41,459 nt of DNA from an uncultured Clostridiaceae bacterium. GTDB taxonomy: Bacteria > Bacillota > Clostridia > TANB77 > CAG-508. Position 1 is the stretch's first letter, and every line of letters begins with the position of its first letter. Made by a program: the position numbers and the translations under genes. The notes below the pieces were generated by a model. The model worked only from the letters and a program-made list of their open reading frames with translations. It made no database searches and was not told where the DNA came from. This document shows positions 1 to 41,459 of this stretch, piece by piece. The DNA is taken from contig CAOKMR010000012.1 of assembly GCA_948469815.1 (NCBI GenBank), positions 1 to 41,459 on the forward strand, given 5' to 3'.

Positions 1-2
1 AT

Positions 3-54
3 TAATTATTCATTGTGATTTTATATAATAAAATCACACATACAACCCCCAATT
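3..54 (-). repeat. dispersed repeat, inverted relative to a copy at the right end of the window
   Basis: The reverse complement of this stretch aligns with 41351-41399. Both contain AATTGGGGGTTGTA, then the 19-mer ATTTTATTATATAAAATCA, then a TGAATAAT tail, with small differences between these blocks. The copy also contains a local hairpin (GTGATTTTAT/ATAAAATCAC, about 15-37). The window edges are arbitrary, so this indicates a dispersed repeat family rather than the ends of one element. Confidence 0.6.
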
Positions 55-268
55 TTTATGTTAGATTTCAAAAAATTATAAAAGCTAATAAAAAATAAAA
101 CATTAATTTAATAAAAAGTTATGTAACAAAAGACATACTTGTCAAAAACTTGCATTTTATCCATTTTTCCCTCTTCTTTCCGAATCTAGTTTAGGAACAA
201 TCGCTCCCTCGTTGATTCTTTTTGCCGATTATTGACTACATCTTTATTATACTACTTTTTTGCTAATT
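55..268. other. AT-rich intergenic region, no secure gene
   Basis: No ORF of normal size begins or ends here. On the minus strand a tiny 18-codon frame (164 down to 108) starts with ATG after an AGAAGAGGG ribosome-binding-like sequence, and a TATAAT hexamer lies upstream (about 246-251), but no convincing -35 box accompanies it. This could be a leader peptide for something beyond the left edge. I would not call it a gene. Confidence 0.4.
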
Positions 269-625
269 ATGCGGAAAATTCAAAATTTAATGTTGGTAGG
301 GATTTTGTTACTGACACTTATTGCAATGACGAAGGCTAAGACAATAGGAGTGTGCTTAGGGATAATCGCATTCATTATAACTATAGGGATTGCGAAACGG
401 AGTGAAAAAACAAGTCCCCCAAAAACATTAGAAGAAAAAATGGAGGAGTTTACGAGATGGTTATTAAAGCTCTTAATAATGGAGTTACTAATGACATTAA
501 TATCGACATGTGATACATTTTTGATTTCGATATTACATAGTATGTATTGTGGAGTAATGCTGGGGGTTTTAGTGTTGGCAATAGTTATTAAGGCGAAAAT
601 TTACAGTGCTGTTAAAGATTGCTAG
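269..625 (+). CDS. small hydrophobic protein of unknown function (weak call)
   Basis: A frame of about 118 codons encodes a hydrophobic protein. Segments near residues 6-20 and 24-42, plus two in the C-terminal half, could be membrane helices, separated by a charged stretch with several Lys and Glu. I do not recognise a family. The open frame extends upstream to a TTG at 260, but the first ATG is at 269 and neither start has a clear ribosome binding site, unlike nearly every other gene here. A hairpin with a T-run follows the stop. Codon use (TCG, GCG, ACG, CTG) is less AT-biased than that of the neighbours, so it may be acquired or a remnant. It could also be a chance frame. Confidence 0.4.
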   Translation: MRKIQNLMLVGILLLTLIAMTKAKTIGVCLGIIAFIITIGIAKRSEKTSPPKTLEEKMEEFTRWLLKLLIMELLMTLISTCDTFLISILHSMYCGVMLGVLVLAIVIKAKIYSAVKDC

Positions 626-650
626 CACAGGCTCTTTTCTTGAGTGGCAT

Positions 651-686
651 GGCTTGGTTTAATACCGAGCCTCGTCGCTTTTTTTA
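651..686 (+). terminator. rho-independent terminator
   Basis: The arms GGCTTGGT and ACCGAGCC (651-658 and 664-671, one G-U pair) form a stem, with a run of T at about 679-685. It lies directly after the 269-625 frame, which gives that frame mild support as a transcribed unit. Confidence 0.55.
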
Positions 687-718
687 ATTTAAAAAGAACA
701 AAAAATACCAAAAACTAA

Positions 719-747
719 TTGACATTTTCATTATTTTAATAGATAAT
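719..747 (+). promoter_or_regulatory. sigma-A promoter of glgP
   Basis: TTGACA (719-724) and GATAAT (742-747) are separated by 17 bases, about 53 bases upstream of the glgP start. No operator-like symmetry was seen around it. Confidence 0.6.
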
Positions 748-800
748 AAATATATTAAAAACAAAGGACTTGTAAAAAACAAAAGGAGGAATATATTTTT

Positions 801-3431
801 ATGTATATATTTAATAGAATTACAGTTAATCCACAATTACCAAAAAGAATTAACAAATTAATGGACATGGCATATAACCTTTGGTGGGCATGGAACACAG
901 ATTTATTAAAACTACTTAAAGAAATTGACATTGATTTATGGGAACAAGTAAACAAAAACCCAGTCAAATTTTTAAAACTGATATCTCAAGAAAAACTAGA
1001 GCAATATGCCAAAGACACGAACTTTTTGAAAGAATATGATAAAGTTGTAGAAAACTTTGAAAATTATATGAACAGTAAAACAACTTGGTTTAGTAAAAAA
1101 TATCCAGAAAATAAAAACGATTTAATAGCATACTTTTCAGCAGAATATGGATTAGACCAAATCTTATCTATATACTCAGGAGGACTTGGAATACTATCAG
1201 GAGACCACTTAAAAGCAGCAAGTGATTTAGGACTTCCATTAGTTGGAATTGGTTTGCTATATAAAAATGGATATTTCCACCAAGTAATAAATAGAGAAGG
1301 AAGACAAGAATCAGTTTATACAGATATAGACTTAGAAAATCTTCCAATAATGCCAGCAAAAGATGCAAGTGGAAATGACTTAATCATTTCAGAAACAATA
1401 CAAAGAAGAAGAGTATACTTAAAAGTATGGCAAGTAAATGTAGGAAGAATAAAACTATACTTAATGGACTCAGACATTCCAGAAAACAGTGATGAATACT
1501 TAAGAGAAATCACAAAAAGGCTATATGGTGGAGACCAAGACATGAGAATAAGACAAGAAATTGTTTTAGGAATGGCAGGAACAAAATTAATAAGAGAACT
1601 AGGGTTAAAACCAACAGTATACCATATGAATGAAGGACATTCTGCATTCTTACTATTAGAATTAATGAGAGAACTGATAGAAGACAAAAAAATAGCATTT
1701 AAAATAGCAAGAGATATAGTAACATCACAAACTGTATTCACAACACACACACCAGTACCAGCAGGAAATGATATATTTAATATAGACTTAATAGACAAAT
1801 ACTTCAAAAATTTCTGGACATCATTAGGAATAGAAAGAGAAGAATTTTTAAGGTTAGGTGTAGCACCAAATCAACCTACAGAGAGTGGTTTCAATATGGG
1901 AATACTAGCTTTAAAAATATCAGGGAAGAAAAATGGAGTTAGTAAACTACATGGAGAAGTATCAAGAGAACTATTTGGTGAATGTTGGCCAGATATTGCC
2001 TCAAACGAATCGCCAATCACACATGTAACAAATGGTATCCATACATGTTCATGGTTAGCACCAAGACTAAAAGAATTATATAATGAATACTTAACACCAT
2101 ATTGGCAAGACAAAATACATGAAGAAGAAACATGGAAAAATATACAAGATATACCAAATGAAGAATTATGGAATGCTCATATTTCAAGAAAAGAAAAATT
2201 ATTAAAATTAGTAAAAGAAAATGTAACAAATAGGCTAAGAAGAAATGGAACTCCATATGATGAAATAATGGAGATAACATCAAAGCTTAATCCAAATGCA
2301 TTAACAATAGGATTTGCAAGAAGATTTGCAACATATAAGAGAGCAACATTAATATTTAGAGACTTAGAAAGAATAACACAAATTTTAAATAATCAAGACA
2401 AACCAGTACAATTAATATTTGCAGGAAAAGCACATCCAAGAGATATAGAAGGTCAAGACTTAATAAGACAAATACATGAACTATCAATGAAACCACAATT
2501 CAAAGGAAAAATATTTATATTAGAAGACTATGATATTGAAATGGCAAGATATTTAGTAAGTGGAGTAGACGTTTGGCTAAATAATCCAAGAAGACCGATG
2601 GAAGCATCAGGAACAAGTGGACAAAAAGCTTCAGTAAATGGAGTAGTAAATTTCAGTATATTAGATGGTTGGTGGGTAGAAGGATATAATAAAGAAAATG
2701 GTTGGATAATAGGAACTGATGAGGAATATGATTCTTATGATATACAAGATAATGCAGACTGTCAAAGCATATATAACACTTTAGAAAATAAAATTATACC
2801 AATTTATTATGATAAAGAATGTGAAGAAGATTTTTCAAGCAAATGGCTACAAATGATGAAAAACTCAATTATATCCACAGGAGGAATGTATAGCACTGCA
2901 AGAATGGTAGTAGACTATACAGAAAAACTATATTTACCATTATGCAACCTTTATAATACATATTATAAAGATTTAGAAAAAGTTATTGGATATAATGAAT
3001 GGAAAGCAAATGCAAAAAATGAATGGCAAAAAATAAAAATAACACAAAAAAACAATATGAAAGATGTTACAATAGATGCTGGAAATAAAATACAAGTAAG
3101 TTGTAAAGTGGATTTACCAAATATAAGTCCAGATAGCATATCTGTAGAAGTTTATTCAGCAAAAATAATGTCAGATGGAACATTTGAAGACATAAATATC
3201 ACACCAATGATAAGGGATATAAAAGAAGATAATCTGTATACAGGAGAAATAACATTAAAAACAGGAGGAGACTATGGTTATACATTTAGAGTAATGCCAA
3301 AACATCCAATGTTATTAGATGTACAAAACTTAAACTTAATAAAATGGCTTGAAGAAGAAGAAAAAGAAGAAATATCAGAACAAGAAAAACAAGAGGTTGA
3401 AAACATTGTTCAAAATATAGAGAATATTTAA
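801..3431 (+). CDS. glgP: alpha-glucan (glycogen/maltodextrin) phosphorylase
   Basis: Cytoplasmic enzyme that releases glucose-1-phosphate from the non-reducing end of alpha-1,4-glucans using phosphate and pyridoxal phosphate. At 876 aa it is of the bacterial/Thermotoga-type alpha-glucan phosphorylase class. The N-terminal block (about residues 1-110, with NLWWAWN) is the short helical domain typical of that class. The sequence GTSGQKASVNG around Lys609 is the cofactor-lysine region, followed by the conserved DGWWVEGYN. The ATG is preceded by GGAGG at 785-789. A C-terminal beta-rich segment (about 755-840) and an acidic coiled tail (about 850-876) follow the catalytic core. It is a single-gene unit with its own promoter and terminator. 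A GT4 synthase-like protein encoded at 34178-35455 could act in the same storage pathway; that link is inference. Confidence 0.95.
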   Translation: MYIFNRITVNPQLPKRINKLMDMAYNLWWAWNTDLLKLLKEIDIDLWEQVNKNPVKFLKLISQEKLEQYAKDTNFLKEYDKVVENFENYMNSKTTWFSKKYPENKNDLIAYFSAEYGLDQILSIYSGGLGILSGDHLKAASDLGLPLVGIGLLYKNGYFHQVINREGRQESVYTDIDLENLPIMPAKDASGNDLIISETIQRRRVYLKVWQVNVGRIKLYLMDSDIPENSDEYLREITKRLYGGDQDMRIRQEIVLGMAGTKLIRELGLKPTVYHMNEGHSAFLLLELMRELIEDKKIAFKIARDIVTSQTVFTTHTPVPAGNDIFNIDLIDKYFKNFWTSLGIEREEFLRLGVAPNQPTESGFNMGILALKISGKKNGVSKLHGEVSRELFGECWPDIASNESPITHVTNGIHTCSWLAPRLKELYNEYLTPYWQDKIHEEETWKNIQDIPNEELWNAHISRKEKLLKLVKENVTNRLRRNGTPYDEIMEITSKLNPNALTIGFARRFATYKRATLIFRDLERITQILNNQDKPVQLIFAGKAHPRDIEGQDLIRQIHELSMKPQFKGKIFILEDYDIEMARYLVSGVDVWLNNPRRPMEASGTSGQKASVNGVVNFSILDGWWVEGYNKENGWIIGTDEEYDSYDIQDNADCQSIYNTLENKIIPIYYDKECEEDFSSKWLQMMKNSIISTGGMYSTARMVVDYTEKLYLPLCNLYNTYYKDLEKVIGYNEWKANAKNEWQKIKITQKNNMKDVTIDAGNKIQVSCKVDLPNISPDSISVEVYSAKIMSDGTFEDINITPMIRDIKEDNLYTGEITLKTGGDYGYTFRVMPKHPMLLDVQNLNLIKWLEEEEKEEISEQEKQEVENIVQNIENI

Positions 3432-3440
3432 GAAAAGTTG

Positions 3441-3464
3441 GGGCACATGCAATGTGCCCTTTTG
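3441..3464 (+). terminator. glgP terminator
   Basis: GGGCACAT (3441-3448) pairs perfectly with ATGTGCCC (3452-3459) across a 3-base loop, followed by TTTTGTG. The stem sequence closely resembles the core of the dispersed GTAGGGGCAC palindromes, particularly the copy at 41404-41428. Confidence 0.8.
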
Positions 3465-3520
3465 TGTATCTATGTAATATTAAAATTATATTACATTTAC
3501 ATTACAAATATAAATTTCCA

Positions 3521-3550
3521 TTGACTAAAAAAGTCAGTAAATGTTATACT
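3521..3550 (+). promoter_or_regulatory. promoter with palindrome upstream of the glucosaminidase gene
   Basis: TTGACT (3521-3526) and TATACT (3545-3550) are separated by 18 bases. The short symmetric sequence TGACT-AAAAA-AGTCA (3522-3536) overlaps the -35 box and could bind a dimeric regulator; this is inference from symmetry only. Confidence 0.5.
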
Positions 3551-3622
3551 ATGTATGAAAAAGAAAAAATGTATATTATTAAAGAAAAATACACTAAATA
3601 ATAAAGAGGAGGAAACATAAAA

Positions 3623-5278
3623 ATGAAACTACATAGGAAAAAGATATTAATGCTTATATTCTGTGTAATACTAATAATTCAAATAATATATATTCCACAT
3701 AGTGTAAAAGCAAGTACATATACACAAACAACAAAAACAGGTATATCTAATTTTCCAGCAAGTTATCAAGCAAAATTAAATGAATTAAAATCACTATACC
3801 CCAATTGGACATTTACAGCCTTCAATACAGGAATAAATTGGGATGAATTTATAAGAGAAGAAACATCATTACACTTAAGAAATACAGTCATAAAATCCTC
3901 AAACGCTTTATGGTTAGATAGCTGTGGACAAGTTGCTAGTGGATATGCATGTGCTTCAACACCAATATTAAAATACTATTCAGATCCAAGAAACTTTTTA
4001 AATGAATCAGGGATATTTCAATTTTTAGAAATGACATATAATCCAAATTCACAAACAGAAGCAGGAGTGAGAGGGATTATAGCTTCAACATTTATGAACA
4101 CAAATGTAACATTTAACTTAAATGGAACAGAATGTACAATGCCATACTCTGCGATAATAATGGAAGCAGCGAAACAAAGCAAAATGAGCCCATATAGTAT
4201 AGCAATAAAAATAATACAAGAAGTAGGAAGAAATGGTAGTGCATCAGTATCCGGACACTATGTAGCAAAAAATGGAACAGTATATGATAATTATTATAAC
4301 TTTTTCAACTATGGAGCATATGACACAGGAGATGCAATAGCAAATGGGCTAGAATATGCAAAAGCAAATGGATGGACAAATCAATATGTATCAATTATAG
4401 AAGGTGCTAAAAAAATGGCAAATTCATATACAAATGCAGGGCAAAACACAGCATATTTTTATAAATGGGATGTAGTAGGTACAGAGCTTTCACAATTATT
4501 CAAACATCAATATATGACCAATATTCAAGATCCATCAAGTCAAGCAAAAAACTTATTTAATACATATGCAAAAAACAATTTATTAAACTCATCATTAAAT
4601 TTTATAATACCAGTTTTCAACAATATGCCAGAATCAAATAATCTACCTACAACTATAGACACAACACTTCCAAACTCATATTATTTAACAGGAAGTGATG
4701 TAAGGCTAAGACAAGCACCAACAACATCAGCAAGTATACTTGGAACACTTAAAAAAAATGAAGTAGTTACAGTATTAGAATTTAATGTAGGAACAGCCAA
4801 TAACTTACAATGGGCAAAAGTACAACTTTCAAATGGAAATGTAGGATATATAGCAAATAAATACTTAGCACCATGTAATAATGGAGCAGGAAATAAAATT
4901 GCAAAAATAGAAGGAAAAAATTTAGTAGCAATACCTGGTAAAACAATAGCAGAAATAGCAAGTAGTTTATCAGTAACAAATTATTCAGTAAGAGCAGGAG
5001 ATTTAAGACCACTACAATCTAATTATCCATTAACAACAGGTGATAAATTCACTATAAATGGAACAGAATATGAAGTAGTAGTATTAGGAGATATATATGC
5101 AGACAGAGTAATAGATGCAAGAGACTATATGAAGATTAAAAATCATATAATGGGAATTTCTCAATTAAATGAAATAGAACAAAAAGCATCGCAAGTACAT
5201 GCAGATGGAGTAATAGATGCAAGAGACTATATGAAAATTAAAAATCATATAATGGGAATATCATCAATAACAATGTAA
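3623..5278 (+). CDS. secreted glucosaminidase-type peptidoglycan hydrolase with SH3 and dockerin-like repeats
   Basis: Predicted exported cell-wall hydrolase of 551 aa. Residues 1-31 are a basic, hydrophobic signal peptide. The catalytic region (about 45-285) resembles the endo-beta-N-acetylglucosaminidase (LytG/GH73-like) fold; Glu200 in IIQEVGRNGS matches the QEVG-type catalytic site of that family. Residues about 350-418 form a bacterial SH3 domain (VRLRQAPTTSASILG). The C-terminus carries two near-identical dockerin-like calcium-loop repeats (about 489-512 and 524-547), each with DARDYMKIKNHIMG. Repeat 1 keeps acidic loop positions D490, D494, D498 and D501, while repeat 2 has lost the first Asp. 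RBS GAGGAGG lies upstream of the ATG. It probably starts a surface-protein cluster with the next two genes. Substrate bond and cohesin partner are not visible here. Confidence 0.85.
   Translation: MKLHRKKILMLIFCVILIIQIIYIPHSVKASTYTQTTKTGISNFPASYQAKLNELKSLYPNWTFTAFNTGINWDEFIREETSLHLRNTVIKSSNALWLDSCGQVASGYACASTPILKYYSDPRNFLNESGIFQFLEMTYNPNSQTEAGVRGIIASTFMNTNVTFNLNGTECTMPYSAIIMEAAKQSKMSPYSIAIKIIQEVGRNGSASVSGHYVAKNGTVYDNYYNFFNYGAYDTGDAIANGLEYAKANGWTNQYVSIIEGAKKMANSYTNAGQNTAYFYKWDVVGTELSQLFKHQYMTNIQDPSSQAKNLFNTYAKNNLLNSSLNFIIPVFNNMPESNNLPTTIDTTLPNSYYLTGSDVRLRQAPTTSASILGTLKKNEVVTVLEFNVGTANNLQWAKVQLSNGNVGYIANKYLAPCNNGAGNKIAKIEGKNLVAIPGKTIAEIASSLSVTNYSVRAGDLRPLQSNYPLTTGDKFTINGTEYEVVVLGDIYADRVIDARDYMKIKNHIMGISQLNEIEQKASQVHADGVIDARDYMKIKNHIMGISSITM
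5108..5259 (+). repeat. in-gene direct repeat encoding the dockerin-like loops
   Basis: Two stretches of about 50 bases (5108-5157 and 5210-5259), 102 bases apart, are almost identical in DNA sequence, differing at about one base. They encode the same loop-helix block of the glucosaminidase. Near-identity at DNA level suggests recent duplication or gene conversion rather than ancient dockerin duplication. Confidence 0.8.
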
Positions 5279-5334
5279 TTAAATTAAAACAAAAGTTAAA
5301 AGGTTTATACCTTAAGAAAGGAAGGATATTAAAA

Positions 5335-6648
5335 ATGAAAACAGGAAAAAAATTGCTAATTTTGGTAATAATTACAATATTTTTAATTTCATTACACTCA
5401 ATAGTTTATGCTGCTGGAAGTTACTCTGTATCAGCATCATCAAAATCATTAGAACCGGGAAAAACAGCAACAATAACTATAAAAACAACAAATGCGGAGG
5501 GAAAATTTAATGTGACATCATCAAATCCAGGTGTAGTAACAGTAGGAACACCATCAGTATGGGTATCAAGTAGTGAAAGCATAACTTTAACAGCGAAAGC
5601 AGCAGGAACAGCAACAATAACAGTTACACCAGTAACTGTTTCAGATACAGAATATAATGAAATAAAATCGCCAAAATCGGTAACAATAACAGTAGGTGCA
5701 AACAATCCACAGACACCAAATCAACCATCAAATCCAACAAATCCAACAGCACCAAGTCAGCCAAACACTACAAAATCAGGTGATGCAACATTAAAATCAA
5801 TAACAATAGGTGGAAAAACATACTCAGGTTCATCATTAAAAAATACAATAAGTTATACAGCAGAATCTTCAGTAAACTCAATAAAAATAAGTGTGGCAAA
5901 AAATCATAGTAAAGCAACAGTAAGTGGGACAGGAACAAAATCATTAGTAGCAGGACAAACAAATAAATTTCAAATAAATGTAACTGCTGAAAATGGAACA
6001 AAAAAAACATATAATGTAAATATAATAAGATTAGCAGATGATGCTACAGTACCAAATATAATAGATGACCAAGCACCAATATCAGATGTGCCAATAACAC
6101 AAGAAACAAAACCACAATTAACATCATTAATAATAAAAGACGTAGAATTAAATCCTGAATTTAATCCAGAAATTTACTCTTATACAACAAATGTGAAAAA
6201 TATGAAACAATTGGAAATTGATGCAACAGCAAATATATCAGATGCAAAAATAGACATAGAAGGAGCAACAGAATTAAAAGAAGGAGACAATGTAATAAAA
6301 ATCACAGTAACATTTGGAGAAGAAAGTTCTGTATATATTATAGACTTAAAAAACGAAACAGAACAACAAGAAATAGTTGGAATGACAGATGATGGTGATA
6401 ATAAAAAAGATAATGGGAATAATAATGTTATAGCTGGTAATTTAAAAGAAATTTTATCTATATTAATGATTTGCTCATTAGGAATAATTGCAATAAGATA
6501 TATAATCCTTTCATATATGCTTAGTAAAGAGTTGGATGAAACAACAGACGAAGAGTTAATAATAGAAGACGATATAGAAGACGAAGGTTTAAAAGTGAAA
6601 AATCAAAACATTGCAATAGAAACGGGCAGAATTGGAAGACATTTCTAA
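5335..6648 (+). CDS. membrane-anchored surface protein with Ig-like and cadherin-like sandwich domains
   Basis: A 437-aa exported protein of unknown specific role. Residues 1-27 are a signal peptide ending in VYAAG. Residues about 28-121 form an Ig-like (BIG2-type) domain of beta strands. A Pro/Asn/Thr linker (about 122-148) follows. Two cadherin-like beta-sandwich domains lie at about 149-232 (DATLKSITIGG...TYNVNI) and 259-340 (QLTSLIIKDVELNPEF...YIIDLK). A single transmembrane helix spans about 371-394, then an acidic, presumably cytoplasmic tail of about 40 residues. It begins 56 bases after the glucosaminidase stop with no terminator between and a good RBS (AAGGAAGG), so the two are probably co-transcribed. 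Such domains usually mediate binding at the cell surface; a ligand cannot be inferred. Confidence 0.8.
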   Translation: MKTGKKLLILVIITIFLISLHSIVYAAGSYSVSASSKSLEPGKTATITIKTTNAEGKFNVTSSNPGVVTVGTPSVWVSSSESITLTAKAAGTATITVTPVTVSDTEYNEIKSPKSVTITVGANNPQTPNQPSNPTNPTAPSQPNTTKSGDATLKSITIGGKTYSGSSLKNTISYTAESSVNSIKISVAKNHSKATVSGTGTKSLVAGQTNKFQINVTAENGTKKTYNVNIIRLADDATVPNIIDDQAPISDVPITQETKPQLTSLIIKDVELNPEFNPEIYSYTTNVKNMKQLEIDATANISDAKIDIEGATELKEGDNVIKITVTFGEESSVYIIDLKNETEQQEIVGMTDDGDNKKDNGNNNVIAGNLKEILSILMICSLGIIAIRYIILSYMLSKELDETTDEELIIEDDIEDEGLKVKNQNIAIETGRIGRHF

Positions 6649-6687
6649 GGAAATGTAAAAAAAAACTAAAAAAGTCAAAAAAAACTA

Positions 6688-6716
6688 TTGCAAAAAAAAT
6701 AAAAATATAGTATAAC
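6688..6716 (+). promoter_or_regulatory. promoter of the LPKTG protein gene
   Basis: TTGCAA (6688-6693) and TATAAC (6711-6716) are separated by 17 bases. The spacer is nearly pure A/T. Confidence 0.5.
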
Positions 6717-6757
6717 TTATATTAAGTGTTATATAATAAAAGAAAAGGAGAAAGAAT

Positions 6758-7111
6758 ATGAGTAGAAATAAGGTAGTAAAGATTTTCATTTTATTATTAG
6801 TTTTAAGTTTAATAATAATTCAAACATGTAGAGTTGGAGCTATGACAATTAACCAAATATTAGGAGAAGGAAATGAAACAAGTAATTTGCAACAAACAAA
6901 CACATCAACAGAATTATTTAATACAACAGGAAATACTGCAACAAATACAGCGAATACAACACCAATAACTAGTATAACAAACAATACAACAAACACTAAT
7001 AAAACATTACCAAAGACAGGTACTAATGAAAATATAATTATAGGATTAATGATAGTTTGTACAATAGCTGGAATATATGCATTCAAAAAAGTAAAAGATT
7101 ATAATATGTAG
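6758..7111 (+). CDS. small LPXTG-type cell-wall-anchored protein
   Basis: A 117-aa protein with an N-terminal signal sequence (about 1-29), a short Asn/Thr-rich low-complexity spacer (about 40-83), the sortase motif LPKTG at residues 84-88, a hydrophobic helix (about 92-108) and a basic tail (KKVKDYN). This is a complete class A sortase sorting signal. The mature exposed part is only about 55 residues, with no recognisable domain, so it may be a spacer, decoy or small adhesin. RBS AAAGGAG precedes the ATG. It has its own promoter and terminator and follows two other surface-protein genes. No sortase gene is in the window. Confidence 0.85.
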   Translation: MSRNKVVKIFILLLVLSLIIIQTCRVGAMTINQILGEGNETSNLQQTNTSTELFNTTGNTATNTANTTPITSITNNTTNTNKTLPKTGTNENIIIGLMIVCTIAGIYAFKKVKDYNM

Positions 7112-7132
7112 AAAAATAGAAATATAATTTTA

Positions 7133-7164
7133 AAGGGCACATACAACAAATGTGTCCTTTTTTG
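7133..7164 (+). terminator. terminator after the LPKTG gene
   Basis: AAGGGCACAT (7133-7142) pairs with ATGTGTCCTT (7150-7159), with one G-U pair, followed by a run of T. The stem again has the GGGCACAT core seen in the glgP terminator. Confidence 0.8.
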
Positions 7165-7182
7165 AATATTTTAAGGAAACTA

Positions 7183-7211
7183 TTGAAAAAAATGAGAAAT
7201 TATAGTATTAT
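7183..7211 (+). promoter_or_regulatory. promoter of the 42-aa gene
   Basis: TTGAAA (7183-7188) and TATTAT (7206-7211) are separated by 17 bases, about 30 bases before the start codon of the small ORF. Confidence 0.55.
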
Positions 7212-7241
7212 CTAAAAAGTAGTAGTGAAGGAGTAAAGCTT

Positions 7242-7370
7242 ATGGAAGAAATTATATTTGAAGACTATAACATAAAATTTACAGAGGAAGAATTAAAGCA
7301 AGCAGATAAAAAAACACTAAAAAAAAGTAAAAAGATATTACAAGAAACATTAACAAAACTAGTAAATTAA
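7242..7370 (+). CDS. 42-aa highly charged small protein
   Basis: A short frame reads MEEIIFEDYN...LTKLVN and stops with TAA. It has a strong ribosome binding site (AAGGAG, 7228-7233, 8 bases before ATG), its own sigma-A-like promoter, and codon use matching its neighbours, so I regard it as a real gene. The product is lysine/glutamate-rich and probably largely helical from residue 14 on. I recognise no family. The downstream 150-aa gene starts 89 bases later, after a hairpin, and may be read from the same promoter. Confidence 0.65.
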   Translation: MEEIIFEDYNIKFTEEELKQADKKTLKKSKKILQETLTKLVN

Positions 7371-7388
7371 ATATTATAAAAAACGAAA

Positions 7389-7432
7389 TATATTCTTAGA
7401 AATTATCATACCATGATAACTTTTCAAGAATA
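7389..7432. repeat. imperfect palindrome between small genes
   Basis: The arm ATATTCTT...TTATCAT (7389-7409) is nearly the reverse complement of ATGATAA...AAGAATAT (7413-7432), with a core TTATCAT-ACC-ATGATAA. There is no T-run, so it may be an RNA hairpin or a binding site rather than a terminator. Confidence 0.5.
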
Positions 7433-7459
7433 TAAAAATTATGAAATGGAGAACTAGGG

Positions 7460-7912
7460 ATGAGTAATGAAATATATGAAAAAGTAGAAAAATTATGTCA
7501 AAAAATAGACGCATTTGCTGAAAAGGACTTTTCAGTAAAAAATGAAATAAAAACAGAAGCATACATAGCAAAAATAAAAAAATTAATAAACATGATAGAA
7601 AAAGCAGAAGCAACGGCACAACCAGGAATATTGGAAACAGAAGATGAAACAAATGAAAATGTAATTAATAAGGATGTATTAGAAAGTAAATATAATCCAT
7701 ATAGTGAAGATTTCTGTTATAAAGACAGGCTAAAACAATTAAATGGAAACATATATAGATTAATACAAGAATTAAAAGAACAAGACAAAGAAGGATATAG
7801 AAATGCATATATTATAAACGAAATTGAAAAATATATTCCATCAACAGCTAATATAAAAGTAAGGGAAAAAATGAATTTATGGCAAAAAATAAAGAGTTTT
7901 TTCAAAAAATAA
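7460..7912 (+). CDS. hypothetical 150-aa charged protein
   Basis: A cytoplasmic-looking, lysine/glutamate-rich protein with no signal peptide. The first half (about 1-55) is probably helical, followed by an acidic linker (about 55-70), a second helical region (about 85-120) and a basic amphipathic C-terminus (LWQKIKSFFKK) that could touch the membrane surface. I recognise no family. GGAG at 7448-7451 is 8 bases before the ATG. A GTAGGGGC-type repeat and scpB follow; co-transcription with scpB is possible because no terminator is visible between them, but this implies no functional link. Confidence 0.75.
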   Translation: MSNEIYEKVEKLCQKIDAFAEKDFSVKNEIKTEAYIAKIKKLINMIEKAEATAQPGILETEDETNENVINKDVLESKYNPYSEDFCYKDRLKQLNGNIYRLIQELKEQDKEGYRNAYIINEIEKYIPSTANIKVREKMNLWQKIKSFFKK

Positions 7913-7954
7913 AAATGTTTGATTTTCCCTCTTCGTATAATCTACATTAGAAAA

Positions 7955-7998
7955 TGTAGGAGCGATTATTAATCACCCGTATTAGAAGACAAATTTTT
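7955..7998 (+). repeat. dispersed GTAGGGGC-type palindrome, gattattaatc subtype (degenerate copy)
   Basis: It reads TGTAGGAGCGATTATTAATC, then ACCCGTATTAGAAG. The centre GATTATTAATC is self-complementary, but one G in each outer arm has changed relative to the copy at 8629. It lies about 30 bases upstream of scpB. Confidence 0.7.
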
Positions 7999-8028
7999 AA
8001 TAATATAAGAAAGGAAACATTAATCTTT

Positions 8029-8613
8029 ATGGAAATAGACAAAATAAGAGGAATAATTGAAGCAATACTATTTTGTGCAGGGAGAGTTGTAAAAATAAAA
8101 GAGTTAGAATTAGCAGTAGAAATTAATGAAAAAGACATTATAGAAATAATTAGTGATATGAACAAAGAATATAAAGATATATCAAGAGGAATAGAAATTA
8201 TTAGAGTTAATGATGGATATCAAATGTGCACTAAAAAAGAATATTATGAATATATTAACCCAGTAATAGACAAAAGAATGAAACCAAAACTTTCGCAAGC
8301 AGCACTAGAAGCACTAGCGATAATAGCATATAATCCTAGGATAACAAGAGCAGAAATAGAAGCAATAAGAGGAGTGTCATCAGATGCAGTAATATATAAA
8401 CTATTGGAATACAATTTAATAGAAGAGGCAGGAAAAGTTGATATATTAGGTAAACCAATGTCATACAAAACAACAGATGAATTTTTAAGAATGTTTGGAT
8501 ATAGTAGTTTAGAAGAATTACCAGAACTGCCGAGGTATAAGATTGACGAAAACCAACAAATCGTAATAGACGATATTATCAAAAATAGTGAGAAAACAGG
8601 TAATGTCGAATAA
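8029..8613 (+). CDS. scpB: segregation and condensation protein B
   Basis: ScpB is the paired winged-helix subunit that joins ScpA and the SMC ATPase in the bacterial condensin, which organises and separates chromosomes. The 194-aa length is normal for the family. The N-terminal winged helix begins with IRGIIEAILFCAGRVVKIKEL, and the signature LSQAALEALAIIAYN plus PRITRAEIEAIRGV opens the second winged helix (about 95-165). ScpB usually lies next to scpA; here scpA is not adjacent (an unknown gene lies upstream and proS downstream). A weak RBS-like AAAGGAAA lies rather far (about 13 bases) before the ATG. Confidence 0.95.
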   Translation: MEIDKIRGIIEAILFCAGRVVKIKELELAVEINEKDIIEIISDMNKEYKDISRGIEIIRVNDGYQMCTKKEYYEYINPVIDKRMKPKLSQAALEALAIIAYNPRITRAEIEAIRGVSSDAVIYKLLEYNLIEEAGKVDILGKPMSYKTTDEFLRMFGYSSLEELPELPRYKIDENQQIVIDDIIKNSEKTGNVE

Positions 8614-8628
8614 TATAAAATATTATAG

Positions 8629-8670
8629 TGTAGGGGCGATTATTAATCGCCCGCACTTCGAAGGAATTTT
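8629..8670 (+). repeat. dispersed GTAGGGGC-type palindrome, gattattaatc subtype
   Basis: GGGGCGATTATTAATCGCCC forms a near-perfect stem, preceded by TGTA and followed by GCACTTCGAAGGAATTTT. It lies between scpB and proS. The 3' trailer (CTTCGAAG, itself palindromic, then AATTTT) is shared with the copies at 13269 and, in eroded form, 7955. Confidence 0.85.
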
Positions 8671-8700
8671 TTAAAAATAATAGAAAAGGAGAATATAAAC

Positions 8701-10134
8701 ATGGACAAAGAATTTGTAAAAGAGGTAACAAACATAGAAGAAGACTTTGCAAAATGGTATACAGACATAGTATTAAAAGCAGACTTAGCAGATTACACAG
8801 GAACAAAAGGATGTATAGCAATCAAACCATATGGATATGCAATTTGGGAAAATATACAAAAATATACAGATGAGATATTCAAGAAAAACGGAGTAAAAAA
8901 TGTATATTTTCCTGTTTTAATACCAGAAAATTTATTACAAAAAGAAAAAGATCATGTTGAAGGATTTGCACCAGAAGTAGCAACAGTTACAGAAGCAGGA
9001 GGAAAAAAATTAGATGAAAAACTATGTATAAGACCGACATCTGAAACAATGTTTTGCGATTTATACTCAAAATGGTTAAAATCTTGGAGAGACTTACCAT
9101 TTGTATATAACCAATGGTGTAATGTATTAAGATGGGAAAAAGAAACAAGACCGTTCTTGCGTTCTAGAGAATTCTTATGGCAAGAAGGGCATACAATACA
9201 TGAAACAAAAGAAGAAGCAGAAGAAAGAACACTACAAATGTTAGACATATATGCAGAAGTAATAGAAAATATACTTGCAATACCAGTATTAAAAGGAAAA
9301 AAGACAGAAAAAGAAAAATTTGCAGGAGCAGAAGCCACATACACAGTAGAAACACTAATGCATGATGGTAGAGCCATTCAAGCAGGAACATCACATTACT
9401 TTGGACAAAACTTTACAAAACCATATGATGTAAAATTCCAAAATAGAGTTGGAAAAGACGAATACCCATATCAAACATCATGGGGAATAAGTACAAGACT
9501 AATAGGAGCTACAATCATGGCACATGGAGACAACCGTGGACTAAAACTTCCACCAAAAGTTGCACCAATACAAGTAGTAGTAGTACCAGTAATGATGAAA
9601 AAAGAAGGAGTAGTAGAAAAAACAACAGAAGTTTATGAAAAATTAAAACAAGAATTCAGAGCAGAAATAGACTTAAGAGAAAACTATACACCAGGATATA
9701 AATTTAATGACTGGGAACTAAGAGGAGTACCAATAAGAATAGAACTAGGACCAAGAGACATAGAAAACAATGTATGTGTAATAGTAAGAAGAGACACATT
9801 AGAAAAAGAAACAGTAGACTTAGACAAGTTAAATGAAAAAATAAAAGAAACATTAGAAGACATACAAAAAAATATGTATGAAGAATGTAAAAAAATAAGA
9901 GAAGAAAGAACGACAACAGCAGAAAACTTAGATGAATTTGTAAAAAATATAGATGAAAAACAAGGATATATAAAAACAATGTGGTGTGGAAAAGAAGAAT
10001 GTGAAAACAAAATAAAAGAACTAACAGGAGCACACTCAAGATGTATACCATTCACACAAGAAAAACTAGGCAACAAATGTGTATGCTGTGGCGACAATGC
10101 TAGTATTATGGTAGTATGGGGAAGACAGTATTAA
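8701..10134 (+). CDS. proS: prolyl-tRNA synthetase, archaeal/eukaryotic type (ProS type 3)
   Basis: Class II synthetase that charges tRNA-Pro. The 477-aa protein lacks the editing insertion of the long bacterial type. It contains the class II motif 2 region (RWEKETRPFLRSREFLWQEG), the anticodon-binding domain (about 285-400) and a C-terminal cysteine-rich domain with Cys pairs in MWCGKEEC and KCVCCG that suit zinc binding. The chain ends exactly in Tyr477; in the Thermus enzyme of the same type the terminal Tyr inserts into the active site, and the match in length and last residue suggests the same here. RBS AAAGGAG precedes the ATG. The last nine codons and stop are the first part of a tandem repeat extending downstream. 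No T-box leader is present. Confidence 0.96.
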   Translation: MDKEFVKEVTNIEEDFAKWYTDIVLKADLADYTGTKGCIAIKPYGYAIWENIQKYTDEIFKKNGVKNVYFPVLIPENLLQKEKDHVEGFAPEVATVTEAGGKKLDEKLCIRPTSETMFCDLYSKWLKSWRDLPFVYNQWCNVLRWEKETRPFLRSREFLWQEGHTIHETKEEAEERTLQMLDIYAEVIENILAIPVLKGKKTEKEKFAGAEATYTVETLMHDGRAIQAGTSHYFGQNFTKPYDVKFQNRVGKDEYPYQTSWGISTRLIGATIMAHGDNRGLKLPPKVAPIQVVVVPVMMKKEGVVEKTTEVYEKLKQEFRAEIDLRENYTPGYKFNDWELRGVPIRIELGPRDIENNVCVIVRRDTLEKETVDLDKLNEKIKETLEDIQKNMYEECKKIREERTTTAENLDEFVKNIDEKQGYIKTMWCGKEECENKIKELTGAHSRCIPFTQEKLGNKCVCCGDNASIMVVWGRQY

Positions 10135-10393
10135 AATAGCATTGGAGCGTGGAAAATTTGCGAAGCAAATTTTACTAGCCTCCAACAGAAATTATGGTAG
10201 TATGGGGAAGACAGTATTAAAATAGCATTGGAGCGTGGAAAATTTGCGAAGCAAATTTTACTAGCCTCCAACAGAAATTATGGTAGTATGGGGAAGACAG
10301 TATTAAAATAGCATTGGAGCGTGGAAAATTTGCGAAGCAAATTTTATAGCCTCTAGCAACGATTATGGTGGTATGGGGACGTCAGTACTAATA
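10105..10393 (+). repeat. 86-bp tandem repeat that includes the proS 3' end and a hairpin
   Basis: Units start at 10105, 10191, 10277 and 10362 (periods 86, 86, 85); the last is partial and diverged. Each unit begins with the final 30 bases of proS (codons 469-477 plus TAA) and continues with a palindrome whose core is AAAATTTGC-GAA-GCAAATTTT, flanked by TTGGAG and CTCCAA arms. Units 1 and 2 look identical, unit 3 differs at a few positions near its end, and unit 4 decays. The same palindrome core lies after the P-type ATPase gene at 17875-17908. Confidence 0.92.
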
Positions 10394-10410
10394 CTTTAAT
10401 GAATAATTAA

Positions 10411-10467
10411 TATTGAATGATGAATAATGCAGGGATGATTATTAATCGCTAACCCTTCAAAAAAATT
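10411..10467 (+). repeat. degenerate GTAGGGGC-type repeat with AATGATGAATAAT leader
   Basis: The sequence GCAGGGATGATTATTAATCG, then CTAACCCTTC is an eroded member of the gattattaatc subtype. It is preceded by GAATGATGAATAAT, which also precedes the repeat at 41404, so the repeated unit may be longer than its palindrome. Confidence 0.6.
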
Positions 10468-10514
10468 ACCCAAATAACCCAAATCCGAATAAAAGATGCA
10501 AAAGAGGAGGAATA

Positions 10515-12491
10515 ATGGATTTACAGAAATTTATGAAATCGGACAGTTCTACGAAATTAGAACTAATATTTAAAAATTTAGATTTTGTATCGAAACTGGA
10601 AACTGAAGAATTAAATATAATACTTTTATCTTTAGAATATGAAGATAGGATAAAAATATTAAGAAATATAGATTTTCTTAAAAAAAGCAATATTCTACAA
10701 AAAAAAGAGAGAATAATAATATTACTTATAAATTTAAGAGAGGAAGATAAACAAAGATTATTATTAGATAGAGAATTTGTAGAAAAAGATTTAAATTTAG
10801 ATGGTGTTGTAATAGCAATAATTATCATGAGCCTTGAATTTAACGAAATAAAGTTAAAAATGATTAATTTATATTTTGATAAGATTAGTAGAAAAGCGAT
10901 AGGAATGATTTTAGAATCATGTCCTAGAGATACTATAATATCAATTATAATTAAAGAAGAATATAAATTTAGTAAAGTAGTAATAGAAGAGATTCTTAGT
11001 AGTATAAAGGTAGATTTATTAGTAGACATTTTTATAGAATACAAAGAAGTTTTATATGAAAAAAGTATAACAATTTATGATATTATAATGAGAGCAAGCG
11101 AAGATGTGCAATTAAAAATTATATCAAAGCTTTTAGAGATAGGCATAACTGATAAAGAAAAGAAGGGAATATTAACTGTTTTAGATGATAAACAGAAAGA
11201 TAAACTTGACAAATCTATTTTTATGCAAGAAGAAACAGAGTATAAACTACAAGTTAGTCATGAGATAGGAGGTAAATATGGAAAAATTGTAGTTGATTTT
11301 AGCAAAGATTTAGAAATATATAAAGACTTAGACGAACTAATTTATGTAAATCCAATGGAATTGAAAGATGAAGAAAGAGTTAAAATTCAAGAATTAGAAG
11401 AAATTTGTCCAAATATAAGAATATCAGATGATATAGGACTTTCAACTGTTACACTAGAAGAATATAAAGAGGCTGAAAATTGGATTGACTCAATATTGAA
11501 AGGAATAAATACAAAGTGGACCAATATCCAAAAAGTAGCATATGTAGATCATGTATTGGGTAAAAACATAACTTATTGTCCATATCTGGATACAGAAATA
11601 TATAATAGCGAAGAAATACAAAATAGTTGGAATCTTATAAATAAAAAAATGGGTATATGTTATGGAATATCGGTAGCTGAAAAATATATATTAAGCAAAA
11701 TGGGAATTGAAGCAGAAGTAGTTAAAAGTAAAGAACATGCTTTTTTAGAGTTAAAAAATATAGAACTTTCCCAAAAAGATGGAGAAGTAGTTAAAGGAGA
11801 TACATATTTAGATTCTACTTGGAATCTAGCAATTAACAGATATGGTGGAATACCTGAAAACTTTTGTAATACTTATGAAGAGATAAGAAAATATGATATA
11901 ATAGAATCAAAGGGGATAGATACAGAAACACACAAGATTAATGAAAATGGTGTTACTTTAGGTTTAGATAAAAGAAATGTAAGAGAAATATTCAAAAGTA
12001 TAGAAGTTACAGATAAAAAGGGAAATTTTCCATTACAAAAGTTTATGAGTATGTCTAATAAGATAGATGCTTTTGGATTTCCAGCAGAAAAAGCAATAGA
12101 AATTCAGTTAATGTTGCTTTCTAGCTATTGTCCAGAATTTGCTATATGCCAAAATGAAACAGCCAGTATATTAAAAGGAATATTAAGCAATATAAAATTC
12201 AATAGATGTGTAGTAAATAGAGTGTATGAGAGAGAGGATGAAAATAAACAACCAATATTATATGTATATGCAGATTTACCAGAAGTAGGTAAAAGATTTT
12301 ACTTTGCAGACAAAGAAACAAAATCGTTTGTAGAATTACCAGAAAAGGAATTTGAGCAAAAATTTGAATGTTATCAAAAAGACTTAGAAAAGCAAAATGG
12401 ACATAGACCATGGGAAGATATAGAAGAAAGTCAAGAACACCTATATAAAAATTCTATACTAGAAAAAGCAAAAAACGTAGGAGGAAGATAA
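10515..12491 (+). CDS. helical-repeat protein with transglutaminase-like cysteine-protease domain
   Basis: A 658-aa protein, apparently cytoplasmic (no signal or transmembrane segment). Residues 1 to about 240 are a string of Leu/Ile/Lys-rich helices in two-helix units, reminiscent of HEAT-like scaffolds. The central part carries a transglutaminase-like (papain-fold) triad in the correct order: Cys382 in KKMGICYGIS, His408 in SKEHAFLEL and Asp433 in TYLDSTWNL. Residues about 480-658 are unassigned. A strong RBS (GAGGAGG) precedes the ATG. The next gene starts one base after the stop (TAA A ATG), so they are translationally coupled. Transglutaminase-like domains in bacteria act as proteases, peptidases or cross-linkers; substrate and reaction here are unknown. 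I do not recognise the whole protein. Confidence 0.75.
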   Translation: MDLQKFMKSDSSTKLELIFKNLDFVSKLETEELNIILLSLEYEDRIKILRNIDFLKKSNILQKKERIIILLINLREEDKQRLLLDREFVEKDLNLDGVVIAIIIMSLEFNEIKLKMINLYFDKISRKAIGMILESCPRDTIISIIIKEEYKFSKVVIEEILSSIKVDLLVDIFIEYKEVLYEKSITIYDIIMRASEDVQLKIISKLLEIGITDKEKKGILTVLDDKQKDKLDKSIFMQEETEYKLQVSHEIGGKYGKIVVDFSKDLEIYKDLDELIYVNPMELKDEERVKIQELEEICPNIRISDDIGLSTVTLEEYKEAENWIDSILKGINTKWTNIQKVAYVDHVLGKNITYCPYLDTEIYNSEEIQNSWNLINKKMGICYGISVAEKYILSKMGIEAEVVKSKEHAFLELKNIELSQKDGEVVKGDTYLDSTWNLAINRYGGIPENFCNTYEEIRKYDIIESKGIDTETHKINENGVTLGLDKRNVREIFKSIEVTDKKGNFPLQKFMSMSNKIDAFGFPAEKAIEIQLMLLSSYCPEFAICQNETASILKGILSNIKFNRCVVNRVYEREDENKQPILYVYADLPEVGKRFYFADKETKSFVELPEKEFEQKFECYQKDLEKQNGHRPWEDIEESQEHLYKNSILEKAKNVGGR

Positions 12492-12492
12492 A

Positions 12493-12714
12493 ATGAGTTT
12501 CATTAAGAATTTATTTGAACTTATGAAAAATATATTCAATAAAAAATCTGATAATAAAATGATACAAGCACCTATTGAAACACAGACAAGCAGAGAAAAA
12601 TTAGAATTTGCCAATTCATTAAAAGTAGACACACCAAAAACCAAAAAGAAAGAAGTAGAAACAATGATATGTTATGGTGATGGGCTAGGAATACAAAACA
12701 AAATAAATTATTAA
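12493..12714 (+). CDS. 73-aa protein coupled to the transglutaminase-like gene
   Basis: A small basic protein starting at the ATG one base beyond the upstream stop; the RBS (GGAGGAAG) lies inside the end of the upstream gene. The N-terminal 20 residues (MSFIKNLFELMKNIFNKKS) form a clear amphipathic, basic helix suited to membrane or protein docking. The middle is polar, and the C-terminus contains MICYGDGLGIQNKINY, with the only Cys. No family recognised. Tight coupling suggests it is a partner, substrate or localisation factor of the 658-aa protein; this is inference. Confidence 0.75.
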   Translation: MSFIKNLFELMKNIFNKKSDNKMIQAPIETQTSREKLEFANSLKVDTPKTKKKEVETMICYGDGLGIQNKINY

Positions 12715-12720
12715 AAAAAA

Positions 12721-12762
12721 TTAGCACTTTATATTGACAAGTGCTAATTTTTGGTATATTAT
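12721..12762 (+). promoter_or_regulatory. CIRCE operator overlapping the groESL promoter
   Basis: TTAGCACTT (12721-12729), 9 bases, AAGTGCTAA (12739-12747) is an inverted repeat matching the HrcA-binding CIRCE element; the innermost pair is T/A instead of the classic C/G. The promoter TTGACA (12734-12739), 17 bases, TATTAT (12757-12762) overlaps the element, so HrcA would block polymerase directly. hrcA itself is not in the window. Confidence 0.93.
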
Positions 12763-12850
12763 ATTAGCAGTCAATAAATATGAGTGCCAAATTATCAAAT
12801 ATAAATTTGTAACATATAATAAAAGGTACATAAAAAAGGAGGAATTTTAA

Positions 12851-13131
<281 letters not shown>

Positions 13132-13132
<1 letters not shown>

Positions 13133-13254
13133 ATTAGAAAAATAAACGGCGTCTCGCGTTGTTAAAATTCAGATAGAAAATCCTCAACGTGCACAAGCAC
13201 GCCTCCGGTTTTCTACTGAATTTTGCCTAGCGATACTTGTTTCTTTTCCTAATT
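13132..13254. repeat. about 123-nt imperfect palindrome between groES and groEL
   Basis: The two halves pair almost throughout: AATTAGAAAAATAAAC with GTTTCTTTTCCTAATT at the base, GTCTCGC with GCGATAC, AAAATTCAGATAGAAAATCC with GGTTTTCTACTGAATTTT, and CGTGC-ACAA-GCACG at the tip. The left arm begins at the last base of the groES stop codon. There is no T-run, so it is not a standard terminator; in RNA it would be a long hairpin inside the groESL message that could stabilise the groES end or be processed. Confidence 0.85.
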
Positions 13255-13268
13255 GTTATATAGAAACA

Positions 13269-13312
13269 TGTAGGGGCACGGTGTACCGTACCTAGACTCC
13301 GAAGAAATTTCT
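13269..13312 (+). repeat. dispersed GTAGGGGCAC-type palindrome
   Basis: It reads TGTAGGGGCACGGTGTACCG, then TACCTAGACTCCGAAGAAATTTCTT. The 3' arm has lost symmetry (TACC instead of TGCCC). The CCGAAG...AAATTT trailer matches that of the copy at 8629. It lies inside the groES-groEL spacer. Confidence 0.75.
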
Positions 13313-13337
13313 TATAAAAATATTAATAAAAATTTTA

Positions 13338-14982
<1,645 letters not shown>

Positions 14983-14994
14983 TTGAGAAGTGAG

Positions 14995-15048
14995 ATATAA
15001 GAAGTGAGCGAAGGGACACGGGATACTGTGTCCCTTCGCTTCTTATAT
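14995..15048 (+). terminator. long hairpin after groEL
   Basis: ATATAAGAAG-TGA-GCGAAGGGACAC pairs with GTGTCCCTTCGCTTCTTATAT across a short loop; the only irregularity is a TGA bulge in the left arm. There is no T-run, so termination is uncertain. It may belong to the same class of palindromes found after groES, proS and the ATPase. Confidence 0.65.
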
Positions 15049-15128
15049 ACAGTTACAATTAACACAGTTATAATATATAAATTTGTGTTTGTGGGGATGA
15101 TAATATATTTTAAAATTATAATTACATG

Positions 15129-15160
15129 TGTAGGGGCACGGCGCACCGTGCCCAATGAAA
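15129..15160 (+). repeat. GTAGGGGCAC palindrome, left member of an inverted pair
   Basis: GGGGCACGGCGCACCGTGCC is a self-complementary unit preceded by TGTA. The first 27 bases are identical, in inverted orientation, to the copy ending at 15276, so both units together can form a larger hairpin with a loop of about 95 bases. Confidence 0.88.
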
Positions 15161-15250
15161 TAGGCAAAAACCATAACATTTAAAATAATAATAAAATTAT
15201 AGGATGTATCGTTTAATATTAAAATTACATAAAATTTATAATTATCTATT
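15161..15250. other. loop between the inverted repeat pair
   Basis: About 90 bases of very AT-rich sequence with no ORF, promoter or terminator that I can support. It separates the two inverted GTAGGGGCAC units in the 469-base gap between groEL and the arsR gene. Confidence 0.5.
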
Positions 15251-15276
15251 TGGGCACGGTGCGCCGTGCCCCTACA
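15250..15276 (-). repeat. GTAGGGGCAC palindrome, right member of the inverted pair
   Basis: Read on the minus strand it has the same 27-base core as the copy at 15129, including the TGTAGGGGCAC start and GTGCCCAA end. This is the only copy in the window clearly in minus orientation by its TGTAG side. Confidence 0.88.
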
Positions 15277-15377
15277 ATGGTTGTGAATATATTTATAATT
15301 AATATTAATGTTTAAATTTCTGTAATTTCAAGGGCACATATATACAAAAATACCCAAGAAAATTTTTTATAAATATA

Positions 15378-15432
15378 TTGACATATAAAATCAATAATCA
15401 TATAATATATATGAACGAATGCTCATATATTA
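15378..15432 (+). promoter_or_regulatory. promoter and metal-sensor operator of the arsR-ATPase operon
   Basis: A perfect sigma-A promoter, TTGACA (15378-15383), 17 bases, TATAAT (15401-15406), is followed by the imperfect inverted repeat ATATATGAACGAATGCTCAT, then ATATT. This 12-2-12-like symmetry is the SmtB/ArsR metal-sensor operator type, and here covers the -10 box and start site. Autorepression by the first gene product, relieved by metal, is the expected mode. Confidence 0.85.
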
Positions 15433-15451
15433 AAATGAAGGAGATAGAAAT

Positions 15452-15817
15452 ATGGAAAAGGAAAATAACGAAGAAATGCAAGAACAAAATATTATTAGGT
15501 TAGATATAGTAGAAAATGTAAAAGAAATGTTACCAGAAGACGATAAAATATTTGACTTAGCAGAACTATTTAAAATGTTTGCAGATTCTACAAGAATGAA
15601 AATAATTTGTGCATTAAAAGAAAAAGAATTATGTGTAGGAGAAATAGCATTTATAACAAATACAACTCAAAGTGCAATATCACATCAATTAAGAATACTA
15701 AAGCAATCTAAACTTGTAAAATACAGAAAAGAAGGAAAAAGTGTTTTTTATAGTTTAGATGATGAGCATGTAATAGAAATATTAATGAAAGGGCGTGAAC
15801 ATATTGAAGAAGTATAG
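15452..15817 (+). CDS. ArsR/SmtB-family metal-responsive repressor
   Basis: A 121-aa winged-helix dimeric repressor. The helix-turn-helix is at about 68-92 (TQSAISHQLRILKQSKLV). The alpha-3 element ELCVGEIA has the Cys used in SmtB/CadC sites, and the C-terminal helix has D-x-H-(10)-H-x2-E (DEHVIEILMKGREHIEE), matching the alpha-5 zinc site of SmtB/CzrA. That suggests Zn (or Cd/Pb) sensing; the exact metal is inferred. RBS AAGGAGA precedes the ATG. The 3' end overlaps the start of the ATPase gene by 23 bases, showing a translationally coupled efflux operon. Confidence 0.93.
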   Translation: MEKENNEEMQEQNIIRLDIVENVKEMLPEDDKIFDLAELFKMFADSTRMKIICALKEKELCVGEIAFITNTTQSAISHQLRILKQSKLVKYRKEGKSVFYSLDDEHVIEILMKGREHIEEV

Positions 15818-17876
15818 ATATGATATTATAGACTTAGACTGTGCAGCATGTGCAAAAGAAGTAGAAGAAGCAATAAATGAAATAAAAGGCATACAAAACT
15901 GTATAGTAAACTTTGGAACAGGGAAAATTACATTAGAATCTGAATTAGAAAACACATTAGAAGAAATAAAAAAGGTTTCAGCAAAAGTAGAACCAGATTG
16001 CACAATAAAATTACCAGAAGAAGATAAAAAGGAAAGTAAAGATTATGGGATAATAAGACTAATAATAGGAATAATTCTAGCATTAATAGGATTTACAAAA
16101 ATAATACCAAATGAAATAATATCAAATACTTTAATAATTGGAGCTTATGGGGTATTATTATATAGAACATTTATAAAATCAATAAAACAAATAAGAGGAA
16201 AAATAATAGATGAAAACTTATTAATGGTAATATCATGTATAGGTGCATATTTAGTAGGAGAAAAGATAGAAGGGTTAATGGTTATTCTTTTATTTGAAAT
16301 AGGAAAAGTACTAGAAGCAAAAGCAATATCAAAATCAAGAAAATCAATTAAAGACTTAATGGACATTAAACCTAAATATGCAAACTTAAAAGGAGAAAAT
16401 GGAGAAACAAGACAAGTAGAACCACAAGAAGTAAAAATAGGAGATACAATAATTGTAAAAGAAGGAGAAGAAATACCTTTAGACGGAATTGTAATTTCAG
16501 GAAATGCATCATTAAACACATCAGCATTAACAGGAGAAACTAAAGTTTATGAAGTAAAAAAAGGAAACACAGTACTTTCTGGAAGTATTAATCAAAATGG
16601 ACTAATAGAAATAGAAGTAACAGCTACTTATGAAAATGGAACAGTAAACAGAATTTTAGAATTAGTTGAAAGCGCAACAGATAAAAAAGCAAGAACAGAG
16701 ACATATGTAACAAAATTAGCAAAAATATATACACCTATTGTAATTATATTAGCATTAATAGTTGCAGTATTTATGCCTATGCTAGTACAAGAAATTAATT
16801 ATTCAGAAAGTATTTATAGAGCATTAACCTTTTTAGTAATTGCTTGCCCATGTTCTATTGCAATATCAGTACCATTATCATATTTCTCTGGAATAGGTAA
16901 ATCATCAAAAAGAGGAATTCTAGTAAAAGGAAGTGACTTTCTAGATGGTTTAAAAGATATTAACAATATAGTATTTGACAAAACAGGAACAATCACAACA
17001 GGAATATTTGAAGTATCAGAAATAAATACATTACAAAGTGAACTATCAGAAGAAGAGATATTAGAATATGTGGCAATAGGAGAAAACTTTTCGAACCATC
17101 CATTAGCAAAATCAATCATAAATAAGTATTCAAGAGAAATAGACACAAGCAAAGTAAAAAAGATAAAAGAAATATCAGGAAAAGGGATAGAATATGAAAT
17201 TGAAGGTAAAGAAATAAAAATAGGGAACAGAAAATTTATTGAAGAAACAACAAAGAAAGAATTAAAAGAAATAAAAACAACAGGAACAGTAGTTTATCTA
17301 GCAATAGATAATATAGCAAAAGGAGCAATAATATTAGAAGATAAAGTAAAAGAAAATGCAAAAGAATCTATTGAAAAACTAAACAAACTTGGAATTACAA
17401 CGAGAATGTTCACAGGAGACACAAAACAAACAGCAGAAGAAATAGCAAAAAAAGCAGGAATAAAAGAAATAAAATCACAAATGCTTCCACAAGATAAATT
17501 TGAAGAACTAGAAAAAATAATAAAACAAAATCAGAAAGGAAAAAAGGTAGCATTCGTAGGAGACGGAATAAACGACAGTCCAGTATTAGCAAGAGCAGAC
17601 ATAGGAATATCAATGGGAGGAGTAGGAGCCGAATCAGCAATAGAAGCATCAGACATAGTATTAATGACAGACGAAATAAGCAAAATAATAGAAGGAATAA
17701 AAATATCGAAAAAAACCAACAAAATAATAAAGCAAAATCTAACAATCTCAATAGCAATAAAAATCATCATACTAGCCCTATCAATACTAGGCCTATCAAA
17801 TATGTGGCAAGCAGTGTTTAGTGATGTCGGAGTAACAATAATAACGATAATAAATACACTGCGAATATTAAAATAA
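15795..17876 (+). CDS. heavy-metal P1B-type ATPase (Zn/Cd/Pb efflux, ZntA/CadA type)
   Basis: Membrane pump exporting soft divalent cations using ATP. In order: an N-terminal HMA domain with C16-AA-C19, membrane helices, the actuator (TGE in ALTGETKVYEV), transport motif Cys351-Pro-Cys353-Ser, phosphorylation site DKTGT with Asp395, the NHPLA histidine-proline motif, MFTGDTK and GDGINDSP, and final helices with AIKIIILA and AVFSDVGVTIITI. The Lys and Asp-x-Gly in the last two helices are those of the P1B-2 (Zn/Cd/Pb) subgroup, agreeing with the sensor upstream. The start is GTG at 15795, inside the arsR gene; TTG at 15804 is an alternative. The 3' end (codons 677-686) is duplicated downstream next to a palindrome. 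Confidence 0.93.
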   Translation: MNILKKYRYDIIDLDCAACAKEVEEAINEIKGIQNCIVNFGTGKITLESELENTLEEIKKVSAKVEPDCTIKLPEEDKKESKDYGIIRLIIGIILALIGFTKIIPNEIISNTLIIGAYGVLLYRTFIKSIKQIRGKIIDENLLMVISCIGAYLVGEKIEGLMVILLFEIGKVLEAKAISKSRKSIKDLMDIKPKYANLKGENGETRQVEPQEVKIGDTIIVKEGEEIPLDGIVISGNASLNTSALTGETKVYEVKKGNTVLSGSINQNGLIEIEVTATYENGTVNRILELVESATDKKARTETYVTKLAKIYTPIVIILALIVAVFMPMLVQEINYSESIYRALTFLVIACPCSIAISVPLSYFSGIGKSSKRGILVKGSDFLDGLKDINNIVFDKTGTITTGIFEVSEINTLQSELSEEEILEYVAIGENFSNHPLAKSIINKYSREIDTSKVKKIKEISGKGIEYEIEGKEIKIGNRKFIEETTKKELKEIKTTGTVVYLAIDNIAKGAIILEDKVKENAKESIEKLNKLGITTRMFTGDTKQTAEEIAKKAGIKEIKSQMLPQDKFEELEKIIKQNQKGKKVAFVGDGINDSPVLARADIGISMGGVGAESAIEASDIVLMTDEISKIIEGIKISKKTNKIIKQNLTISIAIKIIILALSILGLSNMWQAVFSDVGVTIITIINTLRILK

Positions 17877-17953
17877 TGCGTGGAAAATTTGTGAAGCAAA
17901 TTTTACTCGTATTATAATTCGCAGATGTCGGAGTAACAATAATAACGATAATA
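17823..17953. repeat. 30-bp duplication of the ATPase gene end flanking a palindromic insert
   Basis: The 30 bases at 17823-17852 (starting GATGTCGGAGTAAC) recur exactly at 17924-17953. Between them lies an imperfect palindrome: TGCGAATATTAAAATAAT... against ...ATTATAATTCGCA, with the core AAAATTTGT-GAA-GCAAATTTT. The core plus GCGTGG on its left and ACT on its right match the unit after proS. Direct repeats on both sides resemble a long target duplication or a slippage product. Confidence 0.9.
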
Positions 17954-18018
17954 TATAACCACTAGTCACAATTTTACTAGAAAAAAATTAAAAAAAGGTA
18001 TACAAAGAAATTAATTTG

Positions 18019-18027
18019 TGTTATACT
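18019..18027 (+). promoter_or_regulatory. extended -10 promoter of pyk
   Basis: TG-T-TATACT at 18019-18027 is an extended -10 box without a clear -35 hexamer. It lies 76 bases upstream of the pyruvate kinase ATG. Confidence 0.45.
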
Positions 18028-18103
18028 AACATAGAAATTTTAATAATGTAGATAACATTCTATATTATTGTACGAGAAAAATCAGAAAGAAGGAAGGATT
18101 AAA

Positions 18104-19534
18104 ATGAAAAATTTAAGAAGAACAAAAATTACATGTACAATTGGACCAGCAGCAGAACCAGAAGAAATGTTAACAAAACTAATTAACACAGGAATGAATG
18201 TTGCAAGAATCAATTTCTCACATGGAGGATATGATGAAAATGCAGAAAAAATCGAAAGAATAAAAATGATAAGAGAAAAATTAAATCAACCAATCGCATT
18301 ATGCTTAGACACAAAGGGACCTGAAATAAGAACAGGAAAGCAAGAATCAGGAGATCAAAAAGTAGAAATAAAAGAAGGACAAACATTCACATTTGTTAAT
18401 GAAGAAATAGTAGGAAATGAGACAAAAACATCTATAAGTTATAAAAACCTATATCAAGATGTAAAGCCAGGAGCAAAAATTCTAGTAGATGATGGAGCTA
18501 TAGAATTCGAAGTTCAAGAAGTAGTTGGAAAAGATGTAGTTTGTAAAGCTTTAAATACAGGAATGTTAGGAAGTAGAAAAACAGTTAATATCCAAGGAGT
18601 AGTTATAAACTTACCAGCACTTGCAGCAAAAGACATAGATGATATTACAAACGGAGCAAAAGCAGGATTCGATTATATATTCGCTTCATTTGTTAGAAGG
18701 CTATCAGATGTTCAAGAAATAAGAAAATTACTAGATGAAAATGGTGGAGAAAAAATAGGTATTATTTCAAAAATAGAGAGCCAAGAAGGTATAGACAATT
18801 TTGAAGAAATACTAGAAGCTTCAGATGGAATAATGGTTGCAAGAGGAGATATGGCAGTTGAAATACCATATTACAAAGTTCCAGCAGTTCAAAAACACTT
18901 TATAAAAAGATGTAATGAAGTAGGAAAACCAGTTATAACAGCAACACAAATGCTTGAATCAATGACAAAAAATCCACGTCCTACAAGAGCAGAAGTTAGT
19001 GATGTTGCAAATGCTGTATATGATAGAACAAGTGCAATAATGTTATCAGGAGAATCAGCAATGGGAGCACACCCAGCACTTTGTGTTGACACAATGGTAA
19101 AAATATCAGAAGAAACAGAAGCTAACGTAAACTATGAAAAAAGATTTTATGAAAACAGATATGCTCCAGATACAGCAGATGAAATAAAAACATTAGGATA
19201 TACAACATGTGTTACAGCAGCAAACATAGATGCAGATGCAATTATAGTATGCACAAAGGATGGAGAAGAAGCAAGAATGATAGGTGGTTTATCACCAGTA
19301 TGTCCAATAATTGCTGTTACAGATGATAAGAAAACATATCATAAAATGTCTGTATATGGAGATGTATTACCAGTATATATGGAATCAAAAGAATGTGGTT
19401 GTAAAACAGTAGATGCTGCTATTGAACAATTAAAAGCAAGCGGAATTTTAGAATCAGGAGACAGATTAGTAGTAGCAGGTCATAGAAAAGACGAAAATAA
19501 AATTACATTAGGAAAAATAATAGATGTAGAATAA
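18104..19534 (+). CDS. pyk: pyruvate kinase
   Basis: Final ATP-yielding step of glycolysis: phosphoenolpyruvate plus ADP to pyruvate plus ATP. The 476-aa length is that of the short form without the C-terminal PEP-utiliser-like domain found in some Firmicutes. Motifs include RRTKITCTIGPA, ARINFSHGG, the LDTKGPEIRTG loop, the catalytic signature IGIISKIESQEGIDNF, MVARGDMAVEIP and TATQMLESM. I chose ATG 18104 because AGGAAGG lies 6-7 bases before it and family similarity begins there; an in-frame TTG at 18068 would add 12 residues without support. Monocistronic, ending in a strong terminator. Confidence 0.97.
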   Translation: MKNLRRTKITCTIGPAAEPEEMLTKLINTGMNVARINFSHGGYDENAEKIERIKMIREKLNQPIALCLDTKGPEIRTGKQESGDQKVEIKEGQTFTFVNEEIVGNETKTSISYKNLYQDVKPGAKILVDDGAIEFEVQEVVGKDVVCKALNTGMLGSRKTVNIQGVVINLPALAAKDIDDITNGAKAGFDYIFASFVRRLSDVQEIRKLLDENGGEKIGIISKIESQEGIDNFEEILEASDGIMVARGDMAVEIPYYKVPAVQKHFIKRCNEVGKPVITATQMLESMTKNPRPTRAEVSDVANAVYDRTSAIMLSGESAMGAHPALCVDTMVKISEETEANVNYEKRFYENRYAPDTADEIKTLGYTTCVTAANIDADAIIVCTKDGEEARMIGGLSPVCPIIAVTDDKKTYHKMSVYGDVLPVYMESKECGCKTVDAAIEQLKASGILESGDRLVVAGHRKDENKITLGKIIDVE

Positions 19535-19562
19535 AAAAATGAGGGAAAACCCTCATTTTTTT
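19535..19562. terminator. bidirectional terminator between pyk and tmcAL
   Basis: AAAATGAGGG-AAAA-CCCTCATTTT is a perfect stem with A-run and T-run on opposite sides, so it can end both the + strand pyk and the - strand tmcAL transcripts, whose stops lie on either side. Confidence 0.92.
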
Positions 19563-19566
19563 ATTC

Positions 19567-20799
19567 TTACATTCTTATTAATCTTTTTGTATAATCTAAA
19601 TTAGCTTGAGAATTATTTCTATAAGCAAGGGTATATATATCTGTTGACCTAATATCTTTCTGTAATAAATTAAGAATTTTTTTATTTTTGCATCTATCAG
19701 TAAAATGTTTTACCGATGTAACAATTTTTAACTTTTTATTAGATTTTGATATAGTAGACAAAAGGGATTTACCTGTTTCAGTGAAACCTAAAACACGAAT
19801 ATAAGGAATATTTTCTTGTACAAAATTCATATCCTCTTTTGTATAACCTAATAATGCATAAAGCAATATTCTTTGAATTCTAGTTCTAGTAAATCTTTTA
19901 GACTTTACCTTTTGGATTAACTCTTCTAAAGTATTACAAGTAGAAGCAGCCTCTTTAATAGAATTTTCTAATCCTTCAGATACAGCAGGCAAATTAGCAA
20001 TAGATTCTTTTGACATACATCTTAATAAAAATAAAATTTCTTTTTCGAAATCTTGTAAACCGCAAACAAACTCACCAGAACGTAAAGCTTCCATCAATAT
20101 TTCATAAGAAGATTGTGGCATTGATGAAAATAAATTATCATAGTCATTATTATAAATCATTTCACGTATAGCGGTTGCACTAGCAAAACCATTAATACTT
20201 TCTAAAGAATTATATTCAGCGAATTGCCTTTTAATTGTAAGTGGTCTAATTTTAGAATTACTATTTTTTAGAGATATTAAATATTCAAGTCCAAGAGTAT
20301 TATTAGGACAATTTAAAATATTAGAATATTTAATAATATCATTTAAATATAAAAGTAAAGCATTTTCACGAGCCTTTGGGAAAGAAATTCCTTTTGATAA
20401 TTCATGTTGTAATAATGCTTTAAATTCAGGAGGTTCATTTGATAAAACATTAGCGAACTTTGAAAGTATTTCGATACTACCACATTCACTACCAAATGAT
20501 AAGTAATTTACAACTTTTAGTGAATTTAAAACTTTTATTGCACTAGAGGCAAAAGTTTCTGCACTTGATATACTACAAAGAATAGGTAATTCAATTACTA
20601 AATCAATTCCATTCTTTAAAGCCATTTCAGTTCGTTTCCATTTATCAATTAATGCACAATCTCCTCTTTGAACATAATTTCCACTCAAAATCAAAACAGT
20701 ACGTTTAGCATTAACAAGTTCAATAGATTTATGCAATTGATATAAATGACCATTGTGGAAAGGGTTATATTCTCCAATTATGCCTAAGATAGATTCCAA
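19567..20799 (-). CDS. tmcAL: tRNA(Met) cytidine acetate ligase
   Basis: TmcAL (YlbM family) activates acetate with ATP and acetylates C34 of elongator tRNA-Met. The 410-aa length fits. It starts with the nucleotidyltransferase signature GIIGEYNPFHNGHLYQL; HNGH at residues 15-18 is the HxGH nucleotide-binding motif. Later ILSGNYVQRGDCALIDKW and the IKRQFAEYNS and SATAIREMI blocks are also family-typical. The start codon is TTG (20799-20797), since AAAGGAGG lies 10 bases upstream and no ATG gives a full N-terminus. It is divergent from the DUF5662 gene and convergent with pyk. Confidence 0.93.
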   Translation of the reverse strand: MESILGIIGEYNPFHNGHLYQLHKSIELVNAKRTVLILSGNYVQRGDCALIDKWKRTEMALKNGIDLVIELPILCSISSAETFASSAIKVLNSLKVVNYLSFGSECGSIEILSKFANVLSNEPPEFKALLQHELSKGISFPKARENALLLYLNDIIKYSNILNCPNNTLGLEYLISLKNSNSKIRPLTIKRQFAEYNSLESINGFASATAIREMIYNNDYDNLFSSMPQSSYEILMEALRSGEFVCGLQDFEKEILFLLRCMSKESIANLPAVSEGLENSIKEAASTCNTLEELIQKVKSKRFTRTRIQRILLYALLGYTKEDMNFVQENIPYIRVLGFTETGKSLLSTISKSNKKLKIVTSVKHFTDRCKNKKILNLLQKDIRSTDIYTLAYRNNSQANLDYTKRLIRM

Positions 20800-20836
20800 T
20801 TAACTAAAACCTCCTTTACTAAAAAAGATTAATGTT

Positions 20837-20865
20837 ATAATATCATATAAATACTAAAAAAACAA
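20837..20865 (-). promoter_or_regulatory. promoter of tmcAL
   Basis: On the minus strand, TTGTTT (20865-20860), 17 bases, TATTAT (20842-20837), about 38 bases before the TTG start. Confidence 0.45.
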
Positions 20866-20959
20866 GTTTTCAAAAAATGTTCTCAGGGAAATTTTATTTA
20901 AGAGTACAAATTTAATAAAGTATATGTTAAAATATAAATAATAAAAATAATTTACATTT

Positions 20960-20988
20960 TTGACTGTAAAAATAAAATTATATATGAT
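20960..20988 (+). promoter_or_regulatory. promoter of the DUF5662-rsm22-patatin operon
   Basis: TTGACT (20960-20965), 17 bases, TATGAT (20983-20988). Confidence 0.5.
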
Positions 20989-21030
20989 CTAGGTAGAAAA
21001 AAGTAATATAAAATATATGTGGTGGTAATT

Positions 21031-21600
21031 GTGGAAAGAAAATACAAAATTACGTTAAAAAATACAATAAGTCATTTTAATACAATAAATAAGCATAGAT
21101 GGATAGTCTTTAAATTATGCTGTAAAGCTGGAGTACCATGGAGAGGACTAATTCATGATTTATCAAAATATTCTGTGGAAGAATTTTGGGGTTCAGTAAA
21201 ATATTATCAAGGAGGAAAGAAAAGTCCAATTCCAATACAAAAGGAAATAGAAGGTTTTTCTAAAGTATGGTTACATCATAGAGCAAGAAACAAACATCAT
21301 TCTGCATATTGGTATGATGTTAAAGCACCAATAAAAATGCCAATAATTCCATATAAATATACAGTTGAAATGATTTGTGATAAACTTTCAGCCTCTATTG
21401 TGTATACAGGCAAAGAGTGGACTAATGAAACTGAACTAAATTATTGGAGAGATAAGGAACGTGAAGTAGAGCCAATTAATGAAAATATAAAAAAAGTTTT
21501 TGATGAAGTATTTTTACAAGTTAGTAAAGAAGGAATAAAAAGAACAATAACTTCAAAAAATTTAAAAAGGATATATAATAAATATTGTAAAACTAATTAA
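21031..21600 (+). CDS. DUF5662 family protein (HD-like)
   Basis: A soluble protein of about 189 aa common in Clostridia and sometimes loosely annotated as catalase. Histidine/aspartate-rich motifs are visible: LIHDLSKYS near residue 40, then WLHHRARNKHHSAYWYD near residue 85. This spacing of His and Asp is reminiscent of a metal-dependent HD-type phosphohydrolase; that is inference. Start choice is uncertain: GTG at 21031 has GGTGGT just before it, while GTG at 21019 would add four residues. It is the first gene of a + strand group of three with short gaps (34 and 51 bases). Confidence 0.75.
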   Translation: MERKYKITLKNTISHFNTINKHRWIVFKLCCKAGVPWRGLIHDLSKYSVEEFWGSVKYYQGGKKSPIPIQKEIEGFSKVWLHHRARNKHHSAYWYDVKAPIKMPIIPYKYTVEMICDKLSASIVYTGKEWTNETELNYWRDKEREVEPINENIKKVFDEVFLQVSKEGIKRTITSKNLKRIYNKYCKTN

Positions 21601-21634
21601 GAAAGTAACAGTTATTTTTGAAGGGAAATATAAT

Positions 21635-22591
21635 ATGGACTTACCAATTGAAATAAAAAGATATATAGAAAATGAATTAAACACAATAAGTAAAAACGAA
21701 TTACAAAATAATGCAAAAAACATCAGTTTAAATTATAGAACAAATGAAGGGGAAGGAAAGAGACTATTAAAAAGTCAAAATGAGGCATTAGCATATGCCA
21801 TTTCAAGAATGCCGGCAACATATGAAGCCGTGTACAATTCGCTAAAACATTCAATAGAAATTTATAATCCAAATATAAAAACTATGGCAGACATTGGAGC
21901 AGGAACTGGCGCAGGAGCGATAGCTGTAAACGAAATATTAGATATAGAAGAAATAGAATGTTTTGAAAGAGAAGATGCAATGAGAAAAATCGGTAAAAAG
22001 ATTTTTGATAATTATTATAATATTTCAGAAAAATCTAATTGGAATAAATTTGATATATGTAAAGATGAAATTGCTAAAAAATATGATTTAGTTGTTGTAT
22101 CATATATGTTAAATGAAATAAGTAACGATAAAAAAGATATAGTTGTAGAAAAATTATGGAGAATATGCAATAAAATGCTATTAATTGTAGAACCAGGAAC
22201 AATGCAAGGTTATAATAATATAATTAATGCAAAGAAAAAACTAATAGAAAAGGGAGGAAAAATTGTAGCACCATGTATAAGTAATGAATGCAAATTACCA
22301 AAAAATGATTGGTGTAATTTTTCATGTAGAGTACAAAGAACCAAAATACATAAAGAATTGAAAGAAGGAAATGTGCCTTATGAAGATGAGAAATATATAT
22401 ACATTGCAGCAACTAAAGATGAGATTAATAATACAGACAAAAAAAGAATTTTAAGGCATCCAATGATATATAGTGGTTTTGTGAAACTAAAAGTGTGTGA
22501 CGAAAATGAAATAAAAGAAATAACTATCACTAAAAAAGATAAAGAAAAATTTAAAGTTGCAAGAAAATCAATTGCAGGAGATTTAATATAA
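21635..22591 (+). CDS. Rsm22-like methyltransferase family protein
   Basis: A 318-aa protein of the small-subunit ribosomal Rsm22/METTL17 family of SAM-dependent methyltransferases. The SAM site is MADIGAGTGAGAIAVNE (about 87-103). The C-terminal half has the cysteine motif APC214-ISNEC219-KLPKNDWC227-NF, with a further C231; homologues bind an Fe-S cluster with this motif. In mitochondria the family assists small-subunit assembly, and bacterial roles are less settled. RBS GAAGGGA precedes the ATG. It is probably co-transcribed with the DUF5662 gene and the patatin gene; the link may be only operonic. Confidence 0.88.
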   Translation: MDLPIEIKRYIENELNTISKNELQNNAKNISLNYRTNEGEGKRLLKSQNEALAYAISRMPATYEAVYNSLKHSIEIYNPNIKTMADIGAGTGAGAIAVNEILDIEEIECFEREDAMRKIGKKIFDNYYNISEKSNWNKFDICKDEIAKKYDLVVVSYMLNEISNDKKDIVVEKLWRICNKMLLIVEPGTMQGYNNIINAKKKLIEKGGKIVAPCISNECKLPKNDWCNFSCRVQRTKIHKELKEGNVPYEDEKYIYIAATKDEINNTDKKRILRHPMIYSGFVKLKVCDENEIKEITITKKDKEKFKVARKSIAGDLI

Positions 22592-22642
22592 TGACACAAA
22601 AAACTCTTTAAGATAATAAGATACTTAGAGGGAGTGAGTGTA

Positions 22643-23494
22643 ATGAAATTAGGATTAGCATTATCTGGTGGTGGAATAAAAGGTGCAGCGCACATAGGAG
22701 TTCTAAAAGCATTTGAGGATGAAAATATAAAAATAGATTATATATCAGGAACATCATCTGGAAGTATTGTAGCAACATTATATGCAATAGGTTATAAACC
22801 AGAAGAAATTTATTCAATATTTAAAAATTATAGTAGACAAATTAATTACATAAGTATCTGGAATCTAGTTAAACTAATATATGGATTAATTCTAAAGAAC
22901 GATATTATAATACAAGGATTAAATAATGGTAAGAAAATTGAAAAATTGATGAAAGGATTTTGTGGGAAGAAAGGAATAGAAAATATTAAAGACATAAAAA
23001 TGCCATTAATAATACCAAGCGTAAGCCTACATAATGGTAAAAAATATATTTTTTCATCATATAAAACTAGAGGTTCATATGATGATGGAAAAAAATATAT
23101 AACTAATATTGAAATTGAAAAAGCAGTAAGAGCAAGTTGTAGTTATCCAGGAGTATTTGAACCTATTAAATATGGAAAGGATGAATTAATAGATGGAGGG
23201 ATAAAAGAAAATACACCATGGAAAGAACTAGAACTTATTGGAGCAGATAAGATAATTTGTGTAGTATTTGAGGAGTTTTTAAAAGATGATGACTATATAA
23301 ATATAATAGAAGTATTAGAAAGAGCATTTGGTATACTTTCTCATGAGCTATCAAACTTTGAATTAGCAGGCGCAGAAGAATTATTAAAAATAAAGACAAA
23401 GCATATTTCTTTATTAGACTCAAGCAAAATTGATTTCTTATATGCAAAAGGATATAATGAGGCAAAAGAATTTATAAGAAAAGAAATTAAATAA
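22643..23494 (+). CDS. patatin-like phospholipase family protein (RssA type)
   Basis: A 283-aa serine lipid acyl hydrolase with the Ser-Asp dyad. Oxyanion-hole motif GGGIKG at residues 9-14, nucleophile elbow G36-T-S38-S-G40, and catalytic Asp184 in LIDGGIKENTP. No signal peptide, so it probably acts on the inner face of the membrane. I chose ATG 22643 because GGGAG lies 8 bases upstream; the in-frame GTG at 22634 overlaps that ribosome binding site. It follows the rsm22-like gene after 51 bases without a terminator. Physiological lipid substrate unknown. Confidence 0.92.
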   Translation: MKLGLALSGGGIKGAAHIGVLKAFEDENIKIDYISGTSSGSIVATLYAIGYKPEEIYSIFKNYSRQINYISIWNLVKLIYGLILKNDIIIQGLNNGKKIEKLMKGFCGKKGIENIKDIKMPLIIPSVSLHNGKKYIFSSYKTRGSYDDGKKYITNIEIEKAVRASCSYPGVFEPIKYGKDELIDGGIKENTPWKELELIGADKIICVVFEEFLKDDDYINIIEVLERAFGILSHELSNFELAGAEELLKIKTKHISLLDSSKIDFLYAKGYNEAKEFIRKEIK

Positions 23495-23572
23495 AAGAGA
23501 TTTATATAGCTTTTGTAAGGGCGCCATTTTAATTTCCACAATAAAAAATCTTGTATTTTATTATGTAAAATA

Positions 23573-23601
23573 TTGTAGAAAAATGGCAAATATGGTATAA
23601 T
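23573..23601 (+). promoter_or_regulatory. promoter of the SPFH gene
   Basis: TTGTAG (23573-23578), 17 bases, TATAAT (23596-23601), 35 bases before the ATG. Confidence 0.55.
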
Positions 23602-23636
23602 AGTATAGTAAGTTTATTTTTAAGGAGGAAATATAA

Positions 23637-24668
23637 ATGGGATGGATTATATTAATAGTAATTATCATTGTTATTCTTTGTAGTTGTATTAGAATAGTTC
23701 CACAAGCAAAAAACTATGTAATAGAATTTTTAGGAAGCTATAAACAAACATGGAATAATGGATTACACTTTAAAATTCCACTAATAGAAAGAGTTGCAAA
23801 TGTGGTATCAAAGAAGGAGCAAGTTGCAGACTTTCCACCACAACCAGTTATTACAAAAGATAATGTTACAATGCAAATAGATACAGTAGTATATTATACA
23901 ATTTTTGATGCAAAGCTATTTACATATGGAGTTGAAAATCCAATAATGGCATTAGCAAACCTTACAGCAACTACATTACGTAATATAATAGGTGATTTGG
24001 AGTTAGATCAGACATTAACATCTAGAGACTTAATAAATAATAAAATGAGAGAAATTATAGACTTAGCAACAGATCCATGGGGTATTAGAGTTAATCGTAT
24101 AGAACTAAAAAACATAATTCCACCAAAGGAAATTCAACAAGCAATGGAAAAACAAATGAAAGCAGAACGCGAAAAACGTCAAACATTACTAGAAGCGGAA
24201 GCACATAAAGAATCAGTAGTATCTCGAGCAGAAGGAGACAAACAAGCAAAAATATTAGCAGCAGAAGCAGAAAGAGATTCAGAAATAGCATTAGCAAAAG
24301 GAAAAGCAGAATCAATAAGACTTGTATATGAAGCCGAATCAGAAGGTATAGAAATGTTAAAAAGAGCGAATGCAGATGATGGAGTTTTAACATTAAAGAA
24401 ATTAGATGCACTAAAAGCAATAAGCGATGGAAGAGCAACAAAAATATTTATGCCAACAGAACTTGCAAGTGCTGCAACAGGATTAGGACTAACAACAGAA
24501 ATGTTAGGAATAGGAAATGCATTAGGAATAGACACAAGACCAAAATATCCACCAAAGCCAGAAGCACCAGATGAATGTTGTGATGACAAAAATGGAGTAA
24601 CATCAGAAGTTGTAAAAAAGAGCAAAGAAATAGATAAAGACGTAACAGACAGAAAGAAACATTTATAA
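23637..24668 (+). CDS. SPFH/band-7 (stomatin-like) membrane protein
   Basis: A 343-aa protein with one N-terminal transmembrane helix (about 2-22), a band-7 domain (about 24-175, with RIVPQAKNYVIEFLG and VNRIELKNIIPP) and an alanine/glutamate-rich coiled coil (about 170-250) typical of stomatins and QmcA/HflK-like proteins, which form oligomeric cages or organise membrane microdomains. The C-terminus (about 300-343) is polar, with a CC pair in PDECCDDKN, and lacks known motifs. RBS AAGGAGG. Single gene with its own promoter, sharing a bidirectional terminator with the minus-strand gene that follows. No NfeD partner lies next to it. Confidence 0.93.
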   Translation: MGWIILIVIIIVILCSCIRIVPQAKNYVIEFLGSYKQTWNNGLHFKIPLIERVANVVSKKEQVADFPPQPVITKDNVTMQIDTVVYYTIFDAKLFTYGVENPIMALANLTATTLRNIIGDLELDQTLTSRDLINNKMREIIDLATDPWGIRVNRIELKNIIPPKEIQQAMEKQMKAEREKRQTLLEAEAHKESVVSRAEGDKQAKILAAEAERDSEIALAKGKAESIRLVYEAESEGIEMLKRANADDGVLTLKKLDALKAISDGRATKIFMPTELASAATGLGLTTEMLGIGNALGIDTRPKYPPKPEAPDECCDDKNGVTSEVVKKSKEIDKDVTDRKKHL

Positions 24669-24674
24669 AAATAT

Positions 24675-24709
24675 AAAAAACATCCTCAGACTAACTGAGG
24701 ATGTTTTTG
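24675..24709. terminator. bidirectional terminator
   Basis: AAAAACATCCTCAG-ACTAA-CTGAGGATGTTTTTG is a 14-bp stem with A-run and T-run, between the convergent SPFH gene and the small membrane-protein gene. Confidence 0.93.
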
Positions 24710-25087
24710 TTACATTTGTTGTTCACCAGGAATTAAATAATCAACTACTCCATATATTAAAGCACCTATTATAGCAGCTATCCAAGAAATTGAATAACCA
24801 GCTACAAAGAACTGAGTTAAATATAAAGTTACTGCTGCTAGAATAAATCCAACAAAACCTTTACCAAAAGGGCTTGCATGTAGCCCAGTAAATTTAACTA
24901 TTAGATAGTCCATTATTGTTAAAACTACAGCTGCTATTGCTAAAGACCATATATTATTAATAGAGAAACCAGGTGTAAAAAATGCAGTAATTCCAAGAAC
25001 TATAGCGGCAACAACTAATCTACCAACGATTTGCCATGCTGTACTTGCACCACTTTGAGTATTATTATCTACACGACTATTATCCAT
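24710..25087 (-). CDS. small four-helix membrane protein (YvlD/phage-holin-4 superfamily-like)
   Basis: A 125-aa protein with a short polar N-terminus (about 1-18) and four hydrophobic helices (about 20-40, 45-62, 76-96 and 100-118). FFTPGFSINNIWSLAIAAVVL and the repeated half FFVAGYSISWIAAIIGALIYG suggest an internal two-helix duplication, as in the YvlD/holin-4 group. Function unsettled in this family; no neighbouring endolysin or phage gene supports a holin role. A good RBS (TAGGAGG) precedes the ATG. It faces the SPFH gene. Confidence 0.8.
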   Translation of the reverse strand: MDNSRVDNNTQSGASTAWQIVGRLVVAAIVLGITAFFTPGFSINNIWSLAIAAVVLTIMDYLIVKFTGLHASPFGKGFVGFILAAVTLYLTQFFVAGYSISWIAAIIGALIYGVVDYLIPGEQQM

Positions 25088-25329
25088 TTAGTTTACCTCC
25101 TAAAAAAATCAAATTCATAAAATGAGAAATAATTTTTCTCATTTATATATTATTGACATAAAAAAATTTTTTATGCAATTCAAAAAAGTTTTATAATAAA
25201 GAAAAGCAATAAAATAGAAAGATATGGAAAACATTTACAACTTTAAATTTTTATTATTATATTTTTTAAGCATAATTTAAGTTAGAATGGAAAAGATAAT
25301 ACAAAAATAAAATTTTTAAAGGAGAAAAC
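25088..25329. other. divergent intergenic region with a short palindrome
   Basis: The gap between the minus-strand membrane protein and yetF holds the palindrome AATGAGAAA-TAATT-TTTCTCATT (about 25121-25143), a possible operator or hairpin. A TTGACA at 25153 and a TATAAT at 25192 are too far apart to be one promoter. The yetF RBS (AAAGGAG) ends just before its ATG. Nothing else recognisable. Confidence 0.4.
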
Positions 25330-26004
25330 ATGTTAATAACATTTGTTAGATCAATAATACTATATATAATTATTTTAATTGTAATGAGATTAATGGGAAA
25401 ACGAGAGATTGGTCAATTACAGCCATTTGAATTAGTAATAGCAATTATGATTGCAGACTTAGCATCAATTCCAATGACAGAAGCAGGAATCCCAATATGG
25501 AATGGAATTATTCCAATTTTGGCATTACTAATAATGCACTTAATAATATCTATGATAAATATGAAAAGCATAAGAATGAGAGAAATTGTATGTGGAAAAC
25601 CGACAATACTTATATATAGAGGAAAGATAGATGAGAAAGCATTAAAAAAAGAGAGATTTACTATAAATGAATTAGAAGAAAGACTAAGAGGAAATAATAT
25701 AAGTAATATTGGAGATGTAGAATATGCAATATTAGAAACCAGTGGACAATTAACAGTAATTCAAAAGCCAAATAAACGAAACACAATACCAGAAGACTTT
25801 AATATAATGCCAGACTATGAAGGAATATCTTATGATTTAGTAATAGATGGAGTAATAATGAGAGAAAATCTACAAAAAATAGGTAGAAATTATGAATGGC
25901 TAAGAAAATCAGTACAAAAATTTGGATTTAATCCAGAAGAAGCATTAATAGTAACATTAGATGGAAAAGGACAAATATTCTGCCAAAAGAAGGATAAAAA
26001 GTAA
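25330..26004 (+). CDS. YetF/DUF421 family membrane protein
   Basis: A 224-aa protein with three N-terminal membrane helices (about 5-22, 32-50 and 55-72) and a soluble C-terminal domain of two parts, the usual YetF layout. RLMGKREIGQLQPFELVIAI is the family signature, as is the middle block KPTILIYRGKIDEKAL. In Bacillus the YetF/YdfS/YrbG group has been linked to spores and membranes, but biochemical function is unknown. It is followed after 18 bases by a DUF4363 gene, a recurrent pairing in Clostridia as I recall it, so they probably work together. Confidence 0.92.
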   Translation: MLITFVRSIILYIIILIVMRLMGKREIGQLQPFELVIAIMIADLASIPMTEAGIPIWNGIIPILALLIMHLIISMINMKSIRMREIVCGKPTILIYRGKIDEKALKKERFTINELEERLRGNNISNIGDVEYAILETSGQLTVIQKPNKRNTIPEDFNIMPDYEGISYDLVIDGVIMRENLQKIGRNYEWLRKSVQKFGFNPEEALIVTLDGKGQIFCQKKDKK

Positions 26005-26022
26005 GGGAGGAAAAATGTTGAA

Positions 26023-26409
26023 ATGAAAAGAGAAATAATAATTTGCTTTGTAATAATTATTGCAGTAGTAATATTAAATATAATAACAATTAACTATACA
26101 AAAGAAAGTGTACAAAGTCTAAAAGTTGAACTAAGTAGAATTAAAGAAGATATAGAGCAAGAAAAAGATATAAACTTAGTAAATGAAAAAATAACGAATT
26201 TAAAAAACAATTGGGAAGAAAGATATAAAAAATTAGCATATTATATAGAACATGATGAATTAGAAAAAGTACATTTATATATAGTAGGAATTGATAGTAA
26301 TGTAAATTCAGATGAATATAGTCAAGCAATAGGGGAATTAGATAAGTGTGACTATATATTAGAACATATTGAAGATAAGTATAGTCTAAGTTTTAAAAAT
26401 ATATTTTAG
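26023..26409 (+). CDS. DUF4363 family protein
   Basis: A 128-aa protein with an N-terminal membrane helix (about 4-24) and a helical, glutamate/lysine-rich outer or soluble part with NWEERYKKLAYYIEHDELEK, the DUF4363 core. GGGAGG at 26005-26010 serves this start; an ATG at 26015 nearer to it opens only a three-codon frame (ATG TTG AAA TGA), so ATG 26023 is the real start. Second gene of the yetF operon. Function unknown. Confidence 0.85.
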   Translation: MKREIIICFVIIIAVVILNIITINYTKESVQSLKVELSRIKEDIEQEKDINLVNEKITNLKNNWEERYKKLAYYIEHDELEKVHLYIVGIDSNVNSDEYSQAIGELDKCDYILEHIEDKYSLSFKNIF

Positions 26410-26440
26410 ATTAGAAACTAGGCATTAGAATATATAATAA

Positions 26441-26481
26441 GTGAATAGTACAAATATGCTTATCATATTTGTACTATTCAC
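26441..26481. repeat. perfect 18-bp-stem hairpin, likely bidirectional terminator
   Basis: GTGAATAGTACAAATATG (26441-26458) is exactly complementary to CATATTTGTACTATTCAC (26464-26481) with a 5-base loop. It lies between the yetF operon and the minus-strand tRNAs. No long T-run on either side. A smaller stem GCAAT/ATTGC is at 26497-26512. Confidence 0.75.
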
Positions 26482-26517
26482 TATTGATTATTCACTGCAA
26501 TTTTTATATTGCATATT

Positions 26518-26592
26518 TGGTTGGGCTGGCTAGATTCGAACTAGCGCATGCATGAGTCAAAGTCATGTGCCTTACCGCTTGGCTACAGCCCA
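26518..26592 (-). tRNA. tRNA-Gln (anticodon TTG)
   Basis: On the minus strand the acceptor TGGGCTG pairs with CAGCCCA, discriminator A, encoded CCA. The anticodon loop CTTTGAC gives TTG (reads CAA). The T loop TTCGAAT is intact. It is downstream of tRNA-His with a spacer of about 21 bases, so both are in one transcript. Confidence 0.95.
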
Positions 26593-26613
26593 ATATAAAT
26601 AAAACTTTATAAA

Positions 26614-26691
26614 TGGGGTGGAAGATGGGATTCGAACCCATGGTCTCCAGTGCCACAAACTGGCGCGTTAACCAACTACGCTACATCCACC
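26614..26691 (-). tRNA. tRNA-His (anticodon GTG)
   Basis: The minus-strand anticodon loop TTGTGGC gives GTG. The extra 5' G(-1) opposite discriminator C, diagnostic of tRNA-His, is encoded, as is CCA. The acceptor GTGGATG/CTTCCAC has a U-U mismatch at pair 6-67; other stems are normal. Confidence 0.95.
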
Positions 26692-26715
26692 ATTTTTTTT
26701 AACAGTGCATATATA

Positions 26716-26744
26716 ATTTTAAACAATTTAATTGGATTTGTCAA
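26716..26744 (-). promoter_or_regulatory. promoter of the tRNA-His/tRNA-Gln unit
   Basis: On the minus strand TTGACA (26744-26739), 17 bases, TAAAAT (26721-26716), ending about 25 bases before the tRNA-His 5' end. Confidence 0.75.
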
Positions 26745-26833
26745 GTCTTTTTCAAAAAAAAACGAAAAATGGGTAAGATAAAAAAATATATTCTAAACAT
26801 TAACAAAATTTCAATAAATTTGTCGTAAATCTA

Positions 26834-26862
26834 TTGACACCAAATACTTTTACGAATATAAT
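26834..26862 (+). promoter_or_regulatory. consensus promoter of sigH
   Basis: TTGACA (26834-26839), 17 bases, TATAAT (26857-26862): a fully consensus vegetative promoter 34 bases before the ATG. Confidence 0.85.
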
Positions 26863-26895
26863 ACTTTTAAAGCACAACAGCAGGAGGAAAAACAT

Positions 26896-27558
26896 ATGGA
26901 GAGTACAACAAGATTTTTTTTAACAGATATAAATAATCTCAAAGATATAAGTGATGAACAATTAGTAAAATTCATAAAAGAGGATAATAATAAAGAGGCT
27001 CTAGAATTTTTATTAGATAAATATAAAGAACTAGTAAACATGAAAGTTGGTAAATACTTTATAATAGGAGCAGAAAGAGAAGACATGATTCAAGAAGGAA
27101 TGATTGGGTTATATAAAGCTGTTCAAAATTTTGAATGTGAAAAACAATCATCTTTTAAGTCTTTTGCGAATATGTGTGTTGAACGTCAAATGATAACAGC
27201 AATAAAAACATCAAATAGGCAAAAGCATATGCCTCTTAATGGTTACTTATCATTAAACTCTTCAGCAGGAGAAGAAGATGAAGAAGGGAAAGACTTAATT
27301 GATATATTTAATGCAAATCTTATAGAAGATCCATTAGAAACAATAACTAAAAAAGAATATTATAAAGACATTGAAAACACAATAGATAAATCCCTTAGTG
27401 AATTTGAAAAACAAGTTTTGAAAGGCTTTATAAATGGACAAAGTTATGAACAGATTGCCACAAAGCTAGACACACAAGCAAAATCTGTTGATAATGCTAT
27501 TCAAAGAATTAGGAAAAAAGCTATAAAAAATATTATAGATGTAGAGGAAAATGTATAA
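26896..27558 (+). CDS. sigH: RNA polymerase sigma-H factor (SigH/Spo0H-like)
   Basis: A 220-aa sigma-70 family factor directing early stationary-phase and sporulation genes. Region 2 (about 35-105) has the SigH-type block DMIQEGMIGLYKAVQNFE and SFKSFANMCVERQMITAIKT, followed by RQKHMPLNGYLSLN, very close to Spo0H. Region 4 (about 150-212) has SEFEKQVLKGFINGQSYEQI and a helix-turn-helix. RBS CAGGAGGAAAA. The consensus promoter suggests vegetative expression. The short self-complementary GTAGAGGA...TCCTCTAC spans its stop codon, and tRNA-Thr follows 18 bases later. Confidence 0.93.
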   Translation: MESTTRFFLTDINNLKDISDEQLVKFIKEDNNKEALEFLLDKYKELVNMKVGKYFIIGAEREDMIQEGMIGLYKAVQNFECEKQSSFKSFANMCVERQMITAIKTSNRQKHMPLNGYLSLNSSAGEEDEEGKDLIDIFNANLIEDPLETITKKEYYKDIENTIDKSLSEFEKQVLKGFINGQSYEQIATKLDTQAKSVDNAIQRIRKKAIKNIIDVEENV

Positions 27559-27576
27559 CTCCTCTACAATTTATAT

Positions 27577-27652
27577 GCTTGCATAGCTCAGTAGGTAGAG
27601 TGCAGCCTTGGTAAGGCTGAGGTCACGGGTTCAATTCCCGTTGCAAGCTCCA
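27577..27652 (+). tRNA. tRNA-Thr (anticodon GGT)
   Basis: The acceptor GCTTGCA pairs with TGCAAGC, discriminator T, CCA encoded. The anticodon loop TTGGTAA gives GGT. No separate promoter is evident, so it is probably cut from the sigH-mltG message. Confidence 0.96.
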
Positions 27653-27712
27653 AAAGTATGAATTTAATAATTATCAATAAAAATAGTTAATGAGTAATAA
27701 GGAGAAATAAAA

Positions 27713-28795
27713 ATGGCAAAAAAAGTAGTAATAATATTATCAATAATCGTAGCAATAATTATAATAGTAATAGGTTCAGCATTTGCATGGTACAATATAA
27801 GTTTAAACCCAGTAAATAAAGATGATATGACATCATATAATATAGAAATACCAATGGGGTCAGGTTCATCTACCATTGCAAAAAAACTAAAAAATGAAGG
27901 ACTAATAAAAAACGAATTAGCATTTAAAATATATGTAAAACTAAATAAAATATCTAACTTTCAAGCAGGTACATATGATTTGACAAAAAACTTATCAGTA
28001 AAAGAAATTGCAGAAATCTTGCAAACAGGTAAAGTTCATGGAAAAGACTCTATATCAATAACATTTGTAGAAGGAAAAAACATGAGATGGGTTGCAAATA
28101 AAATTGCAGAAAACACAAATAATAGTGAAGAAGATGTATATTCGTTATTAGAAAATGAAGAATATATAAATTCATTAATTGAAAAATACTGGTTTTTAAC
28201 AGATGATATAAAAAATGAAGACATATACTATCCTTTAGAAGGATATTTGTTTCCAGATACATATGAATTTGAAAATAAAGATATAAAAGTAGAAAAAATA
28301 TTTGAGACATTATTAAATCAAATGGATAAAAAAATAAGTACATATAAAGAAGATATAGAGAAATCAAAATATTCAATACATAAAATTTTATCTGTCGCTG
28401 CAATAATTGAAAATGAAGCAGTATTTGATAAAGACAGAAAAGATATTGCTGGTGTAATCTATAATAGATTAAAAGAAAATATGGCAATTCAAAGTGATGT
28501 AACAACATATTATGCATTTAAGATAGAAATGGGAAGTAGAGATTTATACTCATCAGAAATAAACAAATATAATCCATATAATACTAGAGGACCAAATATG
28601 ACAGGAAAATTGCCAGTTGGACCAATCTCAATGGTAAGTATAGCATCAATAGAAGCAGCAATTAACCCAAATGAGAATAATTATATATATTTTGTAGCAG
28701 ACAAAAATGGAAAAGTATATTTTACAAGAACTTATGATGAACATTTAGAAAAAGTAAATGAACTAAAGAACTCAGGACTATGGATACAATTTTAG
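27713..28795 (+). CDS. mltG: endolytic murein transglycosylase MltG
   Basis: MltG (YceG family) cuts nascent glycan strands and sets their length. It has an N-terminal membrane helix (about 4-26), a LysM-like segment (about 40-100, IPMGSGSSTIAKKL) and the catalytic domain (about 150-360). Glu233 in AAIIENEAV corresponds to the catalytic glutamate, followed by DIAGVIYNRLKENMAIQSDV. At 360 aa it has the family's normal length. RBS AAGGAGA. It follows tRNA-Thr after 60 bases, with no terminator. Confidence 0.95.
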   Translation: MAKKVVIILSIIVAIIIIVIGSAFAWYNISLNPVNKDDMTSYNIEIPMGSGSSTIAKKLKNEGLIKNELAFKIYVKLNKISNFQAGTYDLTKNLSVKEIAEILQTGKVHGKDSISITFVEGKNMRWVANKIAENTNNSEEDVYSLLENEEYINSLIEKYWFLTDDIKNEDIYYPLEGYLFPDTYEFENKDIKVEKIFETLLNQMDKKISTYKEDIEKSKYSIHKILSVAAIIENEAVFDKDRKDIAGVIYNRLKENMAIQSDVTTYYAFKIEMGSRDLYSSEINKYNPYNTRGPNMTGKLPVGPISMVSIASIEAAINPNENNYIYFVADKNGKVYFTRTYDEHLEKVNELKNSGLWIQF

Positions 28796-28829
28796 ATTGG
28801 AACTTAGAGTCTAGAAAATTAGATTTAAA

Positions 28830-28860
28830 TGTAGGGGCACGTTGCAACGTGCCCACATTG
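28830..28860 (+). repeat. GTAGGGGCAC palindrome
   Basis: GGGGCACGTTGCAACGTGCC, preceded by TGTA and followed by CACATTG, has a fully self-complementary centre (CACGTTGCAACGTG). It lies between mltG and aspS. The centre differs from those at 15129 and 38691, but both halves change together. Confidence 0.85.
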
Positions 28861-28889
28861 AATTTTTGCACATCAATTTGGTATGCATA

Positions 28890-28918
28890 TTGATTTTTAT
28901 AAATAAATATTATAAAAT
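28890..28918 (+). promoter_or_regulatory. promoter of aspS
   Basis: TTGATT (28890-28895), 17 bases, TAAAAT (28913-28918). No T-box leader motif is present in the 157-base gap. Confidence 0.5.
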
Positions 28919-28952
28919 AATATACATAAAACAAAGAAAGGGCTGAAATAGC

Positions 28953-30704
28953 ATGAATGAATATAGAACAAAAAATTGTGAAGAACTAAGAAAAGAAAAT
29001 ATAGGGCAAGAAGTAAAATTAGCAGGATGGATTCAAAAAATAAGAAATCTAGGTGGAATGATTTTTATAGATTTAAGAGATGAAGATGGAATTACACAAA
29101 TAGTAATAAATGATGAGAAAATGCAAGAAATAGCAAAAGAATATACAACAGAAAGCTGTATAAGTATAGAAGGAAAAGTAGTAGAAAGAACAAGCAAAAA
29201 TCCTAAAATGTCAACAGGAGATATAGAAATAGTTGCAAGCAAAATAGAAGTTTTAGGAAAATGCAAAAATATATTGCCATTTGAAATTAATACAGAACAA
29301 GAAGTAAGAGAAGACTTAAGATTAGAATATAGATTTTTAGACTTAAGAAATGAAAAACTACATAAAAGCATTTTATTACGTTCTAAAGTTTTAAAAGAAC
29401 TAAGAGATAAAATGGACGAAATGGGATTTTATGAAATTCAAACTCCAATTTTAGCAAACTCATCACCAGAAGGAGCAAGAGACTATTTAGTACCAAGTAG
29501 ATTAAATCCAGGAGAGTTCTACGCATTACCACAAGCACCTCAACAATTCAAGCAATTATTAATGGTATCTGGATTCAATAAATACTTTCAAATAGCACCA
29601 TGTTTTAGAGATGAGGACCCACGTGCAGATAGAGCACCAGGAGAATTTTATCAATTAGACTTTGAAATGGCATTTGCAACACAAGAAGATGTATTTAATG
29701 TAATAGAAGAATTAATACCTCATGTATTTAAAAAATTTACAGATTGGAAAGTTGACGAAGGACACTTTTTAAGAATACCATATAGAGAAGCAATGGAAAA
29801 ATATGGTATAGATAAACCAGATCTAAGAAATCCATTAATAATTCAAGATGTAACAAAATTATTTGAAGGTACAGAATTTAATGCATTTAAAGATAAAACA
29901 GTAAAAGTAATAGTAGTTCCAAATGGTGCAGAACAAGGTAGAAAATTCTTTGATAAAATGACTGAATTTGCAGTAGAAGAATGTGGAGCAAAGGGACTTG
30001 CTTGGACAAAAATAGATAATGAAGGATTAGTTCAAGGAGGAATAGCAAAATTTATTACAGAAGATATAAAAGAAAAATTACAAAAAGAATATGGAGCAGA
30101 AAACAATTCAAGTATGTTCTTCATAGCAGATGAATTTAAAATAGCTCAAAAAATAGCTGGACTTGTAAGAATAGAACTTGGAAATAAATTAGATTTAATA
30201 GAAAAAGGTGTTTACAAGTGTTGCTTTATAGTAGATTTTCCAATGTACGAATTATCAGATGAAGGAACTATAGACTTTAATCATAACCCATTCTCAATGC
30301 CACAAGGTGGAATGGAAGCATTAGAAAATAAAGAGCCATTAGAAATATTAGCATATCAATATGATTTAGTTGTAAATGGATATGAAATGATGTCAGGGGC
30401 AGTAAGAAATCATAATCCAGAAATAATGGTAAAAGCATTTGAAATAGCAGGATATAACGAAGAAGACGTAAAAACAAGATTTGGAGCTCTATACAATGCA
30501 TTTCAATATGGAACGCCACCACATGCAGGAGCTGCACCAGGAGTTGATAGAATGATAATGCTTATAGCAGATTCACAAAATATAAGAGAAGTAATAGCAT
30601 TCCCTAAAAATAAAAAAGCAAGAGATTTATTAATGAGAGCACCATCAAAAGTAGATGAAAAACAATTAAAAGATGTACATATAAAATTAGATTTAGATGA
30701 CTAA
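28953..30704 (+). CDS. aspS: aspartyl-tRNA synthetase, bacterial type
   Basis: Class II enzyme charging tRNA-Asp. The 583-aa chain has the N-terminal OB anticodon-binding domain (about 15-105), class II motif 2 (FRDEDPRADRAPGEFYQLDFE), the bacterial GAD insertion (about 290-410) and motif 3 (GAAPGVDRMIMLI). Whether it also misacylates tRNA-Asn (the non-discriminating type) cannot be decided; no gatCAB or asnS is in the window. The start ATG has AAGAAAGGGCTG upstream. A separate promoter lies in the gap after mltG. Confidence 0.97.
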   Translation: MNEYRTKNCEELRKENIGQEVKLAGWIQKIRNLGGMIFIDLRDEDGITQIVINDEKMQEIAKEYTTESCISIEGKVVERTSKNPKMSTGDIEIVASKIEVLGKCKNILPFEINTEQEVREDLRLEYRFLDLRNEKLHKSILLRSKVLKELRDKMDEMGFYEIQTPILANSSPEGARDYLVPSRLNPGEFYALPQAPQQFKQLLMVSGFNKYFQIAPCFRDEDPRADRAPGEFYQLDFEMAFATQEDVFNVIEELIPHVFKKFTDWKVDEGHFLRIPYREAMEKYGIDKPDLRNPLIIQDVTKLFEGTEFNAFKDKTVKVIVVPNGAEQGRKFFDKMTEFAVEECGAKGLAWTKIDNEGLVQGGIAKFITEDIKEKLQKEYGAENNSSMFFIADEFKIAQKIAGLVRIELGNKLDLIEKGVYKCCFIVDFPMYELSDEGTIDFNHNPFSMPQGGMEALENKEPLEILAYQYDLVVNGYEMMSGAVRNHNPEIMVKAFEIAGYNEEDVKTRFGALYNAFQYGTPPHAGAAPGVDRMIMLIADSQNIREVIAFPKNKKARDLLMRAPSKVDEKQLKDVHIKLDLDD

Positions 30705-30770
30705 AATCTATATTATAGGTAAAAAATAGCAATATATGTGATATGGTTGTAGCAAAAGAGGTATAAGAAA

Positions 30771-32144
30771 GTGATAGAAGAAGAAAAAATAAAAAGAGCA
30801 AAAGAAAAAAACAGAAAAATATTTCCTATATATAAAATGTTTTCATGGGACTTATTGTTTTATTATTCAATAAGTTTCCTATTTTTAAGTCAGGCAAAAG
30901 GACTAAGTGCATCAGATATATTTTTAGGTGATGCATTTTATGCCATTTTTAAGATAATATTTCAGCCATTTGCTCCAGTAGTAATTAATTTCCTCGGAAA
31001 AAGAAAATCAACTATACTAGGAAATATTTTAGTTTCTACTAGCATTATACTTGTGATATTATTAGAAGGAAGTGTTAAAAATCTTATAATATCAAATTTA
31101 TTTATGGCAATAGGATTTATAATTAAAAATATATGTGAAGCATGTATACTTAGAGAAAATATAGAAGATGAAGAAAATAAAAATTCAATTTTTTCCAAAA
31201 TAGATAGTAAAGGATCTGTGTATTATTATATTTTTGATGCTATATCTTCAGCAACTACAGGATTTCTATTTGTAGTAAATCCATATATTCCAATGTATTT
31301 ATGTTTTGCTTTTTTAATAATAGCTATATTAATATCTTTTAAATTTGAAGATTATGAATTAAAAAAGAAAAAAACTAAAATAGAACCTCCAATTGAGATT
31401 TTAACGAAAAATATAAGTTTAGCAAAAAAGGAATATAAATTTATATTAAAATCTAAAAGATTACATGCTTTGTTATTATTTATGTGCTTATTTAATGGAA
31501 TATTATATATACGTTCAACTATTTCTAGTAGTATATTTGTAGATATTGGTATACCAAATGAATATTTTGGAATAATTGGAGCGCTACTTGCGATATCTTC
31601 AACAATAGCAACATCTAAGCAAAATTTTATACATAAAAAATTAAGAAATAAAGTACTTACATTTTTTTCAATAGGATATTGTATAGCTTATATAATGATT
31701 GGTATAATGGCAATTCTAAAAATAAATTATATTTTAACTGTAATAATTGTATTATTAATGATGATACTTCAAAAAGCTATAAGAGGTCCATATAATACAT
31801 TAATAAAGAGATATTTAAATAGTTTTTCAAATCAAAATATATCTGTAAAAATATATTCAAGTGCTAATTTAATGGAAGATTTAGGAGCAATGATAACTTC
31901 ATTTATGGTATCAATATTATTAAAAAATATAGCAATATCATATGCAAGCTTAATAGTTGGAATAGTATCATTAATTTTATTTATAATAGTATTAGATTAT
32001 ATGAAAACAAGAATCGGATTAAAGCCCGAAGAATATAGAAAGGAAGATATTGAGTTTAATCCTAAAGAAAAGAGAGAAGTAAATGTTGTGCAAATAGATG
32101 TTGGACTAGATGAAAGAGGAAAAACTAATGTTAGAATATATTAA
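30771..32144 (+). CDS. MFS-like multi-spanning membrane protein
   Basis: A 457-aa integral membrane protein with 10-12 hydrophobic helices in two halves separated by a charged loop (about 200-220, KFEDYELKKKKTKIEPPIEI), as in major facilitator transporters. I see no substrate signature. The C-terminal about 50 residues are charged and soluble. The start is GTG at 30771 with AGAGG 9 bases upstream. It lies 66 bases after aspS, with no strong terminator between. Convergent with the SpoVB-like gene, separated by a short hairpin. Confidence 0.75.
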   Translation: MIEEEKIKRAKEKNRKIFPIYKMFSWDLLFYYSISFLFLSQAKGLSASDIFLGDAFYAIFKIIFQPFAPVVINFLGKRKSTILGNILVSTSIILVILLEGSVKNLIISNLFMAIGFIIKNICEACILRENIEDEENKNSIFSKIDSKGSVYYYIFDAISSATTGFLFVVNPYIPMYLCFAFLIIAILISFKFEDYELKKKKTKIEPPIEILTKNISLAKKEYKFILKSKRLHALLLFMCLFNGILYIRSTISSSIFVDIGIPNEYFGIIGALLAISSTIATSKQNFIHKKLRNKVLTFFSIGYCIAYIMIGIMAILKINYILTVIIVLLMMILQKAIRGPYNTLIKRYLNSFSNQNISVKIYSSANLMEDLGAMITSFMVSILLKNIAISYASLIVGIVSLILFIIVLDYMKTRIGLKPEEYRKEDIEFNPKEKREVNVVQIDVGLDERGKTNVRIY

Positions 32145-32167
32145 ATAGGCACATAGATTGTGCCTAT
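32145..32167. terminator. hairpin between convergent genes
   Basis: TAGGCACA (32146-32153) pairs with TGTGCCTA (32159-32166) across a 5-base loop. The adjacent T content is weak. The stem shares the GGCACA element seen in other terminators of this window. Confidence 0.6.
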
Positions 32168-32192
32168 AAAATAATTTTGGAAAAAATATTCT

Positions 32193-33740
32193 CTATTTGT
32201 TATATTTAGAACTATTATATGTACTTTTACAATAAGTAAACTTATCAGACTTACGTAATTTGAACAATTCTGCAAATAAAATTAGTAATAAATAAACAAA
32301 AATAAAAACAATAATTTTAATCATTACAATTAATTTTCTGCTAGTCAAATAATAATCAAAAGTGTCAAAAGCAAATTTAATTATAAGTATTAAAAGCAAA
32401 GGCAAAATCACACAAAAAACATAATCAAAATGAAAATGAGTCTCTTTATATAATTGATATAGACTAACACAAAAATTAAAAATTTCACTAGTATATAAAA
32501 TCAAAATATAACCATAAATACCATAAATAGGAATAAAAGAATATATTAAAGTAATTGTAATAAACAAATCAGCTATATTGCAATACATAACTTCAACTTG
32601 ACGGTCAAGACCTTTTAACATGGAATCAATAATAGTATCTAAATACATAAAAATTATAATAGGGCATAAGAGCACTACAAATTCCACAGTTTCTAAATTA
32701 TGATAAACAATGGTACAAATTTCCTCAGTAAAAGTAAGAAAAATGCCAATCATACAAATAGAAAATACAGAAGCAATTTTAAAAATAAAACAAATAATTC
32801 TATTCATTGTAGAATAATTATTATTGAGTTTAAAATTAGCAAACTCAGGAATTAATAACCCTGCAAAAGAATTTATAAAAACGCTTGGAAACATAAGGAG
32901 TGGAAAAGTCATACCATTAATTAAACCATATTGAGAAAATGCAAGGTCAAAAGAATGAGTAAATTTTTCCAAACGTATAGGTATTAAAGACTGCTTTAAA
33001 GTAGAAAGGCCAGAACGTATAATAGATGTAACAGCCACTGGTAAAGAAATTTTTAAAATCTTCGATAAATAATTATTATTTCTCATATTTGTAGTACATA
33101 GCTTCTTTTTATCAATATAATAAAGAATGTAAGAAAATAAAAATTCAAAAATACTAGCAATAGTACTAGAAAGTACTAAAAATGAGCATACTAAATCTAT
33201 ATTATTAGCAGGAAAAACATATATAAATAAACAAGTAAGTCCAACTCTAATAAATAAACTAGAAGTTCTTATAAAAGAACTCTTTGATACTTTTCTAACA
33301 CCAGAAAAATATCCAGAAAGAGAAGTTGTAATAGAAACAAAAGGAAGACTTACAGCCAATATATATAAGGGTTTTGTAGATATTTTATTCATTAACAAAT
33401 TAGATACTAAAAAAGGGGTACACAAAAATAATATAATAGCTGCTAATACACCAAAAAAAAGGCTATAAAAAATGCATTTTCTCATAGCAATAGTAACACC
33501 ACAAGAGCTGTTTGTATCAACCTCTTCAGCAACGATACGTGTTGCAGCAAGGCTTATACCAGCATTAGCAATAGTAGTTGCAAAAAGATATATAGACATT
33601 ATAAGTTCAAAAAGACCAGAACCTTCACTTCCAATCTTATTTGCAACATATACACTAAAAAACATATCAATAGCTCTAATTAAAATTGAAGTTACTGTCA
33701 AAATAACTGTATTAAATAAAAAAAGTTTAAAACGATTCAT
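32193..33740 (-). CDS. SpoVB/MurJ-like polysaccharide or lipid II flippase (MATE/MVF superfamily)
   Basis: A multi-helix membrane protein (about 515 aa from ATG 33740; 12-14 hydrophobic segments). The N-terminal pattern NTVILTVTSILIRAIDMFFSVYVANKIGSEGSGLFELI and YLFATTIANAGISLAATRIVAEE resembles Bacillus SpoVB and its relatives, which move lipid-linked cell-wall precursors, in SpoVB's case for spore cortex. The open frame extends upstream to a TTG at 33800, but the ATG gives the family's usual length (SpoVB is about 518 aa). Neither start has a good RBS, which is odd here. It is transcribed away from the probable 6S RNA gene. The particular family member (SpoVB or a vegetative paralogue) is not certain. 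Confidence 0.85.
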   Translation of the reverse strand: MNRFKLFLFNTVILTVTSILIRAIDMFFSVYVANKIGSEGSGLFELIMSIYLFATTIANAGISLAATRIVAEEVDTNSSCGVTIAMRKCIFYSLFFGVLAAIILFLCTPFLVSNLLMNKISTKPLYILAVSLPFVSITTSLSGYFSGVRKVSKSSFIRTSSLFIRVGLTCLFIYVFPANNIDLVCSFLVLSSTIASIFEFLFSYILYYIDKKKLCTTNMRNNNYLSKILKISLPVAVTSIIRSGLSTLKQSLIPIRLEKFTHSFDLAFSQYGLINGMTFPLLMFPSVFINSFAGLLIPEFANFKLNNNYSTMNRIICFIFKIASVFSICMIGIFLTFTEEICTIVYHNLETVEFVVLLCPIIIFMYLDTIIDSMLKGLDRQVEVMYCNIADLFITITLIYSFIPIYGIYGYILILYTSEIFNFCVSLYQLYKETHFHFDYVFCVILPLLLILIIKFAFDTFDYYLTSRKLIVMIKIIVFIFVYLLLILFAELFKLRKSDKFTYCKSTYNSSKYNK

Positions 33741-33820
33741 ACCAATATTTATATTAATATAAAACGTAAAATATGAAATGCAATAAGAAAAAATTACCAA
33801 TAAAAAAATTAAAAAAAATA

Positions 33821-33849
33821 TTGCTTAAAATAATATAAGGTGTTATAAT
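33821..33849 (+). promoter_or_regulatory. promoter of the probable 6S RNA
   Basis: TTGCTT (33821-33826), 17 bases, TATAAT (33844-33849). Transcription would begin near 33856. Confidence 0.6.
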
Positions 33850-33856
33850 ATTAATT

Positions 33857-34079
33857 AAGTAAAGAGAATAAAAAATCCCTGCGTAGTGCGTTTATGAGAC
33901 AGAAATTTTAGAACCTACAAAGTAATGGATACGGGAGTCGAGCTCTTGATATGGCGTGTATGCTTGCCTAGAAATAAAATTTGTAAGAAACCCATGAATA
34001 TCAAGGTAGACACCCACCTGTAAATATACAGGTCCATAAAATTTCTTCACAATACGGCTAATGTGGGGAAAATTTTTTT
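33857..34079 (+). ncRNA. ssrS: probable 6S RNA
   Basis: A noncoding stretch of about 200 nt flanked by a promoter and by a stem followed by seven T. 6S RNA mimics an open promoter and binds sigma-A RNA polymerase. The ends pair: TCCCTGCG-TAG (from 33876) with CTA-ATGTGGGGA (to 34069), as in 6S RNA. Internal blocks GAACCTACAAAGTAATGG, ATACGGGAGTC, ATGGCGTGTATGC and ACACCCACCTG followed by ACAGGTCCA look like Clostridial 6S RNAs as I remember them. No ORF fits and the G+C is higher than in the flanks, as expected of a structured RNA. SRP RNA, tmRNA and RNase P do not fit. A covariance-model search would settle it. Confidence 0.75.
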
Positions 34080-34108
34080 GAAAAAATTAAAAAAAATGTA
34101 GAAATTTG

Positions 34109-34137
34109 TTTACATTTTTAATAAGTTAATATACAAT
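34109..34137 (+). promoter_or_regulatory. promoter of the GT4 gene
   Basis: TTTACA (34109-34114), 17 bases, TACAAT (34132-34137), about 40 bases before the ATG and just beyond the 6S RNA terminator. Confidence 0.5.
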
Positions 34138-34177
34138 AATAATAATTAGAACATAAGATATTTAGTGGAGGTTATTT

Positions 34178-35455
34178 ATGAAGATACTAATGCTTACGTG
34201 GGAATACCCACCAAGAATTGTAGGAGGTATTGCAAAAGTTGTATATGATTTATCAAAAAGGTTAATAAAAGATGGTCATGAAGTTACAGTTGTAACATAC
34301 AAAGAAGGAGAAGCTCCTTACTATGAAAATGATAAAGGTGTAGAAGTATATAGAGTAGACAATTATATGATAAATCCTAATAATTTCATAGATTGGATAA
34401 TGCAATTAAACTTTAATTTAATAGCTAAAGCTAGTGAAATAATGAATAAAAAAGGAAAATTTGATGTTATACATGCACATGACTGGCTAGTTGCAAATGC
34501 TGCAAAAACACTAAAAACATCATATAATATTCCAATAGTAGCAACAATACATGCAACAGAATCAGGCAGAAATGGAGGAATAAGAGACGAGCAACAAAGA
34601 TATATAAACGATACAGAATGGATGTTAACCTATGAAGCATCTGAAGTAATAGTAAATAGTAACTATATGAAAAATGAAGTTCAAAGATTATTTGGATTAC
34701 CATTTGAAAAAATAAATGTTATACCAAATGGAATAAACCTAAATATCTATAATGGGATAGAGAGAAACTATGAATTTAGAAGGAAATATGCAAGAGACAA
34801 TGAAAAAATAATTATGTGTGCAGGAAGGTTGGTATATGAAAAAGGATTCCAATATTTAATAGACGCAGCACCCAAAATTTTAAATGGATATCATGATGCA
34901 AAATTTATTGTAGCAGGAAAAGGTGGAATGTTAAATGAGCTAAAAGCAAAGGCAAATTACTTAGGAATATCAGACAAAGTATACTTTACAGGGCAATTAA
35001 CACCAAAAGAATTATATACAATGTATAGATGTGCAGATATAGCAGTATTTCCAAGTACTTATGAGCCATTTGGATTAGTAGCTATAGAAGGAATGTATGC
35101 AGGAACACCAATAGTAGTTTCAGACATTGGAGGCTTAAATGAAATAGTTGAACATGGGGTAACAGGAATGAAAAGTTATGCAGGAAATCCTAATTCAATA
35201 GCGGACTCAATATTAACACTATTATTTGATTATCAGTTAGCATATAACATAGCAAAAAACGGTAAAGCCAAAGTAAAAGAAACATACAATTGGACAAAAA
35301 TTGCACAAGATACGCATTTTATATATCAAAAATCAATCTGTGAAACAATGGCAGAGAAACAAGCAAGAGAAATAGAACAAGAACGTGCAAAGAAAACAAA
35401 AAAATTAAGACAATCAAATTTGATAAACTTTATAAAGCAAGAAACTTATGCATAG
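34178..35455 (+). CDS. GT4 glycosyltransferase, glycogen-synthase-like
   Basis: A 425-aa GT-B-fold retaining glycosyltransferase. The N-terminal signature MKILMLTWEYPPRIVGGIAK and the DVIHAHDWLVA block are typical of the glycogen/starch synthase-like GT4 subgroup. The C-terminal half has CAGRLVYEKGFQYLIDAA and the EX7E donor site Glu296 to Glu304 (EPFGLVAIE). The C-terminal about 35 residues are a charged coil. The donor may be ADP- or UDP-glucose for alpha-glucan synthesis, but cell-envelope glycosyl transfer is also possible. GGAGG precedes the ATG. It lies alone between the 6S RNA and a strong terminator. GlgP, encoded at 801-3431, is the plausible degradative partner. Confidence 0.88.
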   Translation: MKILMLTWEYPPRIVGGIAKVVYDLSKRLIKDGHEVTVVTYKEGEAPYYENDKGVEVYRVDNYMINPNNFIDWIMQLNFNLIAKASEIMNKKGKFDVIHAHDWLVANAAKTLKTSYNIPIVATIHATESGRNGGIRDEQQRYINDTEWMLTYEASEVIVNSNYMKNEVQRLFGLPFEKINVIPNGINLNIYNGIERNYEFRRKYARDNEKIIMCAGRLVYEKGFQYLIDAAPKILNGYHDAKFIVAGKGGMLNELKAKANYLGISDKVYFTGQLTPKELYTMYRCADIAVFPSTYEPFGLVAIEGMYAGTPIVVSDIGGLNEIVEHGVTGMKSYAGNPNSIADSILTLLFDYQLAYNIAKNGKAKVKETYNWTKIAQDTHFIYQKSICETMAEKQAREIEQERAKKTKKLRQSNLINFIKQETYA

Positions 35456-35492
35456 GTACAAAATTTGATTTAGGAAACTGGGAGAAAAGAGT

Positions 35493-35540
35493 AAAAAATA
35501 TCAAAATAAGAAAATTTATTTTCTTATTTTGATATTTTTG
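35493..35540. terminator. long bidirectional terminator
   Basis: AAAAATATCAAAATAAGAAA... pairs with ...TTTCTTATTTTGATATTTTT in a stem of about 21 bp with a three-base loop, with A and T runs at the base. Very AT-rich but long. Confidence 0.8.
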
Positions 35541-35575
35541 CGAATGAGACATGGAAAATTTTAAGGAGGGTAGAT

Positions 35576-35908
35576 ATGAATATATATGATACAGTCAATC
35601 AATTAGCAAAAGAAATAAAAGAATCAAAAGAATATATAGAGTACAAACAAATGAAAGAGCAGATAAAAGATAACCCTGAACTAAAAGAAAAACTAGACAA
35701 TTTTGAAAGAGCAAGATATGAAACTCAAATAGCAACAATGCAAGGAAAAGAACCTAACCAAGAACAAGTAGAAACTTTGCAGAGAATATATTTAGAATTA
35801 ATTCAAAATGATATAACAAAAATATATTTAGATGTAGAACTAAAATTTAATACAATGTTATCAGATATAAATAAGATATTAGGAGAAGCGGTACAGGATT
35901 TGATTTAA
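35576..35908 (+). CDS. YlbF/YmcA family protein
   Basis: A 110-aa helical protein of the YlbF/YmcA (Com_YlbF, DUF964) family, whose Bacillus members join YaaT in the Y-complex that tunes RNase Y cleavage, affecting competence, sporulation and biofilm. Core pattern: NQLAKEIKESKEYIEYKQMK, then NPELKEKLDNFERARYETQ, then LNTMLSDI-like FNTMLSDINKILGEA. RBS AAGGAGGG. Followed by recJ after 31 bases, probably one operon with the flippase-like gene. Confidence 0.92.
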   Translation: MNIYDTVNQLAKEIKESKEYIEYKQMKEQIKDNPELKEKLDNFERARYETQIATMQGKEPNQEQVETLQRIYLELIQNDITKIYLDVELKFNTMLSDINKILGEAVQDLI

Positions 35909-35939
35909 TAGCGATATTACTTTTTAGAAAGGAATTAGT

Positions 35940-37628
35940 ATGAATAAAAGTTGGCAGTATTATGAAACAAATAACGAATTAACAGAACAAATTTCTAATA
36001 AATTTAATATAAATAAATTACTGGCTCAAATATTAATAAATAAAGGAATAACAGAAGAAAAGGAAATAGAGATATTTCTTAATCCAAAAAGAGATAATTT
36101 CTATGACCCATTTTTAATGCCTGACATGGAAAAAGCCATAAATAGAATAATAAAAGCAATACAAAGTAAAGAAAAGATATTAATTTATGGAGATTATGAT
36201 GTAGATGGTATAACTAGTACAACAGTATTAAAAAAATTCCTAGAAGAAAGAGGAGCAAATCCAGAATATCACATTCCTAATAGATTAAAAGAGGGATATG
36301 GGTTAAATAAACAAGCGATAGAAGAAATAGCAAAAAACGGTACACAATTAATGATCACGGTTGATTGTGGAATTTCAGCAGTAGAAGAAACTGAATTTGC
36401 GAAATCATTAGGAATAGAAACAATAATTACAGACCATCATGAACCAGGAGACATTTTACCAAATGCATATGCAATAATAGATGCAAAAATCAAAGCAAAT
36501 AAATACCCATTTAATCAATTAGCGGGAGTTGGAGTTGTATTTAAAGTAATACAAGCAATAAGTATAAAATTAGGATTAGAAGAAAAAGAATATTTGAAAT
36601 ATCTAGATTTAGTATGTCTAGGAACAATATCAGACATAGTACCATTAGTAGATGAAAATAGAGTTATAGCTAAACTAGGATTAAAATTAGTTAATGTAAC
36701 TAAAAACCTAGGATTAAAAACATTACTAATATCATCTGGATATAAAATTGCAGACTCAAACACAATTTCATTTGGAATAGCTCCAAGAATAAATGCATGT
36801 GGAAGAATGGGATTTGCAGAACAAGCACTACAATTATTATTATCAAACGAAAACGAAAAAGTAATAGAATTAGCTAGAAAATTAAACGAGTATAATAAAG
36901 AAAGGCAAGAAAAGGAAAAAGAGATATTTGAAGAAGCAATGAAGCAAATAGACAAAGAAGAAACAAATCCTGCAATAATTCTAGCTGGTAATGGATGGCA
37001 TCATGGAGTAACAGGGATAGTATCATCTAAAATTACAGAAATATATTTTAAGCCAAGTATATTAATAGGATTTGAGGGAGAAGAAGGAAAGGGGTCAGGT
37101 AGAAGCATTCCAGGAATTGATTTGCATGAAGCAATATTAAAATGTAATAATAAACTAGAAAAATTTGGTGGACATGCTATGGCAATAGGGTTAAGTATAC
37201 AAAGAAAAAACTTTGAAAACTTTAAAATAGAACTAAATGAATATTTGAGAAAAAAAGACATAAATCAAATAAAACAAATTATAATGATTGATGCAATTGC
37301 TAATTTAAAAGATATAACTTTAGAAACTGTAGAAGAACTAAAACTATTAGAACCATTTGGAGAAGTAAATAGAATGCCAATTTTCTGTATTAAAAACTTA
37401 AGAATAGAATCAATAAGAGCACTAACAGAAGGGAAGCATTTAAAAATAAATTTAAGAGATGATAATATGTTAATTAATGCTATAGGATTTAATATGGGAG
37501 AAAAGAGTACAGAATATAAAATAGGAGACAAAGTAGACGTAGTTGGAGCATTAGAAATAAATGAATACAACGGCATGAAAAGTATACAACTAAATTTAAA
37601 AGACATTATGAAATCACTAATACAATAA
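35940..37628 (+). CDS. recJ: single-stranded-DNA exonuclease RecJ
   Basis: A 5'-3' ssDNA exonuclease in recombination and mismatch repair. DHH-family motifs: Asp85-Tyr-Asp87-Val-Asp89-Gly (motif I), ITVDCGISA (motif II), Asp165-His166-His167 (motif III, TDHHEPG), and the DHHA1 domain with KGSGRSIPGIDLHEAI and GGHAMAIG. At 562 aa it is the compact form with the OB domain (about 450-560) and no extra C-terminal domains. RBS AGAAAGGAATT. Second gene of the ylbF operon. Confidence 0.96.
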   Translation: MNKSWQYYETNNELTEQISNKFNINKLLAQILINKGITEEKEIEIFLNPKRDNFYDPFLMPDMEKAINRIIKAIQSKEKILIYGDYDVDGITSTTVLKKFLEERGANPEYHIPNRLKEGYGLNKQAIEEIAKNGTQLMITVDCGISAVEETEFAKSLGIETIITDHHEPGDILPNAYAIIDAKIKANKYPFNQLAGVGVVFKVIQAISIKLGLEEKEYLKYLDLVCLGTISDIVPLVDENRVIAKLGLKLVNVTKNLGLKTLLISSGYKIADSNTISFGIAPRINACGRMGFAEQALQLLLSNENEKVIELARKLNEYNKERQEKEKEIFEEAMKQIDKEETNPAIILAGNGWHHGVTGIVSSKITEIYFKPSILIGFEGEEGKGSGRSIPGIDLHEAILKCNNKLEKFGGHAMAIGLSIQRKNFENFKIELNEYLRKKDINQIKQIIMIDAIANLKDITLETVEELKLLEPFGEVNRMPIFCIKNLRIESIRALTEGKHLKINLRDDNMLINAIGFNMGEKSTEYKIGDKVDVVGALEINEYNGMKSIQLNLKDIMKSLIQ

Positions 37629-37669
37629 AAATAACATATATATAAATAAAAAAAGGAAATAATTAAAAT

Positions 37670-38689
37670 ATGAAAAAGAAATATTTAAGAAACTTAATAT
37701 TGTTTATGCTAATAATCTTATTAACATTTTATATTATCCTAAAAGATCAAAGCATATCAAAAATAATCGAGGTATTATCTAGTATAGACTTAAAATATAT
37801 ATTAATAGCAATAATATGTATGTTAATATACCTTATATGTGAAGCAATAAATATTGGAAGAACTCTAAAAGTATTAGGGGAAAAATCAACATTTTATAGA
37901 AATGTAAAATATGCAATGATAGGTTTCTTCTTTAGTTCTGTAACACCAGCTGCAAGTGGAGGGCAACCAATGCAAATCTATTATATGAACAAAGACAAAA
38001 TATCAGTTGCAAATTCTACATTATCACTTTTAATAAATTTAACAAGTATGCAAATAGTTACAATATCTATAGCGATAATTAGTTTATTTTTTAATTATGA
38101 ATATATGAATTCAATATTAATAGGACTTTTTGCACTAGGGATTTTCCTTAATTCTACAGCCTTAGGATTATTATTAGTATCAGTATTTTCAAAAAGAATG
38201 ACAAAAGGGTTAATAAATGTAGCAATAAAAATATTAGAATTCTTTAAAATAAAAAATATAGAAGAAAAAAAGAACAAGCTAGAAAACGAATTAAATAAAT
38301 ATCAATCAAGTGCAACATATATAAAATCTAATATAAAAGTAATTATAAAGACACTAATAACTACATACATTCAATTTTTAATATATTATAGTATATCATA
38401 TTGGGTATATCGTTCATTTGGACTAAAAGAATATAATATTTTGCAAATAATATCCATGCAATCAGTTCTATTTGCTACAGTATCTGGAATACCATCACCA
38501 GGAGCGGTAGGAGTTAGTGAAGGTGGATTTTTGGAAATTTTCAGGAATGTATACTCTGAGAATATACTGCATGAAGCAATGTTATTAAATAGAGGTGTAA
38601 ACTTTTACTTATTTGTAATAATAAGCTCAATTATAGTAATGCTATACACAGTAAAAGATAAAAAAGAAGAAAAACTAACTGATAAATAA
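37670..38689 (+). CDS. YbhN/MprF-type flippase-domain membrane protein (UPF0104)
   Basis: A 339-aa protein with about 8 transmembrane helices, similar to the lysylphosphatidylglycerol synthase transmembrane region. Signatures: IGFFFSSVTPAASGGQPMQIYYM (about 82-104) and SGIPSPGAVGVSEGGFLEIF (about 266-285). It lacks the soluble synthase domain, so it is not MprF itself; such proteins may flip or transport lipids. Starts 41 bases after recJ and probably ends that operon. A GTAGGGGCAC repeat begins two bases after its stop. Confidence 0.9.
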   Translation: MKKKYLRNLILFMLIILLTFYIILKDQSISKIIEVLSSIDLKYILIAIICMLIYLICEAINIGRTLKVLGEKSTFYRNVKYAMIGFFFSSVTPAASGGQPMQIYYMNKDKISVANSTLSLLINLTSMQIVTISIAIISLFFNYEYMNSILIGLFALGIFLNSTALGLLLVSVFSKRMTKGLINVAIKILEFFKIKNIEEKKNKLENELNKYQSSATYIKSNIKVIIKTLITTYIQFLIYYSISYWVYRSFGLKEYNILQIISMQSVLFATVSGIPSPGAVGVSEGGFLEIFRNVYSENILHEAMLLNRGVNFYLFVIISSIIVMLYTVKDKKEEKLTDK

Positions 38690-38690
38690 A

Positions 38691-38715
38691 TGTAGGGGCA
38701 CGTGTAACGTGCCCT
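38691..38715 (+). repeat. GTAGGGGCAC palindrome
   Basis: TGTAGGGGCACGTGTAACGT, then GCCC: a shorter centre (CACGTG-TAACGTG) than the copy at 28830. It starts directly after the UPF0104 gene stop. Confidence 0.8.
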
Positions 38716-38718
38716 ATC

Positions 38719-38789
38719 TTATATACTAGGAAAGTTCTATAAATAGGTATAGATTTAACAATAGATTAATAAACTTTCCTAGTATATAA
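38719..38789. repeat. 18-bp perfect inverted repeat with 35-base loop
   Basis: TTATATACTAGGAAAGTT (38719-38736) and its exact complement (38772-38789) flank a 35-base AT-rich loop. Neither arm has the T-run of a terminator. It may be a miniature inverted-repeat element or long hairpin. Confidence 0.75.
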
Positions 38790-39009
38790 AAGGCTATAAT
38801 CGCTACTGCCTTTAAGATTTCCTCATTTACATTCGGAAACTTAAATCGGCAAAAGAAAAGGTGGCAAAGCCACTTTTCTTGTATATCTTAAAATAGAAAA
38901 TATAAAACTATCAACACTTTTCCAAAGAAGGAATATTGAATAAAAGTATATTAAAAAAGGTAACATAAATATTTCACGTATGAGGCTCTGCATGGCAATT
39001 TTCAAAGAA
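38790..39009. other. intergenic region with hairpin, boundary to a compositionally different segment
   Basis: No ORF. The hairpin AAGAAAAGGTGGC-AAA-GCCACTTTTCTT (38853-38880) looks like a terminator. Just before it TTCGGAAA and ATCGGCAAAAG are also present, in opposite orientation, at about 180-226 near the left end (ATCGGCAAAAAG...TTCGGAAAG), a weak resemblance. Confidence 0.5.
38853..38881 (+). terminator. terminator-like hairpin
   Basis: Stem with one bulge and an AAA loop; the right arm ends in CTTTTCTTG. Confidence 0.6.
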
Positions 39010-39038
39010 TTGACATTTTATGTAAAATGAACTATAAT
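39010..39038 (+). promoter_or_regulatory. consensus promoter of the MBG-repeat gene
   Basis: TTGACA (39010-39015), 17 bases, TATAAT (39033-39038): a fully consensus promoter. Confidence 0.88.
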
Positions 39039-39044
39039 AATAGT

Positions 39045-39131
39045 AATGGGTCTGGTAAGCCCTTTAATATAAATGAGTAGTTTGAGATAAGAGCTACTCA
39101 AAAAACGGTCAAAAAATTTTTTTTATATGAT
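39045..39131 (+). promoter_or_regulatory. structured 5' leader of the MBG-repeat gene
   Basis: The untranslated leader of about 100 bases contains small stems GGG-TCTGGTAA-CCC-like (39049-39062) and GAGTAG...CTACTC (39075-39100), then AAAAAATTTTTTTT. The second stem followed by T-rich sequence could act as an attenuator. I recognise no riboswitch. Confidence 0.4.
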
Positions 39132-39145
39132 AAGGAGGAAAAAGT

Positions 39146-41245
39146 ATGAGTAAAATGAGTCGAAAAGCAAACAAGTTGCGGAAACAGAGCTGGGACAACA
39201 AGAGACAAAATAAAATGGTGATGAATATATTTGGTCACGTTTGTATAGTGTTATTAGCAATAATAATAGCATTAATAGTATTCTGTTGTCACCGAAAAGA
39301 GGAGGTACAGCCTACAGAGACAGACACTGCTACTGCCGAGACAGATTCCGAAATGTCCTCTTTGGAGGAAACAGAAGAGGAGTCATCAGCGGAGGAAAGC
39401 GAGACATCTGAACCTGTATCTGAAACAGAGTCAGAGACAGAGACAGTGTCAGAAACTGAAACCTCTGAGACAACAGAAGAGAGCAGAACGGAAAAGGCGA
39501 GCTCTTCTGCAAGCTCAACAGCAATAGCAAAACCTCAAAAGAAACCAACATCACAGACGAAGAAACCTATTAAGGTAACGGTTACAATAAAAAATATAAT
39601 TAGCCTATATGGAGATGAGTTCAAGGCACTCGATTATGAGATTTCTGCAGGTAATGTTATGAAATCCGAATTGTCAAAGTATATAACTTTGACGAAACAG
39701 GCTGGAAAGACTGTTGGGCAGTACTGGATAACGGGGAGCTGCACTAATCCTATGTTTGATGTTACGTTTATACCTGGAATATATACAATTAATCTCAGGG
39801 ATGTTACCATACAAGCAGAGAATAAGGAATCTTATGTAGGCGAAAACTTAAAAGATCTGACTTATACTGTATCAAGAGGAAGCATTGTAAATGGTGATGA
39901 GGTAGTGAAGTTGTATATCGATGGTGATCCAACAAAAGTTGGAATATACGATATAAAAGATAAGTGGAAAAATCCCAACTATAATCTTACAGTTAAGGTT
40001 GGGAAATACACTGTCAAGAAAAAGTCTTCATCATCAGGTTCAGAAGAAACACAGACAAAGCCAATTAACGTAGCCATTAAGATTTTGGATAAATCAAGTT
40101 ACTATGGCAATACTATAGTAGACCCTGACTTTTCCATTACTAAGGGTAATGTAAAAAAGTCAGAACTGTCAAAGTACATTACTTTGAAAAAAGAAGATGG
40201 TAACAATGTAGGAAGTTATAGCATTACTGCAAAGTGCAAAGACACGGGTGGCAAGTATAAGATAACGGTCGAGAATGGTACTTATACAATAAAAGCTCGG
40301 AAATTATCGATAGAAGTTGATAATAAAGAGTCGTTTGTAGGTGATGGACTGGAAACACTTACGTATACTGTCAAAAGCGGTAGTGTAGTAGCAGGTGACG
40401 AGGTTATAGAGTTTTCCACCAATGCTGATCCATCGAAGGCAGGAACTTACGATATCACAGCTAAAAGTAAAAACTCCAATTACGATGTAAAAATTTCTAA
40501 TAAGGGAGTTTACACCGTAAAGGAGCGTCCCAGAAAAAAAGCTATAGTGCAAATTTTGCATTGTAGCAGTGTCTATGGTGAACCTATTAGTGATTACAAA
40601 CAGTTTACAATAAGTGGTGACATAACAATGGAAGAAATGATTCAATTTCTTTCTATCACAAAGGAAGATGGTTCTAATGTTGGAGATTATCCTCTTAATG
40701 GAACCTGTAGCAACCCTGAATGGGATGTAACTGTTCTTGGAGCAACATATACAATTACTTCAAGACCATTATCAGTCAAAGCTGAAGACGTGTTAATATA
40801 TCAGGGAGAGGCTATTCCAAATGAATTACCTTATACGATAACTAGTGGAAGCATAGTTGCAGGCGACTCACCGATATCTGTTACAACACAAGCAGATCCA
40901 AATAATATTGGGGAATATCCAATTGTTGTAATACCAAAGAACTCCAACTATGACATTCAGGTTGAGAATGCCATATTGAGAGTTAAGGCAAAACCTCAGC
41001 CTCCAAAAGATGAGGAGGAAGAGGTAGAGGGAGACAAATCATCGTCTTCTCCTTCTGAGACAGAAGAGGGACCAAAAGAAGAAGAGGTAAAACCAAGTCA
41101 ACCTACACCTTCTTCACCAGTAGATGGTCCAAGCGATGCTGAGGAGGATGTAGAGCCTAATAAGCCTACACCTTCTGCCCCGAAGGAGTCAGAGCTAGCA
41201 GATGATGAAAGCGAAGTGGTGTTACCAACCACCGCTACGCCATGA
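39146..41245 (+). CDS. membrane-anchored surface protein with six MBG-type beta modules
   Basis: A 699-aa protein. The N-terminus is basic (1-25) followed by one transmembrane helix (about 31-48), so the rest is outside. A Ser/Thr/Glu-rich stalk (about 51-140) follows. Six beta modules resemble the MBG/YDG bacterial repeat family: 143-216, 217-291, 305-384, 385-460, 464-540 and 541-616. They alternate in two types, A (LYGDEF..., SELSKYITL..., VGQYWITGSC) and B (ESYVGENLKDLTYTVSRGSIV), giving three A-B pairs. The C-terminal tail (617-699) is acidic and Pro/Ser-rich with no LPXTG. RBS AAGGAGG. Base composition and codon choice (GTC, TCC, GAG, CTG) are richer in G+C than in the neighbours, suggesting recent acquisition. 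Confidence 0.85.
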   Translation: MSKMSRKANKLRKQSWDNKRQNKMVMNIFGHVCIVLLAIIIALIVFCCHRKEEVQPTETDTATAETDSEMSSLEETEEESSAEESETSEPVSETESETETVSETETSETTEESRTEKASSSASSTAIAKPQKKPTSQTKKPIKVTVTIKNIISLYGDEFKALDYEISAGNVMKSELSKYITLTKQAGKTVGQYWITGSCTNPMFDVTFIPGIYTINLRDVTIQAENKESYVGENLKDLTYTVSRGSIVNGDEVVKLYIDGDPTKVGIYDIKDKWKNPNYNLTVKVGKYTVKKKSSSSGSEETQTKPINVAIKILDKSSYYGNTIVDPDFSITKGNVKKSELSKYITLKKEDGNNVGSYSITAKCKDTGGKYKITVENGTYTIKARKLSIEVDNKESFVGDGLETLTYTVKSGSVVAGDEVIEFSTNADPSKAGTYDITAKSKNSNYDVKISNKGVYTVKERPRKKAIVQILHCSSVYGEPISDYKQFTISGDITMEEMIQFLSITKEDGSNVGDYPLNGTCSNPEWDVTVLGATYTITSRPLSVKAEDVLIYQGEAIPNELPYTITSGSIVAGDSPISVTTQADPNNIGEYPIVVIPKNSNYDIQVENAILRVKAKPQPPKDEEEEVEGDKSSSSPSETEEGPKEEEVKPSQPTPSSPVDGPSDAEEDVEPNKPTPSAPKESELADDESEVVLPTTATP

Positions 41246-41253
41246 AAAATAAC

Positions 41254-41278
41254 GTCCTCCTAGCACTTTTAGGAAGAC
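41254..41278 (+). other. short hairpin after the MBG-repeat gene
   Basis: GTCCTCCTA and TAGGAAGAC form a stem with one mismatch and a 7-base loop just beyond the stop; no T-run. Confidence 0.4.
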
Positions 41279-41311
41279 TTAACATATATAAAATGAAACA
41301 AAGACCGTTGG

Positions 41312-41343
41312 CCTCCGAGAACTATAGTTTCTCGGGGGTTTTA
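41312..41343 (+). terminator. terminator of the MBG-repeat gene
   Basis: CCTCCGAGAAC-TATA-GTTTCTCGGGGG is a strong GC-containing stem followed by TTTTAAT. Confidence 0.9.
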
Positions 41344-41350
41344 ATATATA

Positions 41351-41399
41351 AATTGGGGGTTGTAGGGGTCATTTTATTATATAAAATCAATGATGAATA
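41351..41399 (+). repeat. dispersed repeat, inverted copy of 3-54
   Basis: AATTGGGGGTTGTA, an altered stretch, then ATTTTATTATATAAAATCA and TGATGAATAAT match the reverse complement of the left end of the window. Here the block GTTGTAGGGGTC also resembles the GTAGGGGC repeat start. Confidence 0.6.
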
Positions 41400-41402
41400 A
41401 TA

Positions 41403-41428
41403 TCGTAGGGGCACATTGCATGTGCCCA
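41403..41428 (+). repeat. GTAGGGGCAC palindrome
   Basis: CGTAGGGGCACATTGCATGT, then GCCC; the centre CACATTGCATGTG is self-complementary, again with a different sequence from other copies. It is preceded by AATGATGAATAAT, as at 10416. Confidence 0.8.
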
Positions 41429-41459
41429 ATTGCAGAAATTTAGGTTTGTGTTTATTATA

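Follow-up and report, generated by a model that had tools for sequence, protein, structure and literature searches.

Layout and distribution of the two-gene locus

The window, by which we mean the whole stretch of 41,459 nucleotides that was analysed, carries on its forward strand (+), which is also the strand of the ribosome-binding sites, domains, codons and partner segments given below, a gene for a putative transglutaminase-like enzyme of 658 amino acids (10515..12491), identified from its open reading frame and its relatives. It is followed by a partner gene of 73 amino acids (12493..12714), recognised by its reading frame and by conserved pairing. Each gene is preceded by a strong ribosome-binding site, GAGGAGGA in the case of the enzyme gene (10504..10511) and GGAGGAAG in that of the partner gene (12480..12487), the latter lying within the enzyme gene. 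A single base separates the TAA of the first gene (12489–12491) from the ATG of the second (12493). Both reading frames are exactly those proposed in an earlier note on this DNA, and the coupling of the genes that it had claimed is confirmed.

Upstream of the pair lies proS (8701–10134). Directly behind the pair, and before groES/groEL, a CIRCE (HrcA-type) operator of the form TTAGCACTT-N9-AAGTGCTAA is located at 12721–12747; we read this operator and groES/groEL as a unit separate from the pair. An 86-bp tandem repeat (10105–10391; 3.3 copies at 95%) precedes the pair, its unit consisting of the last bases of proS and a perfect hairpin, AAAATTTGCGAAGCAAATTTT. The hairpin core recurs with one mismatch at 17885–17903, right behind the stop codon of another gene, and the tandem repeat is absent beside the further copies of the pair that we inspected.

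In the congeneric genome G001, proS (94.7% identical) is followed by about 30 bases and then by the same CIRCE operator and groES, the pair being absent. Comparison of this empty site with the occupied site in the window shows that the pair is gained or lost as a unit. Within the family of the window 65 of 292 genomes match the enzyme at E≤0.01, many of the matches being full-length with 31–46% identity, and further members, in other families of the order, were revealed when 336 genomes of that order were searched with a profile. A 341-genome sample of the whole class yielded matches in the window's own family only, and no relatives were present in the phages, plasmids and viral contigs searched. 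As far as sampled, the pair appears to be confined to one order of gut Clostridia. Given this single-order range, the differing flanks and the same site being empty in a congener, the locus is probably a stand-alone, insertable two-gene cassette whose first gene would encode the enzyme and whose second would encode its adaptor.

Domains of the enzyme and assignment of its core

Single-sequence AlphaFold predicted helix pairs across residues 1 to about 238, that is the N-terminal third of the enzyme (10515..11228; block pLDDT mostly 57–80), in line with the helical-repeat front described in the earlier note. The alignment, which likewise served to delimit this array, revealed that the repeats of the window's enzyme are about 60 residues shorter than those of most relatives, owing to an in-frame deletion. 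The catalytic core was placed at about residues 310–445 (11442..11849) on the basis of alignment and profiles. Sequence and alignment locate the predicted catalytic Cys382 (codon 11658..11660), His408 (11736..11738) and Asp433 (11811..11813) at precisely the positions that had been claimed. The triad, whose variability would have spoken against the proposal, is invariant in 34 of 34 aligned full-length relatives, with many more invariant residues around it. Across three subfamilies (the window's enzyme plus 90 domain sequences), cysteine is found in 91/91, histidine in 86/88 and aspartate in 86/87, the latter two denominators being the sequences that have a residue at the respective position. 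A conserved C-terminal α/β domain (about residues 480–625; 11952..12389) was delimited by alignment and by split-ORF relatives; it is probably an independent unit because three relatives (L164, L165, L167) encode it as an ORF of its own. A signal peptide is not evident in the enzyme sequence. For most close pairs, dN/dS values of about 0.2–0.4 for the enzyme and 0.14–0.5 for the partner point to purifying selection on the two genes, one close pair being too similar to measure.

Scans of both proteins against Pfam, NCBIfam, PHROGs and PADLOC returned nothing significant, and neither protein falls into a named family there. Against Transglut_core (PF01841) the window's enzyme scores 12.3 bits, below the Pfam cut-off of 23, and 20 of 34 relatives match the same family weakly (best E 6e-4). 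When the enzyme family was compared by hhalign with a set of six transglutaminase-like domains (L091 is clearly recognised by Pfam, and two from the same genome lie above the cut-off), the probability was 97.7% (E 1.5e-12) and Cys, His and Asp were all aligned. The weak family matches and the hhalign result also bear, at the profile level only, on the possibility of a fold unrelated to transglutaminases. In the single-sequence models the core reaches a pLDDT of 42–44; at this low confidence, the predicted order of a helix near the cysteine followed by strands with the histidine and the aspartate is the same as that in transglutaminases. Foldseek found no match for these models, in which the core is not confidently built. 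Fold searches are uninformative here because only the helical array was built in the models. Searches of the PDB by sequence and by profile gave weak, chance-looking matches only. We thus assign the core to the transglutaminase-like (papain-like) superfamily on the strength of profiles rather than of a curated cut-off or a structure. By its triad the enzyme would be a cysteine peptidase or transferase. A weak AbiEii match on the helical region was judged to be due to chance, and among the PADLOC defence models the best match of the enzyme amounted to 14 bits over 56 residues, the partner having none.

The partner, its tail and its portable module

In 57 of the 58 loci with room downstream, the partner adjoins a group-1 enzyme; at the remaining locus (L158) the enzyme is full-length and the partner reduced to a truncated remnant. 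An automatic count based on the tail gave 55, to which the partners at L164 and L165, with diverged tails below the cut-off, were added by inspection. The two ORFs mostly overlap or lie nearly adjacent, and in many loci the stop codon of one overlaps with the start codon of the other (gap −4). A second subfamily comprises shorter enzymes with about 25–31% identity and has a related partner on the opposite side, immediately upstream, in nine of nine loci seen. This partner measures 68–84 amino acids and has the same layout; in its tail, the usual sequence is NGYxI or NGFxI and the cysteine is often missing. That the pair is kept despite inverted gene order is strong evidence for a functional link. 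The survey for conserved co-occurrence, far from revealing homologues regularly devoid of the small gene, leaves virtually no room for the view that the small ORF is unrelated to the enzyme or adjoins it by chance, which is refuted by the 57/58 loci, the conserved sequence and the opposite gene order in the second subfamily.

No neighbour other than the partner is conserved among the relative loci, and flanking genes vary by genome. Enzyme and partner distances correlate in a mirror-tree comparison (r=0.79, n=23), a value that includes the contribution of species phylogeny. In several genomes (L074, L075, L130, L166) the enzyme is decayed or missing and the partner intact; partner genes or tail remnants with no detectable enzyme alongside were seen at L130, L131, L132 and L149. 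A 'giant ORF' of 24,248 amino acids containing part of a relative (G197:C2, L182–L185) was dismissed as an artefact of 72,000 masked N bases.

The partner consists of two conserved parts. Its tail, VETMICYGDGLGIQNKINY (12655..12711), was delimited by conservation among partners, and the consensus VETLxCxGDGLGIQxKI is exclusive to partners of this enzyme. Of 59 tail matches, 58 also bear the N-terminal module, the exception being a broken remnant. The tail is the most conserved part of the protein (G64 in 61/61, C60 in 60/61, G62 in 59/61 and G66 in 60/61), and Q68 is kept in 49 of 61 partners. Glutamine is the natural acyl donor of transglutaminases. However, Gln68 is replaced in 12/61 partners and thus is not an obligatory acyl donor; cross-linking of the partner via this residue was set aside, and a transglutaminase reaction on the tail glutamine appears unlikely.

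The other part, delineated by profile searches (12493..12627), is a module made up of a basic amphipathic helix (residues 1–18), a loose L-E-x-P-like segment and F39-x-x-S-L-K44. With a broader model it was matched in 155 of 284 genomes at E≤0.02. A model built from this enzyme's partners only gave 86 matches at E<0.005 among the 8558 ORFs of the fetched loci, some of which had been selected because they matched; the same model gave 0–1 matches in shuffled and 0 in reversed sequences. The module occurs as a C-terminal fusion on unrelated large proteins of 264–922 amino acids, and also on small ORFs that immediately follow genes for HD-domain, helicase and sigma/alpha-CTD-like proteins, among others. 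Its presence as a fusion in some cases and as a separate coupled gene in others argues for one and the same function in cis and in trans.

The carriers of the module are diverse. Six large unrelated proteins of 504–922 amino acids bear it at the C-terminus (L144:1633-3447, L224:3620-6388, L225:878-3634, L226:1817-3616, L227:3132-5090, L228:3216-4730); the one that was scanned, at L144, has no Pfam match. Other loci (L133–L142, L146, L234–L238, L242, L243) encode proteins mostly of 100–140 amino acids that combine the module with a coiled-coil-like half. Their genes are mostly located right behind those of large proteins (HD-domain, helicase, RNAP alpha-CTD/sigma region 4-like), several of which also have coiled-coil-looking C-termini. 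A protein of 269 amino acids (L145:2996-3805) has the module near its C-terminus, and its first part (YHITREESADKILQSGYIRPSG) looks ADP-ribosyltransferase- or Tpt1-like by eye, without support from Pfam.

Possible roles of the pair and relation to known systems

We favour, with about as much doubt as confidence, a model in which the partner is a two-part adaptor for the enzyme, composed of a shared targeting half and a tail that is specific to the enzyme and would hold or regulate it. The enzyme would probably be a cytoplasmic cysteine peptidase or transferase, with an α-solenoid ahead of its core and a small α/β domain behind it. Judging from the amphipathic helix alone, the N-terminal helix and FxxSLK of the adaptor would form a targeting module that most likely brings its client to the inner face of the membrane, and the tail most likely docks on the core or on the C-terminal domain. 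Catalytic activity, the membrane as target, contact between tail and enzyme, and regulation are what we infer from these features. The adaptor model is favoured because it is the simplest reading that the shared half goes where the module goes and that the private half binds the enzyme. The adaptor alone, however, does not explain partners that survive without an intact enzyme (L130, L131, L075, L166), and these count against it.

A partner with two conserved elements might also be a substrate or an inhibitor. The enzyme might act as a peptidase on the glycine-rich tail, with cleavage for instance at GDG/LGI, or might modify Cys60, so that a short conserved peptide would be released from a precursor. 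It is compatible with this that the tail is the partner's most conserved part and that a transglutaminase-like peptidase, with its narrow cleft, would accommodate the glycine core of the tail; moreover, McjB-type lasso leader peptidases (C96) are transglutaminase-like cysteine proteases that act on a small precursor (PMC10885120, PMC10318531). Yet conserved maturation genes, such as a cyclase or a transporter, are lacking in the vicinity, the cysteine has been lost in several partners belonging to the short-enzyme group, Q68 is not fixed, and the N-terminal half also occurs where there is no such enzyme and is thus not a dedicated leader, all of which makes a substrate role rather unlikely in our view. 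A RiPP cluster was set aside, there being no other cluster gene.

A role as toxin and antitoxin, or as an enzyme and its inhibitor, is less probable still: the enzyme would harm the cell and the tail of the partner would block its active site. Two closely coupled genes in a cassette of sporadic occurrence, whose site is empty in a congener, are what such a pair might look like, and loci with a decayed or absent enzyme next to an intact partner (L075, L166, L074, L130) form a pattern that is suggestive only. Against this stand the full-length enzyme with a truncated partner at L158, the sharing of the module by many proteins that have no toxin link, the lack of a substantial PADLOC match and the absence of the pair from phages and plasmids. 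The earlier note had left open whether the small protein is a substrate or a localiser. Of these, the localiser, or adaptor, fits better; a dedicated substrate, as it was stated, is at most partly supported, since the N-terminal half is portable and Gln68 replaceable. The note's broader proposal, namely that a Cys-His-Asp domain of transglutaminase type is functionally linked to a small partner and that the two match no known system, is supported by our data.

Beyond the adaptor model for this one enzyme, the module may tentatively be seen as a general intracellular delivery code, a possibility that we would not call probable. The code would bring dozens of unrelated proteins to one site, with the module either fused C-terminally or carried on a coupled adaptor with a client-specific half, and the enzyme would be one client among them. 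To our knowledge, no such system of targeting or secretion has been described, and a search of the open-access literature retrieved no account of either the pair or the module. Should it act as a signal for targeting or secretion, the module would show what an undescribed cellular system delivers. The module was uncovered in about half of the genomes sampled from a gut family that is large and mostly uncultured, and an unannotated transglutaminase-like family gains a defined, testable partner with a conserved motif.

Among known proteins, those with Transglut_core (PF01841, papain-like clan) share with this enzyme the order and spacing of Cys, His and Asp, as reflected in the weak family matches and in the triad aligned by profiles. 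In contrast to them, the enzyme has an α-solenoid and a C-terminal domain that belongs to no named family, and a small partner accompanies it almost obligatorily. Among known systems that pair such an enzyme with a small gene, the closest is the lasso leader peptidase system (McjB/B2, Transglut_core3 PF13471, MEROPS C96; PMC10885120, PMC10318531), in which a transglutaminase-like cysteine enzyme likewise stands beside a small gene. Here, however, no cyclase and no other biosynthetic or transport gene is conserved nearby, the sole conserved neighbour being the partner, which is highly conserved across genera and whose first half is common to unrelated proteins. The LapG/BTLCP periplasmic proteinases (PF06035) are also bacterial transglutaminase-like cysteine enzymes, whereas the enzyme described here has a helical-repeat front, no evident signal peptide and no match to PF06035. 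The helix of the module resembles those of the MinD/FtsA kind in being short, basic and amphipathic with a similar hydrophobic moment. Unlike them, it is part of a portable tag that includes the conserved FxxSLK and resides on a separate adaptor or is fused to many proteins. Overall, the enzyme represents a known kind in a new form, and a larger novelty may plausibly lie in the portable module.
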